Source: a virus
Length of the DNA stretch: 64,000 nucleotides
IMG/VR virus record: IMGVR_UViG_3300028895_000635
Span: 1-64,000 of that record
Reading direction: 5' to 3' (one strand)
The notes under the pieces were generated by a model. It was given only the letters and a program-made list of their open reading frames with translations, made no database searches and was not told where the DNA came from. Shown here in pieces: positions 1 through 64,000 of this stretch (within the stretch, counting starts at the first letter, position 1; the number at the start of each line of letters is the position of its first letter). The position numbers were made by a program, and so were the translations under genes.

Positions 1-598
1 TGAACTTCCTGCCGCAGCCCGGGCACTTGTCGGCGGCCACCTTCAAGCTCTGGACGCCGGGCTTGTCCCACGGTAGCTGCGCCTTTTGGGCCTTTCTTGC
101 GCCATTTGTGCCATTAGCCTTGCTGGTCTCATTGGCGCCCAGCACGCCGCTCTTACGCACGGCGAAGGTCACATGGAACTCCATCGCCTTGTCGGTCTTC
201 GGGTGCACTGGCAGCGGCGTGAGCCCGTAGGTCTGCCGCAGCTTCTTGAGTTCTGGGCTCTTGACCTCGAACACCCAGCAGCGGTTCATCTCTTCCCAAC
301 CGGCCGGGTTGAAGTCCTTGATCTTGCCCAGGGAGTAGCCGAACTCGTGTCCGCGTTCGGTAATTTTGTCAGGGCCGCCAAACGACTCGATTTCCTCGGG
401 CCGCATGACGGAGACGTGCGCGTTGTAGCGCAGTTCCGATTCGGACATCGGCAGTTCGGTGCCGGGCTCGTTCAGCGCATCGAACGCACCGCGGCCAATA
501 GCATTAGGTACGGACATCAAGAGCCAGCCCGACTGTGAGAGGTAGAGCTTGCCCTTGAGTGGCGCAGCCGCCGTCTTGAACAATTCGAGTACGGACAT
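1..598 (-). CDS. 2H phosphoesterase-like protein with zinc ribbon (3' end cut off)
   Basis: About 198 residues are visible before the gene leaves the window. Two H-x-[ST] motifs, HVS at residues 60-62 and HVT at 141-143, lie about 80 residues apart, as in LigT/AKAP7-type 2H phosphoesterases, which cleave cyclic phosphates or 2',5' linkages. A polar linker (about 155-178) leads into the start of a zinc ribbon, CPGCG, near the cut edge. The chosen start gives a 95-bp overlap with the upstream gene; an internal ATG at 516 would remove this but would also drop 27 residues that look like real protein. Family assignment is from motif spacing only. Phage 2H enzymes include the anti-CBASS protein Acb1, but nothing here proves that role. 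Confidence 0.55.
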   Translation of the reverse strand, partial: MSVLELFKTAAAPLKGKLYLSQSGWLLMSVPNAIGRGAFDALNEPGTELPMSESELRYNAHVSVMRPEEIESFGGPDKITERGHEFGYSLGKIKDFNPAGWEEMNRCWVFEVKSPELKKLRQTYGLTPLPVHPKTDKAMEFHVTFAVRKSGVLGANETSKANGTNGARKAQKAQLPWDKPGVQSLKVAADKCPGCGRKF

Positions 599-1412
599 AA
601 CTATCGCTCTGTATGGTTTGCGCCGGTCCCGTGATCGCGGATGAACGTCTGATGGTGCTAAGCAGCGTGTCGTATGATTTACGCAGGCTGCCGACCATTT
701 GCTCTAGCTTTCCGCGCGCTTCGGCCCCCGCGATGAATTGTGGCCAACGGCGATCCTGCTGCTTCTCCGAAGCGCGCATGCGCGCAGAGAGTTGCGCACG
801 GTCTGCGCGGCAATCGGCAATATCTTCGATTAACGCGTCCGTTGTCCTATGCAGCTTCTCGATCTCGAAGTGGTGGTCGGCCAGGCGGTCTTCTTGTCGA
901 TTGTGCCGTTCCGCGCTGACGTCGTCCAGCATACGCATCTCGCGCTGTAGCTGTGTATCGAGCCCGGCAATCTCCATCTTGCGCGTGTCGTCAATCAGGC
1001 GCATCTCGCGTTGCAGCATAGTATCGAGCTGCACGATCTCGCCCTCCATGAATTCGGCTTTCACCTGGGCGACAGCCACCTGCGTGGCCTGGGACATGCC
1101 CCAGGTGACGACGGCGATGACAACCACCCAGATCAGTGAACAGAGTGCGACAGCGACGCCCCAGTTGATCTTTCCGCGCTCAGAAGATTTCTCGGCCTGT
1201 CTGTCGAGTCGCTGGTGTAGTTCAGAAGTGCGCTCGTCCTGGCGCCGAGCCGCTGACGCCATCATTTCGCGCGTCTCGGCGAAGCCTGTCTTGACCGTGT
1301 CAGTCAATGACGCAACTGCCTGGGACATGTTTTGCATGTCCCGTTCCAGCCCAGTGACGCGTCCTTCGAGCTTCTGCTGTTGCTGCTGTTGCTGCTCTAG
1401 CTCCGTGGTCAT
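504..1412 (-). CDS. membrane-anchored coiled-coil protein
   Basis: About 302 residues. A glutamine-run N-terminus is followed by a long heptad-rich helix, one clear transmembrane segment (about residues 83-108, rich in V, A, I and W), then a second charged coiled coil containing two near-identical LQREMR segments. The start at 1412 has a GGAGG seven bases upstream; a GTG at 1448 would add 12 residues but lacks such a site. The last 30 residues overlap the next gene in another frame. Topology suggests an oligomeric inner-membrane protein. Spanin-like or signalling roles are possible, but the function is unknown. Confidence 0.7.
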   Translation of the reverse strand: MTTELEQQQQQQQKLEGRVTGLERDMQNMSQAVASLTDTVKTGFAETREMMASAARRQDERTSELHQRLDRQAEKSSERGKINWGVAVALCSLIWVVVIAVVTWGMSQATQVAVAQVKAEFMEGEIVQLDTMLQREMRLIDDTRKMEIAGLDTQLQREMRMLDDVSAERHNRQEDRLADHHFEIEKLHRTTDALIEDIADCRADRAQLSARMRASEKQQDRRWPQFIAGAEARGKLEQMVGSLRKSYDTLLSTIRRSSAITGPAQTIQSDSYVRTRIVQDGGCATQGQALPLTVGLALDVRT

Positions 1413-1768
1413 CGCTGCGCCTCCGTGCTGTTGATCCATGATTCTCACCTACTTACTTCCGGATCCCCTACCCGGAAGCACCGACGGACACGCAAGTGCC
1501 GTTTCGCAGTAGACCGAAGGCCACGTCTAACTGCTCCTCCCCCACACCTCAGTAAATCTATGGCATGGTTCCGGATTCCGCTGCGCCGTCCATGACGAAT
1601 TGGAATCTCCTAACCGATCAGTGGCTTGACCTGGGGCGCTACGCCGCGCCCTAAGCGGTGAGAATATGGCGGCATCGTGCCGAACTGGTGCGTCCATGCA
1701 AACCTCTGACACCAGTGTACCAAAGCGACAGCAAAGATGGGAATGTCTTTCAATGACAGCAACGGTAG
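1413..1768. other. 356-bp spacer, no convincing gene
   Basis: The spacer holds a perfect 7-bp stem (CTTCCGG/CCGGAAG) at 1456-1478, just upstream of the coiled-coil gene, and a GGGCGC/GCGCCC hairpin at about 1634-1651. Neither is followed by a T-run on the transcribed strand. A 61-codon GTG-initiated frame at 1527-1712 has no ribosome-binding site and a low-complexity translation, so I do not call it. I see no clear promoter. Confidence 0.4.
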
Positions 1769-2110
1769 CTAGTCCCTGAGCCGGACACGCCGCGGGCGCC
1801 GATTGTCGTTAGATTTGATGCGCTCTCCGCACAATTTTTCTGGCGTCAATTCGGCCTCGCCGGAAAGTCCATGGACGAGATGGGACGTGATTCGCGTCTC
1901 GGGCGCCTCAACCGTAGGCGGCGCCACCTGCGGAATAATGCTGCGGTAGAAGCCATCCTCGCGCACACGCGTACGTGTGAACTCGTTCACAGCGTCGACG
2001 GCCTGCTGGGTCATCTCCGGCCTGTTCAGCAGCGACCGCAGATTCGCAGCGATTACATCGGTATCGACGTCAGCTGAAGGCATATCGGTATCGATGTCAG
2101 CTGGAGGCAT
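1769..2110 (-). CDS. small protein with C-terminal basic tag
   Basis: 113 residues from the ATG at 2110, chosen because it leaves only a 14-bp overlap with the upstream gene; the longer frame (from 2239) would overlap it by 143 bp. The N-terminus is Asp-rich with two copies of a short DIDTD/DVDTD motif, followed by a helical region with REDGFYR near the middle. It ends in RRPRRVRLRD, one of five examples in this window of the same basic terminal tag. No family recognised; the Asp repeats and tag would fit a virion-associated or scaffolding-type protein, but that is a guess. Confidence 0.6.
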   Translation of the reverse strand: MPPADIDTDMPSADVDTDVIAANLRSLLNRPEMTQQAVDAVNEFTRTRVREDGFYRSIIPQVAPPTVEAPETRITSHLVHGLSGEAELTPEKLCGERIKSNDNRRPRRVRLRD

Positions 2111-2333
2111 TGCGGATTCGGACCTTTCGTGGGCGGCGGGATTCGACGGCTGTGAGTGGGCCGAGGTGGCCCAATGATCCCAGATTTGCCGCGCGTTTGA
2201 GTTTCTCATAGGTCTTGACCGGGATCGTGATCTGGTCACCAGCGGCCGCTTCCGCGGCTAACCGCTTCTCTCGGTCCAGCTGCTCGCGACAGCAGTTGGC
2301 CATCACCACGTCTAGTCGATCTTCGTACGGCAT
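2097..2333 (-). CDS. small protein with C-terminal basic tag
   Basis: 78 residues. A helical, Arg/Glu-rich N-terminal half is followed by a short strand and the C-terminal sequence RRPRKVRIRNASS, the same type of tag that ends its downstream neighbour. The two neighbours share the tag but not the rest of their sequence. The gene lies four bases after the ribbon-helix-helix gene and its start has only a weak ribosome-binding site (AAGTGA). Function unknown. Confidence 0.55.
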   Translation of the reverse strand: MPYEDRLDVVMANCCREQLDREKRLAAEAAAGDQITIPVKTYEKLKRAANLGSLGHLGPLTAVESRRPRKVRIRNASS

Positions 2334-2337
2334 ATCG

Positions 2338-2562
2338 TCACTTAGCGCCAGCAGCGACGACCTTGTCCAGGATCTCGCTCTTGATTGCCAGCTTGGCGAC
2401 CGCGAGCTTGTTGGCTGACGTCTTCCGTGTCCGGGCCTCGTCCTTGAGCGCCTCGTGCAGCTTGGCCGGCATGCGTACGGTCATAACCCGAATGTCCTCG
2501 GGCTTGCCGTTTGAGCTCTCGCCAGGCAATTCGTGGATGATTTCTTTCAGTATGTCCTGCAT
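2338..2562 (-). CDS. ribbon-helix-helix DNA-binding protein
   Basis: 74 residues. Residues about 24-58 read as a strand (IRVMTVRMP) followed by two helices with conserved hydrophobic spacing, the pattern of Arc/CopG/HicB-type ribbon-helix-helix dimers that bind DNA operators with the strand. A strong AAAGGAGGGG precedes the ATG. It is a candidate repressor for local phage genes or an orphan antitoxin. No toxin gene is next to it: the neighbours are dTMP kinase and a small tagged protein. Confidence 0.7.
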   Translation of the reverse strand: MQDILKEIIHELPGESSNGKPEDIRVMTVRMPAKLHEALKDEARTRKTSANKLAVAKLAIKSEILDKVVAAGAK

Positions 2563-2583
2563 CGTCCCCTCCTTTAGGGCAAC

Positions 2584-3240
2584 TTATGCGCTGGCAACCT
2601 GCGCTGCGCGAGCCTCTTCGATGACCTGGTAGATCTCGTCGTGCAGGTGTTCTCTTGTCTTGTCATAGCCTTCATCGTCCACACAGTCTACCACATGCCA
2701 GCGGCGGTAGGTACGGGCCTGTTCCAGGTAAACGTCCCGGACGCGTGCCATATAGGATAGAGAGTCTTGATGAAGGTCTTTCGTGTCGTCGCGGGTATGG
2801 GTACGCCGATACGACGCCTCAGCAGTCAGATCCAGCAGAATGACCAGATCCGGCCTGGGCAGGCCAAATATCTCGTACTCGGTCTGCTCGATACGGTAGA
2901 TCAGCGCAGCGCGGCTGTCCACGGGCTCGTTGGCAGCCTGATGCGCGATGTTGGACGGCACGTAGCGGTCGCAAATGACCGTAAGGCCGCCGGCCAGCGC
3001 AGCTTGCAGGTCGGGCAAAGCCTCGTAGCGATTGATCGCGTACAGCATCGCGACCAAGAACGGGTCGTTCTGGCCTAGTTCGCCAAACTCTCCACGGAGG
3101 TAGCGCCGCACGTGCGGCCCGAAGACCGACGTGTCATAGGTTGGAAAGCTGAACAACTCAGATCCGTTCAGCCTTTGGTGTAGCATCCGTGCCTGTGTCG
3201 CTTTACCGCTTCCATCAATTCCTTCAAACGCAATCAGCAT
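2584..3240 (-). CDS. tmk: thymidylate (dTMP) kinase
   Basis: 218 residues from the ATG at 3240, which has GGAG seven bases upstream. Makes dTDP from dTMP with ATP in the cytoplasm. The P-loop is GIDGSGKAT (residues 7-15), the substrate-side motif is NRYE (70-73), and the DRY motif is at 91-93, all as in bacterial Tmk; a basic lid region follows around residues 140-165. Length matches the family. With ThyX at the other end of the window it implies phage-controlled dTTP supply. The first 17 bp overlap the 3' end of the preceding gene. Confidence 0.93.
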   Translation of the reverse strand: MLIAFEGIDGSGKATQARMLHQRLNGSELFSFPTYDTSVFGPHVRRYLRGEFGELGQNDPFLVAMLYAINRYEALPDLQAALAGGLTVICDRYVPSNIAHQAANEPVDSRAALIYRIEQTEYEIFGLPRPDLVILLDLTAEASYRRTHTRDDTKDLHQDSLSYMARVRDVYLEQARTYRRWHVVDCVDDEGYDKTREHLHDEIYQVIEEARAAQVASA

Positions 3241-3451
3241 GCTCTGGCTCCAAACGAATAGCGGCAAGCGGCACATCCAGGATGACCGTACCGTCCTTCA
3301 ATTCAAAATCTTGGTGCGTGCGCGCTTCCAGCGTCAGGCAGCCCATGTTGATAGGCTCGATGACTTCGTTAGCGCCAAACACCATGGTGGTCATGTCGCC
3401 ATCCGGCATGACAGCACCTACGTGACAGACGTAGTTGAAGGCGAATCGCAT
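3224..3451 (-). CDS. small hypothetical protein
   Basis: 75 residues from the ATG at 3451, preceded by a strong GAGGAGGAAG. It begins with alternating hydrophobic strands and contains no recognised motif; predicted small beta-rich, cytoplasmic. It overlaps the histidine phosphatase upstream by 34 bp and dTMP kinase downstream by 17 bp, so the three are probably translated as one coupled unit. A longer frame upstream to 3625 overlaps the phosphatase heavily and is unlikely. Confidence 0.6.
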   Translation of the reverse strand: MRFAFNYVCHVGAVMPDGDMTTMVFGANEVIEPINMGCLTLEARTHQDFELKDGTVILDVPLAAIRLEPEHADCV

Positions 3452-4101
3452 TGTTCTTCCTCCTCTTCCGTGGGTTCGAAGCTTCCGGTGTAGTTCACCG
3501 TTTGTAACTCCATAACCCCCCGAAAGACACGAATCACATTCACGCATCCAGGGTCCTGGTCGATCTCCCTTGCGCGGTGCATGGGCAACGCCATGAGATG
3601 CGCTAGAACCGCCCGGTTCACACATCTGTGGGAGATAACTACCACACGCTGGTCCGGATGCTTAATGGCGAGCTTCTCGATGAAGGCCAGGGCTCGACGG
3701 CAAATCTGGGAGAGGTTCTCTCCATCAGGAAAGCCGTATGTCCCTGGGTCCGCCAAGAAGGCGCCATAGTTCTCGTCGTCTTCCCGCATTATACGGTCCC
3801 ACGACAAACCTTCCCAGCTCCCCATGTCGGCTTCTACGAGGGACGTGCAGAAAGTCACAGGTCCATCCACCGACGTGTTGACGATGCGAGCCGTCTGAAC
3901 CGCCCGACCCAGGGGGCTCGCGTAAATCGCATCAATGCCCTTACCCTCGAAATACTCGGCCAGGGCGTTAGCCTGCGCAACTCCACGATCGGACAGGCAG
4001 ATGCCAGTGGCCATCCGCTGTCCCATCAGGATAGGGTAGTTCTGATCATTGTTGCTCGTGGCACAATGACGCATCAGATAAATGATGCCCGAACCGTCCA
4101 T
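3418..4101 (-). CDS. histidine phosphatase (phosphoglycerate-mutase-like) superfamily
   Basis: 227 residues. The catalytic RH pair sits in LMRHCAT (R11, H12), a second Arg in SPLGRAVQTA (R66), the acid in VEADMGSWEG (E90), and the second His in VVISHRC (H158), the complete active site of this superfamily. The usual third residue G of the RHG signature is Cys here. It probably removes phosphate from a small molecule such as a sugar or nucleotide phosphate. The acidic, Ser/Thr-rich tail after residue 205 overlaps the next gene. GGAGG precedes the ATG. Substrate unknown. Confidence 0.85.
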   Translation of the reverse strand: MDGSGIIYLMRHCATSNNDQNYPILMGQRMATGICLSDRGVAQANALAEYFEGKGIDAIYASPLGRAVQTARIVNTSVDGPVTFCTSLVEADMGSWEGLSWDRIMREDDENYGAFLADPGTYGFPDGENLSQICRRALAFIEKLAIKHPDQRVVVISHRCVNRAVLAHLMALPMHRAREIDQDPGCVNVIRVFRGVMELQTVNYTGSFEPTEEEEEQCDSPSTTSVT

Positions 4102-4103
4102 TT

Positions 4104-4862
4104 CTACCTCCTAGTAGCTTCCAGCTCCTTGTTGACCATGTCGGCCGCCCATTCGACGTTGGTGCGGCGAAGCATATCCGAATCGAGGATGACGTGGCTG
4201 CCACCGACCTTCATGATCTCGGTGATGCCGGCGAGCTTACGTTCGTCCTCGTTGGGTGTCTCCATATAGTTGTACGCGCGGCGTTGGGCGAATATCAGGA
4301 GCGGGATCTTCTTGCCGGCCTTGCGCACAGCGCGCACGTCGTCGTACTCAATGAGGATGCCGTCGGCACCAGCAGCGACTAGCTGCTTGGCTGCCTGCGT
4401 GACATGCCCGGCACGGCGTACGCGCAACTGCAGGTCGTCTACCATCTCTGCGTCAGTGATACAGTGGGGCAACGCGCTGACGAATATCCGCGGGCGCTTG
4501 ATCTTGTGCGTCAGTGCTTTGCTCGCTTCGGCTGCCTCCACTGCAAGTTGTATGCTTTGTGCCCCGGCCAGCGCGCTGACGGTGATCGCCTTGATGCCCT
4601 GCTTGGCGGCTTCCGTCACGCATTGCCATAGTTCAGCCCGGCTGCTCAGCAGCCGCATGTCCAGGACGACGTCGGTGATGCCCAGCTCGTAGAAGCAGCG
4701 CACCCCAGAAGGTCCATGGGCTAAGAAAAAGTTAGGCGTTATGACAACAGTTCGGGTACAAGACCGCATGTCTCGAGCCACCATAATGGCGGCTTCGAGA
4801 CTAGCGGTATTAAGCCAGAGTGCCACTGTGTCTCGCAGTAGCTGCTTTGGCAGTTTTTTCAT
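4104..4862 (-). CDS. orotidine-5'-phosphate-decarboxylase-like TIM-barrel protein, catalytic motif altered
   Basis: 252 residues with the repeating strand/helix pattern of the PyrF-type barrel: VVITPNFF (39-46), ITDVVLDMR (62-70), IKAITVSALAG, and a later GADGILIEYDD. The family's catalytic D-x-K-x-x-D should follow strand 3, but here it reads DMRLLS (68-73), so Lys is Arg and the last Asp is Ser. The protein may have another substrate or a non-catalytic role. AGGAG precedes the ATG. It sits three bases from the histidine phosphatase. Assignment is by fold pattern and is moderately certain. Confidence 0.5.
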   Translation of the reverse strand: MKKLPKQLLRDTVALWLNTASLEAAIMVARDMRSCTRTVVITPNFFLAHGPSGVRCFYELGITDVVLDMRLLSSRAELWQCVTEAAKQGIKAITVSALAGAQSIQLAVEAAEASKALTHKIKRPRIFVSALPHCITDAEMVDDLQLRVRRAGHVTQAAKQLVAAGADGILIEYDDVRAVRKAGKKIPLLIFAQRRAYNYMETPNEDERKLAGITEIMKVGGSHVILDSDMLRRTNVEWAADMVNKELEATRR

Positions 4863-4882
4863 TGGGCTCTCCTGGGAGCTTA

Positions 4883-5770
4883 CTACGGGTGTTCACCGTA
4901 TCCGCGGCAGTTGGCCTCTTCGAGGGAAGCGACCAGCTGCTGTGCGCCGTCCTCGCCGACGGAGTCTACAAGCGCTTGGCACTGCATACGCGACAGTGTC
5001 GTCGTGGCGACGAGCATATCGACCGTGCTCGGCGCCGTGTACTTGTACGCTTCCGGACGCGATTCCGCAATCGCCTTCAACTGCATTGTGACGAAGACGG
5101 TTGCATTGATACCCAGGCCGGCATGCAGCGCGTTGACTGTACTCGACCTAACCCACGGACACAAGTCGCGCAACACGTCATAAAGCGCCTTCGACGCTAG
5201 TGCAGGCTGCGGCGCTGCTTCGCGCATGGCTTCGCTGGCCGCAGCCATATCGTCGACGCCGATGTCCTGTCCGCAGACGTTTACCGTTGCCTTGCACTCA
5301 GGCGCCTTACGGGCGCCGGTATCAATAGCGGCCAACTCCATCGCAGCGTCCTCGACCTCCTGGGCCAAGTGCCCGTCGGGCCAATCGGACGCAAAGTCGC
5401 CCTCGATGACCCTGGCCGGGGTAACGCCAGTACGCTTCACACGGATCTGCGTCGGATAGTCGGTAGCCGGGTCCTTGAAGAACTCCACCGTGATCCCGCT
5501 ATCCCGCAGCGTGAAGTCCGTACCCCTGCGGAGACCCGTATCGATGGTCTCCCGCAGCACGCGAACGGCTGCCTTTACGTGCTCGTCGATCGCTGCGCGC
5601 AGCAGGTCCGGATCGTGGAACCACACAGGCTCTTTCGGCAGACGTTCCCACAGGTACGCGGTGTAAAACCCGCGGCCCATCTTGTCGGGATCGTCCTCCG
5701 TCACGACAATGACCCATTGGTCGCGACTGTAGTGACCGCTCGGGCCTCTCTTCAACTCTCGGTCCATCAT
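4883..5770 (-). CDS. hypothetical protein
   Basis: 295 residues, no recognised family. The first 100 residues alternate strands and Trp/Asp-rich turns, the middle is acidic and helical, and the last 100 residues are helical with four scattered Cys in the whole protein. No signal peptide or membrane segment. Its ATG overlaps the stop of the MerR-like gene (ATGA), so translation of the two is coupled and the function may be linked to that regulator. An AAAGGA lies upstream of the start. Confidence 0.6.
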   Translation of the reverse strand: MMDRELKRGPSGHYSRDQWVIVVTEDDPDKMGRGFYTAYLWERLPKEPVWFHDPDLLRAAIDEHVKAAVRVLRETIDTGLRRGTDFTLRDSGITVEFFKDPATDYPTQIRVKRTGVTPARVIEGDFASDWPDGHLAQEVEDAAMELAAIDTGARKAPECKATVNVCGQDIGVDDMAAASEAMREAAPQPALASKALYDVLRDLCPWVRSSTVNALHAGLGINATVFVTMQLKAIAESRPEAYKYTAPSTVDMLVATTTLSRMQCQALVDSVGEDGAQQLVASLEEANCRGYGEHP

Positions 5771-6168
5771 TCACTTCCTTTCAGTAACAGGTAGATGACG
5801 CCCACGTGGAGCGTCGTTTGGACAAACGAACTACCGAAATACTTCCGGTGCTTGAAGAACCGGTCTCGCTGGTGTCCTTGCCAAAAGGACCCCAGCTGAG
5901 AAGTTCTTTTGGCACCACCGTACTGCTTCAACATATCGCGCACACGCGCTCGAGAATGACCAGCTTCCAGCAATGCTGCGGCGCAGGTAAGCACCGTAGC
6001 GTCGAACAGTGACAGTAATCTTGCGCTGCCTCGACCAGCCCGTGAGGCCCGCAGGCCCTCTACGAGGTCGTGGTCGAGTGCGTAGCGCAATGTTCGCAAA
6101 GGTAGATCTGTACGTTCGGCGATCGCCGCTAGGTCTAGCTTTTTGATCACATGATCAACTTTGGTCAC
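5767..6168 (-). CDS. MerR-like DNA-binding protein
   Basis: 133 residues from a GTG at 6168 that has AGGAGG six bases upstream. Residues 10-75 fit a winged-helix MerR-type domain: LAAIAERTDLPLRTLRY is helix-turn-helix, followed by a GSARLLSLFD wing and a helix ending in ARVRDML. There is no Cys-rich effector site; the tail is basic and then hydrophobic. The first codons contain the dyad that recurs at nine other places (see 6143-6158), so the gene may be bound by the same factor, perhaps by its own product. That last point is inference. Confidence 0.65.
   Translation of the reverse strand: MTKVDHVIKKLDLAAIAERTDLPLRTLRYALDHDLVEGLRASRAGRGSARLLSLFDATVLTCAAALLEAGHSRARVRDMLKQYGGAKRTSQLGSFWQGHQRDRFFKHRKYFGSSFVQTTLHVGVIYLLLKGSE
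6143..6158. promoter_or_regulatory. dyad box TTGATCACATGATCAA (copy 1)
   Basis: A perfect 7-bp inverted repeat with a 2-bp centre, lying inside codons 4-9 of the MerR-like gene, about ten bases after its GTG. Same consensus (TTGWTCAnnTGAWCAA) as the boxes at 13922, 18478, 32460, 34474, 34929, 37277, 38492, 45114 and 58257. Confidence 0.5.
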
Positions 6169-6198
6169 CGGTATCCTCCTGCAAGTATGATAGCACTA

Positions 6199-7206
6199 TC
6201 AGCTATCTTGAACAACCCCCTCTTGAGAAGATTCGTCATTTTCGGCGTCTTTTAGCCGAATGTTCCGCGGAGCCCGGTTCTCAATGGGGGGTAGGTCAGG
6301 GCCGGCCGCGGTAACGATCTCATTGTCCGCCATCACGGCGTCGTAGCTGTCGGACGACCAGTTGCCAAACATCCGTTGCTCAGCCCGACGCCGGTTCGCC
6401 AGCTGTTGATACGCTGATTCGTACGTAGCGCACGCTGGACTGTAGGATGGCTGCGGGTCTTCCAGCCGATGCGCGCCGCCAACCAGCCGTCCCATGCTCG
6501 TAACGTAGGGTTCATGCCCTGCAGCGTATTCGACAACTACGATGTTATCGAGGCGCTGCAGCACACGGCACATACCCCAAGCGACAGCGTCTCTGGAACG
6601 AAACTCCGCAGCGTTTATGGCCTGATGCCTGTCGTCGTAGATGAGATCCGTGTCTTGCCAGTCCTCGTCCTGATGACGGTTCTGCACCATGTAGGACACA
6701 CGCGGCGATACAGGTGGGTTACTCGGAAGGGCGCCCATAGCTACCTCCAGATCAGAACGGCCATCCGGATAGCGCCGGTTGGCTATGTCGTCGTCCGAAC
6801 GCACCATCGTCACAGAGTCGTCGTAATGGCCGAGTCGGCGCGCAGTCTCGGCGGCCGCCACCATCCCTTCCGTCGGTATTGGCTCTACGGTCTCGTAGTG
6901 ATCCAACAAGCCACCAGGCGCAGGCACGCCAGTGATCGTTTCGACCGGCTCTACGTTCACCACCTTGTTATTGGCGATGACCATACGATAGCGCGGATGG
7001 CCGGCAGGAAACTCGACCAGGACCCGCGCATCGCGATCGATCACGCGGCAAGCAATACGCTCATCACGCGAGCGCCATTCGGCGTCGCGCGCTGCGTTAC
7101 CCAGGTCAGCATATTCCACACCACTGCCCCAATCGTTCCCATCGCGGGCACGGTGCTGCACCCAAAACTTATTGGGCTTCTCCCGCCTACGAAACGGCCA
7201 TACCAT
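6199..7206 (-). CDS. protein with duplicated ~60-residue domain and basic tag
   Basis: 335 residues. Residues about 14-75 and 171-235 are copies of one domain: each has a [YF]-x-V-Q-x-R start, an Asp/Trp-rich turn, an AxxAExRSRD helix, an RV strand, and ends in VVVEYAAGHEP or VLVEFPAGHPR. A related single copy may be the protein at 45701-45907. Near the C-terminus NRAPRNIRLKD matches the shared tag, here followed by 17 acidic/polar residues. No enzymatic motif seen. It overlaps the Nudix-like gene by 20 bp. Confidence 0.65.
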   Translation of the reverse strand: MVWPFRRREKPNKFWVQHRARDGNDWGSGVEYADLGNAARDAEWRSRDERIACRVIDRDARVLVEFPAGHPRYRMVIANNKVVNVEPVETITGVPAPGGLLDHYETVEPIPTEGMVAAAETARRLGHYDDSVTMVRSDDDIANRRYPDGRSDLEVAMGALPSNPPVSPRVSYMVQNRHQDEDWQDTDLIYDDRHQAINAAEFRSRDAVAWGMCRVLQRLDNIVVVEYAAGHEPYVTSMGRLVGGAHRLEDPQPSYSPACATYESAYQQLANRRRAEQRMFGNWSSDSYDAVMADNEIVTAAGPDLPPIENRAPRNIRLKDAENDESSQEGVVQDS

Positions 7207-7858
7207 CGAAGCGTTCCTCTGGTCGCGCTATGTCCACGTGCTCCAAGCAGATGCGGGACCACAGCTCGAAATCGTCCATCGCGGCTACCAGCAAGTCCTT
7301 CGTACGCCAGTCCAGCTCGACGATGTCGTCTTCGTTGGATTGACAGTCGGTAGCGGCGCCAAGGTGCAGCACATGCACCACGCCCAGATGTACCTGCCCT
7401 ACGGGCGTTTGGTCCTCGTGGACAAGCCCGACAGTGCGCATGGTCCAGACAGGCGGCTGGGGCTTGAATTGCAGCTCCTCCGTCAGCTCGCGCAGCATGC
7501 CGCGGATATACATGTCGGACATGAACTCGTTGCGCTCAGCGAGACGGCCCAGCTGCGAATACGCGAGATCGCGCGGGTTGATGTGCCCGCCGATGCCGAT
7601 CGAGCGCTTGCCGTGCAGCCGCTTCTCGCCTTGCCCGCCGCCGCGCCAGTAATTCATGAGGCGCTGGCCGCGTTCCACGATGATGTAGGGGATCAGCTGC
7701 TTGAAGCTGGAATCCTCTTCTACTGCGTCGCGCGGTTGGAACGACTGGTTGCTCTCTGCGAACAGCGGCGTGTAGTTGCTGCTGAGCGGCATGAAGCCGT
7801 TGAAGTAACCGCACTCACGAAACAGGGGTGTGCCTACGCACAGAACTTCTTCACTCAT
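7187..7858 (-). CDS. Nudix-like hydrolase
   Basis: 223 residues from the ATG at 7858, which follows AAAGGAG. A Gly-rich GIGGH segment (88-92) is followed, after an unusually long insertion, by RGMLRELTEELQF (119-131), which carries the REL-x-EE core of the Nudix box that binds Mg2+ for hydrolysis of nucleoside diphosphate derivatives. The usual spacing between the first Gly and the REL core is about 15 residues; here it is about 30, so this is an atypical member. Neighbouring glycosyltransferases make a nucleotide-sugar substrate plausible. Confidence 0.6.
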   Translation of the reverse strand: MSEEVLCVGTPLFRECGYFNGFMPLSSNYTPLFAESNQSFQPRDAVEEDSSFKQLIPYIIVERGQRLMNYWRGGGQGEKRLHGKRSIGIGGHINPRDLAYSQLGRLAERNEFMSDMYIRGMLRELTEELQFKPQPPVWTMRTVGLVHEDQTPVGQVHLGVVHVLHLGAATDCQSNEDDIVELDWRTKDLLVAAMDDFELWSRICLEHVDIARPEERFDGMAVS

Positions 7859-7905
7859 TGTGACTCCTTTCACAGAAATATAGCGACTCTGCCCAGACGG
7901 GTCAA

Positions 7906-8637
7906 CTAGAACGTCCGGAGCGGAATGCCACCCATCAGGGCAGCGTGTGTTGAGAATGACGACCAATAAGTCCCTATCAACTCCTTGGTGCGTGCTAACG
8001 AGAATAGATCGATTGCCGAGTCGGCCACAGATGTATGCCGGCCACGTCGTGCGCGCTGCGGGCGCATAGTCTGTTCGCGCCAGATAATACGATCGCCGTA
8101 GAGCCGCCGCAGCCACTTCACGCTGTCGAAGTTGTCCGAACAGAGCAGGAACTGCGCGTCGGCGTCTTCAGCGACTACGCGATCAAGCTCCTTCTTCAAC
8201 AGCGGGTCGGACTGACGACAGTTTGGTAGGTCGGTACGCCGGACATGCAGGCCAATGGCGTCGGCCGGCACGGTCTCCATGAACGCCTCCAGCGTGTCCT
8301 CGAACTCTGGCTGCAGCCGTAGCGCACGCGCCCGTGCTGTGGCAATAGTCATGAATTCGTCGTGGGGGATCTCCAGTTGCGTCCTGTTGTACCATTCGAC
8401 GATGTGCGTCGAGCGTTCTCCTACGAACTCGCGGATGCGCTTGTACTTACGCCCATCACGCCGAGACGGCATGATCGCGCAGGTGTCTGGCACGAATACG
8501 TCAGCGAACGTGGAGCTACACGCCGCATGTCGGTTCCAGTGCACCAGAAACGACAAGCCGTAGTAGTCGGCAATCGCCCCAATGCCGGTCCAACCACGCA
8601 GCCTGTTGCACAGGCCGCTCTGCGTGCAGTGCTGCAT
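7906..8637 (-). CDS. fucosyltransferase-like glycosyltransferase
   Basis: 243 residues from the ATG at 8637; no strong ribosome-binding site, and the spacer after the upstream stop is 41 bp. The N-terminal SGLCNRLRGW and the following A-x-x-Y-G-L-x-F-x-V-x-W stretch, then IGLHVRRTD, FLLCSDN, and the C-terminal AIDLFSLA...GTYWSSFS pattern fit the GT11/GT23 (NodZ, FUT8) and O-fucosyltransferase group, which use GDP-fucose. HxRRTD is the donor-binding motif of this group. First of a run of sugar-transfer genes on the downstream side of the island. Acceptor unknown. Confidence 0.65.
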   Translation of the reverse strand: MQHCTQSGLCNRLRGWTGIGAIADYYGLSFLVHWNRHAACSSTFADVFVPDTCAIMPSRRDGRKYKRIREFVGERSTHIVEWYNRTQLEIPHDEFMTIATARARALRLQPEFEDTLEAFMETVPADAIGLHVRRTDLPNCRQSDPLLKKELDRVVAEDADAQFLLCSDNFDSVKWLRRLYGDRIIWREQTMRPQRARRGRHTSVADSAIDLFSLARTKELIGTYWSSFSTHAALMGGIPLRTF

Positions 8638-8678
8638 GATAACCGGGAACGTGTGGCGCGTACGTCCAGGCGCCGGAA

Positions 8679-9224
8679 TTATGCCGGTCCTTCGCGGGAT
8701 AGCTTTTCTGCAAAGCGCCTCAGCCTGCTTTTTCCAGTTCTGTTTACCCACGGAAATGTCCGATCTGGGACGGGCAGATTTAGAAACGCGCATAGCGGCT
8801 CCCATCCGTCGCCGCCGCATACGTCGTACACCAGCAGGTCGTCCTGCCGTTCCGCAAAGTGCTTGTAGACAGCTGCTGTGTGCTCGTCCCATTTTCGTCT
8901 ATGCAGCGCAGGACTGCCTCCAAATTGCGACATGCGGCTGATGATCCACGGGTCCATGTCTCGGACAGTCAGGATGAACTTGCTGCCCGGGTACGCCGCG
9001 TCCAGCTCGCGGAACATGTAGTTGATCGGCGAGTCACAGAAAGCATTGTACTCCTCGTCGAGAGAGTGCAAAGGCGGCTTTCCGTGTCGCTTGTTCTGCC
9101 TGGCAACCGTCTTGACCTTGCGAGCCCAGTGCAGGCAATTGAAGCCGAGGATGTTCAAGGCCTTCTGCAGCGATGCAGTGCCGGTCTTGTTCATCCCTAT
9201 ACCAAGTATGAGTGATTTGGCCAC
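8679..9224 (-). CDS. sulfotransferase family protein (copy A)
   Basis: About 181 residues from a GTG at 9224 whose first base is shared with the TAG stop of the upstream paralogue. It starts with LILGIGMNKTGTASL, the 5'-phosphosulfate loop of PAPS-dependent sulfotransferases, and has KFILTVRDMDPWIISR as the 3'-phosphate (R/S) region. The short length and GMNKTGT loop match the bacterial and eukaryotic-like sulfotransferase_4 group. Expected to move sulfate from PAPS to a carbohydrate or similar acceptor. Closely related to the next gene, so a tandem duplication. Confidence 0.75.
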   Translation of the reverse strand: MAKSLILGIGMNKTGTASLQKALNILGFNCLHWARKVKTVARQNKRHGKPPLHSLDEEYNAFCDSPINYMFRELDAAYPGSKFILTVRDMDPWIISRMSQFGGSPALHRRKWDEHTAAVYKHFAERQDDLLVYDVCGGDGWEPLCAFLNLPVPDRTFPWVNRTGKSRLRRFAEKLSREGPA

Positions 9225-9769
9225 TAGGCTAATCCCCTTCTTTTTAGCGCTCGGCGACGGCGACGGCGTAGGTACGGCGTCGTCTTGTTCTTCCACGGGA
9301 ACGGCTGATCGGGCACAGGCACGCCTAAGAACTCGCACAGCGGCACCCAGCCCACGCCGTCGCATAGATGGTACACAAGGATGTCGTCTTCACGGCCCTT
9401 GAAGTAGCGTGCCACCGCCTCGCAGTGGTCGTCCCAGCAGCGAGAGTGGTACTGTCGCGTATCACCGAATTGGATCATACGGCTCTTGATCCAGGCTTCC
9501 TTGCTCCGCATCGTGAAGATGAAACGGCTACCCGGATATGTGATGTCCAATACCTCAAAATGCAGGGGTATGGGGCAGTCGCAGAACGCGCGGTACTCGT
9601 CGGTGAGCGAATGCAGTATCGGCCGCTTGCGCAGCTGATTCTCCTCGATGACCTTGCTGACACGTACTGAGTCGTGTAGGCAAGGAAACCCAAGCACGTC
9701 CAGGGCGCGCGTCAGTGACACCGTCCCGGTCTTGTTCATCCCTATGCCAAATATGAATGGCTCATCCAT
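9224..9769 (-). CDS. sulfotransferase family protein (copy B)
   Basis: 181 residues. FIFGIGMNKTGTVSL gives the PAPS 5'-loop and SRFIFTMRSKEAWIKSR the 3'-phosphate region. It aligns end to end with its downstream neighbour, including the DEYxAFCD and D-x-x-YPGS blocks, the WDxH segment, and a DxPFPW motif near the C-terminus. The last 15 residues are very basic. It overlaps the upstream glycosyltransferase by 8 bp. The tandem pair could have different acceptors. Confidence 0.78.
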   Translation of the reverse strand: MDEPFIFGIGMNKTGTVSLTRALDVLGFPCLHDSVRVSKVIEENQLRKRPILHSLTDEYRAFCDCPIPLHFEVLDITYPGSRFIFTMRSKEAWIKSRMIQFGDTRQYHSRCWDDHCEAVARYFKGREDDILVYHLCDGVGWVPLCEFLGVPVPDQPFPWKNKTTPYLRRRRRRALKRRGLA

Positions 9770-10505
9770 GATGCTTCCTCGCTGCTTCTTCTAGCGCCGC
9801 AGACTCAGCTGGTGATACACGCCAGCGTTCTGTCTTACGACCTTTCCAGTTACGTCCCAAATGTCCCAAATGCAGCACTGCATAATCAACCCACGGCAGC
9901 AGCAGGCGTTTCTCGTCAGCCCACTCGAGCCCCAGGGCCACATCATACTTGGCCGCAGTGCGGTTTTCACTTATGCCGATTGGACGTGTCGGGTAGTGCC
10001 AGAGTTGAAAGTAGCCTTCGATACCGATCGGGTTGGATGTTGGGCGCTTGCCCCACACCTTGTTCTTACGCACAGCAGGTAGCGGATCAAGCCCTAGAGA
10101 ATACCAGGACTTCTTGCGTTTGCACCGCTTCCACTGCGCCTCGGTCTTACAGCTACGACGACGCGCGCTGTAGAGGCACGTCTTGTCCAACTCGTTGAGT
10201 CCGACCCTGTCCGGTGGCGGCGGCATCATCAGGATGTCGGAATCCATAAACAGCAGCCAGCCGTCCGGCTTAGCATAAGCCAGTGCCTCGTTGAGAGCTG
10301 CCCCCTTGTTAAACGGCGCGTTGTATTTGTTCCAAGCGCATGTCTTGAAGCACTCAGCGCCGCACCGCTTTGCCACCGCTTCCGTCGATCCGTCCGTCAG
10401 GCTCGTAGCCACTACCACGCGCCCGTAACGTACCGCCTCCGGCAGCGTCAACGCTAGGAAGTCGCTGTAGTCGACGCTCGTCATTATGATGGTGAGCTGT
10501 GGCAT
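9762..10505 (-). CDS. glycosyltransferase, GT-A fold
   Basis: 247 residues. Opens with LTIIMTSVDYSDFLALTLP, continues with an NKGAALNEAL segment and LLFMDSDILM, the metal-binding DxD of GT-A enzymes. A basic, Trp/Lys-rich insertion follows (about 125-165). No membrane segment. It lies between a GT25-like gene and the paired sulfotransferases with nearly no spacing, so it is likely made from one long transcript with them. Donor and acceptor unknown. Confidence 0.72.
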   Translation of the reverse strand: MPQLTIIMTSVDYSDFLALTLPEAVRYGRVVVATSLTDGSTEAVAKRCGAECFKTCAWNKYNAPFNKGAALNEALAYAKPDGWLLFMDSDILMMPPPPDRVGLNELDKTCLYSARRRSCKTEAQWKRCKRKKSWYSLGLDPLPAVRKNKVWGKRPTSNPIGIEGYFQLWHYPTRPIGISENRTAAKYDVALGLEWADEKRLLLPWVDYAVLHLGHLGRNWKGRKTERWRVSPAESAALEEAARKHHG

Positions 10506-10508
10506 ACG

Positions 10509-11162
10509 TCATTTGGCTTTACGGATCATCTTCTTGTGCCAGCCGCTCATGAAGGACCGACGCCGGTACTTCCCGCGCAGCTCGGAAAAGCCGTCTTGCT
10601 GACCTACGATCATCTTCTTGGCCACCAGGCACAGCGACTTGGGCTGCACCTTGTAAGCGTACCAGCGATCGATCGGCTGGGTCGCCACGCAGTACGCCGG
10701 GAACAGCGAACGGTGTACAGCATAGGCGTGCCCGCACAGGTAGCCGCCGCGTAGCTGACACAGGTGTTTGCTGAAATCGCGCGCACCCGTGGGTATGTTC
10801 ACGCGGCGCTGTGACGGATAGCCGCCCATGTAGAACAGCCGCCAATCCGTCTGCGACAGCTCATGGATAACGCCGGCCATCTCGGAGGTATCGAGCACCT
10901 TGATATCGTCCTCGAAGATAAGGACGTTGTCCAGATCTTCTTCCATCGCCCAGTTAGCGCAGGCGACGTGGGACCGGTAACACCCGCGTTCGGGGTCTTC
11001 CGGGTCTTCGATTGCAGAGAAGCGCTCCACGCGGTGCGCTATACCCATCTTCTCGAACTCGGCCTGGGCCTGCTCCCAGCGATCGGTGTGGCTGTCCAGG
11101 TTGATACAGAGAATACGATCGAAGTATCCGCACGGGTTCAGCCCGTCGAATTCCTTAGTCAT
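10509..11162 (-). CDS. GT25-family-like glycosyltransferase
   Basis: 217 residues. ILCINLDSHTDRWEQ and GCYRSHVACANWA match the start of GT25 (LOS/LPS galactosyltransferase-type and collagen galactosyltransferase-type) enzymes, and LIFEDDIKV carries the metal-binding EDD. A GGYLCGHAYAVHR segment corresponds to the acceptor-side motif of the family. The C-terminus is Lys/Arg-rich. GT25 enzymes usually add galactose or glucose to lipooligosaccharide or hydroxylysine. Overlaps the upstream gene by 4 bp. Confidence 0.75.
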   Translation of the reverse strand: MTKEFDGLNPCGYFDRILCINLDSHTDRWEQAQAEFEKMGIAHRVERFSAIEDPEDPERGCYRSHVACANWAMEEDLDNVLIFEDDIKVLDTSEMAGVIHELSQTDWRLFYMGGYPSQRRVNIPTGARDFSKHLCQLRGGYLCGHAYAVHRSLFPAYCVATQPIDRWYAYKVQPKSLCLVAKKMIVGQQDGFSELRGKYRRRSFMSGWHKKMIRKAK

Positions 11163-11977
11163 TTGAAGCTCCTAACGGTTGCGGCCAGTGGAAACGGGCC
11201 TCTGGCAGAGAAGTCGACTCTGCCCTTTGAGTGCCACCGTGTCCAGCGCCACGACGGCCGAACTAGTGAAGCTAGGCCGATGTGCTGGCACACCGCTGGG
11301 TGCATCCGATAGATGTCGCACGCGCTACGGACGTGCGCGCAGAACTTGTTGTCGAAGCCCATACGCATGTTATGGCGTCGACTGGCCCAAGGGAGCACTG
11401 CTTTGATGCCTTCGGGCGTGACGTAGTAGCACTGCGCCGTGACGCCACCATGCGGCACGTACGTCATCGGGCTGCGCTTCTGCGAATTCTTCTTGTTGAT
11501 CCAACATCCGGCAACAAGACCGACAGGACGTCGATTTGGTTCAGGCTCTTGCGCTGCAGTCGTCATACGCGCCATCCAGTCCGCGTTGAACACTACGTCG
11601 TCCTGCATAATTATAATGCCGTGATCACGCCCGAAACTTTCGACCATCCGGCAGAACGCCTGACAGGATGCGTTCACCACGCCGGACGGGCCACGGCCCA
11701 GGCGGATGACCCGGACCTTGCCGTCCAAACCCGGGCTCTTGTTCCGCGAACGCACCTGATCTAGGTCCATATCGCGCCACCGCTGCGACCTCGGCCACGA
11801 TGCGCCTACAAACACCGGCTTGTCCGTGTACAGGTAATCCTTTGTGGACTGCTGGTTGCTGGCATCGTCAAAGACAACTACCTGCTGGTCAGCAGGTAGG
11901 TCAGATGCGCTAAGCGAACGCAGCGTCACATCGAGCATGGTGTGACGGTTACGTGTTACAATCCCGATCGGAATCAT
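11159..11977 (-). CDS. glycosyltransferase, GT2-like
   Basis: 272 residues. PIGIVTRNRHTMLDVTLRSL is the GT2-type N-terminal nucleotide-binding start, VVVFDDAS the first acidic site, and IIIMQDDVVF the DxD-like motif that holds the metal and sugar nucleotide. The second half is rich in Trp, His and Arg. The start ATG overlaps the stop of the bifunctional upstream gene by 4 bp. Part of the continuous run of sugar genes from 13.8 to 7.2 kb. Confidence 0.72.
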   Translation of the reverse strand: MIPIGIVTRNRHTMLDVTLRSLSASDLPADQQVVVFDDASNQQSTKDYLYTDKPVFVGASWPRSQRWRDMDLDQVRSRNKSPGLDGKVRVIRLGRGPSGVVNASCQAFCRMVESFGRDHGIIIMQDDVVFNADWMARMTTAAQEPEPNRRPVGLVAGCWINKKNSQKRSPMTYVPHGGVTAQCYYVTPEGIKAVLPWASRRHNMRMGFDNKFCAHVRSACDIYRMHPAVCQHIGLASLVRPSWRWTRWHSKGRVDFSARGPFPLAATVRSFK

Positions 11978-13074
11978 GCCCAGTCCTTGATATACGGCTC
12001 GACGGCTATCAGATCAGGCCGCTGTTCGACAGCCTGGTCGCGTGATGCCTTATCATAGAAGATTCGCAGCACGTAACCACCCCAACCAGAGCCACAGTAT
12101 CGATGGCAGATCTGTCCAGGCATAGACGTCAGTGGCGCCATCCCTTCGTCCAGTTGCATCTCGTGCGTGAGCGCAACGCCCTCCGCTAGTAGATGCAAAT
12201 TGTTGTCAGCTACGCCTGCATGGGCACGCGCGCCGGCTTCAACTAGCTTGTCGTAGTCTCGTGGCGTATCCACGAGGTCAACCGTGCAATGCGGCTTGCC
12301 TGTCCATTCCAGCAGCATTCTGCCGTTCAGCATCTCCGGATTGCGTTTGAGCACCAGCACGGGATATGCACCGGAGCGCCAGCTGCACAGCCCTGTCTCT
12401 TTGATGACAGCAGGGTCTTGCCAGCCAACACCGCTACGCAGCTCCGCGGCCACCGGGTCTTTACCCTGCAACAGCGCCCAGGCCGCAGAGCCGCCCACAC
12501 CGCCTCCAGGCTTGTACACAGGCTTATCCAGGCTCATCATCGGCGTGATCGCGCAGTTCACGATGCAGCCGTCGTCGCGCGCCAACCGAGGCACGTCGAG
12601 CCAGCCGCCGGCCAGGTCCACCCGCGCGGGACAGCGATCGGGCGCAGCCATTTTGATGCGCAGGTCCGTGGAGCTAACGCTGTCGGGCACCGGTGTCTTC
12701 GGAATCTGTACGTACTTGACGCCGAGCTTGGCGCACAGCTCCTTCTTCTGCGAGACGTACTTGTCATCGACCGTTGCGGCGAGGATGTCGAAGTCGCCCG
12801 AGCGCATCGTCAGCTCGAAGTTCGTCTCAGGCGCCCAGTCGCTGCCGCCGATTACTACGGAGTCGACGAAGTCTATCGAGAGTAGGATGAGCTTCTTGTG
12901 CGACGCAGGCAGACAGGGTTCACGACCCTTAATCTGCTTTACGACGTCGTCCGTAGGCACAACGACCGTCAGATGATCGCCGAGTGCTTTGGCTTCGCGA
13001 AGAAATTGGACGTGACCGGCGTGGATAACGTCGTACGTCCCGCTGACAAGAACCTTTACTTTCCGATCTGCCAT
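11974..13074 (-). CDS. nucleotidyltransferase / GHMP-type sugar kinase fusion
   Basis: 366 residues from the ATG at 13074 (GGGAG seven bases upstream). Residues 1-145 are a cytidylyltransferase-like domain with GTYDVIHAGH (12-21) and SSTDLRIKM (134-142). Residues 149-366 look like a GHMP kinase: PARVDLAGGWLDVP (149-162), the Gly-rich GGGVGGSAAW (190-199), and a C-terminal GSGWGGY. The closest known arrangement is heptose or fucose activation (HldE/HddA, FKP), where a sugar is phosphorylated then joined to a nucleotide. The order here, transferase before kinase, is the reverse of HldE. It would supply an activated sugar to the adjacent transferases. Sugar not determined. Confidence 0.75.
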   Translation of the reverse strand: MADRKVKVLVSGTYDVIHAGHVQFLREAKALGDHLTVVVPTDDVVKQIKGREPCLPASHKKLILLSIDFVDSVVIGGSDWAPETNFELTMRSGDFDILAATVDDKYVSQKKELCAKLGVKYVQIPKTPVPDSVSSTDLRIKMAAPDRCPARVDLAGGWLDVPRLARDDGCIVNCAITPMMSLDKPVYKPGGGVGGSAAWALLQGKDPVAAELRSGVGWQDPAVIKETGLCSWRSGAYPVLVLKRNPEMLNGRMLLEWTGKPHCTVDLVDTPRDYDKLVEAGARAHAGVADNNLHLLAEGVALTHEMQLDEGMAPLTSMPGQICHRYCGSGWGGYVLRIFYDKASRDQAVEQRPDLIAVEPYIKDWA

Positions 13075-13805
13075 CTGTAACTCCCGTGCTGATAGTCGAA
13101 GCTCGTGAAGCGATGCCGCTGCGCCATTTCCGTGTAGACACGGACGAGCAACGTATGGATCGGCGCATCGCCCCAACGCTTCGTATAGATGCCACCGTGC
13201 TTCTCGATGGCTTCCAGCGCTTCTTTGCACGGGGAGGTCAACCAGAGAGACGGCTTAGCGATATGGAAATTGTTGTAGTAGATCTTCCGGTCCCACTTGT
13301 AGGTACCGAAAGCAGGATCATGCGCACGCAGCATCGCCTTCAGGCCGCGGACCGCAGTCTTGGATTCTGGACGTGTCGCGCGCCACGCGTAGACCTTGTT
13401 GCCCTCTGCCATGACCTCGAACGGGTCGTCGTGCATCTTGGAGCGGATGTACGAGTCATCGTCGAGGCGCATGTAGTAGTCGAAGTCCTTCAACATCGGG
13501 TATAGGCCCAACGAGAAGAACCGGCACATGTTGCGGTAGCCGATGCTGTGCGACTGTGACAGCGTCCACTCGTTGAACTTGCTTACGTCGATGTGCGGCG
13601 GCGGCGAGATGTCGACCTGCTTGAGCACTACACGCGCGCAGCGCTCTTGCATCTGCCGCAGATGCTCATCCGTGAAGTCGCCCTCGTGGCAGACGACGAC
13701 TGGGTGTGGATGCGCATCCAGCAGATTCTTCTGGAGCAGCTTCAGGCTTCTGAGCAGCTTGTCCAGTCTACGAGTCTGTGCCAAGTAGATGATCACTGTA
13801 TTCAT
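13056..13805 (-). CDS. GT15-like alpha-mannosyltransferase (KRE2/MNT1 type)
   Basis: 249 residues from the ATG at 13805 (GGAG ten bases upstream). MCRFFSLGLYPML, DYYMRLDDDSYI with the DDD at 115-117, IYYNNFHIAKPSLW, and KRWGDAPIHT (209-218) match the signature blocks of GT15, a family known mainly from fungal Golgi alpha-1,2-mannosyltransferases that use GDP-mannose. There is no signal anchor, so the protein should be cytoplasmic. First gene after the 13918-13941 palindrome, heading the sugar operon. Strong match by motif; an unusual family for a phage. Confidence 0.78.
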   Translation of the reverse strand: MNTVIIYLAQTRRLDKLLRSLKLLQKNLLDAHPHPVVVCHEGDFTDEHLRQMQERCARVVLKQVDISPPPHIDVSKFNEWTLSQSHSIGYRNMCRFFSLGLYPMLKDFDYYMRLDDDSYIRSKMHDDPFEVMAEGNKVYAWRATRPESKTAVRGLKAMLRAHDPAFGTYKWDRKIYYNNFHIAKPSLWLTSPCKEALEAIEKHGGIYTKRWGDAPIHTLLVRVYTEMAQRHRFTSFDYQHGSYRWQIGK

Positions 13806-13917
13806 GGGCATACCACTCCTCACCACATACGGTCGCCCCAACCGCTCGATCCCCTGGAACGCCGCCTGGTGCCGATCGTTGAGTCAAGTCTAGCCGCGTG
13901 TACTTCGCAAGCAGAGG

Positions 13918-13941
13918 AACTTTGATCACATGATCAAAGTT
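13918..13941. promoter_or_regulatory. perfect 24-bp palindrome containing dyad box (copy 2)
   Basis: Two perfect 11-bp arms (AACTTTGATCA and its complement) around a TG/CA centre. It overlaps the stop codon of the cold-shock gene and lies about 110 bp upstream of the mannosyltransferase start, at the head of the sugar operon. No T-run follows, so it is not a typical terminator; it looks like an operator for a dimeric protein. It is the longest version of the ten-copy box. Confidence 0.6.
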
Positions 13942-14149
13942 AGACTACCGTCACGTTCTCCGCCTTGGGCCGTCCGCCCTTGCCCTCTCCCTCGGTGAAG
14001 TCGACCTGCTGGCCCTCGATGAGCGCATCAAAGTCCGACTTCTGGGGGAGCCCTGAACAGTGAAAGAATATGTCGGATCCGCCGGCGTCCGGCTGGATGA
14101 ATCCAAAACCACGCTCCATCACCAACTTCTTGATGGTGCCTCTTGCCAT
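13940..14149 (-). CDS. cold-shock domain protein
   Basis: 69 residues, the normal length for CspA proteins. RNP1 reads GFGFIQ (14-19) and RNP2 DIFFH (26-30), the aromatic single-stranded nucleic-acid-binding face. Likely an RNA chaperone or anti-terminator in the cytoplasm. Its stop lies inside the perfect palindrome at 13918-13941. Clear ribosome-binding site (GGAGAAG) upstream. CspA-like genes occur in several phages. Confidence 0.93.
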   Translation of the reverse strand: MARGTIKKLVMERGFGFIQPDAGGSDIFFHCSGLPQKSDFDALIEGQQVDFTEGEGKGGRPKAENVTVV

Positions 14150-14187
14150 CTTCTTCTCCTAACGCTATCTAACGTGTTGTGCTGCGC

Positions 14188-14490
14188 TTAGTTAAGAATC
14201 GCGTACAGATCGGATTCCTTAGCCAGCACGTAATCAACTCCGTCAAGTGTAACGGTTTCCGCGTACGCTGAGAAGAGCACGCGGCTACCTACTGTCACCT
14301 GCTTGCAGTCGATTCCGACCGCTACAGCGGTGCCCGTCTGCGGCTTCTCGGTCGAGCCCTCGGGCAGTGTAATGCCACCAGGCGACATCGTTTCCCGCGG
14401 ATCGGGCGTGATCAGCACGCGCTCTCCAATCGGCTTGCAGTCCACAGGATTGCACTTACACTTGTCATCACAAGCACATCCACTAGCCAT
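14188..14490 (-). CDS. GroES-like co-chaperonin with Cys-rich N-terminus
   Basis: 100 residues from the ATG at 14490 (AAAGGAG upstream). Residues 19-100 match Cpn10: PIGERVLITPD, GGITLPEG, a shortened mobile-loop region, VTVGSRVLFSAYAETV, and YVLAKESDLYAIL. The first 18 residues are an added Cys-rich segment with Cys at 5, 7, 11, 13 and 18, which could bind a metal. Cpn10 caps GroEL; phage versions such as T4 Gp31 help fold the capsid. No GroEL gene is in the window, so it probably works with the host chaperonin. Confidence 0.83.
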   Translation of the reverse strand: MASGCACDDKCKCNPVDCKPIGERVLITPDPRETMSPGGITLPEGSTEKPQTGTAVAVGIDCKQVTVGSRVLFSAYAETVTLDGVDYVLAKESDLYAILN

Positions 14491-14492
14491 CT

Positions 14493-15359
14493 CTACTCTC
14501 CTTTGTGGTGGAAGACCTCTTCCATAGGTGCCCAGACTTCGCCTGGGGGTAATTCGCTGACGGGCTGCTGCAACGGTGTGCATAGCTTCCACCAGCGCTG
14601 TGTTTCCTCGTCCGCAGCCATCTTGGCCATGTCAGCCTCGTAGTCGTCGCCGACGTACTCGTAGTAGCTGAACAGGTAATCGTTCCCATCCGGCAGACGC
14701 GCCGCAAAGATCGAGTAGTTGCGGATGTTGCACTCCTCGATCTTACTCAGAACGGTTGCCCACACTTCGGCATGCAGCCGCCGATACTCGGCAAGCTTGC
14801 CCGGCGTGACCTGCACGACCATGCCGTAGCGGTTTGCAAGGCCCTTAGGCCAGATCGACTGTGCTAGGCTGCACCGCAGCTCGTCGACATCGAATACGAC
14901 GTTGACGCCGAACACACGCCCCTGCACCAGGAAACCCCTGCGTGTCACCCACTCAACCTCGACCACTGCACGGTTCTCTGGGATCTCTGGTACCTTTTCA
15001 TCGCCGTATGCGCGTGCTATGCGCTTGAATACAGGCGACAGGATGCAGAAGCCCTTGTTAAGGTCCGACACGCTTATGGTGCGCCCTTCTGGCTCAGCTG
15101 CGAATACCAGCAGGTCGGGGTGAGCATCCAGTACGATGCAGCGCTTCTCCGTGTCAACCTGGCGGTCGAGTTCGATCACGATATCGGGGTCGTCGCCAAA
15201 GTCCCACGGCAAGAACATCCGTACGCGGCTTTCCTTGTCGGTGAACGCCATGGGTAGCCCGGTGACACCCTCCGCCTCGATTGCCGCGGCCACGTTGGGC
15301 CGGCGCGGGCGCAGCCAGTTCATAAACTCCGGCGTGATCTTGTATACATCGGTCGGCAT
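14493..15359 (-). CDS. fusion of unknown domain with L-rhamnose-mutarotase-like domain
   Basis: 288 residues from the ATG at 15359 (GAGG upstream). Residues about 177-288 match RhaM/FucU-like L-rhamnose mutarotases: YRRLHAEVW with the catalytic His at 196, NYSIF, YYEYVGDD, and a Trp pair at 256-257. This enzyme interconverts the alpha and beta forms of 6-deoxy sugars. The first 175 residues have no recognised family but contain repeated D-x-D/E strands. The fusion fits the sugar cluster: a mutarotase would feed a 6-deoxy sugar into activation. Confidence 0.7.
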   Translation of the reverse strand: MPTDVYKITPEFMNWLRPRRPNVAAAIEAEGVTGLPMAFTDKESRVRMFLPWDFGDDPDIVIELDRQVDTEKRCIVLDAHPDLLVFAAEPEGRTISVSDLNKGFCILSPVFKRIARAYGDEKVPEIPENRAVVEVEWVTRRGFLVQGRVFGVNVVFDVDELRCSLAQSIWPKGLANRYGMVVQVTPGKLAEYRRLHAEVWATVLSKIEECNIRNYSIFAARLPDGNDYLFSYYEYVGDDYEADMAKMAADEETQRWWKLCTPLQQPVSELPPGEVWAPMEEVFHHKGE

Positions 15360-15395
15360 CTTTGTACCTCGCAACTACAAACTAAAGTGCGACTT

Positions 15396-15821
15396 TCACT
15401 CGTCGCCCAGTAGCTCCTCCCATTTGTCAATACGACGTACGTCACTGTCGTCGTGGTATGTGCTGGACTCGTAGGCCCACGTGTCGTGTTCGGCGCTCAG
15501 CCGATGCCAGTCGCCAGGATGCAGCATGATCGACCAGCCGGGCTGCAGCCTAGCGATCTGCAATGCCACCATCGAGTGGATGCCGGTGCGCATCAGCTGT
15601 TCTGGGTCGCCCTGCAAATACTCTACGACCAAACAGCCCGATTCGCAAGTAATTACCTCGGCCTTGATCGGATGCTTGTGAATGCTCGACTTCTTGCCCG
15701 CCTTGACGAACAGCGTCTTCTGGCACAGGTTGTGATTGACGTCATTGAGATGCCACGACTCGTAGCCCCAATCCTTCGGCACAAACTTCGCGGTTTGCAC
15801 GGGAATGACTTCAGCTGCCAT
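15396..15821 (-). CDS. cupin protein, sugar-isomerase-like
   Basis: 141 residues, one cupin domain. WGYESWHLN near the start, then KSSIHKHPIKAEV with two His and a Glu of the first cupin motif, and LHPGDWHRL as the second motif with its His. This arrangement resembles the C-terminal domain of type II mannose-6-phosphate isomerases and dTDP-sugar epimerases. It probably binds a metal and an aldose. It overlaps the next upstream gene by 11 bp. Place in the island fits sugar-nucleotide supply. Confidence 0.75.
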   Translation of the reverse strand: MAAEVIPVQTAKFVPKDWGYESWHLNDVNHNLCQKTLFVKAGKKSSIHKHPIKAEVITCESGCLVVEYLQGDPEQLMRTGIHSMVALQIARLQPGWSIMLHPGDWHRLSAEHDTWAYESSTYHDDSDVRRIDKWEELLGDE

Positions 15822-16077
15822 CTTCCTCTTCCTCCTCCTCGGGGTCGCCGTATATCTGTTTAACGTCGGTCTTGAACTCAGTCTTACAGTGTGCGCAGGT
15901 CACAATGCAAGGGGCCATGACCGGAAAACCCTCGTCGGGCTCGATATCGAGCGCGTGGTACACGAGGTTTTCCTCAATGAGCGAGCGGTAAGGCGGCATG
16001 ATCGCACAGACGAAGTTCTGCCGTCCACACTCGTCACAATCCCACGCAAACGCGGGGTGTAGTTCGACTTCGATCAC
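15811..16077 (-). CDS. zinc-ribbon protein with acidic tail
   Basis: 88 residues from a GTG at 16077. Two CxxC pairs, CDEC (near residue 14) and CAHC (near residue 60), can bind one zinc. The tail is a run of Glu/Asp. The start overlaps the stop of a tiny membrane-peptide gene (GTGA), which supports this start over an upstream GTG at 16137. Function unknown; zinc ribbons often mediate nucleic-acid or protein contacts. Confidence 0.55.
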   Translation of the reverse strand: MIEVELHPAFAWDCDECGRQNFVCAIMPPYRSLIEENLVYHALDIEPDEGFPVMAPCIVTCAHCKTEFKTDVKQIYGDPEEEEEEDGS

Positions 16078-16175
16078 ACCAGTAGCCCTGCACAGGTCAA
16101 TATGATTAAGAGCGCCGCGCCGATGCCTGCTATCCACATCGCAATGGCGAATTCGCTTGGAAACAGATCGTTCAT
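16074..16175 (-). CDS. tiny single-pass membrane peptide (33 aa)
   Basis: Begins MNDLFPSEFA and continues as one hydrophobic helix of about 23 residues (A, I, L, G, with one Cys) to the end. The ATG lies two bases after the stop of the papain-like protease, and the TGA stop overlaps the GTG of the zinc-ribbon gene, so it fits exactly between two real genes with coupling on the 3' side. Candidate holin-like or regulatory membrane peptide. Too short for routine gene calling; the ribosome-binding site is weak (AAGTAA). Confidence 0.45.
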   Translation of the reverse strand: MNDLFPSEFAIAMWIAGIGAALLIILTCAGLLV

Positions 16176-16177
16176 GG

Positions 16178-16822
16178 TTACTTAGGCGGCTTGGCGGCGC
16201 GTTCGACAGCCAAGCAGACCTCTCCGTCTTTCTCGATGAGTGTGTTCATGTCGTCGAACGGGATATACGCTCGGCCGTTTTTGCCCCAGTTTTGGCCCCA
16301 TGAGTTCTTGATCCGGAACAGCCCGCGCTCCTTGGATACGCCAGTGACGAGGTAGGCATGCCCGCCGTAGTTTGGCCCTGTGGCCGACAGGACAGCGTCG
16401 GCGCCTGGCCGATCCATGCCCTTGTACCAGTTGGTGCCCACAACGACCGGTCCGCGCTCCAGCACGGCGTCGAGCAGCGTGTCCACGTCCCAGGCCCACT
16501 CGTATCGGTCGATCAGGCCGAGCATCTTGAGCACCTTGGCGCCTGCACGCACCGACGTGCCGTCGTAGTTGGTGCCCTTCCACTCGTCGTACTTCTTGCA
16601 GATCGTGTATAGGCCGTCGGGGTTGAGCCAGTGGCGGATCGGCGCGCTGGCCAGCCAGTGCGACCATGCAAAGCCCACACAATGCGGGGTGGCCTTCTGG
16701 TCCTGCCAGCAGCGATGATCCTGCCAGAAGCGATAGACGCGTTCGCTCGCTGTGCGTGGGATGCGGAATCGTCTGTCGCGGGCGTCGGGCTTGTAGCGCC
16801 GACCGTAGTTACGCTTGGGCAT
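16178..16822 (-). CDS. papain-like cysteine protease (C1 family)
   Basis: 214 residues from the ATG at 16822, chosen because AGGAG is properly placed for it and not for the ATG six bases upstream. The catalytic Cys is in TPHCVGFAW (C48), the His in YGGHAYLVTG (H155), and the Asn in KNSWGQNWG (N173), with Gln42 as the likely oxyanion residue. The order C-H-N and the NSWG motif are diagnostic of papain-fold C1A enzymes. No signal peptide or long propeptide. It may process phage or host proteins; the neighbours are sulfotransferases. Confidence 0.85.
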   Translation of the reverse strand: MPKRNYGRRYKPDARDRRFRIPRTASERVYRFWQDHRCWQDQKATPHCVGFAWSHWLASAPIRHWLNPDGLYTICKKYDEWKGTNYDGTSVRAGAKVLKMLGLIDRYEWAWDVDTLLDAVLERGPVVVGTNWYKGMDRPGADAVLSATGPNYGGHAYLVTGVSKERGLFRIKNSWGQNWGKNGRAYIPFDDMNTLIEKDGEVCLAVERAAKPPK

Positions 16823-17444
16823 TGTCATGCTCCTTGTCTGGGTTTTGCCAACTTAGATCGTACCCGAAACGGCGATCGGCGTGAAACCAGGGCCTTACTG
16901 TGTTCCACAGCTCTGGCGTATACACCTGCCGAAAAGGTGGGTGCGCTGTATTGTAGTTGTCTTCCTGTATCGGCACCTGTGCGGCACCCACGTGCGCCAT
17001 TACCTCATCGAATCCGCGCTGCATGTCCTCGAACGGTACGACGAATGACACGATCGTACGTCCGTACCCGGCGCCTGCCGATGCGCTCGTCCAATGCGCG
17101 TTGGGCAACCTGCCATAAGCATGCGGCTGCAAGCCACGCACCCATTGTTCGAAGGATTTTCTACGAACACGTGAAGCCTGCATACGCTTTAAGAACCAGT
17201 AGAGCGACACCAAACGCGCCATAGGGTGGCGCACGGTCGTAAACCACGTATAGTCACGACACTGCGCATACTGCGGCATCTTCTTGAACTCTGCCGGCGA
17301 TGTGTGTTGATCAGCCTGACGCGGCCACCGCGGCATAAACCAACGCTCGGCGCCCAACTCGTCCTGCAGCGTCCGCCCTATCGACGAACTGGCGCAGCGC
17401 GGATTACAGAAGAACAACAGCTTGTAGTCGTGCGCAACTATCAC
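16809..17444 (-). CDS. sulfotransferase, HS2ST/carbohydrate-sulfotransferase type
   Basis: 211 residues. LLFFCNPRCASSSI is the PAPS 5'-loop of the sulfotransferase_2 group (normally P-K-[VT]-G-[CS]-[ST]; here PRCASSS) and TWFTTVRHPMARLVSLY the 3'-phosphate motif with RHP. A VVPFEDM segment follows as in this group. It overlaps the protease gene by 14 bp. No transmembrane anchor, unlike Golgi enzymes. Predicted to sulfate a glycan; acceptor unknown. Confidence 0.78.
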   Translation of the reverse strand: MIVAHDYKLLFFCNPRCASSSIGRTLQDELGAERWFMPRWPRQADQHTSPAEFKKMPQYAQCRDYTWFTTVRHPMARLVSLYWFLKRMQASRVRRKSFEQWVRGLQPHAYGRLPNAHWTSASAGAGYGRTIVSFVVPFEDMQRGFDEVMAHVGAAQVPIQEDNYNTAHPPFRQVYTPELWNTVRPWFHADRRFGYDLSWQNPDKEHDNAQA

Positions 17445-17776
17445 TGGACTAACACCTTGGAGATGTCGAGCAGTGCGTGACAGACGCGCAGGGCGTACTG
17501 GTTGGTATTGATCAGATCAGGCTCGAGGGCGTGGTCCTCTTCCAGCTCATCGTCGTCCTTCATGGTCTTGACGATCTCGTCCAGGTGCGCAATGCAGTCC
17601 TTGGCCGCACAGCTGCGGATGAACTCGCCATAGCGGGCAGTCAGCTCAGGTACGGTGGCGCCAGCGTCGCGCTCGGTGCGCAGCTTCGTGAGAAACTCCT
17701 CCAGCTCCTCGGCTGCTTCGCGCAACTCAACGGCCAGCTGGGACAACTGGTGCATGTATCGGACGCTACGTGACAT
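17441..17776 (-). CDS. small helical protein between two sulfotransferases
   Basis: 111 residues from the ATG at 17776, which has GGAGG six bases upstream. Mostly helical: a Glu-rich coiled-coil (about 8-40), a middle helix, and an acidic stretch DDDELEEDH. Two Cys in one helix (SCAAKDC). It overlaps the sulfotransferase genes on both sides by 4 and 11 bp. It may assist one of them, but no family is recognised. Confidence 0.6.
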   Translation of the reverse strand: MSRSVRYMHQLSQLAVELREAAEELEEFLTKLRTERDAGATVPELTARYGEFIRSCAAKDCIAHLDEIVKTMKDDDELEEDHALEPDLINTNQYALRVCHALLDISKVLVQ

Positions 17777-18476
17777 GAAGTTCCTCCACGAGGTCTGCAA
17801 CCTCTTCGCCAACTGGATAACCGAACTCCTCGAACCATGCAAGGTACTTTTCTTCGATATGCTGGATATCGAAGTACGGCAGCCGCTGGTGGTAGCCGCC
17901 GATACCGACGTGCTGCCGGTGGCGCTGTTTGCCGTACAGGAAGCCCTGTTCCGGCTCGTATTCAGTGTTCAGCTCAGGTAGAATCTCGAGCTTGATTGCT
18001 ATGTCTTCCAGCTGCCGATAGTCGAAGCTGTGGTCTGGGAACAGGTGCCTGGCCAGCATATCCAGCGTACCCACCTTGTTGACCATCATGCTCTCGAATC
18101 GGAGCCCCTTGGTCGCGCACGCCGTCCATTCGAACGCAGGCTCGACAAGCAGCGCCTCCATACCGACGAATACGCCATCGCAGAGTCCACGGCGCTTGTA
18201 CGACTCGACTTCCAAGAGCTGGGCAGCTACAGCGCTGCAGAACGCGTCTCGCAGGTCGCGGACGATGGTGATGACTTTGTCGGCCGGGCGCCAGTCCACT
18301 GAGATGTCGTGGGTCTTGATAACCTCGATGAACCCGGCCGGCGGCGGCTCATACGACTGAATATCGGTGGCATAGACGATGCCTGGGAACAGCTTCTCCG
18401 CCAGCATGCGCACGGCGTTGAACGTCCACGTGGAGCCCGAACGGGCCATTGCCCCGACAACGATCCTGGTCATCAT
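17766..18476 (-). CDS. sulfotransferase family protein
   Basis: 236 residues. VVGAMARSGSTWTFNAV carries the PAPS 5'-loop (R-S-G-S-T-W) typical of sulfotransferase_1/3 proteins, and KVITIVRDLRDAFCSA the 3'-phosphate motif. The C-terminal half has a GYHQRLPYF segment. The start region overlaps the AGGA of the dyad box copy at 18478-18493, so its translation or transcription could be controlled there. Third distinct type of sulfotransferase in the island. Confidence 0.75.
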   Translation of the reverse strand: MMTRIVVGAMARSGSTWTFNAVRMLAEKLFPGIVYATDIQSYEPPPAGFIEVIKTHDISVDWRPADKVITIVRDLRDAFCSAVAAQLLEVESYKRRGLCDGVFVGMEALLVEPAFEWTACATKGLRFESMMVNKVGTLDMLARHLFPDHSFDYRQLEDIAIKLEILPELNTEYEPEQGFLYGKQRHRQHVGIGGYHQRLPYFDIQHIEEKYLAWFEEFGYPVGEEVADLVEELHVT

Positions 18477-18477
18477 T

Positions 18478-18493
18478 TTGTTCCTGTGATCAA
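18478..18493. promoter_or_regulatory. dyad box (copy 3) overlapping a ribosome-binding site
   Basis: On the coding strand the box reads TTGATCACAGGAACAA; its AGGA centre is the only ribosome-binding site for the sulfotransferase start at 18476. It fills nearly all of the 19-bp gap after the aldolase gene's TGA. The change of CATG to CAGG in the centre keeps both half-sites and adds the ribosome-binding site. Confidence 0.5.
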
Positions 18494-18495
18494 AA

Positions 18496-19149
18496 TCAGC
18501 GTTCCATCATCTTCACCCGGTGCTGCGGGCCAGCAAGCGCCATCAGGTCGTCCTCCTGCTCTGGCGTAAGCCATTGCGGGATACCGACTAACGACGCGGC
18601 CACCAAGCTCTGCGCAGCGTCCTCGACGATCTGGCAGCGGAAGAACGCCTGTCGCATAGTCGTACCCAAGGCACAGAAGCCATGGTTGACCATGAAGATC
18701 GACTCGGCTTCCTTGGCAGCCTCCGCCATCCGGTCGGCTAGTTCCTGTGTGGTAGGCGTGACATACGGCACCGTGGCACGCCGGCCCAGATCATTGACTA
18801 CCTCAGCGAACATCGCCCGTTGCGCCATATCTAGGCCTGAGCTGATCACGCCACACAGCCAAGGCGAATGTACGTGGAACACGGCGTGGATGTCTGGACG
18901 CGCTCGATAGATGGCCAGATGCATCTGGGTCTCAGACGTCGGCTTGTAGGTGCGCGTACGCGGCTTGCCGCTGTCGATCGCCACGGGGCACAGCTGACGT
19001 ATGTGCAACTCACCCAGGGACAACCCGCTCGGCGACAGCCAGGCGGTGTCGCCGTCGCGCGCACTGATGTTGCCGCCAGAGCCAACAACCAAGTGTGCGT
19101 CGTAGAGCTTCTTGCCGTATCGGACTAGGGCGTGTGTGATAGCACTCAT
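18496..19149 (-). CDS. class II aldolase/adducin family protein
   Basis: 217 residues from the ATG at 19149, which overlaps the stop of the Tat-signal gene. LVVGSGGNISAR (20-31), SETQMH with the catalytic Glu at 73, AVFHVHSP with zinc ligands H92 and H94, and MVNHG for the third His match L-fuculose-1-phosphate and related aldolases. These split sugar phosphates into DHAP and lactaldehyde, or run in reverse. The link with a mutarotase and a fucosyltransferase-like gene suggests 6-deoxy-sugar metabolism. Confidence 0.83.
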   Translation of the reverse strand: MSAITHALVRYGKKLYDAHLVVGSGGNISARDGDTAWLSPSGLSLGELHIRQLCPVAIDSGKPRTRTYKPTSETQMHLAIYRARPDIHAVFHVHSPWLCGVISSGLDMAQRAMFAEVVNDLGRRATVPYVTPTTQELADRMAEAAKEAESIFMVNHGFCALGTTMRQAFFRCQIVEDAAQSLVAASLVGIPQWLTPEQEDDLMALAGPQHRVKMMER

Positions 19150-19910
19150 TAGCAATAGTTCTCGTACTGCAGGCCACCAGGAATTTCCACGATGGCCGAC
19201 TGTTCGATCACGTGGCACCAGGAGAAGAGTTCGATCATGTAGGCTTCCTTCTTCACGTGGCAGTGCAGGCCGTCCACAGCGAGTTCCAGCGACACAGGAA
19301 CGTCCTTGTGCATCATGCGGATCTCGTGGACCGGTCCCATCGTAGAGCAGGCCAGCGCAATCATTACGCGCCGCTCGTGTGTGTTATCGAAGGACGCCTC
19401 GTCCCAGTCCCACGTCCATTTGGGCGACACGATGCGCCGCGGCATGTGCGGTAGGCCGCCAGCAGGGAACGGTCGCGGCTCGCACCAGCGAGGTAGCGCA
19501 TCCACCATGGCGTAGCGCATGCCAACGGACAGCAGGGAGCTGAAATGCTCGTCATTCGCTGCCTGGTCTACCAACCAGCCCAGCGGATGCTTAGGCTCAG
19601 GCAGCCCGTCGAGCTTCTCTCCGCGGGACATGTGCATGCTAAGCGGTATCGTAGAGAACGGTACTGCCACAGCGCGCGTCCCCGTGGCTATGCCGTGCTT
19701 CTTCAGCACCTTGGCGTACTCGAGGATCTGCGTGGCGACCATGTCCGGTACGTCCGCAGTCTTGTCCGACTTGAGCTGGGACGCCATGCGCTCCTGTTCG
19801 GTCTTCATCAGTGCCTGCTCGGTTTCCATGTCACAGCCGTTGGCTGCCATCAGCGTGGACTGAGAGATCAGGCCGGCGCCTGCCAGCCCTAGAAAGCTTC
19901 TGCGTTTCAT
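19149..19910 (-). CDS. Tat-signal exported protein, function unknown
   Basis: 253 residues. MKRRSFLGLAGAGLI starts a twin-arginine signal (R3, R4, F6, L7) with an AMAANG-like processing region near residue 22 (LMAANG). The mature part is alpha/beta with many His, Trp and Met and no recognised domain. GGAG precedes the ATG by seven bases. It is the first gene of the 19.9-14 kb run, driven by the promoter at 19946-19974. Export of a folded protein by a phage gene is unusual; it may bind a metal or cofactor, which Tat substrates often do. Confidence 0.65.
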   Translation of the reverse strand: MKRRSFLGLAGAGLISQSTLMAANGCDMETEQALMKTEQERMASQLKSDKTADVPDMVATQILEYAKVLKKHGIATGTRAVAVPFSTIPLSMHMSRGEKLDGLPEPKHPLGWLVDQAANDEHFSSLLSVGMRYAMVDALPRWCEPRPFPAGGLPHMPRRIVSPKWTWDWDEASFDNTHERRVMIALACSTMGPVHEIRMMHKDVPVSLELAVDGLHCHVKKEAYMIELFSWCHVIEQSAIVEIPGGLQYENYC

Positions 19911-19945
19911 CGGTCCGCTCCAAATGGGTAGGTTTCACTCTAAGC

Positions 19946-19974
19946 ATTGTTGCCCGGGCCGGGTTGTATGTCAA
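19946..19974 (-). promoter_or_regulatory. sigma70-type promoter for the 19.9-14 kb operon
   Basis: On the minus strand TTGACA, 17 bp, AACAAT. It lies directly after the terminator stem at 19979-20030 and about 36 bp before the Tat-signal gene start. It shares a CTT at the -35 end and a GGGCA before the -10 with the promoters at 39139 and 42694, with the same spacing. Confidence 0.55.
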
Positions 19975-19978
19975 GAAA

Positions 19979-20030
19979 CCGGGCGACCGCCAGAGAGTAA
20001 AGGAAGGGAAACCTCTCCGGGGCCGCCCGG
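19979..20030 (-). terminator. long terminator hairpin after the 20-33 kb virion operon
   Basis: On the minus strand an outer stem CCGGGCG/CGCCCGG encloses an inner stem GGAGAG/CTCTCT, then TTTCTT. It lies 32 bp after the stop of the 873-residue virion protein. Confidence 0.5.
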
Positions 20031-20061
20031 CGGACCGATGGCTCGTGTGAGCACCCGACTG

Positions 20062-22683
20062 CTATTGAAGCATCTGTAGCATTTGTTGACGGCGCGGCTC
20101 GCCTGGCCCGACAAACGGTATGGTAAAGCCCTTCTCCGCCTTGATGCCTTCGATGGCCTTCTGGCGCATCTCTGGCGGGAGCTGCGCGATGAGCTGCGCC
20201 ATCTGCTGGTCTGGGATCTTCTTGTAAGCCCACGCCTTGATCAGGTCTTTGACGTCAGCTTGGGAGTCCAAGATGCCTTTCTTGCCGCCCTTATCGCCGT
20301 ACTTGTTCACCCAGCCGAACTGTTGTCGTAGATCGGCCATGGCCTGTTCGGGCGTCTGCGGCTCAGGCGGTCCCTGGCGGACGCCAGCCGGTACGTTGGC
20401 CTCGTTACGCATTCCAGGAGGCCCTTGTAACGCCGGATCGGCCGCTGGTATCTCATTAGGCGGCTCTTCGGGCGGAAGCTCCGGAACTGGCGCTGCGGCT
20501 GCTGGCGGCGGCACAGGGCCAGCAGGCTCTACGCCAGGAATCTCAGGCGGCCCTTCGGGCATTGTTGGCCCAGCCGGGGGCTGTTCAGCGCCCTCAGGCG
20601 CTGCCTGGTCGCCTCCACCGCCGAACTGGTTCATCACCCAGTCGCCACCTCCGAAGGCCCATCCGAGCCCACCGAGACCGAGCGCGCCGCCGAGCATGGT
20701 CATCATGCCGTCGCCGCCCATCAGGCCGTTGATGAGCCCCATGACAGCGCCACCGACGCCGACGATGAGACCGAGCTTCTCGTGCCAATCCGAGTTCTTC
20801 CACCAATCGATGGCCTGCTCGATGTAGCCCGGATCCTGCTTTAGCTGCTCAGGATCAGCGCCCATCTGGGCCGCGTCCTGCTCGGCTTTGTACTCGAACG
20901 CCTTGCTGAGGTCGTCGGCATCGTATTCACCGTCAGCCCACTGGCGGGCGATCTTGCCCATGGCCTGCTCAACAGGGATGCCCTGCTCATAGGCCAGCTT
21001 GTGCGCCTTCTCGATACTGCGGTTCGCAATGACCTGCTGCACGGCACGTGGCACCTGCTCCTGTGGCACCTGCCCGGAGTTGATGGCGGCCGTCAGCTGC
21101 TCGATCTGTTGCGGCTGCATCGGATTGCTCATGGCGCGCTGGAAGGCGTCGTCGCCTACAGGGCCCTCGTAGATCATCTGGGCGACCGCTGGGTCCAACG
21201 GCTGCTGTGGTGCTGCAGGAGGCTGTCCAGGGGCCTCAGCGGCCGGAGGCGGCTGTTGTGGTGCTGCGGCCGGAGGCGGCTGTTGTGGTGCTGCGCCCGG
21301 TTCTGGTTGCGCTGGTGGCGCTCCAGTAGCCGCTCCTGGAGCCTGAACGGTCCCAGAGGCCGATGGTGTTGCAGGAGCGCCCTGAGCGCCCTGAGGGCCG
21401 CCCATCTCTGGGATCGGTCCTGTGGGCGGCAGCTCTGTAGCAGCGCTTGGCTGCGTAGCGGCAGGCGGGTTGGCCTGTGCTGCTGCCGCGCCAGCCTGTT
21501 GGCCAGCGGCAAACGATTCGGTCGGTGCGCTGGGCGCTGCTGGCGTTAGCGGCGCTGGTTTCGGTCTGTTGCCCTGCATGAGGCTTTCCATGTGCTTCAC
21601 GAGTATGGATTGCTGTGTTGGATATGCTTCGACCGCTGGTGGCCCTTGTTCGCCGAAAGACTGTTCCCACTTCTCGTACTCGGCTTGCGCTGCGTCGAAG
21701 AAGCCTTTCTTCTCTTCATCGGTGAGTCTTGCGAGCACCTGTTGCTCGGGACTGCCCTCTGGCCACATGCCAGCGCCGACCGAACCCATCTCGCCGAAGA
21801 TCAGGCCCAGGAAGCCCTTGCCTTTGCCGACGACATACGGCAACGCCGTCGACGCCGTATCGAACATGATACGCCCGGTGTCGGTGAATTTGTCGCCGGG
21901 GCCCTGCTTAGCGGCTGAGCTTTCAGTGTCGTGCCACCAGTCGTCGAATCCGCGGCTGGTCCGTGGACTGAACAACTGGTGCATACCGCGCTCATACGCG
22001 TTCTGGTACGGCACACGCGCCGAGCGCATTGCTTCCACGCCGTGATCAGTGATGCCTAGAGCATCAGTGCCGTAGGCACCGAGCTGTCCGATACCACCAA
22101 TCACGTCGCCCCAGAAGCCGCCTGCGCCGCCCAGTGCGCCTTTCGTTGCAGCTACAACTGGCGCGATGAAGCCTGGGTTACGAATTTGACGCCCGCCGGG
22201 GGCGTTGAAACCCTGCTCAGCACTGATCTGGTCCTGTGTGGCCCAGCCTGGCCCTTCATCGATTCCAGGCGTATTTTGCCACTGCCATTCGTTCTTCCGG
22301 CTCGGTGTGCCTACCTTGTGTCCCGGATCCAATCCCGGCTTGGTAGCCGGATCGATACCACGAGAGATGAGGTCGGCACGCATGCGGGCCTGCTCTGCTT
22401 CGATCGACGGACGCGGCCCCGGTGCAGGGCCAGGACCGTCCCAGGCTAGCTCCGGCGGCTTGAATGCGGGCTGTTTCGCCCCACGTGCGTACATGGCCGC
22501 GCCCATACGGCCACCGATCGGGCCGGCGAGCGGGAGAGCCTGCTTCTCGAGCGCCGCACCCTCAGTGAATAAAGATGCAGGGCTGCCTGCTGACCGCTGG
22601 CGTGGTTGGTCAGCAGACAGGCCCTGCGGAGCGGATTCGATGGTCAAGGCAAAGGCTGCCTTGATTAGCTGTTCTGTGTTCAT
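20062..22683 (-). CDS. large virion-type protein with glycine zipper and Pro/Ala linkers
   Basis: 873 residues. The N-terminus begins with a short helix shared in style with two neighbours. A Gly/Ala-rich hydrophobic stretch lies near 180-205, a second near 265-310, and a strong glycine-zipper membrane-like segment near 655-700. Between these are long Pro/Ala/Gln linkers (about 390-500 and 710-770) with repeats of the type APQQPPPAA. The C-terminal 100 residues are a charged helical domain. Such proteins are often ejected internal virion or tape-measure-like proteins. No enzyme motif; the structural role is inferred from composition and neighbours. Confidence 0.6.
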   Translation of the reverse strand: MNTEQLIKAAFALTIESAPQGLSADQPRQRSAGSPASLFTEGAALEKQALPLAGPIGGRMGAAMYARGAKQPAFKPPELAWDGPGPAPGPRPSIEAEQARMRADLISRGIDPATKPGLDPGHKVGTPSRKNEWQWQNTPGIDEGPGWATQDQISAEQGFNAPGGRQIRNPGFIAPVVAATKGALGGAGGFWGDVIGGIGQLGAYGTDALGITDHGVEAMRSARVPYQNAYERGMHQLFSPRTSRGFDDWWHDTESSAAKQGPGDKFTDTGRIMFDTASTALPYVVGKGKGFLGLIFGEMGSVGAGMWPEGSPEQQVLARLTDEEKKGFFDAAQAEYEKWEQSFGEQGPPAVEAYPTQQSILVKHMESLMQGNRPKPAPLTPAAPSAPTESFAAGQQAGAAAAQANPPAATQPSAATELPPTGPIPEMGGPQGAQGAPATPSASGTVQAPGAATGAPPAQPEPGAAPQQPPPAAAPQQPPPAAEAPGQPPAAPQQPLDPAVAQMIYEGPVGDDAFQRAMSNPMQPQQIEQLTAAINSGQVPQEQVPRAVQQVIANRSIEKAHKLAYEQGIPVEQAMGKIARQWADGEYDADDLSKAFEYKAEQDAAQMGADPEQLKQDPGYIEQAIDWWKNSDWHEKLGLIVGVGGAVMGLINGLMGGDGMMTMLGGALGLGGLGWAFGGGDWVMNQFGGGGDQAAPEGAEQPPAGPTMPEGPPEIPGVEPAGPVPPPAAAAPVPELPPEEPPNEIPAADPALQGPPGMRNEANVPAGVRQGPPEPQTPEQAMADLRQQFGWVNKYGDKGGKKGILDSQADVKDLIKAWAYKKIPDQQMAQLIAQLPPEMRQKAIEGIKAEKGFTIPFVGPGEPRRQQMLQMLQ

Positions 22684-22691
22684 GGCTATCC

Positions 22692-23594
22692 CTAAAGCTG
22701 AATGCCGGGCCAGCGTGCAATCTTGTCTCGGCTCGGGCTGACCTTCTTGTCGCTGAGCCCGTCAGTCGCTTCGGTGGTCGGACATGCCGGCTTGAACCCG
22801 CCAGCGGCCGGACCGTATGTGCTGTTCTGCAACACCTGCGTCACGCTGGGCACGAGCATGGCCAGCTTGTCGTAGGCATCCTTTTCCTGCGCAGCCTCCT
22901 GCTTCTTCTTTTCCTTCTCTGCCCGCTGGTTCTCGTACTGCTGTTCGTAGTTGTTGCCGGGCAGCCACTTGTCGAGCAACATCGAGGTCGGTAGGCCGGC
23001 AGCCAATCCGCCGATGCCCATACCAGCTAGACTGCCCAGCGGATGTCCAGTCATTCCACCGGCTGCGCTACCAACACCCATACCAGCAAGCAGGGGAACC
23101 ACTGAGCCCCAGGTGTGCAGACTGTTACGCTCTGTGTCTGGCATTTCACCGCTTTCCCAGCTAGGCGCCTTCTGCCGCCCGCCAAGCGCATAACCGGCAA
23201 CGCCGCCTGCGCCCATACCGCCGAGCGCGCCGAGGCCAGCACCAGCGCCGATGTCTTCACCCATGAGATGTGCGATAAGCGCACCTAGGCCAGCGCCACC
23301 GGCGCCGCCACCGAGCATACCAAGACCGGTCTTAGCGCCACGCCGTGCACCTCTCGCATAGCCCTCAGTGCGGTTGCCGGACGGCGCAAACATCGCACCA
23401 AGTCCGCCGCCGATGAGGCCGGTGTCCGAAATGCTCTGCTTCTCCAGTGCGAGCTTCTCCAGCCGCTCAGCACACGCCTCGGCCATCTTACGACGACCCC
23501 TGCGCTTCTTGAGCGCTTTGGCGACGATCTTGTCCTGCTCGTCGTCCTCTTCGATCGGCTTACGGACGGCCATTATGTCTTGTGGGTCAGGCAT
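22692..23594 (-). CDS. glycine-zipper protein, probable virion/membrane-active
   Basis: 300 residues. After a charged Lys/Arg/Glu-rich start, residues about 55-205 contain repeated GxxxG/GGGxG segments making at least four hydrophobic Gly-rich helices, followed by a coiled-coil stretch (Gln/Lys/Glu) and a polar tail. Glycine zippers insert in membranes; in tailed phages such proteins often form the genome-delivery channel. It ends eight bases before the next structural gene. Function inferred. Confidence 0.6.
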   Translation of the reverse strand: MPDPQDIMAVRKPIEEDDEQDKIVAKALKKRRGRRKMAEACAERLEKLALEKQSISDTGLIGGGLGAMFAPSGNRTEGYARGARRGAKTGLGMLGGGAGGAGLGALIAHLMGEDIGAGAGLGALGGMGAGGVAGYALGGRQKAPSWESGEMPDTERNSLHTWGSVVPLLAGMGVGSAAGGMTGHPLGSLAGMGIGGLAAGLPTSMLLDKWLPGNNYEQQYENQRAEKEKKKQEAAQEKDAYDKLAMLVPSVTQVLQNSTYGPAAGGFKPACPTTEATDGLSDKKVSPSRDKIARWPGIQL

Positions 23595-23607
23595 CGTTCT
23601 CTCCTTG

Positions 23608-25059
23608 TTATGCGTATGACGACAAGCGGCCGGCCTGGTCGAGCTGGTCTCGTAGGCCGCTGTGCAGGATATCCGCGCTCTGGTCGCTCATGGCGGTGTT
23701 GAACGCGTTGGGGTCATGCCCGGTCTCGAACTGGTCGCGCCGGGCCAGGTAGTTCTGCTGCGGCAAGCTGACGTCAGCACCGCCACGCAAGCCAGCACGC
23801 GCCTTGGAAGCGATCATGTCGCCCCGGCGCTCTAGGCCGCTGTAGTAATCCATCATCTTCTGGGCGTTGGCCTTCTGGCCCTCGCCGATCACGCTGCCAC
23901 GGCTGGACAGTCCACCAACGTCGCCCTGTCGGAGCGAATCGTAGTATTCCATCTGTTCGCGGAATCGGCTGTCGGCCCACGGTGACTTCTGTTCCGGTAC
24001 CGCACCACCGCCACCGGTGGCCTCGAAGCGCGCTGTGGCGTCAGGGAGATCCATGCTATCGGGCGGAGGGCTTTCCATCGTGCCCGACGCCATCGCATCA
24101 CCAGGCGTACCAGGCTCAGCAGGCGCGTTCATGCCATCCATCCTGGCAATCTCAGCCTCGAAGCCTGGGCCACGAGGATTGGGCGGCTCGTTCATGCCAT
24201 CCATCCTGGCGATCTCTGCCTCGAAGCCTGGGCCACGAGGGTTCGGTCCAGGCCCGCTCTCTGGCATGCGCGCGTTCATGTCGGCCACGGCCGCCTCAAA
24301 ACCAGGGCCACGAGGGTTGCCAGGCTCAGGCGGCGCATTCATGCCGTCCATACGTGCAATCTCTGCTTCGAAGCCTGGACCACGTGGATTGGGCACAGGA
24401 CCACTCTCAGGCATCCTGGCGTTCATGTCGGCCACAGCAGCATCGAAACCAGGGCCACGAGGGCTGTCCGGCTGTTGCCAGTTGATCTCCGGAAGCGGAG
24501 GCCCAGGGTACTTGTCCTTGGCGAGGTCAGGCGCACCAGGCTTAGGCGCATTGCCTGTAGGCTCACCGACAGTATCCCAGTTGACGTCCGGGAGCGGACC
24601 GCCAGGCGGCTGGTCGTAGGCTGCATCAACAGGCCCGCCCATGGCCGGGCTGATCGGCTGCTGCGGTGCTTGCGGAGTTGCAGGCTGCTGTGCTGCTACA
24701 GGCTTAGGCGCAGGACGCCGGCCGCTCGAATAGAACGAGTAATCGGCTGTTCTGTTGGGGTTGGCCGGGCCGCTGAGTGTTGCGCCCGGTGCGCCACCAG
24801 CGCCGACACCGCTGGCAGCAAGCGCCTTGGGTATGTCCTGAAAGCCCTTGTTGGCCATCATGGGCAGCTTAGCGGGCGGACGGGTAGGCGGCTTCAGCCC
24901 ACCGACGCCACCTGCCATTGGCTTGGGGCCTACTGGATTGAGCGCCTTGAGACCGGCGCCTCCGACGCCACCAGCGCCACCAAGAGTCTTAGGTGGCTCA
25001 ATAGGGGCAGCTTCCTTGAACAGGCCCACGCCGGCCTGCAGAAGTTCTTGAGAGTTCAT
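23608..25059 (-). CDS. repeat-rich virion-type protein
   Basis: 483 residues. The N-terminal 130 residues are Gly/Pro-rich, then two PxNW segments, then five tandem RGPGF repeats (residues 201-316), then a helical C-terminal domain with polar residues. The N-terminal MNSQELLQAGVGLF resembles the start of the 873-residue neighbour. The low-complexity, collagen-like composition suggests a flexible fibre or linker in the particle. No known domain. Confidence 0.6.
   Translation of the reverse strand: MNSQELLQAGVGLFKEAAPIEPPKTLGGAGGVGGAGLKALNPVGPKPMAGGVGGLKPPTRPPAKLPMMANKGFQDIPKALAASGVGAGGAPGATLSGPANPNRTADYSFYSSGRRPAPKPVAAQQPATPQAPQQPISPAMGGPVDAAYDQPPGGPLPDVNWDTVGEPTGNAPKPGAPDLAKDKYPGPPLPEINWQQPDSPRGPGFDAAVADMNARMPESGPVPNPRGPGFEAEIARMDGMNAPPEPGNPRGPGFEAAVADMNARMPESGPGPNPRGPGFEAEIARMDGMNEPPNPRGPGFEAEIARMDGMNAPAEPGTPGDAMASGTMESPPPDSMDLPDATARFEATGGGGAVPEQKSPWADSRFREQMEYYDSLRQGDVGGLSSRGSVIGEGQKANAQKMMDYYSGLERRGDMIASKARAGLRGGADVSLPQQNYLARRDQFETGHDPNAFNTAMSDQSADILHSGLRDQLDQAGRLSSYA
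24111..24459 (-). repeat. five tandem RGPGF protein repeats
   Basis: Two alternating unit types: one continues AAVADMNARMPESG (25 residues), the other EAEIARMDGMN (24 or 21 residues). The order is A, B, A, B, B, with near-identical codons in copies of the same type, so the array grew by recent unequal duplication of an A-B pair. Confidence 0.75.
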
Positions 25060-25104
25060 TGTCCGCTCCTTGGACTTGTGTTCCGCTCCTCTAATTTACC
25101 AGCT

Positions 25105-25743
25105 TTACCCCTCTGGGACATAGAGACCTTCGAACAACTTCCAGTCGATCTGGTCGGTGATCTGGCGGATGTGTTCGGGCTTCAGTAGCTCCAAATACTG
25201 CTTTTCCGTGTAGTATTGGCGCTTGAACTTGTACTGAGGCATCCCTCCAGGGGTACTGCCTGGCCGTACAATCGTCTCCGGCAGCGCGTCCCAGCGCTTC
25301 TTCGGCGGGCCCAGCAGCTCGGTCATCGGCGCGTAGAGCGCGTCCAGCGACTCCAGCACGTCCTCGTACCGAACGATGGCCTTGTCGTACTTCGTCTTGA
25401 ACCAGGCCCGGTAGAAGTTGTTGTACTGCCCGATGCGGTAGCCCAACTTCGCTGGCCCGTACGAAAACGGAATCTTGGTGTCGGGGATCTTGGTGCCCTG
25501 ATGGCCTGCCTGCACTGCCCATGCATGCCAACTGACGATCCACGCATAGGGATCCTTCAAATTGATCAGCAGAACAGTATTGAGCGGCCAATCTCTCGAG
25601 TCCTGTACTGTGCGGTGCTTGGTAGTACGCCCGCGCTTACCGCGGCGACCGACCAGGTGATTGTATCCCCAACCATCTTCCACCATCTTGCCACACATGG
25701 TCGTGCCAGAGCGTGGCAATCCTCGCTGTTGTACCTTACGCAT
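25105..25743 (-). CDS. sulfotransferase-like protein within the virion gene cluster
   Basis: 212 residues. VQQRGLPRSGTTMC is the PAPS 5'-loop (RSGTT) and VLLINLKDPYAWIVSW stands at the 3'-phosphate position, with KDP in place of RDP. Two later blocks (IVRYEDVL and a C-terminal EIxR-like helix) also match the family. It lies between two structural genes rather than in the sugar island, so it may sulfate a virion component or its glycan. The start has a weak ribosome-binding site; the neighbour upstream stops nine bases away. Confidence 0.65.
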   Translation of the reverse strand: MRKVQQRGLPRSGTTMCGKMVEDGWGYNHLVGRRGKRGRTTKHRTVQDSRDWPLNTVLLINLKDPYAWIVSWHAWAVQAGHQGTKIPDTKIPFSYGPAKLGYRIGQYNNFYRAWFKTKYDKAIVRYEDVLESLDALYAPMTELLGPPKKRWDALPETIVRPGSTPGGMPQYKFKRQYYTEKQYLELLKPEHIRQITDQIDWKLFEGLYVPEG

Positions 25744-25751
25744 ATCGGTCC

Positions 25752-26438
25752 TTACGTCTTGGAGAACTTGTTCAGTGTGCTGTCTATCAACGTGGACGGT
25801 AACGGCTTGCCGAGCGCTTGCTCAGTGGCAGCGAATTGGTCCGGTCGTGACATCATGTTCCACGTGGTGCTGCCTGCAGCCTCTCCAGCGCGCTGACCGA
25901 AGTTCTTAGCCCAGTCAGGCGACCAGTCTGGCAGGTAGCTCTGCGCCTTGTTGGCACCTACGCTAGGCGCTGCAAGACCAGCGAAGTACCGCGGAAGCTC
26001 CTGCGCTGCCACGCCTAGTCCGCCGCCTAGTGCACCACCACCGAGCATGCCCTTGGATATGCCGCTGAGCATATTCGACATGTAACCGGCCTTGGGCGCA
26101 ACCTGATCGTAGTCAACGCCCATTGACTGCAGCATCTGGATCTCTTCGGGATCCAGCTCGCCCGCTTCCTCGACGTTGACCATCTTCATGACGATCTGCG
26201 GGTCGATACCGGCTGACAAGAGCTGCTGCGCCATGTCCTGATCGATCGGTTCGCGGTAGCCGCCGCTGATGTTGCTCAGACCGCCAGCAAGGCCACCAGC
26301 AAGGCCACCAAGGCCAGCGCCCACGATACCGCTCTTGAGCGTCGGATCCCAGCCAGACATAGCTTCCTGGGCCTTGGAGGCCAGGTTGGCCATCCAAGGC
26401 GCTACGGCGACTTTCTCTAGGGTTGCGTACTTGTTCAT
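25752..26438 (-). CDS. glycine-zipper protein, probable virion protein
   Basis: 228 residues. A short helix with VAPWMANLASKA is followed by a glycine zipper (GAGLGGLAGGLAGGL, about 38-52), an acidic linker, a second Gly-rich hydrophobic segment near 130-150, and a polar helical tail. The APWM motif also appears near the start of the protein at 32433-33620. Third glycine-zipper protein in this cluster; probably acts together with the two downstream ones at the host membrane. Confidence 0.58.
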   Translation of the reverse strand: MNKYATLEKVAVAPWMANLASKAQEAMSGWDPTLKSGIVGAGLGGLAGGLAGGLSNISGGYREPIDQDMAQQLLSAGIDPQIVMKMVNVEEAGELDPEEIQMLQSMGVDYDQVAPKAGYMSNMLSGISKGMLGGGALGGGLGVAAQELPRYFAGLAAPSVGANKAQSYLPDWSPDWAKNFGQRAGEAAGSTTWNMMSRPDQFAATEQALGKPLPSTLIDSTLNKFSKT

Positions 26439-26448
26439 TGTCTTGTCC

Positions 26449-27613
26449 TTATAGCCACGGCACAGGATCGCCGATGTCTGGGAACTCCGACAGGTCTACG
26501 GGCGACAAAGAATAGCCGACCGGCAACGTTGCAGCGATCAGATCGTATTGACCATTGACTGCGCACGAGCCGCTCACCTTCTCTCCATAGTTGGCAACAG
26601 CCCAGTGCTGCGATACCCACACCAACTCGTTGTTGACGATGATGAACTGCGGATCCCCCGAATCGCCGGTATAGATCTGTTTGTCTGGCGGATAGAAAGC
26701 CGCACGCTGCGCATCGCCCGAAACGAACTCTGGATCTCGTGTACGGAAGCTTTGCCACTTGGAGGTGCCGTAGCACCCGGTTATGTCCATCACCAATGCG
26801 TCTTCGCGGTTGTTGCGACTGTTCTGGCAGAACGTCGGTATGCCGTAGGCTTTAACATCAGGGTCTTCGAAGCTGATGTAGCTCTTGCCAGTGAACTTCA
26901 CGGCGTCTTCAGGCCGCAGGAACTTGCACGGCGTGATCGTGCCCGGTAAGTCTAAGTTCAGCTCGCACACTGTTATGTCAAGCGTATGTCCGCCATCCTC
27001 CGGCGGCCTGAAGAGCGATGTCTTCGACTGAATTGTGCGCTTCTCTACGGCGTTGGCCATCGTTATGAAGTGCAACTCAGCGCCGACTGGTGGATCCCAA
27101 TGCGTTGCGGCTATCACGTGCTTGGGCGTGATCAACGTACATGCCTGTTGGCGGTTATTCGTGTTGTACGGCGAGATGCACGTCATATCGATGTCCGCTG
27201 CCCAGCAGTTGACATTGCGCACGTACGTGTCGGTCTCCTCGACACGGGTCGTGTACATTGGGAGCGCCACATCGGGATCAAGCCCCACGGATCCGATCGT
27301 CGACCATGGCCGAGGCGTGCTCAAACAACGTGATAGGCGCCTGCGACGAGGACGATGACGACTCCACGACAACAGGCTCAGGGCTGACCGTACGAGGTGT
27401 CTCCTCGCCAAGGTGCCAGGGGTCGTTCTCTGTGGAGGCTCTGTCTGGCGCAGGGTAGCCGTCAGGGATGCCAGAGGCGCGCGGCTGTGGCCGCCACACA
27501 GGGTAGACGTGGATCAGGCTGTCCTGGGGCACAACGGTAGCGTTAGGGCGCCGATACGTGGTTCGGATACCCTCCCGCTCTAGGAATCGTCGTGCGTCGC
27601 CTGTGATTGCCAT
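26449..27613 (-). CDS. trypsin-like serine protease, split by a frameshift
   Basis: Two frames, 27278-27613 and the one ending at 26449, together match the intact neighbour at 27614-28780 end to end (about 388 codons). The first frame stops after DDRIRGA; the second resumes with LDPDVALPMY. The break is one extra G in a GGGG run at 27283-27286. The second part has the His site (PKHVIAATHW), the Asp region (DITVCELNLD) and the Ser site (YTGDSGDPQF). A Ser-run linker sits in the first part. It could be a pseudogene, a programmed frameshift or a sequencing error. Confidence 0.65.
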
Positions 27614-28780
27614 TTATGCCTCCGATGCGCGCCATGCGCACATTGGGCCGACGTCTGGAAACCCGGATATGTCAATCGACCCCAATTCGTAGCCTACCGG
27701 TAACAGCGCATTGATGTCTGCTGCCATTCCGCTTAGAAACGGTCGGCCGGTGCCGCCGTCCCGCTGGGTGAGGATGCTCGTATGCATGTTTATGAGCGCC
27801 AACTCGCCGTTGACGATAGCACACGTCACGTCGCCCGAGTCGCCGGAGTTGATCTTGTTCGGATAGAACGCGTCGCGCGTTGGATCGTAGGAACGGTAAT
27901 ACCACGCTGTACGGTACTTGACCTCCGGATACAGCCCGCCAATATCCATCACTTGGCCATCTTCGCGAGCGCTGCGGCTGTTCCCTACGAACACTGGCAT
28001 ACCAACGGCTTTGTTCTCCTCGGTGATGGGCGCAAACAGATAGCCAGGTCCAGCAAACTTCACATCGGCCTCCGCCGGCAATAGCTTGGCCGGCGTGATC
28101 GTCCCTGGGAGATCAGAGCTCAACTCGCCGATACGCATATCAGCCGTCTGTGGCCCAGTGCTCGGGTCGATGTACGTCACGTCGGTCCAAGACATGAGCG
28201 TACGCTTCTCGACCACGTTGCCCATAGTGACAAAGTGGAGCACGCTCCCGATAGGAGGATACCAGCCAAGGTGCGTCACCGATATCACATGCTTGGGCGT
28301 GATTAGCGTAGCGCTCTTCATGTGGTTATCGTCGTTCCACGGAACGAGGCAGGTCATATCGACATCTGCGGCCCAGAAGCTGGTATTCCGTACGTACGTC
28401 TCGGTCGCACCATCTCGGACGGTGAACATGGGCACGGCGACATTCGGATCCAGTCCTCGGATACGGTCGTCGATCTGCGCTGTGGCATGCTCTAACAACG
28501 TAGTGGTCTGCACCGACGACGAAGATGAACTCTCCTCAGGCACCACGGGCACGACAGTGCGCGGCGTGACTGGGCCAAGATGCCAGGGGTCGTTCTGCGT
28601 GGAAGCTCTGTCGGGGTTAGGCGCGCCGTTGAGGATGCCAGAGGCACGTGGGAACGGCCGATCCACAGGATAGTCGTGGATGGCGCTGTCACCAGGCACA
28701 ACGGTCCCGATCGGTCGCCTGTACGTTGACCGCATCTTCGCGCGCTCCAAGAAGCGCCTAGCGTCCATGGTGACAGTCAT
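27614..28780 (-). CDS. trypsin-like serine protease with Ser-rich linker
   Basis: 388 residues. The N-terminal 75 residues form a proline-rich, virion-docking-like segment, then a six-Ser linker, then a chymotrypsin-fold domain: ITPKHVISVTH with the catalytic His, a MRIGELSSDLPG strand for the Asp, and NSGDSGDVTC with the catalytic Ser. No signal peptide. Position next to LamG/beta-helix and glycoside-hydrolase-like genes suggests a particle-bound protease that degrades surface proteins of the host. Tandem paralogue of the split gene downstream. Confidence 0.72.
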   Translation of the reverse strand: MTVTMDARRFLERAKMRSTYRRPIGTVVPGDSAIHDYPVDRPFPRASGILNGAPNPDRASTQNDPWHLGPVTPRTVVPVVPEESSSSSSVQTTTLLEHATAQIDDRIRGLDPNVAVPMFTVRDGATETYVRNTSFWAADVDMTCLVPWNDDNHMKSATLITPKHVISVTHLGWYPPIGSVLHFVTMGNVVEKRTLMSWTDVTYIDPSTGPQTADMRIGELSSDLPGTITPAKLLPAEADVKFAGPGYLFAPITEENKAVGMPVFVGNSRSAREDGQVMDIGGLYPEVKYRTAWYYRSYDPTRDAFYPNKINSGDSGDVTCAIVNGELALINMHTSILTQRDGGTGRPFLSGMAADINALLPVGYELGSIDISGFPDVGPMCAWRASEA

Positions 28781-28788
28781 TGGCGCCC

Positions 28789-29064
28789 CTAGATCTTAGC
28801 GACGATACCCCAGTCAGCGTCACATGCAGCACCGCTGCCCTTGATCGTGACTTTGGTGATCCCTGACCGCTTACGGCGGAAGACCAGCGTAGCACCAGGG
28901 CGCATGGTAATGAAGTCGGCAGCGTCGTGCAGACCTTCGATGTTCACCATGCCCGGGTTAGCCGAGCTGGACAGGATGTGCACCATGAACGACGTGCAGC
29001 CCTGCTTATCTGAGTAGACGACCGTGCCGCCCGTACCGTAGTTTCCAGTTCCTGCTGTGGCCAT
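28789..29064 (-). CDS. small beta-rich virion-type protein
   Basis: 91 residues from the ATG at 29064 (AGGAG eight bases upstream). Gly/Thr-rich start, then short strands (VVYSDKQG, SFMVHILSS, ATLVFRRK, KVTIKG) typical of a small beta-sandwich decoration or fibre-associated protein. Contained between the LamG protein and the protease. No family recognised. Confidence 0.55.
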   Translation of the reverse strand: MATAGTGNYGTGGTVVYSDKQGCTSFMVHILSSSANPGMVNIEGLHDAADFITMRPGATLVFRRKRSGITKVTIKGSGAACDADWGIVAKI

Positions 29065-29075
29065 TCGTTGGCTCC

Positions 29076-30758
29076 TTACAGTGAAAGTCCTAGTCCGCTC
29101 GCTTCGCCCCACTCCGGGAGATCCTCTGCGCTGCCGTCAGCGGGCACGAGCGTTTCGTAGCATCCCATGCAGTACCCTGCGCCTCTGGGCCGTGACCGCT
29201 CCAGGATGTCGTGCCGTATGTACTCATTGAAGTATCCGACCGGGGTGCTGTAGATGTTGTTGCCTACGTCCTGGCCCACAGACCCGTCGAACAGCGTGAA
29301 GTCGCCGCCCGGTGCATCAGTGAAGATGTTGGCCGGCGTTGCCTCTGAGAGGTTCCCCGAGCCACCCAGCACGCTTTGCGCTGTCCCGTCTCCGTCGTCC
29401 ATGTTGTAACCGGCCGTGATCGATGCTGGCGGGCTGCCACTGAAGCTGTAGCAATTGCTACCTATCGCTGAGCTGATATTGTTCTGGGCGTAGAGTACGG
29501 GGATGTCGCTGAAGATCTGCCAGTCGAGGAAGGCCCCAGTGACGTCGTATGCCGTGTTGTTGTAGAACCAGAGACTGACATACGCACCCGACACGCAGTG
29601 GAACACATCAATTCCGATGTCGTAAAACAGGCAGTTGGCGAACGAGATGAAATGTGGCGAAGAGCCCGCGATCAAGTTCAGCCCGTTAGACAAGCCATGG
29701 AACGTGCAGCGATCGAACGCCCAGAACGTGTACGAGTTGCCAGGTGATACACCGTTCGACATGTCCTTGAACTCGATGCCGGTGACGCGGAGGAACTCTC
29801 CATTGCCTTGGCCGTTGACACCGCCGTTATTCACTTGCGTGGCAATGTACGGTGACTCGCCATCTGCCGGCTCAATAAAGGCATTCTGCGACGCCCAAGG
29901 CGCCCCGAACTCCACACCACCAAGGTCGCCACCGCCGTAGCAAATGGCGTACTCGTCGTCTCCACTACCACCGCGCGCAGCTGACCAGGCAGCCAACGTC
30001 GTGTAGTCGCCCACGGTGACGAGGTTCGTAGGCACGTCGTCAGCCAAGGCCATGCCGCTCTGCGAGACGGTCAGCGTGCCAGGAAGCTCATCGTCGTACC
30101 CTACACCGGTGAAGTACCAGGCCAACGAGAGCGTTGCCACCTCGTCCGGAGGCACCGGACTGCCTGCATAGGCGCCGGTGCCGGACAGCTGTGCCCGCTC
30201 ATCTGCGGTGAACACACGGCCCGTGATCTTACACCAGTGGGACATCTTGTTGCCACTGTTGATGTAGTTTGTGTCGCCCTCCTCCCTCCGTCCGAAGTTC
30301 ACGTAGTCAGTGCAGTAGACAGAGACCGGCGCCTGCATGTACGTCTCGTACCACTGCTCCACGCCATCAACGTAGATCCTCGCACGGTAATCGCCGGACA
30401 AGTACTCCACAGTAATGTGCCGCCATCCAGGATTACCGTTGAACGGGGCGGTACCGGTTAGAGTCGTACCGCCACCGAACCCTCCAGTGTCTATATCGAC
30501 TCTTACATTCCCTGCCTGGATGAACACGCTGTCTTCCGGTATCGTGATGGCGAACAGCATCCCGGAACCGCCATCGTTCCACTCCAGCAGCGTTTGGAAA
30601 CCACTGCCGGCGTTGCTGTCCATGAACACCCATCCCGCTATCGCCCAACCATCCTGCGGCAGGTCGAACACCGAGTTCTGGTTCACGCGGACGTACGACG
30701 ATCCACTGAACTCCCAGCTCCGGGCTGCAGGCGTGATTGTCTTGGTTGTGGTTCCCAT
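29076..30758 (-). CDS. LamG-like lectin plus beta-helix virion protein
   Basis: 560 residues. Residues about 13-175 match a concanavalin A/LamG sandwich: SWEFSGSSYVRV, GWAIAGWVFM, WRHITVEYLSGDYRARIYVDG. Residues about 250-510 show short repeated strands with Asn/Gly turns (for example FINCLFYD, WFYNNTAYD, LYAQNNISS) of a right-handed beta-helix. This combination is typical of tail fibres or spikes that bind and sometimes cut polysaccharide. A strong candidate for the host-recognition protein. Confidence 0.72.
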   Translation of the reverse strand: MGTTTKTITPAARSWEFSGSSYVRVNQNSVFDLPQDGWAIAGWVFMDSNAGSGFQTLLEWNDGGSGMLFAITIPEDSVFIQAGNVRVDIDTGGFGGGTTLTGTAPFNGNPGWRHITVEYLSGDYRARIYVDGVEQWYETYMQAPVSVYCTDYVNFGRREEGDTNYINSGNKMSHWCKITGRVFTADERAQLSGTGAYAGSPVPPDEVATLSLAWYFTGVGYDDELPGTLTVSQSGMALADDVPTNLVTVGDYTTLAAWSAARGGSGDDEYAICYGGGDLGGVEFGAPWASQNAFIEPADGESPYIATQVNNGGVNGQGNGEFLRVTGIEFKDMSNGVSPGNSYTFWAFDRCTFHGLSNGLNLIAGSSPHFISFANCLFYDIGIDVFHCVSGAYVSLWFYNNTAYDVTGAFLDWQIFSDIPVLYAQNNISSAIGSNCYSFSGSPPASITAGYNMDDGDGTAQSVLGGSGNLSEATPANIFTDAPGGDFTLFDGSVGQDVGNNIYSTPVGYFNEYIRHDILERSRPRGAGYCMGCYETLVPADGSAEDLPEWGEASGLGLSL

Positions 30759-30765
30759 GATACGG

Positions 30766-31242
30766 CTATCCCTGCGGTGCTAGTGGTTCGACATCTCCGC
30801 CTATGTCTACAGCAGTCACCTTCACCTCACTAGGCCGACGTGTCGGCCGTGTCACCCCTGTGGTGATCTTCGGCACGTACTCGTTCTCGTCGAGGATCTT
30901 CCGGCGAGTATCGGCGTCCAGGCCGGTCAGGTCGCAATACTTCGAGCACGCGTTTTCGTAGACCTTATGGCCGTCGACCTCGCCCACTTCCTCAAGCACA
31001 GGCAGGTCCATTGTTGGCGCCTGGGCGAACGGCTTACGCTGCTCCGTCTTTGTGTACGGATGCACGACCACGGGGTCAGGCGCCTTCGAGCCGTTCAACT
31101 GCGCCTCGATAGCCCTGTCCTCGGTAGTCATGGGCTTCCAGTCGACGATCTGCAGTAGCCGCTTCTCCTCGCGGCCCCATCTCGCACCGTCCTTCTTGAT
31201 GCAGATGACCTCACCGGTCTTTGGGTTGACTAGCGCTTCCAT
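30766..31242 (-). CDS. hypothetical protein in the fibre gene cluster
   Basis: 158 residues. The first 20 residues form a beta hairpin (NPKTGEVICIKKDG). The rest is polar with scattered Lys and Pro, one pair of Cys (ACSKYC), and a TRRP/RPSEV basic tail region. No membrane segment. It ends seven bases before the LamG gene and begins three bases after the glycoside-hydrolase-like gene, so it is co-expressed with them; possibly a fibre connector or assembly protein. Confidence 0.5.
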   Translation of the reverse strand: MEALVNPKTGEVICIKKDGARWGREEKRLLQIVDWKPMTTEDRAIEAQLNGSKAPDPVVVHPYTKTEQRKPFAQAPTMDLPVLEEVGEVDGHKVYENACSKYCDLTGLDADTRRKILDENEYVPKITTGVTRPTRRPSEVKVTAVDIGGDVEPLAPQG

Positions 31243-31245
31243 GCG

Positions 31246-32043
31246 TTACTCCCTGATAAGGTCAAGCGTTGTCTTCCACCACTCCCAACGTGGATTCCAC
31301 TCACGGTAGCGCCCGCCGTCCCACCAGAGGAACACGCCGTCCGTGTGCTTAAAGGCGTAGGACAGCAACGTGCGCCAGGCAATGCCCGACATCGGCTCCG
31401 GCCGTCCCTTGTCCAGCCACCATGGCCAGATAATCGGCATGATCGGCGTGGTGGGCGCCACGAAGCGCAGGGCCTGGAAATGACGCTCCATCCACAACAA
31501 CGACTGCTCCAAGCCGACTGGCCGGCCAGGCTGATGCACGCCATCTCGGTAACCGTGGTCGAAGTAGCATTGCGGGGAAATGTAGTCCTGCAGCTCAAGC
31601 ATCGGCTTGAGTGGGCGCACCACGTTATCGAACCAGTGGTCAGGATCGTTCAATACTGGTCCGGCCCAGCACGCTGGCTCCTTGTAGTATCCGTACATCA
31701 GGTCGGGCCTGATCCGCCTGCACCAGTTGAGCAAGCGGATGCGCTTCTGCATGGCATCCGGCCGAAACTCCATGCCGCCCGTTGGCACCGGCACGGCAGT
31801 CCGCCAGGACCCTCCGTTGTTACCAGACTCGATATTCAGGTACATCAAACGACCGGCGGGCTGCTGCATCAGCCGCGCCTCCATACGCTCCTCATCGATC
31901 CACCCCGAAGCATCGATCTCGCCATCGACCTTCGGGAAGATGATCCCATGTCCCATGAAGTGGACATTCTCACTAATACCAAACAGCGCCGGGTCGGGCT
32001 GATTGTTGAACCGTAGGTTCGGAAACGCGTAGAGGGGCGGCAT
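31246..32043 (-). CDS. TIM-barrel glycoside-hydrolase-like protein
   Basis: 265 residues. Alternating strands with acidic ends as in TIM-barrel sugar hydrolases: RLMYLNIESGN (possible catalytic Glu), LMYGYYKEPAC, LQDYISPQCYFDHGY (acidic/aromatic), IMPIIWPWWLD, and a C-terminal DGVFLWWDGGRY. High Trp and Tyr content fits carbohydrate binding. It sits beside the LamG/beta-helix protein, so depolymerase or cell-wall-cleaving activity is likely. The exact family is not recognised. Confidence 0.5.
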   Translation of the reverse strand: MPPLYAFPNLRFNNQPDPALFGISENVHFMGHGIIFPKVDGEIDASGWIDEERMEARLMQQPAGRLMYLNIESGNNGGSWRTAVPVPTGGMEFRPDAMQKRIRLLNWCRRIRPDLMYGYYKEPACWAGPVLNDPDHWFDNVVRPLKPMLELQDYISPQCYFDHGYRDGVHQPGRPVGLEQSLLWMERHFQALRFVAPTTPIMPIIWPWWLDKGRPEPMSGIAWRTLLSYAFKHTDGVFLWWDGGRYREWNPRWEWWKTTLDLIRE

Positions 32044-32052
32044 TCTTGTCTC

Positions 32053-32418
32053 CTACCAGCGGAAGTGGAATTGGTATCCGTACGGGCGGTACTGTTGGCC
32101 GTAGGGCTGTGTGTTGTAGTGAGGGCCAAAGTACAGCTGCAGGCTCTGCGATCGGTAGTTATGTGGGCAGCGCTGCTGTGGCGCGTACTGTGGGCGCGCT
32201 CTGGGCGGCCGTTGGTACGTGGGCCGCGGCCGGTACTGGCGGTACTGCCGCTGGTACTGCTGTCCGTACATCGGGCGCTGGCCGATCTGCACCTGCACGC
32301 CTACCTGCGGGCCCATGCCACGCTTCTGGGGATGGTTGTCGGCCATACGCCACGACTGTGCGCTACACATGGCAGTCACGGCGAAGAACAGTGCGATAGT
32401 GAGTAGAACGCGTTTCAT
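32053..32418 (-). CDS. secreted Gln/Tyr/Arg-rich small protein
   Basis: About 121 residues from the ATG at 32418 (GAGGAG upstream). A Sec signal peptide (MKRVLLTIALFFAVTAMCSA, cleavage after about residue 20) is followed by a low-complexity region rich in Gln, Tyr, Arg and Pro (repeats of the type YGQQYQRQYRQYR). The mature part is basic and probably disordered, and might coat surface polymer or DNA. No family. Confidence 0.6.
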   Translation of the reverse strand: MKRVLLTIALFFAVTAMCSAQSWRMADNHPQKRGMGPQVGVQVQIGQRPMYGQQYQRQYRQYRPRPTYQRPPRARPQYAPQQRCPHNYRSQSLQLYFGPHYNTQPYGQQYRPYGYQFHFRW

Positions 32419-32432
32419 CAGTCTCTCCTCGG

Positions 32433-33620
32433 TTAGTTGGTCAGACGCTCCAGCCAATTTTGATCAGCTGAACAAGATTCGGCTGCTTTCCTGTGCCCTG
32501 CCAGCACATTGGTACTCAGTTTGCCCTGTGGGTACTTTTTCTGGAGCCAGTCGAGCATACCCAGCTCGCCGCCCTGTGTGAGGAACATCAGCTTCTTGTC
32601 GCCGGCTGTACGCTGGTGGAAGTCTACGCCCAGGTCGCCTCGATCCTTCACGGTGAGGTCGCCACAGTTGTAGTCGGCCAGCTCGGCATACTTGTCCATG
32701 GCCACCTTACCAGCCATGCCGTTGAAACCGCCCACTCCCACTCCTTTACCCAAAGCCCCAGTGGCGATCGGGAAGCCCAGGCCGCTGGCGCTGCCTACAC
32801 CCATATGGGCCATTGAAAAGTCCCCTGGAGCCCCTTGCCAGCTCTGCGGTTGCTGCTGTTGTACAGGCATCGGGGCCTCGTGTTTCTCCATACCGGCGAG
32901 GTTCTGCCCGGCCGCGGCCATCACTCTTGGATCGTCGGACGGAGCAACCGTAGGTGCTTGCTGTGCTGGCACTTGGGCTACGCCAGGGGGCATAGCGATG
33001 GATGGCCGCGCTGATTTTTCAAGGCTTCGCGTCCCCAGCTCGGAGGGTGCCGACGGGGGCGCATCCGCAGTAATCCCCTCTTTTGGGAACACAGAGGTAG
33101 CCACAACGGCTGCATCCACGGCCTTTTTGATGCCACTGATAGCAGCGACCATGCGCGCGGTTTGGACATCATCAGGTAAGAAATCACAGAGTGCTATCGG
33201 TGCTGCCACTCCCGACGCAGCCTTGTCGCAGCCCCCAGACTCCATCACTTCGAGCTTGTCGTAGTATTTTCTGTCCTCTTGTAGGTGATCTTTGGCGATC
33301 TCCTCGGCCAGCTCCTCGTCGTTGACATGCTCCATCTCCACTTCTTCGCCCTTGTCAAGCTGGTCCTCTGGGTATGCGGAGTCGGGTTTGCCGTCAGCCA
33401 AACCACCAGTCAGCCGATCGGGACCAGAGGCCATTTTGCCCACGATAGCGTGCATCCAGGGGGCGTACGCCTCCTTCTTGCGCCCCTTTTTCTTAGCGCG
33501 CTCAGGTAGGTCTTTGCCCTTGGACTCCTCGTTCCATTCGTCCACGTCAACGCCCTCAGCCTCAAGCTCGGCCTTGTTGGCATTGAAGTAACGCCGCTGA
33601 GCGTCGCTAGCGTATGGCAT
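32433..33620 (-). CDS. phage-type protein with N-terminal AQRRYFNA domain
   Basis: 395 residues from the ATG at 33620 (AGGAG eight bases upstream). Residues 1-45 match a small domain common in phage and plasmid proteins: YASDAQRRYFNANKAE, then a VDVDEWNEESKGKDLPE block. The remainder is low in motifs: an acidic helix, Pro/Gln-rich linker, a Gly/Ala-rich zipper-like segment near 285-310, and a short globular C-terminus with CGDLTVKDRGD. An APWM segment near residue 52 is shared with the glycine-zipper protein at 25752. Probably a virion protein. Confidence 0.6.
   Translation of the reverse strand: MPYASDAQRRYFNANKAELEAEGVDVDEWNEESKGKDLPERAKKKGRKKEAYAPWMHAIVGKMASGPDRLTGGLADGKPDSAYPEDQLDKGEEVEMEHVNDEELAEEIAKDHLQEDRKYYDKLEVMESGGCDKAASGVAAPIALCDFLPDDVQTARMVAAISGIKKAVDAAVVATSVFPKEGITADAPPSAPSELGTRSLEKSARPSIAMPPGVAQVPAQQAPTVAPSDDPRVMAAAGQNLAGMEKHEAPMPVQQQQPQSWQGAPGDFSMAHMGVGSASGLGFPIATGALGKGVGVGGFNGMAGKVAMDKYAELADYNCGDLTVKDRGDLGVDFHQRTAGDKKLMFLTQGGELGMLDWLQKKYPQGKLSTNVLAGHRKAAESCSADQNWLERLTN
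32460..32475. promoter_or_regulatory. dyad box (copy 10), inside the 3' end of a coding region
   Basis: TTGATCAGCTGAACAA on the plus strand. It lies in the last codons of the 395-residue protein and 42 bp upstream of the secreted-protein start. The centre is GC rather than CA/TG. This copy could be chance given its coding location. Confidence 0.35.
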
Positions 33621-33712
33621 CGTGCCGCTCCTAGAAGGTTCCAATCCGTTGTTCCACGCCACTCACTAGTATGGCGCATCTACACAGGGCTGGCAATGCG
33701 TGTCTGATAGCT

Positions 33713-33737
33713 AAAGAAAAGGCCCCAAAGTGGGGCC
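33713..33737 (-). terminator. rho-independent terminator
   Basis: On the minus strand a GGCCCC/GGGGCC stem with loop ACTTT, then TTTTCTTT. It is 43 bp after the stop of the alpha-CTD-like frame, as expected if that frame is translated. Confidence 0.75.
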
Positions 33738-33779
33738 TAGATTAGTTCAGATGATCGGCTAGCATGGTTGGCTTCTTGC

Positions 33780-33980
33780 TCAGCTGAGCGATAGGCCCAT
33801 GCGCGCCAGTGCCTCGACAACGTATCGACAGCGTGTCTTGCCCATACCGGCTACCTTGCGCAGGCCCGCTTCCGAGTATGACAGAAGCGCGTCGATCGTA
33901 AGGATGCTTGCCTGGTGGAGCACATCTAACGTACGTGGATCCAAACCGTCCAGCGTAAAAACTGGCAGACGCGCCGGATC
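33780..33980 (-). CDS. RNA polymerase alpha C-terminal-domain-like sequence in frame after a TAG stop
   Basis: 66 codons follow directly, in the same frame, the TAG that ends the gene at 33981-34454. The region LDGLDPRTLDVLHQASILT, then TIDALLSYSEAGLRKV, GMGK and VVEALARMGLSL aligns over its whole length with bacterial alpha-CTD, which binds UP-element DNA and activators. The Arg equivalent to E. coli R265 and the helix-hairpin-helix G (MGK) are kept; N268 and K298 are not. There is no ATG, only CTG, TTG or GTG codons. It could be made by amber readthrough as a C-terminal domain or from a non-ATG start. A terminator follows 43 bp after the stop. Confidence 0.6.
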   Translation of the reverse strand, partial: DPARLPVFTLDGLDPRTLDVLHQASILTIDALLSYSEAGLRKVAGMGKTRCRYVVEALARMGLSLS

Positions 33981-34454
33981 CTACTTGTCCGCGGCCATTG
34001 GGTTGTTTAGATATGTGTGAGCGTGAAAATGTCCAGGATCAACGCACACCTCATGCGCATCTGCTGGATAATTAGCCCGCGTCAACAGCTCCAGCAGCCA
34101 GTTATGCATATGGGCTGCCCATACGTTGGTGAATGCTGTAGGACTATCCACGTAGCTGTTCACGGACACGTATACCTGCAACCGTGGCGGCGGTGGCTTG
34201 TCGGCAACACTCATCCGTGTGAACATGTTGACTTTCGGCGCCCAGCACGCACGCGCATCTACGAGCTCGTGTAGAACCAGCTGCAAAGCCTGTTCGTCGA
34301 CCGCGCTGAGCGCAGCTATCATCCGTGACTCGATGTGTGTCAGCGCGCCCAACAGCATCGTACCGACGAACGAGTCGGTAGCCAGCTTCATCTTGCCCGT
34401 AGCTTCGGGCATATCGCCGTCCAGCAGGTCTATAGTCGTCTCGTACTTTTCCAT
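33981..34454 (-). CDS. small helical/beta protein, first of a paralogue group; ends in readthrough-prone TAG
   Basis: 157 residues. An N-terminal negatively charged segment leads into a long helix (LLGALTHIESRMIAAL), a V-rich strand pair (LQVYVSVNSYV), and a second helix near the end. This order resembles the proteins at 34546, 35586, 36171 and 36896. An AAAGGAGG site precedes the ATG. The stop is TAG followed by an in-frame alpha-CTD-like sequence, so the natural product could be 224 residues. Upstream leader carries dyad box copy 4. Confidence 0.6.
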   Translation of the reverse strand: MEKYETTIDLLDGDMPEATGKMKLATDSFVGTMLLGALTHIESRMIAALSAVDEQALQLVLHELVDARACWAPKVNMFTRMSVADKPPPPRLQVYVSVNSYVDSPTAFTNVWAAHMHNWLLELLTRANYPADAHEVCVDPGHFHAHTYLNNPMAADK

Positions 34455-34460
34455 CCTATC

Positions 34461-34534
34461 CTCCTTTCAAATCTTGTTCATGTGATCAAAAAGAAGGGCG
34501 CCCGAAGGCGCCCCAGGTCAAAGGTCACCAGGCA
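34461..34534. repeat. duplicated regulatory module, first copy (terminator, dyad box copy 4, leader)
   Basis: Nearly identical to 34916-34986 except for a 3-bp insertion. Reading the minus strand: GGGCGCC-TTCG-GGCGCCC stem (34496-34514) with a T-run ends the gene at 34546; the dyad box TTGATCACATGAACAA lies at 34474-34489; then comes the leader with AAAGGAGG for the gene at 33981. The terminator and box overlap, so the box starts as transcription of the upstream gene stops. Confidence 0.7.
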
Positions 34535-34545
34535 ACGCCTGCTCG

Positions 34546-34908
34546 TTAGTTGTTGCTTGGATCTGGCCCTCGGTGACAACGCGCCTGTTGAAGTGCACGC
34601 ACGGCAAGCGTTACATACCCTTCTGGGGGTGTTAGCTTGCTGTTGAGCCCACTAAGCATTTCGTGCAGCGTGAAAGCCATGTTACCCAGCATGGCAAGAT
34701 CGTCACTGCTACGGCTCCACACCGTGACTTCCAGCTGCGTATCTGTAAGCTCATCCACAAATACGCGATAGCCATTTTCGTGCGCATGGCACAACGCCTG
34801 CAGTGTGTCCTGCAAGCTCTCGTGATCGTGGTCGGCCAAGCAGTGGACTACCAGCAACAGGAACGCCTCGCGCTGCCGGCTTGACGGACTGAGCGGGTCG
34901 CCGCCCAT
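34546..34908 (-). CDS. small paralogue-group protein
   Basis: 120 residues. REAFLLLVVHCLADHD, then GYRVFVDELTDTQLEVTVWS and a helix ending HEMLSGLN. The same blocks occur in the protein at 36171-36539 (RRAFLLMVINGVLDRD, GYRVHLE, LEVTIWD, YQMLNDLND), so the two are paralogues. No motif of known function. Preceded by a leader with the second regulatory module. Confidence 0.6.
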   Translation of the reverse strand: MGGDPLSPSSRQREAFLLLVVHCLADHDHESLQDTLQALCHAHENGYRVFVDELTDTQLEVTVWSRSSDDLAMLGNMAFTLHEMLSGLNSKLTPPEGYVTLAVRALQQARCHRGPDPSNN

Positions 34909-34915
34909 TGGAAAG

Positions 34916-34986
34916 CTCCTTTCAAATCTTGTTCATGTGATCAAAAAGGGCGCCCGAAGGCGCCCCAGGTCAAAGGTCACCAGGCA
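34916..34986. repeat. duplicated regulatory module, second copy (terminator, dyad box copy 5, leader)
   Basis: On the minus strand: a GGGCGCC-TTCG-GGCGCCC terminator at 34948-34966 with a TTTTT run, then the dyad box at 34929-34944, then TTTGAAAGGAG before the gene at 34908. About 71 bp identical to the first copy. The terminator follows the stop at 34977 by 11 bp. Confidence 0.7.
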
Positions 34987-35552
34987 TCAGGCATCTCAGG
35001 ATACCCGTCCTCCACTTCTTCCTCGACGTCGAGGTCATCGTCCAGATACCACTTCTTGCCCTCCTCGATATGCGGGTCGAGCGACTTGGTATCTACACGT
35101 ACCGAGCGCATCAGCGCCTCGATCAGCTGGCGGACGATAGCGCCTTCGCCGTCTGGGTCTCGAGCGATTTCACGCCCGATGTCCTTGAGTATCTCAGGGT
35201 TCTCCATCAGCTTCTTGATGAAGTATTGGCCCTCGGACTCAAGGCGGTTGAGCTGAGGATCGACGCTGCGCGTGACCTTCAGCAGGGAGTTGCACAGCTC
35301 GGCCTTCTGCATCTCGTTGTATGCCAAGGCGAGCCTGTGCAGCTCGGAGCCAGCGCCCATCTGCTTGTTCGGCCCAACGCGGGCCTTGGCTCTGAGCAAG
35401 ATCTCGTCCAGCAAGACCTCCTGGGTCCGCTGGATCTTGGCCGTCCGGTGGGCCGGTACCGGCCTGAATAGCTTGACTGCGGTAATTCCAGCGCCTGCGC
35501 CTACGACGACGCAAAGCACGGCACACAATAGCATTACGATACGCTTACTCAT
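34977..35552 (-). CDS. membrane-anchored helical protein
   Basis: 191 residues. MSKRIVMLLCAVLCVVVGAG is a transmembrane anchor or uncleaved signal (the Cys are not in a lipobox). The rest is helical and charged, with an acidic tail (DDDLDVEEEVED) ending in MPDAW. Most of it should lie in the periplasm. The leader is the 30-bp repeat at 35554-35583, identical to that before the gene at 35586. No family recognised. Confidence 0.6.
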   Translation of the reverse strand: MSKRIVMLLCAVLCVVVGAGAGITAVKLFRPVPAHRTAKIQRTQEVLLDEILLRAKARVGPNKQMGAGSELHRLALAYNEMQKAELCNSLLKVTRSVDPQLNRLESEGQYFIKKLMENPEILKDIGREIARDPDGEGAIVRQLIEALMRSVRVDTKSLDPHIEEGKKWYLDDDLDVEEEVEDGYPEMPDAW

Positions 35553-35553
35553 G

Positions 35554-35583
35554 GGGTTGCTCCTTTCAAGAGCGGGTTAAAGA
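35554..35583 (-). repeat. 30-bp leader repeat, first copy
   Basis: Exact copy of 36120-36149. On the minus strand it contains the CTTGAAAGGAG ribosome-binding site and ends next to the ATG. Both copies precede a start codon, so the repeat is a translation leader shared by two genes. Confidence 0.65.
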
Positions 35584-35585
35584 AA

Positions 35586-36119
35586 TCAACCGTGCCACTG
35601 CTGTGACACGGCTTGTGGGTCGTTCGGCGCGAGATGATAGCGCTCAACTAGGGACGCCAAGTCCTCATGGGTCGTACGCAAATCCGTACCGCCTTCGGTA
35701 TCTGTCGCGTGGTAGCGTGTGACACTGACCTCATGGCAACGCCCTTGACGATGGACGAAGCGCATCGCATAGGACAGCCAAATGAAGAGATCATCTGTGA
35801 ACTTGGCCCGCTGCGCTGCGCTGAACACGCCAACCGCATCGTTAAAGATCACATAGACCCACACGTCACGGCACAGTACCTCAACGAGAATCTTGGTGCC
35901 ATGGTCGACATCGCCGAACACATCCATGAGCAGCGTCTGCGCACGGGCACTGTCGTCTTGATTGACAGCCTCAATAAATGCATTACGCAGATGCGCGGCG
36001 GACATGCAAAACAGGGTACGCCAAAAGCCATCATCCAGTTCATTCAACGCTGCGCCCGCCGGGTCGATAAAATCGACCTCGCTGGGTGGTGGTCGGTCGT
36101 GAAAATCATCAGACGCCAT
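35586..36119 (-). CDS. paralogue-group-like protein
   Basis: 177 residues. Acidic, Pro-rich start, then the helix RTLFCMSAAHLRNAFIEAV, a strand pair (ILVEVLCRDVWVYVIFND), and a helix (LFIWLSYAMRFV), the same helix-strand-helix order as the other small proteins in this stretch, though without close identity. Leader is the 30-bp repeat. Function unknown. Confidence 0.55.
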   Translation of the reverse strand: MASDDFHDRPPPSEVDFIDPAGAALNELDDGFWRTLFCMSAAHLRNAFIEAVNQDDSARAQTLLMDVFGDVDHGTKILVEVLCRDVWVYVIFNDAVGVFSAAQRAKFTDDLFIWLSYAMRFVHRQGRCHEVSVTRYHATDTEGGTDLRTTHEDLASLVERYHLAPNDPQAVSQQWHG

Positions 36120-36149
36120 GGGTTGCTCCTTTCAAGAGCGGGTTAAAGA
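36120..36149 (-). repeat. 30-bp leader repeat, second copy
   Basis: Exact copy of 35554-35583, next to the ATG of the gene at 35586-36119. It carries CTTGAAAGGAG. The two copies are 536 bp apart. Confidence 0.65.
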
Positions 36150-36170
36150 GCTATGGCTTGTGCCATAGTG

Positions 36171-36539
36171 TCATTCACGAGCGGCAATAAGAGCTGCCGG
36201 AAGCTGTCTGCGCTGCAGCACACGCACATCGATATCATCGAAGCCCTCGGACTCATCGTCCTCGTAGCGCTTGTCGTTGAGGTCGTTGAGCATCTGATAC
36301 ATCTGGATGGCCAGCTTGCACATCTCCTCGAAGTCCCCGTCGTCGCGATCCCAGATCGTGACTTCCAAATGGTTGGCAACGGGTGTCTCCAAGTGTACTC
36401 GATAGCCGGGGGCACAGACCTGACACCGTGTCGACAGCGCGTGCTGCAGCAAACGCACGTCTCGATCGAGCACTCCGTTTATGACCATCAGCAAGAAAGC
36501 TCGGCGATCATTATCCTCCGGGGTGAATTGCTTACACAT
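36171..36539 (-). CDS. small paralogue-group protein
   Basis: 122 residues. Paralogue of the protein at 34546: the RRAFLLM, GYRVHLE and LEVTIWD blocks align over about 85 residues. It has an acidic insert (RYEDDESEGFDDID). A good ribosome-binding site (GAAAGGAAG) precedes the ATG. No known motif. Confidence 0.6.
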   Translation of the reverse strand: MCKQFTPEDNDRRAFLLMVINGVLDRDVRLLQHALSTRCQVCAPGYRVHLETPVANHLEVTIWDRDDGDFEEMCKLAIQMYQMLNDLNDKRYEDDESEGFDDIDVRVLQRRQLPAALIAARE

Positions 36540-36557
36540 ACGTCTTCCTTTCGTGGG

Positions 36558-36893
36558 TCAGAACGGCCTGACCTTGGAACGGGGCCTGCCACGGGCAGGC
36601 CAGGGTTTAGGCACCGTACGGTGCCAGTGGACAATGTCATGCAGGGTCACGCTGTGCTGCTCCCGGGCGCGGTGGATACGATGCGCCAGGTACTGACAGA
36701 TCTTGTGACTGATTCCGAACTGCGTAAGGGCGGCAGCATGCTCGCCTAGGGCGACTAGCTGCGCCAGGGCGGCCCTGCTCGCGTCGCTGACCTCTTGGCC
36801 AGCGTCTTCCAGGGCCTGGTTGATCGCGTAGCAGACATCCACTACGGCTGTATCGTGGTACTTATCGGTCGTCACTCCATCGGGTAGTGGCAT
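36558..36893 (-). CDS. small hypothetical protein with basic tail
   Basis: 111 residues. Mostly helical: AVVDVCYAINQALEDAG and SRAALAQLVALGEHAAALTQF. The tail is basic with KPWPARGRPRSKVRPF. Two Cys. The upstream gene ends with TAA three bases before its ATG. Possibly DNA-binding, based on tail charge only. Confidence 0.5.
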   Translation of the reverse strand: MPLPDGVTTDKYHDTAVVDVCYAINQALEDAGQEVSDASRAALAQLVALGEHAAALTQFGISHKICQYLAHRIHRAREQHSVTLHDIVHWHRTVPKPWPARGRPRSKVRPF

Positions 36894-36895
36894 GT

Positions 36896-37258
36896 TTACT
36901 CCCTTGTGACCTCAAGCACGCGCTTCTCAGCGGTCTTGCGGGTGGTGAACAGCACCACGGCATGGATCTTGGCCGGGCACCGTAGGATCAGCTCGTGGAA
37001 CCAGACGGCCACGTTCGAGGCATACGCCTCTGCCAGTGGCTGGTGCTTTCGTGCGACGTCGTCGCCGAAGACGACAACGATTGTCAGCGCGGTAGCGGAA
37101 TACTCGCCACACTCCGACAAACGGGTGTCGAAGCTTCCGGTGGCAAACGTCTCCTCGCCATCGAAGATCACGTCCAGGATGGCATTCAGTGACGGGACGT
37201 GCTGATCCATCAGCGCCTGGGTGGCGGGGATGTTCAGCGAGTCAGATAACTTGTCCAT
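36896..37258 (-). CDS. small hypothetical protein downstream of a dyad box
   Basis: 120 residues. N-terminal helix, then a beta strand pair (SATALTIVVVFGDD), helices, then a KIHAVVLFTTRK strand. The helix-strand-helix order resembles the local paralogue group but without clear identity. The leader has AAAAGGAGG and dyad box copy 6 at 37277-37292, placed 18 bp before the ATG. Function unknown. Confidence 0.55.
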   Translation of the reverse strand: MDKLSDSLNIPATQALMDQHVPSLNAILDVIFDGEETFATGSFDTRLSECGEYSATALTIVVVFGDDVARKHQPLAEAYASNVAVWFHELILRCPAKIHAVVLFTTRKTAEKRVLEVTRE

Positions 37259-37276
37259 CGTTCCTCCTTTTGAACT

Positions 37277-37292
37277 TTGTTCATGTGATCAA
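37277..37292. promoter_or_regulatory. dyad box (copy 6)
   Basis: TTGATCACATGAACAA on the minus strand. Its TGA is the stop codon of the coiled-coil gene at 37289. It ends 18 bp before the start of the next gene. Confidence 0.55.
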
Positions 37293-38152
37293 GATTCGTC
37301 CTCTGCGGCCTCCTCTTCGCGCAACTTGCGCAGTCTGCGGTGTTGTTTCTGTCGCTCCGCAACAGTGGGCTGAGAACCGAATATCCTCCGCTTCCGCGGG
37401 GGTGGCGGTTCGGCACCGGGCTTGTCGCTCGAATCGCTCAAGCTGCTTCGAGCTATGAGCTTCGTGCGGGTGGAATCCTCAGGCGCGATAAACCAGTCGC
37501 GCATCCAGCGACACAGCTTGGCCATCTGCTTGTCCTGGCCCTTGCCCATACGTGAGCCGATATTGGTATCTTTGCCGTATTGCATGCCCGGCACCTCGAT
37601 ACCAACAGGTATGCCGATCATAGCCATCAGGGCGACAAACATTCCGAGGGTGTTGTAGTCGTAGCCCTCCTGCTTGAACAGCACGTCGTGCAACCGTACT
37701 TCGTAGTATTTGCCCGCCCTGGAGAATCCACTGGTAGGCGGTGCCCAACGTAGACGGCGACGCACTTCCTTAGAGAGATTCACAAACCACATGCTATCGA
37801 AGGTCATCTCGACAGCAGGGTGTTTGGGTTCCAGCTCGGCCTGCAGCCTTGCCTGCTCTTTGAGTAGCCGCGTTTTGTCGGCGGTTATCTGCGTGAGCTT
37901 CTGGGTCAGCTTGCCCAGCTCAGCTTCCAGCTCAGCGATACGGGCATTCGTCGGAGCCAGCGCAGCAACTGCTTTCTTGGCACGCTCATCGGCCTCGGCT
38001 GCCTGCGTGCGCAGCTCCGCGTTCGTACGGCGTAACTGCGCCTGTAAGTCTTGTACCTTCGTTAGATACGACATGGCCGTCTCGTCGTGCGCAACGTACT
38101 TTTGTAGATCGGCCATAGCCGCCTTAGCTTCTCGTCTGAGTTTCGACGCCAT
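37289..38152 (-). CDS. coiled-coil protein with globular C-terminal domain
   Basis: 287 residues. Residues about 12-110 form a long coiled coil rich in Ala, Glu, Lys and Gln. A globular part (about 112-210) contains MWFVNLSKEVRRRLRW, a hydrophobic stretch (LGMFVALMAMIGIPVGI, possibly buried or membrane-touching), and MRDWFIAPED. The tail is Pro and Arg-rich. It ends in the dyad box. No family recognised; structure suggests an oligomeric scaffold or DNA-binding protein. Confidence 0.6.
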   Translation of the reverse strand: MASKLRREAKAAMADLQKYVAHDETAMSYLTKVQDLQAQLRRTNAELRTQAAEADERAKKAVAALAPTNARIAELEAELGKLTQKLTQITADKTRLLKEQARLQAELEPKHPAVEMTFDSMWFVNLSKEVRRRLRWAPPTSGFSRAGKYYEVRLHDVLFKQEGYDYNTLGMFVALMAMIGIPVGIEVPGMQYGKDTNIGSRMGKGQDKQMAKLCRWMRDWFIAPEDSTRTKLIARSSLSDSSDKPGAEPPPPRKRRIFGSQPTVAERQKQHRRLRKLREEEAAEDES

Positions 38153-38172
38153 GTCGATCTCCTTTCGTTAGG

Positions 38173-38201
38173 TAAAAAGAAAGGCCCCGTGAAGGGGCCT
38201 T
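38173..38201 (-). terminator. rho-independent terminator
   Basis: On the minus strand AAGGCCCC/GGGGCCTT stem with a TTCAC loop, then TTTCTTTTT. It is 13 bp past the stop of the zinc-knuckle protein at 38214. Confidence 0.8.
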
Positions 38202-38213
38202 GAGTAATCAGGC

Positions 38214-38420
38214 CTACTCGGCCATTGCCGCCATGGCAAATCCGTCGGCCAACCGTTGGCCGTACGTGGGCGTCTCATCCGTCTCCGCTTGCAGGAACGT
38301 GTCCGGCGCAGCCTGTACACGGATATCGCGCTTGCGTGGGCGCGAGTCACGTACACGCAGTACGGACATGTCGCATCGGTGATGAACGCCGCGGTGACAG
38401 CCACAAATCTTGCAGTACAT
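38214..38420 (-). CDS. small Cys/His-rich (zinc-knuckle-like) protein
   Basis: 68 residues. YCKICGCHRGVHHRC gives Cys at 3, 6, 8 and 16 with His around them, enough for one zinc site. A basic stretch RDSRPRKRDIRV follows, resembling the shared basic tag. A ribosome-binding site AAGGA lies nine bases upstream. Between it and the next gene are a terminator and dyad box copy 9. Probable nucleic-acid-binding protein. Confidence 0.55.
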   Translation of the reverse strand: MYCKICGCHRGVHHRCDMSVLRVRDSRPRKRDIRVQAAPDTFLQAETDETPTYGQRLADGFAMAAMAE

Positions 38421-38491
38421 AGTAAGGTTCCTTGTAAAGAGGGAGGGGTAAGCTACTGGTCCAACATATTAGACTGCCGTGTTTCAGCACT

Positions 38492-38507
38492 TTGTTCACA
38501 TGATCAA
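38492..38507. promoter_or_regulatory. dyad box (copy 9)
   Basis: On the minus strand TTGATCATGTGAACAA, in the spacer between the terminator at 38523 and the zinc-knuckle gene. A TAATAT sequence lies about 20 bp downstream, so it could overlap a promoter here. Confidence 0.45.
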
Positions 38508-38522
38508 GATCGGCTGAGGGCT

Positions 38523-38565
38523 AAAGAAAAGAGGCAGGGCCCTGGGCTTGCGCCCAGAGCCCTGC
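38523..38565 (-). terminator. rho-independent terminator
   Basis: On the minus strand GCAGGGC...GCCCTGC stem with inner GGGC/GCCC pairs, then CTCTTTTCTTT. 19 bp after the stop of the gene at 38584. Confidence 0.75.
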
Positions 38566-38583
38566 GGGATCGGAGCCTCTGTG

Positions 38584-39081
38584 TCATGCGCCACGCATGG
38601 CCTTGGCTTGTCGTTCAAGCTCCCAGTCCATCGCGTAGCCTTGATCGCCTTCCTCGTACTCCCGGTACGCAGCGTCCCATGCGCGGCGTTCGGCGCTGTC
38701 GCTGTCGAGGAAGCCGGCGTGGACCTTGGCCCACTCGTATGCGTGTACGTCGTCGGGTTCGACGATCCACCAGTGTTCGGTGTCGTCGTGGTGCGGTGTC
38801 ATAGTCCAGTGCTGCCCATCGACGTTGATCCTGAGGCCGACGCATCGGCTCTCAACCAACCTATCGCCGTCGAGATCCAAACGCGCGTCGAACAGTGACG
38901 GACTGCAGCCAATGGTGTTGTCGAGCAGCTCGATCTGCACGTGCTCTCCCGGCTCGATCGAAGGGCTCGACGGATGGCCTGCTTGCTGTATGACAACAAC
39001 CAGGCGGTTAATCCACACGGATCTGTCGCTCAAGCCGAAAGCCCGAGCAAGGTCCGCCATCTTGGTGAACGAGAAGTACAT
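38584..39081 (-). CDS. hypothetical protein
   Basis: 165 residues. Strand-rich middle with DxDG and WTMTPHHDDTEHWW, then an acidic, charged helix. The start ATG follows CGAAAGGA. No known motif. It is the first gene after the promoter at 39139-39167. Confidence 0.55.
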   Translation of the reverse strand: MYFSFTKMADLARAFGLSDRSVWINRLVVVIQQAGHPSSPSIEPGEHVQIELLDNTIGCSPSLFDARLDLDGDRLVESRCVGLRINVDGQHWTMTPHHDDTEHWWIVEPDDVHAYEWAKVHAGFLDSDSAERRAWDAAYREYEEGDQGYAMDWELERQAKAMRGA

Positions 39082-39138
39082 GGTGAGTTCCTTTCGAGAA
39101 CTAAAGAAGGATTGGACAAGAGCGTTAGCTCTCTACCT

Positions 39139-39167
39139 TATATTGCCCCGTTTTATGTCGTTTTTAA
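39139..39167 (-). promoter_or_regulatory. sigma70-like promoter
   Basis: On the minus strand TTAAAA, 17 bp, AATATA, preceded by C and followed by a short AGAGC/GCTCT stem. Very similar to 42694-42722 at the -35 end (CTTAAAAAC) and before the -10 (GGGCA). It lies between a weak terminator and the gene at 39081. Confidence 0.5.
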
Positions 39168-39198
39168 GCAGCGTAGCGGGATGATACGACGGATAATG

Positions 39199-39234
39199 AA
39201 GAACGCCCCGATTGAGTATGAGACCTCGGGGCCA
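39199..39234 (-). terminator. weak terminator hairpin
   Basis: On the minus strand GCCCCG/CGGGGC with a 16-bp loop, then GTTCTTC. It follows the PEP-CTERM gene by 15 bp. Confidence 0.4.
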
Positions 39235-39248
39235 CGGTCCCAGCACAT

Positions 39249-40004
39249 TCACGTGTAGGCCACGTGTTTCTCCTTTCTGTGTCTATGCGCCAACAGCACG
39301 CAGGTGCCGATGATCAGCATGGTGATCGTGGATGGTTCAGGCGTAATCGCAAAGCCTCCTGTGCCATGATCGAAAGAGCCTACGAACGACGCCTCGACTG
39401 TGTCCACGTCGATGGTCCACAGCGTACCGTTGTTCCAGGCATACAGCCCGTCGGGACCGTAATCGAACGCCCAGAACGTGTGACCGGGTAGCTGGCCAAG
39501 CGGGGTCGTTGAGCCAGACAGCATATCGACCTCGACCAGCCACTTGGATGCCTGATCCCAAATGAACGCCCGGCTGTCTGGCGCAATCGCAAACGCCTCG
39601 ATACTGACATACGGGAAGAGCGTGTGCATGACCCAGTAGCCGCCGTGCTCGGTATCGATCATGACCAGTTCGTTGTCATAATTGATGCCAAACAGGTTAT
39701 CCATTGGATCGAACGCTATGCTCCTGCATGTCCGGGGCGTCGTGCCGATGTACGTGCCGAGGCCAGACACGGGATCGATAGTCCACAGCTTCTCGTGCAT
39801 GCTGGTGGCGTACAGCGTGCCGTCTGAGCTGCTATCGAGTGCGCGCACAGCCGCTATGCCGCTAGGGCCGCGTTGTGACTGTACGCCGGTTGAAAAGTCG
39901 GTGAGGTACAGAACAGAGTTGGCTGTACTGTCAACGACGTAGCCGACAGTCTCCGCGCTAGCAAAGCACGGAGTCAACAGAATCAGCAGCAATGCGTACC
40001 GCAT
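39249..40004 (-). CDS. secreted beta-propeller-like protein with PEP-CTERM sorting signal
   Basis: 251 residues from the ATG at 40004, because AGGAGG sits inside the longer frame starting at 40025. A Sec signal (residues 1-17) is followed by about seven short strand repeats of the propeller type (DSSSDGTLYAT, AFDPMDNLFGI, APDSRAFIW, DYGPDGLYAW). The C-terminus has TPEPST, then a hydrophobic segment (TMLIIGTCVLLA) and a basic HRHRKEK end, the three-part signal cut by exosortase. The product would be sorted to the host cell surface or matrix. A phage encoding this signal is unusual and points to a host with exosortase. Confidence 0.72.
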   Translation of the reverse strand: MRYALLLILLTPCFASAETVGYVVDSTANSVLYLTDFSTGVQSQRGPSGIAAVRALDSSSDGTLYATSMHEKLWTIDPVSGLGTYIGTTPRTCRSIAFDPMDNLFGINYDNELVMIDTEHGGYWVMHTLFPYVSIEAFAIAPDSRAFIWDQASKWLVEVDMLSGSTTPLGQLPGHTFWAFDYGPDGLYAWNNGTLWTIDVDTVEASFVGSFDHGTGGFAITPEPSTITMLIIGTCVLLAHRHRKEKHVAYT

Positions 40005-40344
40005 CGTCGAACTCCTCCTCTTCATAGGGGAGCATTAGCGTCTGCCAGTAATCGTCTTGTGCCATTTCTGCCATCCAGCCTTCAACGCCAAGACGGTGCA
40101 GCCGCGAGTAATGCTTCCTGATGTAAGGAACACGGGGGTCTTCCTCCCTGTCCAAACGCTCCAGCTCCGCTATCGCTTCGTCCGTCTCAAGCAGCAGTAG
40201 CCGCTTGAGCCAGGACAACGTGTACTTCGCGTCGCGCACAAGCTGCGCATTCAACGCGCTACTGGCCGCCGACGACGTCCGTGTGGACGCTGTCCGCCAG
40301 TAGTCAGTGACGATCTGCAACACTCTGTCGCGGGTATACGACAT
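39958..40344 (-). CDS. small helical protein
   Basis: 128 residues. Helical throughout with an Arg/Asp-rich middle and an acidic tail. Its 3' end overlaps the PEP-CTERM gene's start by 47 bp. A CAGAAAGGAG site lies upstream of the ATG. No known family. Confidence 0.55.
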   Translation of the reverse strand: MSYTRDRVLQIVTDYWRTASTRTSSAASSALNAQLVRDAKYTLSWLKRLLLLETDEAIAELERLDREEDPRVPYIRKHYSRLHRLGVEGWMAEMAQDDYWQTLMLPYEEEEFDDAVRIAADSVDSVLC

Positions 40345-40362
40345 CGCATACTCCTTTCTGGG

Positions 40363-40803
40363 TTAGCGTCGCCTGCCGAAGAAATAGATGCCGTGGTGAG
40401 TTGCGGCAATGGGCTCGTCGGTCGCTGACATGCCGCCTCTGCGCACAGTCTCGCCCGCCAGCGGGTTGAACTTGAGGATCGGTGGCGCATGTGCGCGCCA
40501 TACATCGATGCTCCCGGGCAGTTTGACTTCCCGCCCTTCTGATAAGAGGTTCGCCCACTCGCTGTGATAGGCGGGGATGATATACCACGTACCGTCCGGC
40601 GCGACCATGTACTTGCGGTACTTGGTCGTCTCGTCGTTCTCGGCGACCGTGGTCTCAACAACAGCCCAGCGCTCATAGGTGGGCAGCTCCGAGACCAGTG
40701 TCATACCGTCACTGCGCTCTCCTACGCCGCCGACGCTGTAAATCAGCACGAAAGCGATGGCCACGATGGCCACGATGGCCACAATGAAATCCTGTGTACG
40801 CAT
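40363..40803 (-). CDS. single-pass membrane protein
   Basis: 146 residues. MRTQDFIVAIVAIVAIAFVLI is the N-terminal transmembrane anchor; three exact tandem 9-bp units encode the VAI repeat, suggesting slippage. The rest has mixed strands and a GRRR tail. No domain recognised. It follows the stem-loop-rich spacer at 40804-41117. Confidence 0.55.
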   Translation of the reverse strand: MRTQDFIVAIVAIVAIAFVLIYSVGGVGERSDGMTLVSELPTYERWAVVETTVAENDETTKYRKYMVAPDGTWYIIPAYHSEWANLLSEGREVKLPGSIDVWRAHAPPILKFNPLAGETVRRGGMSATDEPIAATHHGIYFFGRRR

Positions 40804-40827
40804 GGGTTAGATTCCTTTCGTAGGGAT

Positions 40828-40861
40828 GAAAAGCGGAGGGGCGGCGACAAGCCGCCCCTCC
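40828..40861 (-). terminator. terminator hairpin
   Basis: A ten-base-pair GC stem with loop TTGTCG on the minus strand, then CTTTTC. 24 bp before the membrane-protein start at 40803. Confidence 0.65.
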
Positions 40862-40900
40862 AGGGCCAGTACCTCCCTCATCGGGAAGTTCAATGTGTAC

Positions 40901-40939
40901 GAAAAACGCGGCCGAGAGCTCAATGAGCACCCGGCCGCG
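40901..40939 (-). terminator. terminator hairpin
   Basis: CGCGGCCG/CGGCCGCG with a 17-bp loop on the minus strand, then TTTTTC. Second of two in tandem. Confidence 0.65.
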
Positions 40940-41117
40940 ATGGTCCGTTTCCGCATACTGCAGGCGAGATTTGAATAAAGACTCCTGCAGGCCAGTCGTG
41001 ACCGCAAGGCTGTCGAGGCAAGGATCTTCGCCTCGGTGGGTACGGGCGCAAGGCTCATGTCAACCGTGCGCTAACGGACAACCTTTACACCACCGTCCTC
41101 CACGACACTCACCAACC

Positions 41118-41471
41118 TTATGCGGGAACGGCACGCGCGATCTCGTCCAGCTCTTCCAGCAGATCAGAGACCTCGATCACGTCCGGCAGCATTGTCGCAT
41201 GCTCGCTCGGATCAGCGTACTCGTAGATATTCACGTCGCCCTCGCGCTCCTCGGCCATGATGAACTCATGGGCCAGCGCGTCGGGGCTTTCGGGGTACTC
41301 ACGAACGCGTACGACGAGCACCCGGCAGTTGTCTCGTCGTCGCCTGCGCCTCTCCACGTAGTAGAAGCGCACGGAACCGCAGAGCGTACTGTCTGCAGTC
41401 GTCAGAAAATTGATCACCGGGACACCAGGCGGCAGGCCTTCAAGCCAAGCCTGTGTTTCTTGAATGGTCAT
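41118..41471 (-). CDS. small hypothetical protein
   Basis: 117 residues. An N-terminal helix, a strand pair around SVRFYYVERRRRRRD (six Arg in a row), then LVVRVREYP and an acidic C-terminus with helical ends. GAAAGGA precedes the ATG. No family. Confidence 0.55.
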   Translation of the reverse strand: MTIQETQAWLEGLPPGVPVINFLTTADSTLCGSVRFYYVERRRRRRDNCRVLVVRVREYPESPDALAHEFIMAEEREGDVNIYEYADPSEHATMLPDVIEVSDLLEELDEIARAVPA

Positions 41472-41494
41472 GGGTCGTTCCTTTCGGGGGAAGG

Positions 41495-41722
41495 TTACTT
41501 ATGGCAGCCCTTCAGGGCATGACGCTCGGCCAGCTCTATATCGATAAAGCCGACGCGGGTACTACCGATCGTCATCTGCCAGTCAATGTCATTCTCTATG
41601 TCGAGATGACGTTTGTTTAATCGCCAGCCCCTGCCTTCGTTGAAGAGCTTGATGGGGCCGTCAGGTAGCGTTTGCGTTACAGTCTCCTTTCCTTGTGGGA
41701 CTGGGTTGTTTCCTACTAACAC
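41495..41722 (-). CDS. small hypothetical protein, GTG start
   Basis: 75 residues. The start is a GTG with GAAAGGAGG five bases upstream. Contains GPIKLFNEGRGWRLNKRHLD and TIGSTRVGFIDIEL, a mix of strands. The C-terminus has KGCHK. No family. It begins just after the hairpin at 41746-41781. Confidence 0.5.
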   Translation of the reverse strand: MLVGNNPVPQGKETVTQTLPDGPIKLFNEGRGWRLNKRHLDIENDIDWQMTIGSTRVGFIDIELAERHALKGCHK

Positions 41723-41745
41723 ACTGTCCTCCTTTCACAGGGAGA

Positions 41746-41781
41746 CCCGCTGGGCGCCCCACCGCGGGTACGCCCAGCGGG
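41746..41781. terminator. strong GC hairpin, no T-run
   Basis: CCCGCTGGGCG and its exact complement with a 14-bp loop, 10 bp past the stop of the gene at 41791. Without a T-run it may be a pause site or act as a rho-dependent or mRNA-stability element. Confidence 0.4.
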
Positions 41782-41790
41782 CACAACTCA

Positions 41791-42012
41791 TTATTTCATG
41801 CGGAGCAGACACCACGGCATCCTGACGCCCAGCAGATACCAGCTAGGCGACCAGATGAAAATGGCAGCTAGCAGCAATCCGAATTCGCTGCGCGTCCATT
41901 CGGCGGTATGCATAGCCCAATCACACACGTGGTAGGCGAGTATACCGCCCATGAACCACAGCACAGCTGCCAACGCGGTGACAGCTATCAGCGCCCTCAT
42001 ACGCTCTGACAT
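41791..42012 (-). CDS. small two-pass membrane protein
   Basis: 73 residues from the ATG at 42012 (AGGAGGG seven bases upstream); a longer frame only overlaps the HD gene. Two hydrophobic helices (ALIAVTALAAVLWFMGGILA and LLLAAIFIWSPSWYLL) linked by a short polar His/Trp turn. It overlaps the HD-hydrolase gene by 16 bp. It could be a holin-like or regulatory membrane protein; the lysis genes are not identified here. Confidence 0.5.
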   Translation of the reverse strand: MSERMRALIAVTALAAVLWFMGGILAYHVCDWAMHTAEWTRSEFGLLLAAIFIWSPSWYLLGVRMPWCLLRMK

Positions 42013-42644
42013 ACGTAGCCCTCCTGCCGTAATAGCCTGCGCATCCCGTCCAGATCGTCTGCAACCCGGAGGTCGAAGATCGGCTGCATGACTTCTTGAA
42101 TACGCGCCTCGGTCTCGGGGAAATACGTGCGCCGTCCGTATCCGTCTGGGCCGTACTTCAGCCACAGATGGTTTGCCGCCCGCCGCAGCTGCGCTACTTC
42201 GCTCAGCTCTGGATGGTGGCGCTCGCCGTGGGCGTATGCACGCAAATATGCGTGCGCCGTGTCCACTGGCGTACGATCGGCGTCCGCAACAATTTGCTCC
42301 AACACGGTCTCCGGCTTGCCGGTCGACGCTCTGTGTTGGCGTACTGCGCCTGCAATGGCATTGAGTCCTTTTTCGTTGAACTCGCGCTGCAGCACTTCGT
42401 CATTGAGCACGATCTGCGCTCCCACGTTCTCGTGGTCCTCACGGCCTTCCGCCAACCCGACGTCGTGGTAGATGGCTGCGATCTCAGCCAGCATCACTTG
42501 GTCGGGCGCGTGGATACGCGCAAGGTAGGCCGCCTGACGTCGGACGGCCCGCATGTGTCTTTGGTCATGGCCCAAGTCGAACCCGTCGTATAGCCGGGCG
42601 ACTTCGAACAACCTGCGGTGCAGGCTGGTCGTACACTGCGACAT
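41997..42644 (-). CDS. HD-domain phosphohydrolase
   Basis: 215 residues. GHDQRHMRAVRR (H26, H30), AIYHDVG (H60, D61), HENVG (H71) and a later DADRTP match the metal-binding pattern of HD hydrolases. These act on nucleotides, (p)ppGpp or cyclic dinucleotides. It is the first gene after the promoter at 42694. Substrate unknown; an alarmone or nucleotide role is an inference only. Confidence 0.72.
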   Translation of the reverse strand: MSQCTTSLHRRLFEVARLYDGFDLGHDQRHMRAVRRQAAYLARIHAPDQVMLAEIAAIYHDVGLAEGREDHENVGAQIVLNDEVLQREFNEKGLNAIAGAVRQHRASTGKPETVLEQIVADADRTPVDTAHAYLRAYAHGERHHPELSEVAQLRRAANHLWLKYGPDGYGRRTYFPETEARIQEVMQPIFDLRVADDLDGMRRLLRQEGYVCQSV

Positions 42645-42693
42645 GAACTACCCTCCTTAGCTAAGGGGAAAGAAATGATAAACGTCTCCACGT

Positions 42694-42722
42694 GATAATG
42701 CCCTACACATGGTAGTTTTTAA
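42694..42722 (-). promoter_or_regulatory. sigma70-like promoter
   Basis: On the minus strand TTAAAA, 17 bp, ATTATC. Shares CTTAAAAAC and GGGCA with the promoter at 39139-39167. It lies between a terminator (42728) and the HD gene (42644), followed by a short ACGT/ACGT stem. Confidence 0.5.
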
Positions 42723-42727
42723 GGGCT

Positions 42728-42754
42728 AAAGAAAGGCCCACGAACGCGGACCTT
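42728..42754 (-). terminator. rho-independent terminator
   Basis: On the minus strand GGTCCGC/GTGGGCC (two G-T pairs) with loop GTTC, then TTTCTTT. 17 bp past the stop of the gene at 42771. Confidence 0.55.
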
Positions 42755-42770
42755 TCCCAAATGATAAGGC

Positions 42771-43526
42771 TCATTTGGTCAGACGTGCAGCACGCCGCGC
42801 CTGTTCGGCAGCGTCATACTCGTCCAACCGTATGAGTGTTTGGATGTTCTCTGGCAGATGCGCACGGAGTCGGCGCATCGTCGCTTCGTGGTAGTCGAAG
42901 TTAGGGTCATAGCCTTTCGGCGTTTCCTTGTTTCCGACTACCGCCCACAACATTGGGGTTTCCACCCACGGCTCTAAGAACTCGCCGTTGGCAGCCAACC
43001 GGTTGAGGGACGTTATGATACCCTCGCGGGCATCGTGGTCGCCGATCCAGACGAGATCGTCCTCGTCCTTGGCGAAATGACCACTGGACGTGTACTCCCA
43101 GTGATTGTCTGTAGAATCCGGTCGCCAATTGTACCAGCACTTTGCATTGTTCACGCACATGGATGGCTCTGCACCGCGTTCGCCGATCCAATCGAGATAT
43201 TCGCAAAGCAACAACTGACCGGGGGATCTCCAGTATGCATGCCAGTAGAGCCAGCACCTGTCTGACTCCACTAGTTCCGCACCTACGGGCTCGAAGCCGT
43301 TACTACGCAGTATGTGGTCAAACTTGATCATAGAGCAGCTGAAGTCGGTGTCTCCAGCGTTTTCCATGACCCTGCGTTTGTTTTGCACATGTGCGAAATG
43401 CAGTTGCAAGCCCAGTGCCTCCGTGTCCTTATCCTCCTTGTAAGACTTGCCCGTGATCCGCTCGGCTTCTGCCAATGGATCAAAGCGCATGGCCTCCTCT
43501 GGAGTCTTGGGCAACTCAGGTAGCAT
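42771..43526 (-). CDS. hypothetical protein
   Basis: 251 residues. Trp- and Tyr-rich strands (DRCWLYWHAYWRSPGQLLL, WYNW, SGHF, DLVWIGD) and helices at both ends, Cys scattered. No catalytic motif seen. TTCTCC on the complement gives GGAGAA before the ATG. Function unknown; its own terminator follows, so it may be a single transcript with the gene at 43541. Confidence 0.5.
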   Translation of the reverse strand: MLPELPKTPEEAMRFDPLAEAERITGKSYKEDKDTEALGLQLHFAHVQNKRRVMENAGDTDFSCSMIKFDHILRSNGFEPVGAELVESDRCWLYWHAYWRSPGQLLLCEYLDWIGERGAEPSMCVNNAKCWYNWRPDSTDNHWEYTSSGHFAKDEDDLVWIGDHDAREGIITSLNRLAANGEFLEPWVETPMLWAVVGNKETPKGYDPNFDYHEATMRRLRAHLPENIQTLIRLDEYDAAEQARRAARLTK

Positions 43527-43540
43527 CCGTTCTCCTAACC

Positions 43541-44467
43541 CTACATAAGGTGGACGGGAGTGTTTTTGTCGTAGACCACAAAGTCACGCGCAATCAACTG
43601 CATGATCTGTTCGGTACTCAGTGGATCGCTCATCACGCCGCTCACCAACGCGATGCGCTCATCGCCTTTGACGATGAACAAGCGCTCTGGATGCGTAGCC
43701 CATTCGATAGCCTTCCGCGGGTCGTCCTTATGCGACTGTAGCGCAGCTGCGTGAATACGCTCTCTGGCTTCCAGCTCGTCGGGGTGGGTGTCAGCGTCAG
43801 GCTTGGGCCGCGTCTCTGCCTGTCGCTGCTTGACCATCTCCACCAACAGCTCTGGCGCACCTAGGCGCTCCAACATCTCGGGATTAGCGAGGTCGCTGAG
43901 CATTTCCACGGTAGCACCACGGCTGGCGTACAACGTGTGCAATGCCAACGCGGCGTCGATGCGCTTTTGCGTGTAGCTTACCAGCGCTTGCACGAACTCG
44001 TCGCGCGCCGCCTCGATTACGTCCGCAGGCATACCATCGCGTTCTTGATCGATTTGCTCCAGTATGTTCGCGAGCACGTCCTTCGGGTCGTGAACAGTGT
44101 CTGTAGCAAGGTCACCGTGTATCGCTCCGAAGATGGACACCATCGTGCCATCGTGCTGTATCTGATCCAGCACTTCGCTCTTGTGCATAAGCCCAACAGC
44201 GTAGAGCTCGAACGCGATGTCCGGCCAGACCCGATCCAGCACGTACATGGTCAACACCCAGCGGTCAGCCAGGTTGCGCAGGTCCAGCTTCGACAGAAAG
44301 CGCTCTTCCAGCTTGTCGTGCTGCTCTGGCGGCACCATCTCTTTCAGCATCGCCTCCATCGGCTCCAAAGCCTCATCGACCGCGGCGGGCGTAGCCTCCA
44401 GTATGTTGCGTGCGGACCGCAGCAGGCTAACGTAGGCTTTCGACGCTTCCGGCGTCATCATCGGCAT
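43541..44467 (-). CDS. all-helical hypothetical protein
   Basis: 308 residues from the ATG at 44467 (AAGGAGA upstream). Mostly long amphipathic helices; a MEAMLKEMVP segment, many Met and Glu, and an internal SRGATVEMLSDLANPEMLERL stretch. No known motif or membrane segment. It starts after the terminator at 44495. Confidence 0.55.
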   Translation of the reverse strand: MPMMTPEASKAYVSLLRSARNILEATPAAVDEALEPMEAMLKEMVPPEQHDKLEERFLSKLDLRNLADRWVLTMYVLDRVWPDIAFELYAVGLMHKSEVLDQIQHDGTMVSIFGAIHGDLATDTVHDPKDVLANILEQIDQERDGMPADVIEAARDEFVQALVSYTQKRIDAALALHTLYASRGATVEMLSDLANPEMLERLGAPELLVEMVKQRQAETRPKPDADTHPDELEARERIHAAALQSHKDDPRKAIEWATHPERLFIVKGDERIALVSGVMSDPLSTEQIMQLIARDFVVYDKNTPVHLM

Positions 44468-44494
44468 AACTGTCTCCTTACAGACCCCTACAAT

Positions 44495-44533
44495 GAAAAA
44501 GCGGCTGTGCCCGGGGTTGAGCACAGCCGCTTT
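44495..44533 (-). terminator. rho-independent terminator
   Basis: On the minus strand an AAAGCGGCTGTGC stem with its complement, 10-bp loop, then TTTTTC. 19 bp past the stop of the gene at 44552. Confidence 0.85.
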
Positions 44534-44551
44534 GTATATGGTTACTGCCCG

Positions 44552-45109
44552 CTACTTCGTATTCGTGATCGTGCCGTATCCCTCGAAGTCGGCCGACTTG
44601 CTGACGGCATGACGTGTCTTGGGCGTGTTACTCACTGCCGGCTCGGCAGACGATGATCGGTAAGATCCGTAATGCGCCCATGGCATACGATACGGGTCAC
44701 CACGCCGCTGAGGCGGCACATACCGGTCGGGCGGTTGCGTATCGGGCACGCTGATCGGCGGTGGTAGCGCTTCACGCGCCCGCCGCTGTTCCCGTGTCAC
44801 CTCGTCGAGATGCCGTCGAAGGTCCTCGAGGATCGCGTCGTTGACGTCCAGCTCCTCCTGTGGCGGCGAGTGGTCCTCCGTGAGCTCTTCGTCGGCAGCG
44901 AACCGCATCAGCGTCTCACAGGCACAGTTCTCGCACTTGGCCAGCCGGTCAAGCGCGGTCTCGTACGGCACGGGCGTACCACGCGGAATCTCCACGTCGC
45001 CCTGCCAATCGCAATTGGTACAGAAACACTCGATTGTGTACGTACCTTCCGGCTTTTCAGCCTTGCCGTCTCTCAGACGTATACCGCGGGGTGCTCGATC
45101 TTCAGCCAT
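44552..45109 (-). CDS. zinc-ribbon protein with N-terminal basic tag
   Basis: 185 residues. The N-terminus MAEDRAPRGIRLRDG is the shared tag, here at the start rather than the end. A zinc site follows: C28, C30 and C33 in IECFCTNC, then CENCAC near residue 59. The second half is acidic with Pro-rich and Ser/Thr-rich polar tails. ATG is preceded only by dyad box copy 7, so translation or transcription of this gene may depend on it. Confidence 0.6.
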   Translation of the reverse strand: MAEDRAPRGIRLRDGKAEKPEGTYTIECFCTNCDWQGDVEIPRGTPVPYETALDRLAKCENCACETLMRFAADEELTEDHSPPQEELDVNDAILEDLRRHLDEVTREQRRAREALPPPISVPDTQPPDRYVPPQRRGDPYRMPWAHYGSYRSSSAEPAVSNTPKTRHAVSKSADFEGYGTITNTK

Positions 45110-45113
45110 GATT

Positions 45114-45129
45114 TTGTTCTTGTGATCAA
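45114..45129. promoter_or_regulatory. dyad box (copy 7)
   Basis: TTGATCACAAGAACAA on the minus strand. Its TGA is the stop codon of the gene at 45126, and it ends 5 bp before the ATG of the next gene. Confidence 0.5.
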
Positions 45130-45659
45130 AGTTCGCCGCCGTTGCGAGTCTCGTCCTCCTTCGGACAAGCGCCGCTTATTGGGCATTCGTCGCAATCACA
45201 CTCGCCGTCCTCAAGCATCTGGGCGATAGGCCCCAGCTGCGTGGTTGGCTGCATAGCCGGTGATGGCGGTTGCGTCGGCGGGCAGAAGTGTTTCTGGTAA
45301 GCCAGCGCATACTCTGCGCTTACCTCCATCAACTCCATTGTACGGACATCGCGCCTGATGCCAGTCGGCGAGTAGCGCCCACCGTAGGGCACCATAGCAA
45401 ATGGCCCCGTGTTTTGCACATGGGGTACGTCGCCGATGCGGTCAAGCGGTTCCAGGATGATCCATGGCGGGCAGTACACCTCGATGCGGAATACACGCCC
45501 GTGGAGGCTCTTATCCTCCTCTAGCTGCGGACCATCATCACCATACATAGCAGGCGGAAACTGCATTGATGGCGGGTTGAACGGACCCTTTGTGACGGTC
45601 ACCATCTTTCCTGGGGTGTAGTCGTCAGGTTTTAGTGTGCGCACGTTTGGTACCTCCAT
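45126..45659 (-). CDS. hypothetical protein with Cys-rich tail
   Basis: 177 residues. A beta-rich N-terminal domain (PGKMVTVTKGPF, RVFRIEVYCPPWIIL), a Tyr-rich segment, and a Cys cluster near the end (CDCDECPISGAC, four Cys in ten residues, enough for a metal site). The tail is polar (NGGEL). The ATG has GGAGG six bases upstream (revcomp of CCTCC). No family recognised. Confidence 0.5.
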   Translation of the reverse strand: MEVPNVRTLKPDDYTPGKMVTVTKGPFNPPSMQFPPAMYGDDGPQLEEDKSLHGRVFRIEVYCPPWIILEPLDRIGDVPHVQNTGPFAMVPYGGRYSPTGIRRDVRTMELMEVSAEYALAYQKHFCPPTQPPSPAMQPTTQLGPIAQMLEDGECDCDECPISGACPKEDETRNGGEL

Positions 45660-45700
45660 GCAACATTATGACAGAATCCGGGCAGAGGCGTAATAGACGC

Positions 45701-45907
45701 CTAGCCCACCTCGTGGGTGACGAGCGTACGCCCGCTACTCACTTCGACGACCGCGCCGCGGACAGCATCAGGACGCTTTGAGACGCTCCTGGCCAACTGC
45801 TCTGCCTCGTCAAAGTCATCCGTGTAGTCGACGATGATGTCGTTCTCACCTTCCGGACGTTCGACGAGTATTTGATACGCGCCGGCTCGTTTGGGGTAAT
45901 GCGTCAT
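45701..45907 (-). CDS. small protein related to the repeated domain of the 6199-7206 protein
   Basis: 68 residues. YQILVERPEGEN, a DDFDEAEQLARSVSKR helix and a strand VVEVSSGRTLVTHEVG follow the same order as the two domains in the 335-residue protein (YMVQNR, AxxAEFRSRD, VVVEYAAGH). This suggests a stand-alone copy of that domain. Weak evidence on sequence alone. Overlaps the NUMOD4-like gene by 62 bp. Confidence 0.45.
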   Translation of the reverse strand: MTHYPKRAGAYQILVERPEGENDIIVDYTDDFDEAEQLARSVSKRPDAVRGAVVEVSSGRTLVTHEVG

Positions 45908-46133
45908 TGAACACCTCCCTGTAGAGATCTGAAACGCGGCGGGTAGCGTTCCCGCCGCCGTTTGGGAGATGCAACCAGATAGATTGCGACCCTGCCGCTG
46001 TCCTCCGAGGCTGCATCTTGCTCCATTTATCCCGGACTAGTTGCCATACGGTCCCAGACCGGTCGATGGCGTAACCAGGCCAGTCCGGCAGTTGCCGGAT
46101 TTCCACGGACAGCTTCGGCAGCTTCGTGGCCAT
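45846..46133 (-). CDS. NUMOD4-like short protein
   Basis: 95 residues. IRQLPDWPGYAIDRSGTVW matches the start of NUMOD4, a small DNA-binding module found on HNH homing endonucleases, and VSDLYREVF resembles the helix after it. There is no HNH nuclease part. A hairpin of GGCGGCGGG/CCCGCCGC lies within the coding sequence. The ATG overlaps the stop of the upstream gene (TAATG). Remnant or solo DNA-binding protein. Confidence 0.5.
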   Translation of the reverse strand: MATKLPKLSVEIRQLPDWPGYAIDRSGTVWQLVRDKWSKMQPRRTAAGSQSIWLHLPNGGGNATRRVSDLYREVFNDALPQTSRRVSNTRRTSGR

Positions 46134-46729
46134 TATCGCGCTCGTAGTTTGATGTTCCTCGGGCGTCTGTTTTCGCGCTGCTCAAGCCGGGCGTTCCAGC
46201 CGAGCGGGTCGTCATCAGATTCCTTTGGCTTCTCTGCTACGCGTTTGCTTGCCGCTTCTCGGTCGCGGCCTATCTCTTCAACAAGGCCGGCTACACGATC
46301 GAACAGCGTGGTGCTGCCGGTGCTGGCGCCTGCGATCAGCGGCTCCCGCGCTGGGTCTGCCTGCTGCAGCACCTCTTCCGTCGTGACGCCTTCTGCGGGC
46401 GGGTGATGCGAAACCTCAACCTCGTGGGTGCTGGTGATCTCCTGCCATATCTCGTCTATGTGTCGACGCTGCGCGTCTGCCATCCGATCGAAGAAGTCGC
46501 TGTTGTCCAGCTCTCCGCCAGACCGCGGCGGCGGTGGTGGTAGCAACGACGTAGGTAGTCGCGACGGACGCGACTGTATACGCGGTACACCGGATAGGTC
46601 CAGCGGATCACGCCTCCAAACGCCGCCACCCCTGCGCACCTTCCAGGCAAGGACAGCCGCGACTACGATGGTCCCCAGGAAACAAATGCCGAAGACCATC
46701 AACGTGGTGAGCTGTCCGGCCGTGAACAT
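46133..46729 (-). CDS. N-terminally anchored membrane protein with basic C-terminal tag
   Basis: 198 residues. MFTAGQLTTLMVFGICFLGTIVVAAVLAW region is a single transmembrane helix (residues 8-29), then a basic RRGGGVWRRD segment, a Pro-rich stretch and a helical part (RMADAQRRHIDEIWQ). It ends in RRPRNIKLRAR, the shared tag. The tag would face the cytoplasm if the basic segment is inside. No enzymatic motif. Confidence 0.6.
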   Translation of the reverse strand: MFTAGQLTTLMVFGICFLGTIVVAAVLAWKVRRGGGVWRRDPLDLSGVPRIQSRPSRLPTSLLPPPPPRSGGELDNSDFFDRMADAQRRHIDEIWQEITSTHEVEVSHHPPAEGVTTEEVLQQADPAREPLIAGASTGSTTLFDRVAGLVEEIGRDREAASKRVAEKPKESDDDPLGWNARLEQRENRRPRNIKLRAR

Positions 46730-47167
46730 CTATGTCGCAGGTCCACGCATGAACGGCTCGGGCTGGTCGCCAGTTACGGCTACCGCCTCGGTCGACGTTA
46801 CGCCCTGTTGACCCCGTACGCTGCGGCCTTGTGTCACATGGTACGTATCGGTCTGTTCTAGTGCGCCAGGTGCCTCAACCGTCTGGGGCACCAGCGCTAC
46901 GTCGAAACCGCCGGCCAACGTCACACCAAAGCCCTGTGCAAGCATGATATGTGTCTGCGGCGGATGATCGAGCAGGAACTGGCGACTGGCTTCGAGGAAG
47001 TGCTTGATACCGGCACGCGCCGCCATCTTCTCCTCGTGCGTCTCCAGCGTGGCGTCGAGTTCGTCCAGTGGCGCTTCGCGCGCTGGCTCACCCGGGGCTC
47101 CCAGCTCCTTCTTCTGGTACTGATCCAGCAAGAACTCCAGCAACTCCTTCGGTTCGCTCGTTGGCAT
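46730..47167 (-). CDS. hypothetical protein
   Basis: 145 residues from the ATG at 47167 (AGGAGGC upstream). An N-terminal helical half (charged, ETHEEKMAARAG), then LAQGFGVTLAGGFDVAL, and a polar tail. It overlaps the SEC-C gene's 3' end by 80 bp. Function unknown. Confidence 0.5.
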   Translation of the reverse strand: MPTSEPKELLEFLLDQYQKKELGAPGEPAREAPLDELDATLETHEEKMAARAGIKHFLEASRQFLLDHPPQTHIMLAQGFGVTLAGGFDVALVPQTVEAPGALEQTDTYHVTQGRSVRGQQGVTSTEAVAVTGDQPEPFMRGPAT

Positions 47168-47657
47168 CGGATGCCTCCTGATATTCTGCAACGGTAGCGT
47201 CCCACTCTTCCACCTCTTCCGGTGTGATGAGACACTGATTCTTAGGCGTGACCAGCCGACCGAGTTTGTCGACGGCGTAGATGAACTTGGGTTCGGCCTT
47301 AATGTTGGCCATGCCCTGCAAGACTGTCGTCTTGAGCTCGTCCGGGTCGCCTTCCATGAAGGCCATCAGTTGTGACGGATTGGGGGTGAAACCCCACTGC
47401 TTGACGAATGCCACAACAGCAGCCTTCTGTTCGTCGGTGTACTGTGACGCCAACGTCTTGTACGGATTCACGACGGGCGGTGGCGGCGGTTCTGGCCGTC
47501 CACAGCAGCGCTTGAACTTCTGGCCGGAACCACAAGGGCAGCGTGCGTTCCTGCGTGTAGCTGGCGCCTGATTACGGATAGGCGCCAGCTTGGTCCGTTC
47601 GGGCTTGCGCCCAGGCTTACGACCGTAGGTGGCCGTATTTCGACGTTTCGACATCAC
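47088..47657 (-). CDS. SEC-C zinc-motif protein
   Basis: 189 residues. Basic N-terminus, then RCPCGSGQKFKRCCG with zinc ligands C40, C42, C51 and C52, the SEC-C motif of SecA and many phage and host proteins. After a Pro run (PPPPP), a helical region follows (TDEQKAAVVAFVKQWGF) and an acidic tail. SEC-C binds SecB in SecA; here it probably mediates a protein contact. The 3' end overlaps the next gene. Confidence 0.68.
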   Translation of the reverse strand: MMSKRRNTATYGRKPGRKPERTKLAPIRNQAPATRRNARCPCGSGQKFKRCCGRPEPPPPPVVNPYKTLASQYTDEQKAAVVAFVKQWGFTPNPSQLMAFMEGDPDELKTTVLQGMANIKAEPKFIYAVDKLGRLVTPKNQCLITPEEVEEWDATVAEYQEASDANERTEGVAGVLAGSVPEEGAGSPG

Positions 47658-48238
47658 TACAGCAGGTCGGGTTCCTGCTCCTCCTCGGGCTCGTCGTCCT
47701 GGGTATCGACACCCGTCGTGTCAGGATCGACATTGACTTCTGGTACCTCGACCGGCGTACCCCACGGACGGGGGAACTCAGCTGTTTCTTCAGCCTCGTC
47801 GACTGTCACCGCATTGGCGGCGGCGCCGCGAACACTATCGGCCGCCTGCTCAGCGTCGACCTCGGCTACCGGACGGTTCGACTCGATGGCCCGGTCAAAG
47901 CCGACTGGGGCCAGTTCGCCGTCGCCGACCAATGGATCGACCTCGACCGGCGGCTCGGCTGTCTCGGGGACGTTGGCTGTGGCCGGCGGGACCAGTGGCG
48001 TGAGTGGTTCGGCCTGCTTACCCAGCGGCACGCGGTCCTTATCCGGTATGTCGATACCGAGCTTGTCCGCGAGCGAGAGCACCTCACCAGGTGCTGGGCG
48101 CTTTGGGCGTAACACCTTGGGGCGGCGCGCTGCGGGTCTTCCGCGACCGTGGCGGCCAGCTGTGGCGTCGGTGATGCGGCCCTCGGCCTTCTGTTTGGCG
48201 TAATCTAAGCGATGATCGATCTGATTCTTGATAGGCAT
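47657..48238 (-). CDS. low-complexity Pro/Glu/Ala-rich protein
   Basis: 193 residues from the ATG at 48238; the longer frame to 48307 runs through the terminator stem. The first third is basic (RRPKVLRPKRPAP), the rest acidic and rich in Pro, Val, Ala and Glu, ending DDEPEEEQEPDLL. Predicted disordered. Function unknown. Confidence 0.5.
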   Translation of the reverse strand: MPIKNQIDHRLDYAKQKAEGRITDATAGRHGRGRPAARRPKVLRPKRPAPGEVLSLADKLGIDIPDKDRVPLGKQAEPLTPLVPPATANVPETAEPPVEVDPLVGDGELAPVGFDRAIESNRPVAEVDAEQAADSVRGAAANAVTVDEAEETAEFPRPWGTPVEVPEVNVDPDTTGVDTQDDEPEEEQEPDLL

Positions 48239-48264
48239 TTCAGTGGTCTCTCTGAACAAGGAAG

Positions 48265-48293
48265 ACGGAGGGCCCGCCAATCGGGCCCTCCGT
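48265..48293 (-). terminator. GC hairpin after the 48339 gene
   Basis: On the minus strand ACGGAGGGCCCG/CGGGCCCTCCGT with a 5-bp loop, then CTTCCTTG, a weak T-run. It lies 46 bp past the stop. Confidence 0.5.
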
Positions 48294-48338
48294 AGGTCTC
48301 CCATCATCCTCTTACATTACACATCTGGCGTCAACCGC

Positions 48339-48656
48339 TTACTCGAGGAGAACGCGCACGCGCGGCCGGACGACAATGACTTGCCGCGGCACTCGTACGA
48401 CAGGCGTCCGTACGACGACTCCAGGCCTTGTGATTACTCTGTACACACATCGCGGGGCTACTGTAACAATACGGCGCGGCGCAACCACAACGCCGCCGAC
48501 AGCCACCTCCGCAGGCTGCTGTGGGGCTCGGAATTGAGGCGCTACGATCACATTGGGTACAGTCACTTCGACCTCTGCGGACTGCGCTGGCGGCGCGCAT
48601 GCCACGGCGCACAGCCCAGTCAGCAACACAACGAAAACGAGGGTCCAAAAACGCAT
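48339..48656 (-). CDS. secreted Val-rich small protein, possible lipoprotein
   Basis: 105 residues. A signal peptide (MRFWTLVFVVLLTGLCAVACA) may end in a weak lipobox (AVAC) or be cleaved after A-x-A. The mature part is Val/Arg/Pro-rich with repeats of the type VVVAP and RVV. The ATG has AAGGAG. A small exported or envelope protein; no family. Confidence 0.5.
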   Translation of the reverse strand: MRFWTLVFVVLLTGLCAVACAPPAQSAEVEVTVPNVIVAPQFRAPQQPAEVAVGGVVVAPRRIVTVAPRCVYRVITRPGVVVRTPVVRVPRQVIVVRPRVRVLLE

Positions 48657-48668
48657 CGAGATCTCCTT

Positions 48669-49718
48669 CTAGCGTTGGAGTTCCGTCCATCCTGCCGCAA
48701 ATTGCTTTCTGCGGTTCAACAGTCCGATGGACGCTTGCTTCTTCATCTTGACGATAAGTGCTCGGTCCTGCAAGGTGGACACGAGCGTATCCGCGAATTC
48801 CCTATAACCGGATATCACCTCCGGCACGCCAAGCCAGTTCTCCTTGGTCTTGGCTGGTACGAGCACGGAGTTCTTCCAGGATTTCAGGAATTCGTTTTGT
48901 GGGCGCATGTCCCACGAGAGCACGGGCGCACCCATGCACAACGAGTTCAGGCCGATAAGCCCGAAGCTCTCAAATCTGGACGCCCAAACGGTCAGGTCAG
49001 CCCGTGCGAACAGCATAAGCCTGTGCAAGATATTCGGATGGAGGACAAGCACGACTCTGTCACCGAACTGCTTACGTAGGTCTTTCACTATACGCTTGGA
49101 AGACAATGACCATTTGCGTCCACAGGCAATCATCACGTTCGCGTGCGGTACCTCCGCCAATGTCCTGTGCATCATGTCGAATATCGCCTGATCGCTTCTT
49201 TGCGGTTGCGTATCATAGAGCGGGAAGTAGACACACAGGTTGTTGTGCGGTTCGTCGGTGTTCCTGCGAGAGATTGGGACAGGCACGTCCCAGGGCATCA
49301 TGATCGGTGTAGTGCTGTCTAGCTGCCAATGCCGCTGGAGCGCATGACCGACACAACGATACGGGATGATGATCTTATCGAATGCGAGCACCGTGGCTGC
49401 GTCATTGGGTGTGAGTCGCTCCCACTCGATAAGCAGCGCGGTTTCAACGTCCAGGTGCTTGATGCGCCGCAGTTCGCGCTTCCTGGGCACGTGTGTCCAG
49501 ATGATACGGCTGCAACGCTGTGCCCACTTGAGCAAGCGCTGTTGCCGCGCGCTGACTACTGCAGAATCCCAGACGCGGGCTACTTCACGACGTACGACGC
49601 CCTTACCGTAGATGGTAGACGGCAGACCTTGATCCCTGGCCCTCTCGGCCAAATGGACCGCAGCATGCGCAACTTCGTGCTGCTGGTATCGGGTTATGAT
49701 CCCGAGCCTGTCTGCCAT
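48669..49718 (-). CDS. GT-B glycosyltransferase (GT4-like)
   Basis: 349 residues. The C-terminal half carries ANVMIACGRKW, and ARADLTVWASRFESFGLIGLNSL with the E-x-F-G-L acid site of GT4 enzymes followed by MGAPVLSWD. The N-terminal half is basic with an RYQQHEVAHAA start. No membrane anchor. It is far from the sugar island, next to the portal-like gene, so it may decorate virion proteins or the host. Donor unknown. Confidence 0.7.
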   Translation of the reverse strand: MADRLGIITRYQQHEVAHAAVHLAERARDQGLPSTIYGKGVVRREVARVWDSAVVSARQQRLLKWAQRCSRIIWTHVPRKRELRRIKHLDVETALLIEWERLTPNDAATVLAFDKIIIPYRCVGHALQRHWQLDSTTPIMMPWDVPVPISRRNTDEPHNNLCVYFPLYDTQPQRSDQAIFDMMHRTLAEVPHANVMIACGRKWSLSSKRIVKDLRKQFGDRVVLVLHPNILHRLMLFARADLTVWASRFESFGLIGLNSLCMGAPVLSWDMRPQNEFLKSWKNSVLVPAKTKENWLGVPEVISGYREFADTLVSTLQDRALIVKMKKQASIGLLNRRKQFAAGWTELQR

Positions 49719-49763
49719 GTGGATTGTCCGATAGGTCGTCGTTCATCGTCCTTGAGCCTTAGG

Positions 49764-51779
49764 TTACATCATGGGCATGCCACCCATGGGCTGACCGCCC
49801 ATCGGCGGTGGGGCCATGCTTCCTTGCTGGCCCGCCATTGCAGCCTCCTGGCCCATCTGCCTGCCACGAGCTTCGGACTGCGAGTCCATCTGCTCCAGCA
49901 GCGACTTGACCAGGCTGTGGATCGTCGGATTACGCTGCTTGAGCTGTCGCAGCGCAGATTGCCGCTGGCCGCCAGGCATAGCGTAAATCTGCTGAGCAAT
50001 GGTCTGTGCAATGGATTCCAGTTCTGGCGGGGTGAGCCCCTGCTCGTTGCCCATAGGCAGCTGCGCCATGACCGCCTGGACCGGATCCATCGGCATCGCT
50101 GCCTGATCCGGTGACGGTGCCTCGCCACCCATAGGTGCGGCACCACCGGCTGCTCCGGGCTGGACCGGCGGCACCACGCCACCAGCACCTGGCCCAGGCA
50201 TAGCGCCCATGGCCGCAGGATCGCCCCCAGCGGCTCCTGGGCCGCCTGCGCCCATTGCCAGTTGATCGCCCAGTCCGCTCGCTTCGAGCTCCTCCTGGGC
50301 CTTCTGGGACTCCTCAGCGACGAATTTCTGCTCCTCCAGCATGCGCTTCTGCTCGTCCTCGAATACCAGGCCCACGCCTCTGCGAAGGCCGGTAGTCTGG
50401 GAGACCTGGCCACCCATCATCAGCTGCAGGACAGCCAACTGACGGTTCAGGTCGTCTGCGTGGCTCGGGCGCGCTAGCCGGGCGGTCACCTCGTCCCAGC
50501 TGAGCGCCACCGAGATCTTGTTGCAGATCCACTGGAGGTAGTTGTTCAGCATGTAGGTCAGGTGGCTCCAGTGACTCTCCATGAGCCGCAGGGCCGCGGG
50601 CGCAGCCTGTACAGTGAGATCGCCCTTGTAGAACTGCACAGGGATACCTACCGAAGACAGCAGCGTGTCGAGCGCCTGGTCCATGAGCTGGTAGGGTGCC
50701 AACTGGCTGGCCTCACCACCGAGCGCCTGGTAGCGCACCGGGAACGGCAGCGTGAACCACGTGGTCGGGTCTTGCCGCCGCTGCCGCAGCATGGAATTGA
50801 CCTGCCCAGTGAAACCGCCGAGATCGGCAGTGAACAGCGGGTCTGTCATCTCACCGCCGCCTGCTCCGCCGCCCGGCCGAGGCTCGGGGGTCAGCACGCG
50901 GAACGGGATGATATAGTCGAGGCCGATTGCCTCGTTGTATCGGTGCAGTACCTGGAGATACCAGGCCTGCCGGAAGTTGGTCAGCACGCGGCTGATGCCC
51001 CAGCCTTTGTTCAGTACACCAGCAAGGGTATCCTCCTTGCCATGGTAGATCACGTCCTTGTTGAACTCGATGTGCGTGTTGTTCTTGACAGCCTGCACAA
51101 CCTCCCACGGAGCGCGCTCCAAATGGAAGAGGGTACCTCTGGTGATGTACTGCTTGTAATGCTGCGGGATGCGCCAGATGTGTCCGACCTCGTCGGTATA
51201 CGGATCCCAGGCGAGTTCCATCTCGTGCGGGCTCCAGCGCTTGATGATCAGATCGTCTTCCTCGTGGGAGCGGCGGTCGATGTGCGTCCACTTGCCGTGG
51301 TAGTTGCAGAATGGGCAATGCGCACGGAACTCTGAGCCCTGCCACGTGTAGCTGAACTTCTCGTTGCCGTGGATCTGGCGCAGGGGCGCCTCGAACCCAC
51401 AGCCCGGGCACGAGAGGTTGCGCCGGAACGGGATCACGACCGATCCGAAGAAGTTGCCGTAGGTGCAGTAGTCGAGCGCGGCCTGCCGCAGCTCTGTATG
51501 GATTCCCAACGTGTTGTTCAGGAAGTCGAGATACTTCTCCTTCCCGTCACGGTCAGTGCCGTCGATTTCGACCTCAGTGATGAAGTACGAGATCACCCGG
51601 TCTACTGCAGACCGGTAGACACCGTTTGCCAACATGATGTATTCGCACCACCGCATAGCGTTCTGCAGTGAGCTGGGCATCGCTGTCGAGGCATAGTCAC
51701 AGAATGGGTCCGGGAATGGCTCGACGTTTTGCGAACCGAGATTGGCCCCACCCGTGAAGTTGGGAATCAGATACGACAT
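49764..51779 (-). CDS. portal-like protein with zinc-finger insertion
   Basis: 671 residues. The long central region (about 55-460) with SAVDRVISYFITEVEI, an AALDYCTYGNFFGSVVIPF strand pair, RWSPHEMELAWDP, and LDYIIPFRVLTP resembles portal proteins of large phages in length and layout. Unusually, two CxxC pairs (C124/C127 and C155/C158) form a zinc finger inside the wing. The last 150 residues are Gly/Pro/Met-rich, helical and low-complexity. The portal is the DNA-packaging gate of the head. I recognise the pattern rather than a sequence match. Confidence 0.55.
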   Translation of the reverse strand: MSYLIPNFTGGANLGSQNVEPFPDPFCDYASTAMPSSLQNAMRWCEYIMLANGVYRSAVDRVISYFITEVEIDGTDRDGKEKYLDFLNNTLGIHTELRQAALDYCTYGNFFGSVVIPFRRNLSCPGCGFEAPLRQIHGNEKFSYTWQGSEFRAHCPFCNYHGKWTHIDRRSHEEDDLIIKRWSPHEMELAWDPYTDEVGHIWRIPQHYKQYITRGTLFHLERAPWEVVQAVKNNTHIEFNKDVIYHGKEDTLAGVLNKGWGISRVLTNFRQAWYLQVLHRYNEAIGLDYIIPFRVLTPEPRPGGGAGGGEMTDPLFTADLGGFTGQVNSMLRQRRQDPTTWFTLPFPVRYQALGGEASQLAPYQLMDQALDTLLSSVGIPVQFYKGDLTVQAAPAALRLMESHWSHLTYMLNNYLQWICNKISVALSWDEVTARLARPSHADDLNRQLAVLQLMMGGQVSQTTGLRRGVGLVFEDEQKRMLEEQKFVAEESQKAQEELEASGLGDQLAMGAGGPGAAGGDPAAMGAMPGPGAGGVVPPVQPGAAGGAAPMGGEAPSPDQAAMPMDPVQAVMAQLPMGNEQGLTPPELESIAQTIAQQIYAMPGGQRQSALRQLKQRNPTIHSLVKSLLEQMDSQSEARGRQMGQEAAMAGQQGSMAPPPMGGQPMGGMPMM

Positions 51780-51794
51780 GGATCCGTCCTTGGA

Positions 51795-52019
51795 CTAGAG
51801 ACTTGTCGACTTGCGGCAGACACGGCTCATCTTGACGACGGGGTCTTGGCTTTCGAGCCGCTCGATCTCCTCCTCTTCGGTACGGTCACTGGCCGTCTTC
51901 TCCGCCGGCTCAAGGTCCGGGGTCACCCCGGGCTTCACAACGGCTTGTTTTTCCATGGCAGCCCATCTCCTTATATCTGCGAGCGTCTGCTCGTTCAGTA
52001 ACACGTCGTTCAACCCCAT
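51795..52019 (-). CDS. small acidic protein next to the portal-like gene
   Basis: 74 residues from the ATG at 52019; weak ribosome-binding site. NEQTLADIRRWAAMEKQAV then an acidic, Thr-rich middle and a basic RVCRKSTSL end. Possibly a scaffold or head-assembly peptide by position. No family. Confidence 0.45.
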   Translation of the reverse strand: MGLNDVLLNEQTLADIRRWAAMEKQAVVKPGVTPDLEPAEKTASDRTEEEEIERLESQDPVVKMSRVCRKSTSL

Positions 52020-52032
52020 GATAGCAGTCTTT

Positions 52033-53070
52033 CTACGGCATGCCACCTGCAATCTCTGGCGTGGCAGCATTGGCAGCATACGGGGCCTCGCCCTTGATCA
52101 GGAATACTTGGAATTCCTGATCACCCAGCGGAAAGATGATATTCGGGTCCTGCACGAAGTAGATCGAGTCGCTTCCGGCGATGTGGACGGCGATGTCCTT
52201 ATCGGTAGACTGCAGCCTCGATCGTGGGTAGCCGACACAGCTGGTGTCGTAGACCAGCACCAACACGTGCTCCTCGCGCACCACGTCGTGATACCAAGTC
52301 TCGATGGCTATCGGCGAGCCCGAAACCTCCAACGTTACCTTGAACGTCGGCGCGCCGCTGGCCTTAGCGTTGCCGACAGGGCGCATAGCCTGCGGCTGAG
52401 ACCGCTGGTTGAACAGCGATGCCGGCGCCGTCTGTGGCTGCGGTGGTGGCGCAGGGGCGGGCGCTGGGGCCGGTGCGGGCGCGGCAGGCTGCGCAAACGC
52501 CGCCTGCTTCACAGGGCCCTGATGTGGATTTGGTGCGACAGGCGTCTGTACGACGGCGCGTGGTGCGGCATCCTGCGGACTAGGCGGCGCGCCTGGCGGT
52601 GCTACTGGTGGCGCGGGCGCGGCTATGTTTTGGTCCAACACTGCGTGCATCCCATCTTGCATGTTCGCTTCTCCTTGTGGCGCCAGCTGCTGGACCTGAT
52701 CGATCGCCACACGGCGATAGACCGAAGAGGCGCGATCGCGCAGGTCGTCGATCGAGACAGCTTGGCGTATCTGTGCGTTATTTGTGGCCTGGCTGACGAC
52801 ATCAGCCGATATCTTGGACATGTCAACGACGAATCCACCACCAGGTGCGTCGGGATCGATGTGCACTTCCTTCGCAGAGGCGTCACGCTCCCAGTTAGGC
52901 GGCGCACCGTCGATCGTGGAGCGTCCGACGACGAAGCCGGGGATCGTCTGCGGCAGTGCCACGGCCATTGTGGAGCCGCGGCCGACATGCTGCTGGGCTG
53001 CAAGATCGCGATATGCCGTTTCGGTGGGTGTCCCAAGCACGCTTGCCTGGTTCCAGAAATTGTTATCCAT
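52033..53070 (-). CDS. Pro/Ala-rich protein with C-terminal globular domain
   Basis: 345 residues from the ATG at 53070 (AGGA six bases upstream). A helical N-terminal part (about 1-150), a Pro/Ala/Gln linker (about 160-225, APAPAPAPA type), then a beta-rich C-terminal domain with FKVTLEVSG, VLVLVYDTSCVGY and DIAVHIAG. The C-terminal domain looks like a small sandwich. Position suggests a head or neck protein. Confidence 0.5.
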   Translation of the reverse strand: MDNNFWNQASVLGTPTETAYRDLAAQQHVGRGSTMAVALPQTIPGFVVGRSTIDGAPPNWERDASAKEVHIDPDAPGGGFVVDMSKISADVVSQATNNAQIRQAVSIDDLRDRASSVYRRVAIDQVQQLAPQGEANMQDGMHAVLDQNIAAPAPPVAPPGAPPSPQDAAPRAVVQTPVAPNPHQGPVKQAAFAQPAAPAPAPAPAPAPPPQPQTAPASLFNQRSQPQAMRPVGNAKASGAPTFKVTLEVSGSPIAIETWYHDVVREEHVLVLVYDTSCVGYPRSRLQSTDKDIAVHIAGSDSIYFVQDPNIIFPLGDQEFQVFLIKGEAPYAANAATPEIAGGMP

Positions 53071-53112
53071 GATGTTCCTAGTGTAGCCGTCGGCCAGTGC
53101 TATCATCAATAG

Positions 53113-53145
53113 CTAAATGAACCTCGGGGGCGCCGAAGCGCCCCC
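53113..53145 (-). terminator. terminator hairpin with UUCG loop
   Basis: On the minus strand GGGGGCGC-TTCG-GCGCCCCC, then GAGGTTCATTT. It lies 41 bp past the stop of the gene at 53186. Confidence 0.55.
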
Positions 53146-53185
53146 AAGGATCAATTTACACGGCTACAGAGCCCATTACCAGCAT

Positions 53186-53446
53186 CTACGCCAAGACGGC
53201 GTCGACATCGGCGGGGCACAGTTCCAGTTCGCGCAGATCCCATTCGCTGAGATCAGCTTTCAGAATCTCGTATTCCGTGACACTCTCTTGGAGCGCGTCA
53301 GGGTCTTCAGTTGCCCGCAGAGCAAGGACGGCCTCGCATACTGGGGTAAACTCGCAGGGTAAGTCAGGTATACGCCGCAGCGCCGCTTCACGTTCCGTTT
53401 CGTGCATAGCCGCAAGCGTCTCTTCCGTACTGACAAAGAGGCACAT
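53186..53446 (-). CDS. small acidic protein
   Basis: 86 residues. Helical, acidic throughout (EREAALRRIPD, ATEDPDALQESVTEYEIL, LSEWDLRELELCPAD). GGAGG six bases upstream of the ATG. No family. Its own stop is followed by a terminator. Confidence 0.5.
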   Translation of the reverse strand: MCLFVSTEETLAAMHETEREAALRRIPDLPCEFTPVCEAVLALRATEDPDALQESVTEYEILKADLSEWDLRELELCPADVDAVLA

Positions 53447-53450
53447 CCCA

Positions 53451-53735
53451 TTATCCTCCTGAGAACCAGGACGCGTCAGCGTCCGTATTAGCGAGTAAGT
53501 CTTCTAAGCTGATGTGGCAGAACCACAGATAGTCGGGAGCGCGCGCAGCTAGCATGGCCTTGCGAGACAGGGCCACTACCAGTTCGCCGTCAACTGATGC
53601 GCGTATAGGCGCATGGACAGGAAAGTCCTTAGGCCAAAGTGGGAAGATCAGTGGCGCAGCGCTGTTTGCGTTCTCCAACCAGACGGTGACATCTCCGTCA
53701 CCTACGAACGAGATTTTCCGGACTTCTTCGGGCAT
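53451..53735 (-). CDS. small beta-rich hypothetical protein
   Basis: 94 residues. KISFVGDGDVTVWLENANSAAPL starts with strands; DGELVVALSRKAML is a second strand/helix. No known motif. It overlaps the upstream gene by 34 bp. Confidence 0.5.
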   Translation of the reverse strand: MPEEVRKISFVGDGDVTVWLENANSAAPLIFPLWPKDFPVHAPIRASVDGELVVALSRKAMLAARAPDYLWFCHISLEDLLANTDADASWFSGG

Positions 53736-55261
53736 GACTGGAACCGTGGGTTGATATCGTCGAACGAAACGTTCCAGGTGACGCCATCGCGGATGCCTTG
53801 CAGGTCTTCTGCGAAGATACGCCGCCGTTGAAAATTGACGACCATGGGCACGAAGCGCACCGAGGTCTTCCGGAGAAACTCCGCAAGCGGCATTTCCGCC
53901 GGCTCACGGCCAGTGAGCGTGTACTGCATGAACTCAGCGCCTTCCAGCGCCTCGTTACCTGCCGCATCGCGGGTGATCAGACCCATGTCTTCGACACGCT
54001 TGCCATTGAGCGTCGACACTCCGCAAACGTCGATGACTGGGGTCAGGTCTTCAACCTCCGGTAAGGACGCCGGGTGCGTCTTCAACGCCTCCACGTCGTA
54101 CCGCTTGACCAGGTAGTCAGCACCGACGGCTACACCGGATACGCCGGTCAACTCGGTCCGTGCTTCGGTCGGAATATGGTCGGGGATGCCCATTTCCGCA
54201 AACACCATGTAACCCTGCGGCCATGCGAAAGATCCACACGGACGCAGATGACGGTTAGCTCGGTGTCGTCTCTCCAAGTGGTACCTGAACGCCTCCTCCT
54301 CGCGGCCAGCGATGGTAGGATCGTCGATCAGGTCTGCCTTGGTGTGTCCAGCGCGTCCTGCGATATCGTCGAGCATCGCATCCTCGCGATACACAACTAT
54401 CTGCGCAAGCAACGCACGAATGGACGCAAGTGCCGTCCCCATAATGGCTTTATTCTCGAGATCGAGCCGTGCTCCGTGTGCAGCGCCGAAGTTCTCTGCC
54501 TTCAGGCCGGCGGCCGCACGCGACTCCTCGAGCTTCTTGCGATGGGCTTTGCAGATCTGATGCGCGTTACGCGAGTCCCGTGCTGACATTTTGACACCGT
54601 GTGCTGGCATAAGCTTCCGCTTCTTTGCCGCGACCAACGAGTCGACTGTCTGCAGACCGGGCGTAAGCCATAGATCCTTCAGCCATCTGTTACCCTCTGG
54701 TCCTCCCAGCTTCCATTGACCATCCTTGGTGAATGTCAACGCGTATCCGCGACACATGAATCGTTCCCCGAACAGATGGGTGACCACGTAATGGGTCTTA
54801 CCGACATTGTCTGCGGGGCGATTCATTTTGACTGATCCCTTTGGAGGCATAGGGACCATCGCGACGAGGCCAAGAAGGTCCCGCTGCAGCTTGCGCACGC
54901 CGACCCGCACTAGGGCGGTCCAGCGGCACAAGTTCTGCAACGGCAGCGCCAACGAGACCGCCTGCTTTTCAACAACCTCTTCGAGTTCGAGGATGTTGAG
55001 CAGCGGGAGTTGCGCCTCGCTTCGCGCGTGATTCACCTTCTGACAGAACAGGCGCACGGCCTGTAGGATTTCGGGACAACCGCGCTCGAAGAATAGCTCC
55101 TTCGACCAGGCTGTGCCGTTGTTATAGGCGTCGAGCAGCTGGTCAGCCATACCTATGGCAGGCGCCGTAAACGTCTGTTCCTTAGGGGCCGCTGCTGTTT
55201 CTCGCACCTCTACGGCGGCTGTGTTGCCGCCCAGATTAAGCGTTTTGAGATCTTTTATCAC
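53702..55261 (-). CDS. hypothetical protein, large
   Basis: 519 residues, no recognised family. N-terminal helical half with an ELEEVVEKQAVSLALPLQNL stretch, a basic region (about 215-245, KKRKLMPAHG), GTALASIRALLAQ, an Arg-rich helix (AFRYHLERRHRANRHL), and a C-terminal beta-rich part. Dispersed Cys. It might bind nucleic acid, judging from the basic patches; no proof. Long 3' overlap with the next gene is 34 bp. Confidence 0.55.
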   Translation of the reverse strand: MIKDLKTLNLGGNTAAVEVRETAAAPKEQTFTAPAIGMADQLLDAYNNGTAWSKELFFERGCPEILQAVRLFCQKVNHARSEAQLPLLNILELEEVVEKQAVSLALPLQNLCRWTALVRVGVRKLQRDLLGLVAMVPMPPKGSVKMNRPADNVGKTHYVVTHLFGERFMCRGYALTFTKDGQWKLGGPEGNRWLKDLWLTPGLQTVDSLVAAKKRKLMPAHGVKMSARDSRNAHQICKAHRKKLEESRAAAGLKAENFGAAHGARLDLENKAIMGTALASIRALLAQIVVYREDAMLDDIAGRAGHTKADLIDDPTIAGREEEAFRYHLERRHRANRHLRPCGSFAWPQGYMVFAEMGIPDHIPTEARTELTGVSGVAVGADYLVKRYDVEALKTHPASLPEVEDLTPVIDVCGVSTLNGKRVEDMGLITRDAAGNEALEGAEFMQYTLTGREPAEMPLAEFLRKTSVRFVPMVVNFQRRRIFAEDLQGIRDGVTWNVSFDDINPRFQSCPKKSGKSRS

Positions 55262-55574
55262 TCGGGCTCCAGTTGTCTGACTCTACTGGAATTCTGAACG
55301 TAGGTCTTCTGCGCCTGGCGACGAAACGACGACGGGCAGTGCCCGCCTTGTCGTCGCGTACAAAGGTGTGCATACCAAAGATGCGTAGATGCGGGCGCAT
55401 GACCTGCCATAACTCAGCAGAGACTAGCTCGTAAGGACGCCCACTGGGCGTATGGGCCAGTCTCTCCGTGCCGGGGAAATCGTACTCGTAGACTATCTTG
55501 CGTCCGCCATTTGGCAACGCAGGTGTCTTGTGTACGAGACCACGGCGCACATTCAATGGGAGATGATCAAGCAT
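55236..55574 (-). CDS. small basic hypothetical protein
   Basis: 112 residues. Basic: LPLNVRRGLVHKTP, GGRKIVYEYDFPGTERL, and RRRFVARRRRPTF. A beta-rich core with a charged tail. Preceded by the hairpin and promoter-like element at 55606-55670. May bind nucleic acid. The ATG overlaps no other gene. Confidence 0.5.
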   Translation of the reverse strand: MLDHLPLNVRRGLVHKTPALPNGGRKIVYEYDFPGTERLAHTPSGRPYELVSAELWQVMRPHLRIFGMHTFVRDDKAGTARRRFVARRRRPTFRIPVESDNWSPSDKRSQNA

Positions 55575-55605
55575 TCATTAGGGTCCTCCCTCTACAGCAG
55601 TCAAC

Positions 55606-55642
55606 AGAAAAAGGCGCCAAGACCACATAGTCTTGACACCTT
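55606..55642 (-). terminator. terminator-like hairpin
   Basis: On the minus strand AAGGTGTCAAGAC/GTCTTGGCGCCTT with a 6-bp loop, then TTTTTC. It follows the stop of the gene at 55672 by 30 bp. Confidence 0.65.
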
Positions 55643-55670
55643 ATAATGCCGCGTTCTGCAGTAGCGTAAA
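55642..55670 (-). promoter_or_regulatory. promoter-like element overlapping a terminator
   Basis: On the minus strand TTTACG, 17 bp, ATTATA, with a C before the -35 and GGCA before the -10, like the promoters at 39139 and 42694. It overlaps the first base of the terminator stem, so if it is used, transcription starts inside the stem. Confidence 0.3.
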
Positions 55671-55671
55671 G

Positions 55672-56289
55672 CTACGCTATTTCCGGGTCTTCGCCCGGAG
55701 GCGCAGCCTCCTCGCCTACGATCGGCGGGACGACTTCCACTTCGGCATCTTCTGCCGGTGGTGCGAGCGTGTCTTCCGGCTCGGCGTCTTCCTCAGGCGG
55801 GCCTGTGTCGTAGGCGTCATCAGGACGGCCGATCACGACGTCGTCGAGATTCGGTCTGTCGTCCATCAGGCCAGTTTGATCGAGATACGGTTCGATTTCG
55901 CCGCCCTCGATCGGGGTGAGCTGGCGTCCGTCGAACAGCTGCCATGTACGCCCCTTCTGGATCTGATAGCGCTGTCCGCAGAACATATGCAAGAAGTACG
56001 TGTTATCCCGCTCTGCGTTATGCTTGGCGCGGATGTCAGCGATCAGCTTGCACAGCTCATCTACAGATTCAAACTCCGAAACGGTAGGCGCAGCACCGCC
56101 TACGACGCCCCAGACAGCCCAGATTCGGCCGCGGAAGTCGCTTTTCAGCATGTCGTCAATGAGTGTGAAGACATGCTTCAAGCGCCCGACGATGGCCATT
56201 GTTGCTGCAGGCGTCATCTGGTCGGCCGTAGGTTGTTGGGGCGCAGACGGAGTCTCAGTCGTCACGAGTTTGTCTGGTTGTTCGGTCAT
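55672..56289 (-). CDS. hypothetical protein with acidic tail
   Basis: 205 residues. A polar Thr/Pro N-terminus, a helical and strand core (RIWAVWGVVGGAAP, YFLHMFCGQRYQI), then a long acidic Asp/Glu/Pro tail. No known family. It begins four bases after its upstream neighbour's stop. Confidence 0.5.
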   Translation of the reverse strand: MTEQPDKLVTTETPSAPQQPTADQMTPAATMAIVGRLKHVFTLIDDMLKSDFRGRIWAVWGVVGGAAPTVSEFESVDELCKLIADIRAKHNAERDNTYFLHMFCGQRYQIQKGRTWQLFDGRQLTPIEGGEIEPYLDQTGLMDDRPNLDDVVIGRPDDAYDTGPPEEDAEPEDTLAPPAEDAEVEVVPPIVGEEAAPPGEDPEIA

Positions 56290-56292
56290 CGA

Positions 56293-56628
56293 TTACTCCG
56301 CTGGTTTGATTGGCTTGGGCGGCGGCTGCTTCGAAGGGCTCGCCTTGTCGAACGACGGCTCGACAGGCTTTGGGGCCTTGTCCACCGACTCAGCTGACAC
56401 CTTGCCGGCCGCTGCCGATACCTTGACGGTTTGGCGCACCTTGCGGCCCCGCTTACCGACGACGTGCGTTCGCAGCAATGACTGCGAATACTGGCCGCGG
56501 TAGAAGTACGGGCTGACCACCAGCGTAGCGCCAGGGTGCTGCTCGCTGTTGGCAATTGTCTTGCCGTCAGCGTCGAGGAGCGCCCAGGTACCCTCTACCG
56601 CAGAGGGTGTTTCCATTTTGACTTCCAC
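56293..56628 (-). CDS. hypothetical protein with Lys/Pro-rich tail
   Basis: 111 residues. A beta-rich core (GTWALLDADGKTI, GATLVVSPYFYRGQY), a basic run (GKRGRKVRQTVKV), and a Pro/Lys/Ala-rich tail. No family. It begins one base after the stop of the gene at 56630. Confidence 0.5.
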   Translation of the reverse strand: MEVKMETPSAVEGTWALLDADGKTIANSEQHPGATLVVSPYFYRGQYSQSLLRTHVVGKRGRKVRQTVKVSAAAGKVSAESVDKAPKPVEPSFDKASPSKQPPPKPIKPAE

Positions 56629-56629
56629 G

Positions 56630-57391
56630 TTACAGTCCTCTCAGTGATTTGAATTTGTCCAACATGGATTGGTAATCCGGGTTGTCCTTGTGCTTGAGAC
56701 GTCCGATATCGCCAGCAATGACGGCATGACCCATCTCGACAACCGGCGGACGCGCTGGGCGCTCAACGAAATGCGGGCGCCCGCCCTGCGCTTTGGCTGG
56801 GCGGATCTCCCAGCGCCCCTTGTTCGTGTCGGCGCAGAACACCGTCACGGAGATGCGGGCTATGTCCGGTTTCAGGATACTGAAACGTTCCACTAGCACT
56901 GGGTCGAGCATATCGACCGTGCCGGTGAACGTCTGCGCGTACAGCTTCTTCCTATGATCCACCGTTGCCACGCCGTCGAGGAAGCTCTTGAGAGAGTCCC
57001 AATACTCGTGGCGACAGGCGCAGATCACGTGGCCCCAGGTGAGCGGGCCAACATGGATAGGAGAGTTCAGCCCGTCGAACAGCAGCGTCTTGAACGGCTG
57101 CTGGATGATCTCAGTGCCGATCGGCTGGGCTGCATACCAATCAGCTACAGGGTCGTTCTTGGGGTACTCCATCCCGCAGTACGTGAACAGCGCGCCGTGG
57201 TTGAAGAAGTGCCAATCATCGACCAGCTCGCTCAGCGCGAATTTGGACACGTCCGTAGGTACGGGCGTGCCTTCCGCGCTTACGATACGTGTGCTGCCAG
57301 CCGGTACGGGCAGGTCGCCTTTGTGCGTTACCTTGCCAGTCGGCTTGATCTGGGCACCGCCCATGATCCGTTGCATCTCGTCTTCTAGCAT
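56630..57391 (-). CDS. hypothetical protein
   Basis: 253 residues. Mixed alpha/beta with GDLPVPAGSTRIVS, ALFTYCGMEYPKNDPV, HVICACRHEYWD and RFSILKPDIARISVTVF. Cys 72, 120 and 122 region could bind a metal. GGAGG lies upstream of the ATG, just after the tRNA-like sequence. No family. Confidence 0.5.
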   Translation of the reverse strand: MLEDEMQRIMGGAQIKPTGKVTHKGDLPVPAGSTRIVSAEGTPVPTDVSKFALSELVDDWHFFNHGALFTYCGMEYPKNDPVADWYAAQPIGTEIIQQPFKTLLFDGLNSPIHVGPLTWGHVICACRHEYWDSLKSFLDGVATVDHRKKLYAQTFTGTVDMLDPVLVERFSILKPDIARISVTVFCADTNKGRWEIRPAKAQGGRPHFVERPARPPVVEMGHAVIAGDIGRLKHKDNPDYQSMLDKFKSLRGL

Positions 57392-57406
57392 TTAGCTGTC
57401 CTCCAA

Positions 57407-57481
57407 AGGCACCAGCAGGGTATCGAACCCTGACAGTTGGGGCTATGTAACCCCTGTCGCCACCACCATGGTGCAGATGCC
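57407..57481 (-). tRNA. tRNA-like sequence, incomplete or degenerate
   Basis: On the minus strand a canonical T arm (CAGGG-TTCGATA-CCCTG) and a GGGG/CCCC stem with an 8-base loop (TTACATAG) for the anticodon arm. Acceptor ends pair as GGCA... to ...TGCC or GCACCA/TGGTGC. The anticodon is unclear because the loop has one base too many (TAC, ACA or CAT). The D arm is not canonical and no CCA is encoded. It sits in a 130-bp gap between two genes, which fits a real or decayed tRNA. Confidence 0.4.
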
Positions 57482-57521
57482 CGGCCACCGGGTTGGCCTA
57501 GAAAGCGGAGTCTGACGACAT

Positions 57522-58244
57522 TTACACCAACTGAGCGCGCTCAACCAGCGTCTTGACCGTTTCGGCCTGTCGCAGGGAGCTGGTCGCCAACTCCTCCGCA
57601 GTCGTCTCCACATTGTAGTATCGAAGGAGACTGTAAAGGTCCAAGTCCTTCTGATCGTTGGATGGCAAAAGGACGTCGAACGGATCATATACACCAACAG
57701 GATTATGCCAGAGCTTGACGGGCACTACAACCCGCTCGGCGTCCGTAACCTGTGTATTCCGATGGAGTACCTCGGCCGCTGCGATGCGCAGGACCTGCTT
57801 CAAGTTGAACCCGAACAACGAGGCGTCGGGGTCTGCGTCTCCGTACCGAAGCGACGTGGCGAATTGCCGCGGATACGCTTCACGGAGGAAATTGATGAGC
57901 GGCAGCGCCACTCGCGCGCGGCTGAGTTCCCCGGTCTTCAGCACCTGCGTGTACACACATGTGCCGTCCTTGTCGAGGATGACTGCCGAGGCCAACACGC
58001 CGACCATTGGCCGATGCGCATGATTCTCATAGGCGTCGTCGCTTGGGACGACACTGCCCGCAAATCCGAGCGGCGGGAACTTCATGTGTTCCTCGCGCTC
58101 GCCACGTACCTTGGCGATGTGGTTGTCGATAGTCGCTTGCTTCGACATCGTGCCAGGTACTTTGATTGGCCCGAAGAAGGTCGAGCCGTCCTTGGCGCCC
58201 ACTATGGTCGCCCCGAAATAGAGTGCTTCGCTAGGCAAGTTCAT
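57522..58244 (-). CDS. hypothetical protein
   Basis: 240 residues. Strands such as EALYFGATIVGAKDGSTFF and VGVLASAVILDKDGTCVYT, then helices with LLRYYNVETTAEELATSSL. No known motif. Dyad box copy 8 and a GAGGAGG site precede the ATG. The last codons contain GCTCAGTTGGT, a chance match to a tRNA D arm. Confidence 0.55.
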   Translation of the reverse strand: MNLPSEALYFGATIVGAKDGSTFFGPIKVPGTMSKQATIDNHIAKVRGEREEHMKFPPLGFAGSVVPSDDAYENHAHRPMVGVLASAVILDKDGTCVYTQVLKTGELSRARVALPLINFLREAYPRQFATSLRYGDADPDASLFGFNLKQVLRIAAAEVLHRNTQVTDAERVVVPVKLWHNPVGVYDPFDVLLPSNDQKDLDLYSLLRYYNVETTAEELATSSLRQAETVKTLVERAQLV

Positions 58245-58256
58245 GCCTCCTCAATC

Positions 58257-58272
58257 TTGATCATGAGATCAA
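58257..58272. promoter_or_regulatory. dyad box (copy 8)
   Basis: TTGATCTCATGATCAA on the minus strand, 12 bp before the ATG of the gene at 58244 and just upstream of GAGGAGG. One mismatch in the left half-site. Confidence 0.5.
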
Positions 58273-58279
58273 ATTCCGT

Positions 58280-58756
58280 TTAGGTGTCGAACACCGACAG
58301 CGCAACTTCTGGCGCTTCTGGCATATGCGTACGGTGGGCGTCCAGCGCGCTCTTCTCGAGGTTGAAACGCGCGCACAGATCGCTGATGATGCTCTGCCGT
58401 ACGAGTTCAAACGTGTCCTCAGGCACCAACAATAAATGTCCGGTCTCGTTGCATTTCGGACACGGGACAGCGGCATTACGGTCGTCCGGATCGTCCACAA
58501 GCGCGTGACCGTCGCAGTGTTCACACATACGTAGAAGCGGACCCAAGCGCTTTTCGACCAGCCTGCGCGCAGCACCCATTTGCTCTGTGGCAAACTTGGC
58601 GTTGATACCGTAACGGCTCTTCCAGCGACTAACTAAGTACCAGATGCCGCCACCTGACCAATAGTAGCTGGCGGCGTCTGCACCACAGTCCGGGCAATTA
58701 CGGCCAGCCGACACGACGCCACACGCACAATCATATTCAAACATCCGTATGCTCAT
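58280..58756 (-). CDS. zinc-ribbon / DnaJ-type Cys protein
   Basis: 158 residues. CACG and CPDC (C10, C12, C21, C24) form one zinc site; a second, CEHCDG...CPKCNETG (about 77-103), has the CxxCxG pattern of DnaJ zinc fingers. The middle has basic helices (WKSRYGINAKF, ARRLVEKRLG). No J domain. Zinc site likely for nucleic-acid or protein binding. Confidence 0.6.
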   Translation of the reverse strand: MSIRMFEYDCACGVVSAGRNCPDCGADAASYYWSGGGIWYLVSRWKSRYGINAKFATEQMGAARRLVEKRLGPLLRMCEHCDGHALVDDPDDRNAAVPCPKCNETGHLLLVPEDTFELVRQSIISDLCARFNLEKSALDAHRTHMPEAPEVALSVFDT

Positions 58757-58777
58757 CGCACGCTCCTTCGTACAGGG

Positions 58778-59395
58778 TTAGATTCCGTCCTTGTAATGGC
58801 TGATTGCCATGTCACAGATATGCATCGCGTCCGCGATGTTGTCGGCGCCCGACTTCTCGTAGTCCACCGGGTCCAGCTTAACACCGAACCTCTCATTGGC
58901 AGCCTCGATCATCTGTACCTTGTTGGCATTGCCTTTGCCCGTTGCGTGCTTTTTGATCGTACCGATCGCATAGCCCGTAGCCGGGACGTCGTGCTCTTCC
59001 GCCCAGGTGCAGAGCGTGATCTTGAAACCGCCTAGAAGCTCGGCTGCCGTGGCGATGCGCGCCACGATCATGCCGATACGCTTGCCGCCGAAACCCTTGA
59101 TGTCCGGCGAAAACTTCACGTCCTCGAATGCTAGCAGGTCGGGTTTGAGCACCGACAAGAACTGCTTGAGGCGGACGTGGCGCAGAGGCCCTGTGTCGTA
59201 GGGCCCTACAGATAGGTCCAGCTGGCCCGCCACGATGCGGGCCTTGCGTGCTGGATCCTTTGGGTCGATATCCGCCCAAGCCACGCCGCAGTTGGTGCCT
59301 AGGTCGACACCAACGATACGGCGTTTATGGGCTGGAAGACCCCTGACGGCCTCAGTGAGATCGTCGGGGTCGTGGTACTGCTGAATCTTAGGCAT
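58778..59395 (-). CDS. RuvC-like Holliday-junction resolvase
   Basis: 205 residues from the ATG at 59395, which overlaps the upstream stop by 8 bp. RIVGVDLGTNCGVAW supplies D31 in the first strand of the RNase H fold, DLLAFEDVKF gives E91, and SGADNIADAMH the acidic pair D185/D189, with a KGNANKVQM segment between. These four acidic residues and their spacing match RuvC-type resolvases of phages (for example T4-like or poxvirus relatives). It would cut four-way junctions during replication and packaging. Confidence 0.75.
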   Translation of the reverse strand: MPKIQQYHDPDDLTEAVRGLPAHKRRIVGVDLGTNCGVAWADIDPKDPARKARIVAGQLDLSVGPYDTGPLRHVRLKQFLSVLKPDLLAFEDVKFSPDIKGFGGKRIGMIVARIATAAELLGGFKITLCTWAEEHDVPATGYAIGTIKKHATGKGNANKVQMIEAANERFGVKLDPVDYEKSGADNIADAMHICDMAISHYKDGI

Positions 59396-60314
59396 TGCCT
59401 GCAGATACGCCCTTTCGCGCACAACAGCGCGCTGCGTGCGCGTCGTACAACTCACGAAACATATCGCGAAGCACAGGACCGGTGTTCCTCTCGTCGATGG
59501 CCTTCGCCCTGTCGCGCAGTTTCCTCGGATCATGCGCACATAGCGCAGTAACGAGCATATCGCGCTTCGCTTTCTCGGCGAATACGAATGGTTGCTCCTG
59601 CAACACACCGCCGATAGCCGAGAATATGACGCCTGGCACCTCGCCTTTGAGTTTCGGCCACGCGCCGCGCAGAACCTCGACGGTATATCGCAACAGTTTC
59701 GGCGAACCGCCGTTTGGTTTCAAATCGAAGAGCTTCTCGATGTAGCTGAGCGCGTTGATCCGCACCCAACCTTTTCCGAGATTCAGCCGGGGCGCGTTGA
59801 TGACGCACCGCTGTTTAGCCAAGATCCTATGGATGGCTACGCAGCGCATATTACCCGCACGCACCTGTTCGTGGAACCACTTGCCGTCCCGCTTCGCGCC
59901 GGTCGACGCCGCTTGGTCTTCACACGCAACAGCCGCAGTCGCGTACTGCTCATCGGCCTCCTGCAACAGCCGACAAAGACTTTCCTCGTAGGCACGGCCT
60001 GTAGACGTGTACATAATGCACGGCAATTGTAGGCCCTCGGCGCGTGCTGCTAACACAGCCTCAGGATGCCGCACCACATGGGCCGAAACGTCGGCGCGCA
60101 GACATACAGCCGGCAACGGCCAGGCTGTTACATCCAGTGTGCGCAGCACGTCGACCGCACTCTGTGGTACCTCCGGTAGATAGTCGTCCAGCTGCAACGC
60201 CGAAGCGTCGAAACTGTGCACTAGGCGATCAAGCCATAGCTTGCTTGCTACAGCGGCGGGTGCCGCCGCTTTGTCAGCTACTGATTGCGCCGACCCGTTA
60301 CACGAATCGCTCAT
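59388..60314 (-). CDS. hypothetical protein
   Basis: 308 residues. Ala/Asp-rich N-terminus; VVRHPEAVLAARAEGLQLPCIMY and SLCRLLQEADEQYATAAVA in the middle; RYTVEVLRGAWPKLKGEV and AIDERNTGPVLRDMFREL near the end. The middle resembles ParB-like phage proteins only faintly, so I leave it unassigned. It overlaps the resolvase gene by 8 bp and lies next to a DnaQ-like exonuclease, so a replication or recombination role is possible. Confidence 0.5.
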   Translation of the reverse strand: MSDSCNGSAQSVADKAAAPAAVASKLWLDRLVHSFDASALQLDDYLPEVPQSAVDVLRTLDVTAWPLPAVCLRADVSAHVVRHPEAVLAARAEGLQLPCIMYTSTGRAYEESLCRLLQEADEQYATAAVACEDQAASTGAKRDGKWFHEQVRAGNMRCVAIHRILAKQRCVINAPRLNLGKGWVRINALSYIEKLFDLKPNGGSPKLLRYTVEVLRGAWPKLKGEVPGVIFSAIGGVLQEQPFVFAEKAKRDMLVTALCAHDPRKLRDRAKAIDERNTGPVLRDMFRELYDAHAARCCARKGVSAGNA

Positions 60315-60320
60315 CTTGTC

Positions 60321-61073
60321 TCACTTCATTGCGCGGGGCGCTACTCCCGCTAGCTTCTTGTGCTCTTCCATCAGATGGTAGAGCAACAAACTGTCCACGC
60401 CTGCGCTGTGCGCCTGCGAACGATCCACCCCAGCTTTTTCGAACAGCTGATACTGTTCGTCGCAGTAACGATCCAATGCCCACATGACGCCCTTCCGGCG
60501 TAGTGCCCCTATCCGCCATGCAAACTGCTGCAGGGTCTCGCCCGGCAGCGGTAGCGGATCGTCATAGTCTTCCAGCTGACTTGCCTTCTCAGCGATGCCG
60601 GTGTCGTACACCAGCTCCGGGTCGAAGACGAACGGAATGTTGAGCCAGTTATGGAAGTGCGCCTGGAGCAGCTCGATGTCGAACTTCCAGCCGTTGTGCG
60701 CCACGAGGATCTCGCGACGCTCTTCCATGGTCTCGAACATGTCCAGATAGCGCTTGAGCACCTCTAGCGGAGGGCGCCCGAGCGCTTGCAGCCGGTCCCA
60801 CGTATGGTAGAACGATTTGCCCTGCGCCTCCATGCCACGCTGTGCGGCCTGGAGTTGCTGCTGGAACTGCAGATGGTCGATGTCCGGGAAGTCTGGCCAA
60901 TTCAGCAAGACCTCCGCGTTCTCGACTACCTGACCATCACGAACGATCGTATGCCCGATAACGCAGATTGCGCTACTCTCAGGCCGCAGACCGTTCGTTT
61001 CCAGGTCGACGCAGGTGTAGTTATTCGGGAAACCGAAGCGTCCCGCAAATCGTTCAAACCAATGTGCTGACAT
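60321..61073 (-). CDS. DnaQ-like 3'-5' exonuclease
   Basis: 250 residues from the ATG at 61073; weak ribosome-binding site. YTCVDLETNG is ExoI (D23, E25), ILVAHNGWKFDIELL ExoII (D132), and SQAHSAGVDSLLLYHL ExoIIIe (H222, D227), the full DEDDh active site. It removes nucleotides from 3' ends; in phages it serves proofreading or end processing. Length fits a stand-alone exonuclease. Confidence 0.82.
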   Translation of the reverse strand: MSAHWFERFAGRFGFPNNYTCVDLETNGLRPESSAICVIGHTIVRDGQVVENAEVLLNWPDFPDIDHLQFQQQLQAAQRGMEAQGKSFYHTWDRLQALGRPPLEVLKRYLDMFETMEERREILVAHNGWKFDIELLQAHFHNWLNIPFVFDPELVYDTGIAEKASQLEDYDDPLPLPGETLQQFAWRIGALRRKGVMWALDRYCDEQYQLFEKAGVDRSQAHSAGVDSLLLYHLMEEHKKLAGVAPRAMK

Positions 61074-61095
61074 GATTGATAGCCGCCTAAGCCGC

Positions 61096-61686
61096 TCAGT
61101 CAAAATGTATTGGGTCGTATTGATCCCGTTCCGGGCTGGTGGGCCCTGCAGTGCCGTTCCCAAGAGGGTGGCTGTCTGCTGCATGTCCGTCTTTCTGGCC
61201 GAAAAAGCCTTGGACTGCCTCGTTTACATCGTCCAGGAACTCCTGGAACGCAACTGGAGGATCGGAGTCCGGTCGGGCGACGTCCTTAGCGCCCGCCCAT
61301 ACAGCAGACAACAAAACCTGACCCAGTCGCGCGTAGAAAAGCATCTGCAACGCGGGCGGCAATTTGTCAAAGCCGACCTTCTCCATCGCGGCGGGCGGGC
61401 TCTCGAGCTTGATGACGAGGTTTAGCGCCTGCGCCAGCATTTTCGGAGCACCGCTCTCCATGATGGATTCATAGGTGATGTCGTGGTCGGCAAGGAAGTC
61501 CTTGAGCCACGGCTCCCACGTATCAGGTTCGAGCGCGTACATCGCGCCCAGAATCATGTTGGGTCCGACGTGTGCGAAATCGCGTTCTGGGTTGTAGAAC
61601 GGATCGCGCCCGCCCGCACGGGGCTCCTTACGCCGGATCTGCAACATGTGCCGATGTGGCTTTTTGTTCGCTGGTTCTTCACTCAT
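61096..61686 (-). CDS. hypothetical protein
   Basis: 196 residues. Basic N-terminus (KKPHRHMLQIRRKEP), a helical core (LGAMYALEPDTWEPWLKDFLADHDI, MLAQALNLVIKLE, ALQMLFYARLGQVLL), and a polar His/Gly-rich tail. No family. It stops 22 bp before the exonuclease. Confidence 0.5.
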   Translation of the reverse strand: MSEEPANKKPHRHMLQIRRKEPRAGGRDPFYNPERDFAHVGPNMILGAMYALEPDTWEPWLKDFLADHDITYESIMESGAPKMLAQALNLVIKLESPPAAMEKVGFDKLPPALQMLFYARLGQVLLSAVWAGAKDVARPDSDPPVAFQEFLDDVNEAVQGFFGQKDGHAADSHPLGNGTAGPTSPERDQYDPIHFD

Positions 61687-61696
61687 GTGTCTAATC

Positions 61697-62425
61697 CTAC
61701 ATAGTGCGATTACCGGTTACAAGCGCCAGCCGCTCAAGCAGCACTTTGTCGACGGTGCGTGGCTGTTTATCCACCACCTCGAAACGTGCCGCGAACATGT
61801 AAGCGCCGCTGTCGCTAGTATACGGCTCAGCGTATCGCAATGAAAGTACACACGTAGGTAACGACAGCCGTGTCAAGGCAGCGAGTGTAGCGCAGATCTG
61901 CGTGACCTCCCCGTCGTACACGTCGCGGATCATGTCTAACGTACCTGTGCGGAAGTTTGTACCCCGGAACAGCGAGGAATCCCGCACATGAGCCATCAGG
62001 CGATTACGACGGAATTGCCGCAGAAATGTTACAGAAACATGTCCGCCGATGCGCATAGCACGCGATAGCTCGCGTTGCATCCACACGCACAGCGGCGATG
62101 TCAAAGCCGTGCACATGTCAAGATAGGCAAACTGTAAAGACCCGGGTCCGCCAAGCTCCAGCCGTTCGAGCTCCATACAGCGCACATCCCAACGCGTAAG
62201 CCGCATATCTGCAAGCCTCCTACGAATGTGCGGTATGTGCATGCCGAAATGCTCGACGGCCACGCCAGACGTAGCCGAATCTATCCGACCAGTCCGTAAT
62301 AAATGCTGTATATCCAGGCATTCAGGGCCCGGCAACGTCAGCATTGCATCCACCTTGTACGGGAGCGCGAGCTGCTCAGCTCGTATGCGCTGCTTGACTG
62401 GGGTGTCCCAGTCCGTCCGTGTCAT
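61697..62425 (-). CDS. hypothetical protein, possibly methyltransferase-like
   Basis: 242 residues from the ATG at 62425. MLTLPGPECLDIQ near the start, then WDVRCMELERLELGGPGSLQFAYLDM, and a GGHVSVTFL strand vaguely follow the order of a Rossmann-fold methyltransferase, without a clear SAM-binding Gly motif. Assignment weak. The C-terminal third is strand-rich. It overlaps the glycosylase gene by 50 bp. Confidence 0.4.
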   Translation of the reverse strand: MTRTDWDTPVKQRIRAEQLALPYKVDAMLTLPGPECLDIQHLLRTGRIDSATSGVAVEHFGMHIPHIRRRLADMRLTRWDVRCMELERLELGGPGSLQFAYLDMCTALTSPLCVWMQRELSRAMRIGGHVSVTFLRQFRRNRLMAHVRDSSLFRGTNFRTGTLDMIRDVYDGEVTQICATLAALTRLSLPTCVLSLRYAEPYTSDSGAYMFAARFEVVDKQPRTVDKVLLERLALVTGNRTM

Positions 62426-63134
62426 GATCGACACGCGTGCGCTCCTCGAAGACGTGTGACCAATATCGGGTATCGGTCTTGTCGTGCTCTTGGTCCCAGA
62501 TGACATGCCTTGCCATCGCTGACGGTACACCGTATTTGGCGCACGCATTCAACCAGTGATCTTCGATCTCGTGGTAGCGTGTGGCCGTCAGCTTGCCTTT
62601 GCCAATACCGTACCATCGCGCTACGTGCGTATCGATCGCCACAACTTCGCACTCGCGCGGCCAGCACATCTCATGGGCGAACGAGATCGTCTTCAATCCC
62701 ATCCACGTCATCCGCTTGTTGTTGTCGTTGTCGGTGATCTCCTCCAGGCGGTCGCGCCAGCCTGTCCACGGCAAGTGTGAGCGCCCCACCTCAGCGGGGC
62801 TGCCCAGAACACGTGGACCGCATTCGTCGCGCGCCAACGTAGTGATGCACCAGGCAGCCTGTGCCTTGGCGCTATGAAGACCGATACCGCCAGCAACCAG
62901 CAACTCCTCCAGCTCCGACAACGACGACCACGGCATAGACATCACGAGCTTGTAGGCTCTGACGTTCTGCTCCCAACCAGTATTGATCGCCATAGTGGCG
63001 AACACCCACCGCTGCCAGCGTTCGTGGAGCGTCTGCGGCGCAATGGATTCCCAGTATTCGAGATAGCGGGCTACGACCTGCGGGTCGAGGTTTTTGATGC
63101 GGTCAGCTACTGCTGCCTTACTCCCCAATTCCAT
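62376..63134 (-). CDS. HhH-GPD DNA glycosylase-like protein
   Basis: 252 residues from the ATG at 63134 (GGAGG seven bases upstream). MTWMGLKTISF (143-152) is the helix-hairpin-helix with catalytic Lys148, and VVAIDTHVARWYGI has the conserved Asp168. This matches the Ogg1/AGOG branch of base-excision glycosylases that remove oxidised bases. No Fe-S Cys cluster follows. The GGIGLHSAKAQ segment fits an earlier helix. Next to ThyX, with which it overlaps by 17 bp. Confidence 0.7.
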   Translation of the reverse strand: MELGSKAAVADRIKNLDPQVVARYLEYWESIAPQTLHERWQRWVFATMAINTGWEQNVRAYKLVMSMPWSSLSELEELLVAGGIGLHSAKAQAAWCITTLARDECGPRVLGSPAEVGRSHLPWTGWRDRLEEITDNDNNKRMTWMGLKTISFAHEMCWPRECEVVAIDTHVARWYGIGKGKLTATRYHEIEDHWLNACAKYGVPSAMARHVIWDQEHDKTDTRYWSHVFEERTRVDHDTDGLGHPSQAAHTS

Positions 63135-64000
63135 ATCCGGCCTCCGGGTGTCGCTCGCGCCATATTTCGAGAAGCTGCTCGTCCGTATAGCCGCCAATCT
63201 TGGTGTCGTACTGCTGCATCTTCATGCCCTTGATCTCGAGCAATCCGTCGACTTCTTCCTCAACGGCGTCGGCGACCAACAGCGGGTACCGCTGTTTCAT
63301 GATGCGGTAGACGTCGTTGAACACCAGGCGGATTTCCCGCTCGGCGTACCGCGACGTGCGCATCATTAGGATATGTCGCAATGCCCGTAGATTGGCCGAC
63401 CAGCCGATCTCGTTGGCTTGGCCGTTCGGGGCGATTCTGCGCAGCGCAGATGTGATCTTCTTCTTCAACGCGAACGCCATCGTGTCGTCGGTCGACAGCC
63501 CTGTCTTATTGGCCATACGCTTATAGGCCTTCTGGATCTTCTTGACGATCGCCTTGATCTCGTCCTCGACGCACTCCAACAGCGGATCGCTGATGAAGTC
63601 GATCTTGTCGATCCGGCAGTAACGCCCCGACGTCTGGCTGAAAGCCACGCCGATGCGGTGACGGACGAACTCGTGGGTCATTACCCGGCTGCAATTCGTG
63701 GTGACGAAGTTGAACCAGATATGCTCGAAGACCGACCCGTGGCCCGTCTCGAAGCAGTTCTCGATGTTGTTCTTGACGTCGCGGACACGGGAGACATTCG
63801 CGTTCTTCCCTAGTACCAGTGACTTGTAGCACAACTTCGCGTAGAAGGCGATCATCGCCTCTTCGGGGGTCAAGCCGTCGTGTACGGCTTCGTTGTATGA
63901 CTTCAGAAAGTCTTCCTGACCAGTGGCCTGCAGATAAGCATGCAGCCCCTCCTCGTCGACCGATGTGTGGCCGATAAGGAAGGTCTGCGGGGTTACGAAC
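63118..64000 (-). CDS. thyX: flavin-dependent thymidylate synthase (5' end cut off)
   Basis: Reads past the right edge; about 293 residues are visible. FVTPQTFLIG near the edge, then HGSVFEHIWFNF, and the signature FVRHRIGVAFSQTSGRY with RHR and the following Ser of the ThyX motif. It makes dTMP from dUMP with FAD and NADPH, using methylene-tetrahydrofolate. Common in large phages. A TTG codon at 63873 would only be an internal start. Pairs with dTMP kinase at 2584. Confidence 0.95.
   Translation of the reverse strand, partial: FVTPQTFLIGHTSVDEEGLHAYLQATGQEDFLKSYNEAVHDGLTPEEAMIAFYAKLCYKSLVLGKNANVSRVRDVKNNIENCFETGHGSVFEHIWFNFVTTNCSRVMTHEFVRHRIGVAFSQTSGRYCRIDKIDFISDPLLECVEDEIKAIVKKIQKAYKRMANKTGLSTDDTMAFALKKKITSALRRIAPNGQANEIGWSANLRALRHILMMRTSRYAEREIRLVFNDVYRIMKQRYPLLVADAVEEEVDGLLEIKGMKMQQYDTKIGGYTDEQLLEIWRERHPEAGYGIGE

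Follow-up and report, generated by a model that had tools for sequence, protein, structure and literature searches.

A probable two-domain phage protein with an alphaCTD-like domain, interrupted by an amber codon in one metagenomic virus record

Behind the amber codon at 33983..33981 of the window (the whole 64,000-nucleotide stretch of DNA analysed here, part of a 74,085-bp virus record), 66 codons encoding an alphaCTD-like domain continue the frame of the preceding 157 codons, and in a near-identical genome the amber codon is replaced by a glutamine codon. The gene most probably encodes a two-domain, 224-aa phage DNA-binding or transcription accessory protein, truncated in this record by a C-to-T change or a consensus error (probability roughly three in four).

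Gene layout and the codon 158 difference

The features on which the original prediction was based (a 157-aa ORF, its TAG stop, 66 in-frame codons and a terminator) were all present and correctly positioned, the gene being on the minus strand. The features are listed below, with G001 denoting the IMG/VR contig IMGVR_UViG_3300017991_000049.

34496..34514 (-), hairpin resembling a terminator, belonging to the preceding gene and inside a 74-bp repeated cassette
34471..34491 (-), copy of the palindromic motif TTTTGATC(A/T)CATGA(A/T)CAAAAT, operator- or promoter-like
34460..34465 (-), Shine-Dalgarno sequence AGGAGG, preceding the start codon ATG at 34454
34454..33981 (-), ATG-started ORF of 157 codons ending in TAG, the N-terminal part of the 224-aa protein
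33983..33981 (-), TAG stop of the window record; CAG (Gln158) in IMGVR_UViG_3300017991_000049
33980..33783 (-), 66 in-frame codons, HhH/alphaCTD-like domain, the C-terminal domain of the intact protein
33782..33780 (-), TGA, where the intact 224-aa frame ends
33710..33738 (-), hairpin (GGCCCC/GGGGCC) resembling an intrinsic terminator, with a T-rich run behind it; the region has a fold z of -2.81
95794-103088 of G001, phage RNA polymerase genes (a fusion of beta with the N-terminal half of beta'; separate C-terminal half of beta')

As had been claimed, the 66 codons have no ATG close to their beginning; a TTG was present at 33944. The openness of the frame was by itself unremarkable, since at least 66 open codons followed the stop in 42 of 220 ORFs of the parent contig G001, and such stretches are common in this phage probably in large part as a result of close gene packing.

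The whole 74-kb record was contained in G001 (226,453 bp), with 37.9 kb aligned at 99.95% and 35.6 kb at 99.97% identity; the two differed also by a 1.57-kb gene present only in G001 and a short gap near the start. Searches with either half of the protein returned a single other locus, in G001, where codon 158 was CAG (Gln) and the ORF ran uninterrupted for 224 aa, all other residues being identical to those in the window. The TAG was one of about a dozen substitutions, scattered or clustered, between the two genomes (breakpoint and indel patches excluded), the other genic differences including one synonymous and several missense changes. As about 4.7% of C-to-T or G-to-A changes in G001 genes would create a stop, a single nonsense difference among this number of substitutions was unsurprising and needed no special cause. 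The CAG in a near-identical genome thus indicates that the TAG of the window arose as a point mutation private to this record, or else is an error of the consensus. The usual allele was judged from two records, the site being covered by one other genome, together with the recognisable domain behind the stop; no diverged orthologue of the 224-aa protein was found, and none of the other 43 contigs of the polymerase group described below encoded a relative of it.

That the population carries CAG throughout, and that the T is a mistake in the consensus of the record, is possible though somewhat unlikely: the difference is a single base in a metagenome consensus, within a 224-codon gene that is otherwise identical, whereas the other isolated substitutions, synonymous and missense ones among them, resemble ordinary strain variation. 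Programmed amber readthrough, in which a conserved TAG would let a fraction of ribosomes make a 224-aa fusion and the alphaCTD-like form would be dosed by suppression, had been proposed on account of the recognisable domain lying in open frame right behind the TAG, but is now scarcely credible. The comparison of TAG with sense codons in relatives, suggested together with that proposal, returned CAG in the sole other genome covering the site (one relative, 99.95% identical), so that the TAG is unconserved and may be an error. No TAG-reading anticodon was found among the 39 tRNAs of G001, and no suppressor tRNA in the 74-kb record; no stimulating RNA structure was detected 3' of the TAG (z +0.31 relative to shuffled sequence), and AAG-TAG-G is not known as a strong readthrough context. 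A readthrough switch was rejected on the CAG allele, the lack of 3' structure and the lack of a suppressor tRNA, the readthrough-controlled alphaCTD fusion having in effect been removed by one near-identical genome. Very unlikely, too, is a split gene, in which reinitiation at the TTG at 33944 in the TAG variant would yield a separate 54-aa C-terminal protein; the TTG is in frame, 37 nt past the stop, and profile matches to the domain start at about that residue, but it has no clear Shine-Dalgarno sequence, and the uninterrupted frame of G001 shows that the domain is not usually made as a protein of its own.

The view that TAG serves this phage as a normal stop, with no general code change, held: it was the commonest stop in G001 (TAG 73, TAA 67 and TGA 62 among 202 ORFs of at least 120 aa), and phage-wide recoding of TAG was rejected on this basis. 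The 39 tRNA genes of G001 were clustered in its first 35 kb (3162-34479).

Identity of the two domains

The 66 codons had been aligned with the whole bacterial alphaCTD. They do encode a real alphaCTD/HhH-type domain, part of one protein with the preceding 157 codons, but membership of PF03118 was not established. In Pfam, the 66 residues matched HHH_5 (PF14520) at 24.0 bits (E 5.5e-5) and RNA_pol_A_CTD (PF03118) at 22.7 bits (E 8.4e-5; 19.8 bits within the full 224 aa), below the curated cut-offs of 27 and 23.8 bits, respectively. The best NCBIfam match was rpoA (24.4 bits, E 1.4e-5), over the C-terminal domain of rpoA only, and the top five NCBIfam families were all polymerase alpha models. 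A small phage alphaCTD profile, composed of alphaCTD-like domains of related phages and one bacterial RpoA, ranked the window ORF first of 1640 ORFs (E 4.6e-6, with the next at 1.9). Given the Pfam, NCBIfam and phage-profile E-values, the similarity of the domain is not due to chance. A sequence search of solved structures gave bacterial alpha subunits as best matches. The model of the 66 residues had four helices at low confidence (pLDDT 60), and in a PDB fold search with this weak model RNA polymerase alpha accounted for nine of the 11 best matches, cyanobacterial and E. coli alphaCTDs being among the top ones, all at E 0.3 and above. The profile check of alphaCTD against HhH was therefore divided, with Pfam no better for alphaCTD, and NCBIfam, the fold search and the phage clade leaning towards it. 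A match in Rhodococcus phage CoffeeBean (E 0.9, antisense to an annotated gene) was dismissed as chance.

The alphaCTD of E. coli contacts DNA through R265, N268, C269, G296, K298, S299 and E302. In an alignment with alphaCTD, two of these seven positions were kept in the phage domain (Arg 265 and Gly 296), the residues at 268, 269, 298, 299 and 302 being D, V, T, R and Y, respectively. The phage domain resembles bacterial alphaCTD (PF03118) in its length, helix order, conserved Arg and Gly positions and GLSL end, but differs from bacterial alpha in scoring below the family cut-off, in the five changed DNA-contact positions and in having no alpha N-terminal domain. Judged by these comparisons, it is a borderline case best called an alphaCTD-like HhH domain; Pfam does not separate alphaCTD from HHH_5. 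A generic HhH DNA-binding module of the repair or recombination type, with no role in transcription, is a tentative possibility of some weight: HHH_5 scored slightly above RNA_pol_A_CTD in Pfam, and the GLDPRT of the first hairpin is like the canonical GxxPxT, whereas the NCBIfam ranking, the C-terminal GLSLS end and the order of the fold-search matches point to alphaCTD.

For the N-terminal 157 codons, no Pfam, PHROGs or NCBIfam family matched, and the model (alpha-alpha-beta-beta-alpha-beta) was of low confidence (pLDDT 55). An Rpb11/RNA_pol_L-like fold was considered and discarded, there being no profile match and the fold search with the pLDDT-55 model being uninformative. Kinship with the small proteins encoded nearby (34546-34908, 35586-36119, 36171-36539 and 36896-37258) was likewise discarded, hhalign detecting none; among these neighbours, only those at 34546 and 36171 were mutually related.

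According to the two-domain reading, the intact gene would encode an N-terminal domain (about 145 residues) joined through a short linker to a C-terminal HhH domain with two hairpins, of the alphaCTD type. In the sampled variant, a single C-to-T change on the coding strand (CAG to TAG, codon 158), or an error in the metagenome consensus, would introduce a stop that cuts the protein ahead of its C-terminal domain. We infer DNA binding and a transcription-related role: in the intact protein, the C-terminal domain would most likely bind DNA, or a polymerase, and could keep the N-terminal domain positioned on DNA or on a transcription complex, the partner being the phage polymerase, the host polymerase or neither.

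The phage RNA polymerase and alphaCTD modules in other phages

The phage is a jumbo phage with its own multisubunit RNA polymerase and no detectable alpha. The polymerase of G001 consisted of a 1456-aa protein, in which beta domains precede beta'-N domains, and a separate 629-aa beta'-C protein. The alpha N-terminal assembly domain (PF01000/PF01193; RNA_pol_A_bac, RNA_pol_L) had no match in G001 at E <= 1, RNA_pol_A_bac was found in none of the 21 group contigs searched (G001 and 20 further large ones, nearly all above 100 kb), and the best sigma factor match in G001, at 13 bits, was not convincing. Alpha-less polymerases of this kind have precedents among jumbo phages (PMC7598289), and one branch of tailed phages has been described as having deep multisubunit polymerases (mReC, multisubunit-RNA-polymerase-encoding Caudovirales; PMC7481178); homologues of both beta and beta', one feature of mReC, are encoded in G001. 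The fused polymerase was encoded in 44 IMG/VR contigs, G001 included, the relatives being 48-79% identical. The nearest cultured relative found was Salmonella phage Arash, whose beta gene gp206 aligned with the fused polymerase over 97% of its length at 33% identity, but whose genome has no alphaCTD. The Arash beta protein is the protein most often detected in Arash virions (PMC10585845). As the phage carries a multisubunit RNA polymerase of its own, redirection of the host RNA polymerase, the function originally suggested for the domain, becomes less obvious.

PF03118 matches were obtained in five of the 44 polymerase-group contigs, two of them over the cut-off: G014 (IMGVR_UViG_3300010885_032796) at about 63-65 bits, G035 (IMGVR_UViG_3300031857_000015) with four domains scoring from 58 to 32, the window phage at 22, G023 at 19 and G040 at 17. 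A sixth, partial match (G006, E 0.03) was on a par with the chance matches obtained in the control, a narrow set of 28 T4-like contigs in which no alphaCTD exceeded the cut-off (best E 0.02). The N-terminal parts of the carriers in the group were unrelated. Both G014 and G035 share with the 224-aa protein a C-terminal alphaCTD-type module and membership of the same polymerase group; they differ from it in their N-terminal parts, which are unrelated to its own, and in architecture, G014 having DUF3085 and a better-scoring alphaCTD in 220 aa, and G035 four tandem alphaCTDs in 375 aa (L069:1015-2142; 156 bits in total). In Bacillus phage vB_BmeM-Goe8, a 210-aa protein annotated 'RNA polymerase subunit alpha' (QDP42789.1) similarly joins an unassigned N-terminal part to one C-terminal alphaCTD (residues 147-203, 78 bits), but this is much closer to cellular alphaCTD, and the N-terminal part is again unrelated. 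Goe8 belongs to the Herelleviridae, a family other than that of the window phage; Herelleviridae use the host polymerase. As G014 and Goe8 share this layout, a C-terminal alphaCTD on a phage protein is nothing new, and the 224-aa protein is a divergent example.

An accessory of the phage multisubunit polymerase, whose alphaCTD-like domain would replace the missing alpha by contacting upstream promoter DNA or activators, would fit the presence of beta plus beta'-N and beta'-C in G001 without RNA_pol_A_bac or RNA_pol_L, the lack of RNA_pol_A_bac in the 20 further large contigs and the recurrence of alphaCTD-like domains in the group. Such a role is nevertheless improbable: about 46 kb separate the gene from those of the polymerase, the domain was found in a small minority of the contigs and on unrelated N-terminal parts, the DNA-contact positions are poorly kept, and the same layout occurs in Goe8, a phage of a family that uses the host polymerase. 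More speculative still is the general proposal that alpha-less jumbo phages use small, separate proteins with alphaCTD modules as detachable contacts to upstream DNA or activators, with the 224-aa protein as a divergent member; if this were true, its nonsense loss in some strains would amount to a natural knock-out. What is left is a modest lead, namely that alphaCTD-type modules recur, on small proteins unrelated to one another, in phages with alpha-less polymerases.

Variable loci and repeats in the surrounding sequence

Relative to G001, a 560-aa gene at 29076-30758 had six missense changes within residues 86-138 and one at 363, a density of differences far above the genome average; the gene had no family match, and a diversity-generating retroelement acting on it was rejected, no reverse transcriptase being found in G001. 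The 1.57-kb segment of G001 (153607-155182), with a 467-aa gene for which there was no Pfam match, was absent from the window at 38475-38529. A repeat of about 54 bp, which includes the palindromic motif and a terminator, was present at the edges of this segment, which suggests that it was lost or gained by recombination between the edge repeats. The 74-bp terminator-plus-leader cassette at 34461-34534 of the window was repeated at 34916-34986, upstream of two neighbouring genes. With up to three mismatches allowed, the window had 10 copies of the 21-bp palindrome (6141, 13920, 18475, 32458, 34471, 34926, 37274, 38490, 45111 and 58254), compared with 0 in shuffled sequences. In G001 it was found in 27 places, most of them no more than about 30 nt from a predicted gene start; the palindrome resembles an operator or promoter element of the phage.

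Follow-up and report, generated by a model that had tools for sequence, protein, structure and literature searches.

The window, a stretch of 64,000 nucleotides from a virus record (IMGVR_UViG_3300028895_000635), carries on its minus strand a gene for a β-propeller-like protein that begins with a signal peptide and ends in a tail of the PEP-CTERM type (Table 1). The longest open reading frame at this position in the ORF list of the window spans 39249-40025. To judge from the upstream sequence (GAGGAGGAG-TTCGACG-ATG), 40004 is likely a better start than 40025, because a good ribosome-binding site lies seven bases before its ATG; the start originally predicted is thus borne out. The upstream open reading frame, which lies on the same strand, is probably co-transcribed with the gene. 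GC3 is 0.726 for the gene versus a phage median of 0.720 and therefore, by this crude measure, the gene is no very recent arrival.

Table 1. Features of the PEP-CTERM locus and the portal gene, in window coordinates.
Feature	Position	Strand	Basis or remark
PEP-CTERM β-propeller-like protein	39249..40004	-	250 aa plus stop
Stretch before the 40004 start, with ribosome-binding site GAGGAGGAG	40005..40025	-	
Sec signal peptide MRYALLLILLTPCFASA	39954..40004	-	sequence by inspection; hydropathy peak
About five β-propeller-like repeats, DUF4394-like	39345..39953	-	each roughly 40 residues
PEP-CTERM tail TPEPSTITMLIIGTCVLLAHRHRKEKHVAYT	39252..39344	-	TIGR02595 match at 39273-39344
Upstream ORF of 128 aa, its end overlapping the gene start	39958..40344	-	ORF list
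Portal protein	49764..51779	-	26-27% identity; weak PHROG portal matches

Results

Signal peptide, tail and propeller-like body

The signal peptide ends in ASA, and hydropathy analysis revealed only two strongly hydrophobic stretches in the protein, one in the signal peptide (RYALLLILLTPCFASA) and the other near the C-terminus (STITMLIIGTCVLLA). A PEP motif, a hydrophobic helix and a basic cluster are all present within the last 30 residues (PEPST-ITMLIIGTCVLLA-HRHRK), so that the C-terminal end consists of TPEPST, the hydrophobic stretch and then HRHRKEKHVAYT. The rather long end that follows the basic cluster, EKHVAYT, was counted against the explanation preferred below. TIGR02595, the NCBI PEP-CTERM model, matched residues 228-251 of 258 at 17.1 bits, above its cut-off of 16 (19.7 bits on the DNA), but the Pfam model PF07589 scored 17.3 bits (E 0.0052) against a gathering score of 20.7. 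The original prediction of a complete PEP-CTERM substrate therefore holds by architecture and by TIGR02595, and falls short by the Pfam model. A profile made from other viral PEP-CTERM tails only ranked the ORF first among 5188 six-frame segments of a 226-kb record of the same phage, with an E-value of 0.0036, compared with 3.2 for the next-best segment.

The internal repeats of the body scored above 199 of 200 shuffles. The DUF4394 model PF14339 gave 27.1 bits (E 3.2e-6), under its gathering score of 29.6; its similarity to DUF4394 suggests that the protein is related, and we do not file it as a member. There was also a sequence match to the PDB chain SconeE (E 2e-4), which we take to be a designed propeller. 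A single-sequence AlphaFold model had low confidence overall (mean pLDDT 54) and reached 73-86 over residues 141-220. It consists of all-β repeats that matched β-propellers of the PDB in Foldseek (E 5e-8), which would fit the propeller-like repeats proposed earlier; the number of blades, about five, is uncertain.

The phage and the setting of the gene

The window forms part of a 74,085-base virus record, the sequence of which is also contained in a 226,453-base IMG/VR record, and the two agree at 99.95-99.97% identity on both sides of the gene. The window record thus represents part of a phage genome that is 226 kb long or longer. Genes for a gpA-type terminase, a family A DNA polymerase, a primase, a DnaB-type helicase and a UvsX-like recombinase are found in the 226-kb record and, together with the portal gene, confirm that the PEP-CTERM gene is phage-borne. 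The portal identifies the record as that of a tailed phage; the counterparts behind the identity in Table 1 are the Salmonella phage Arash portal and proteins from Vibrio phages D69, D148 and D181, and the terminase matches these same phages. In either phage record, only one PEP-CTERM tail passes the TIGR02595 cut-off, and neither record (74 kb, 226 kb) encodes an exosortase.

Several other features of these records deserve mention. The family A DNA polymerase (G001:191100-194321 in the 226-kb record) bears a uracil-DNA glycosylase domain at its N-terminus as well as an exonuclease domain. A match to RNA polymerase Rpb1 domain 5 at G001:95794-97683 (E 2.4e-20) suggests that phages of this lineage may encode parts of a multi-subunit RNA polymerase of their own. 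In the window, a 253-aa protein (19149-19910) has an N-terminus, MKRRSFLGLAGAGLI, that resembles a Tat signal, unusual in a phage protein. An intergenic element, CTCCTTTCAAATCTTGTTCATGTGATCAAAAAG, recurs between accessory genes (34461-34534, 34916-34986, 37264-37296 and 38475-38529), some copies being followed by a G+C-rich hairpin; it may serve in regulation or as a site at which gene cassettes recombine. Beside the PEP-CTERM gene, an additional ~1.57 kb is present in the 226-kb record (L001:9552-11125), flanked by two copies of a short intergenic repeat and holding a 467-aa ORF (L001:9559-10962), which the window at 38475-38529 has lost or never had.

Related viral contigs, whose portals are 67-79% identical, share the window genes at ~42-63 kb and, within the flanks that were fetched, have no match to the window at ~30-42 kb. 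Neither a PEP-CTERM tail nor a relative of the protein was found in the nine related phage records; because several of these are fragments, the absence is likely, not proven. Within its lineage the gene has therefore been found in one phage only, which we counted against the explanation preferred below, and its absence from the nine contigs marks it as accessory. Since an accessory gene may be dispensable, and infection may go on when it is lost or fails, the earlier proposal that it limits the host range to exosortase-positive bacteria does not follow.

Bacterial relatives

No relative of the protein was found in PHROGs or by tblastn of 50,697 phage genomes, and a search of 84,980 species genomes from bacteria and archaea gave no close one; a plasmid search returned weak matches only. 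More sensitive searches detected distant relatives both in the phylum of genome G037 (51 of 392 genomes) and in that of a Terrimicrobiaceae genome (27 of 379); part of the latter set matches mainly via the tail. The bacterial proteins L230 and L239 share the whole architecture of signal peptide, propeller repeats and PEP-CTERM tail with the phage protein, at 28 and 30% identity. Proteins of this build occur in a verrucomicrobial genome and in a phylum that is probably Planctomycetota. We infer this affiliation for the phylum of G037, a 9.1-Mb genome labelled Nealsonbacteria that has several exosortase matches; the EUB338-II 16S probe, used as a check for Planctomycetota, had matches in only 4 of 149 genomes.

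The PEPSTITM flavour of the tail was considered as a pointer to one host phylum and rejected, as true tails of this kind occur in several groups (Methylobacter, Acidobacteriia, Terrimicrobiaceae, Kiritimatiellaeota and one seemingly mislabelled MAG); many other matches are due to chance. An exosortase was present in all four PEPSTITM-bearing bacterial genomes tested.

PEP-CTERM tails in other viral contigs

We scanned 2.9 million viral contigs with a DNA pattern that encodes PEPST and then hydrophobic positions, and took a tail as genuine if it lay C-terminally at the end of an ORF with a hydrophobic helix and a basic end. Genuine tails made up 25 of the 113 matches, the target included, and about twenty of them are distinct. 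The same scan with the permuted motif EPPTS yielded none among 53 matches, and a chance origin of the motif was rejected on this comparison. All 23 further viral records checked passed TIGR02595, and at least six of these contigs carry a terminase (Terminase_6N above cut-off); some of the other PEP-CTERM contigs may be proviruses with host flanks.

In two related phages (G005 and G016), the PEP-CTERM gene occupies a syntenic position between the same neighbours, with proteins that are unlike each other beyond the tail. In G005, the gene has terminase and RecT-like genes nearby, and in another contig, G023, an endolysin gene. Two viral PEP-CTERM proteins (L054:7211-7915 and L121:6568-7116) are homologous, with 38% identity over 165 residues and a shared region, MHFG...C...VPT.C.N.S..TR, and on this similarity appear to form a phage PEP-CTERM family. 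Viral contigs G003, G015 and G020 encode a repetitive PEP-CTERM protein that reaches 826 aa (L221:16773-19888); in G003, a prepilin-like gene adjoins it.

Discussion

In the PEP-CTERM/exosortase (EpsH) system, a signal peptide directs the export of the bacterial proteins, and their PEP motif, which may be a site of recognition or processing, precedes a transmembrane helix and then a basic cluster (PMC1569441). The system is known from Planctomycetes, Verrucomicrobia, Cyanobacteria and Proteobacteria, and species that have it possess outer membranes and exopolysaccharide (Haft et al. 2006, PMC1569441). According to work cited in PMC12642866, some bacteria need PEP-CTERM proteins to form flocs. 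The phage protein has the corresponding parts, namely a signal peptide, a variable body, the PEP motif, a transmembrane helix and a basic cluster. Unlike the substrates of the EpsH system, it is phage-encoded, occurs in one copy and has no exosortase in the phage records; phages are not mentioned in PMC1569441. The bacterial propellers L230 and L239, which are DUF4394-like, resemble it over the full length, but they reside in bacterial genomes, and the phage protein has diverged from them and has a longer basic end. With phage moron and superinfection-exclusion proteins of the envelope it may share the purpose of placing a phage protein at the host envelope, although this mode of sorting would be new. 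A search of titles and abstracts, covering few subscription papers, found no paper on phage-encoded PEP-CTERM proteins. By architecture the protein thus belongs to a known class, and its phage setting and recurrence in viral contigs appear to be undescribed in the literature searched.

Since no exosortase is encoded in the phage records, sorting would have to rely on an exosortase of the host, as the original prediction held, and the phage probably uses it to display or release the protein. We consider it reasonably probable that this is an accessory gene from a bacterial family of PEP-CTERM propellers, the product of which is sorted by the host exosortase to the surface or matrix, where it would bind and alter access. 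The gene would be a moron-type accessory of a large tailed phage, with a secreted bacterial propeller family ending in PEP-CTERM as its source. The infected cell would make the protein with its Sec signal; the protein would pass the inner membrane and be held there by its C-terminal helix until the host exosortase cuts at PEP and the protein moves on to the surface of the cell or into the matrix. At that site the propeller would probably bind a surface or matrix molecule, possibly glycans or a receptor, and so alter the access of other phages or of neighbours. Possible outcomes are both the exclusion of other phages and a change of the matrix.

Other explanations have to be weighed against this one. 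The gene could be a passenger, taken up from a host into a variable region and either sorted as in that host or unexpressed, with no benefit to the phage. Its absence from the nine related contigs and its position in the variable ~30-42 kb stretch are what such an origin would leave; however, its third-position codon composition is that of the phage, the gene is intact and has a good ribosome-binding site, and tags of this kind are found again in other phages, and we regard this account as rather unlikely. Less probable still is that the tail serves as a membrane anchor only, in a host that has no exosortase, leaving the protein in the inner membrane facing the periplasm, where it might, for example, block DNA entry. 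The score under the Pfam cut-off speaks for this, but the exact PEPST, the correct spacing, the basic cluster and the TIGR02595 match argue against it, as do the bacterial relatives of the same build, which likewise end in PEP-CTERM tails.

β-propellers are common binding modules, and this general fact is what would suggest a virion or lysis protein whose likeness to PEP-CTERM is incidental. The signal peptide, the failure to find a phage homologue in PHROGs or in the phage genomes searched and the location of the gene apart from the conserved structural genes make this very improbable. That the locus is a chimera made in assembly, or DNA of a host binned as viral, has a negligible probability: the record is metagenomic, but the 74-kb and 226-kb records, which may come from related samples, agree around the gene, and a single PEP-CTERM tail exceeds the cut-off in either.

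Returning to the sorting of the phage protein by a host exosortase, the recurrence of genuine tails raises a wider idea, which we put forward tentatively: that phages whose hosts have exosortases take up PEP-CTERM proteins time and again and retain them, with the host exosortase as a standing route to reshape the surface of the infected cell, for example to exclude superinfecting phages or to change the matrix. With roughly twenty viral tails that are distinct, the idea of phage substrates is directly testable. If it is true, PEP-CTERM genes in viral contigs would hint at the host group, and exosortase sorting, known as a bacterial surface system, would be brought into the conflict between phage and host.
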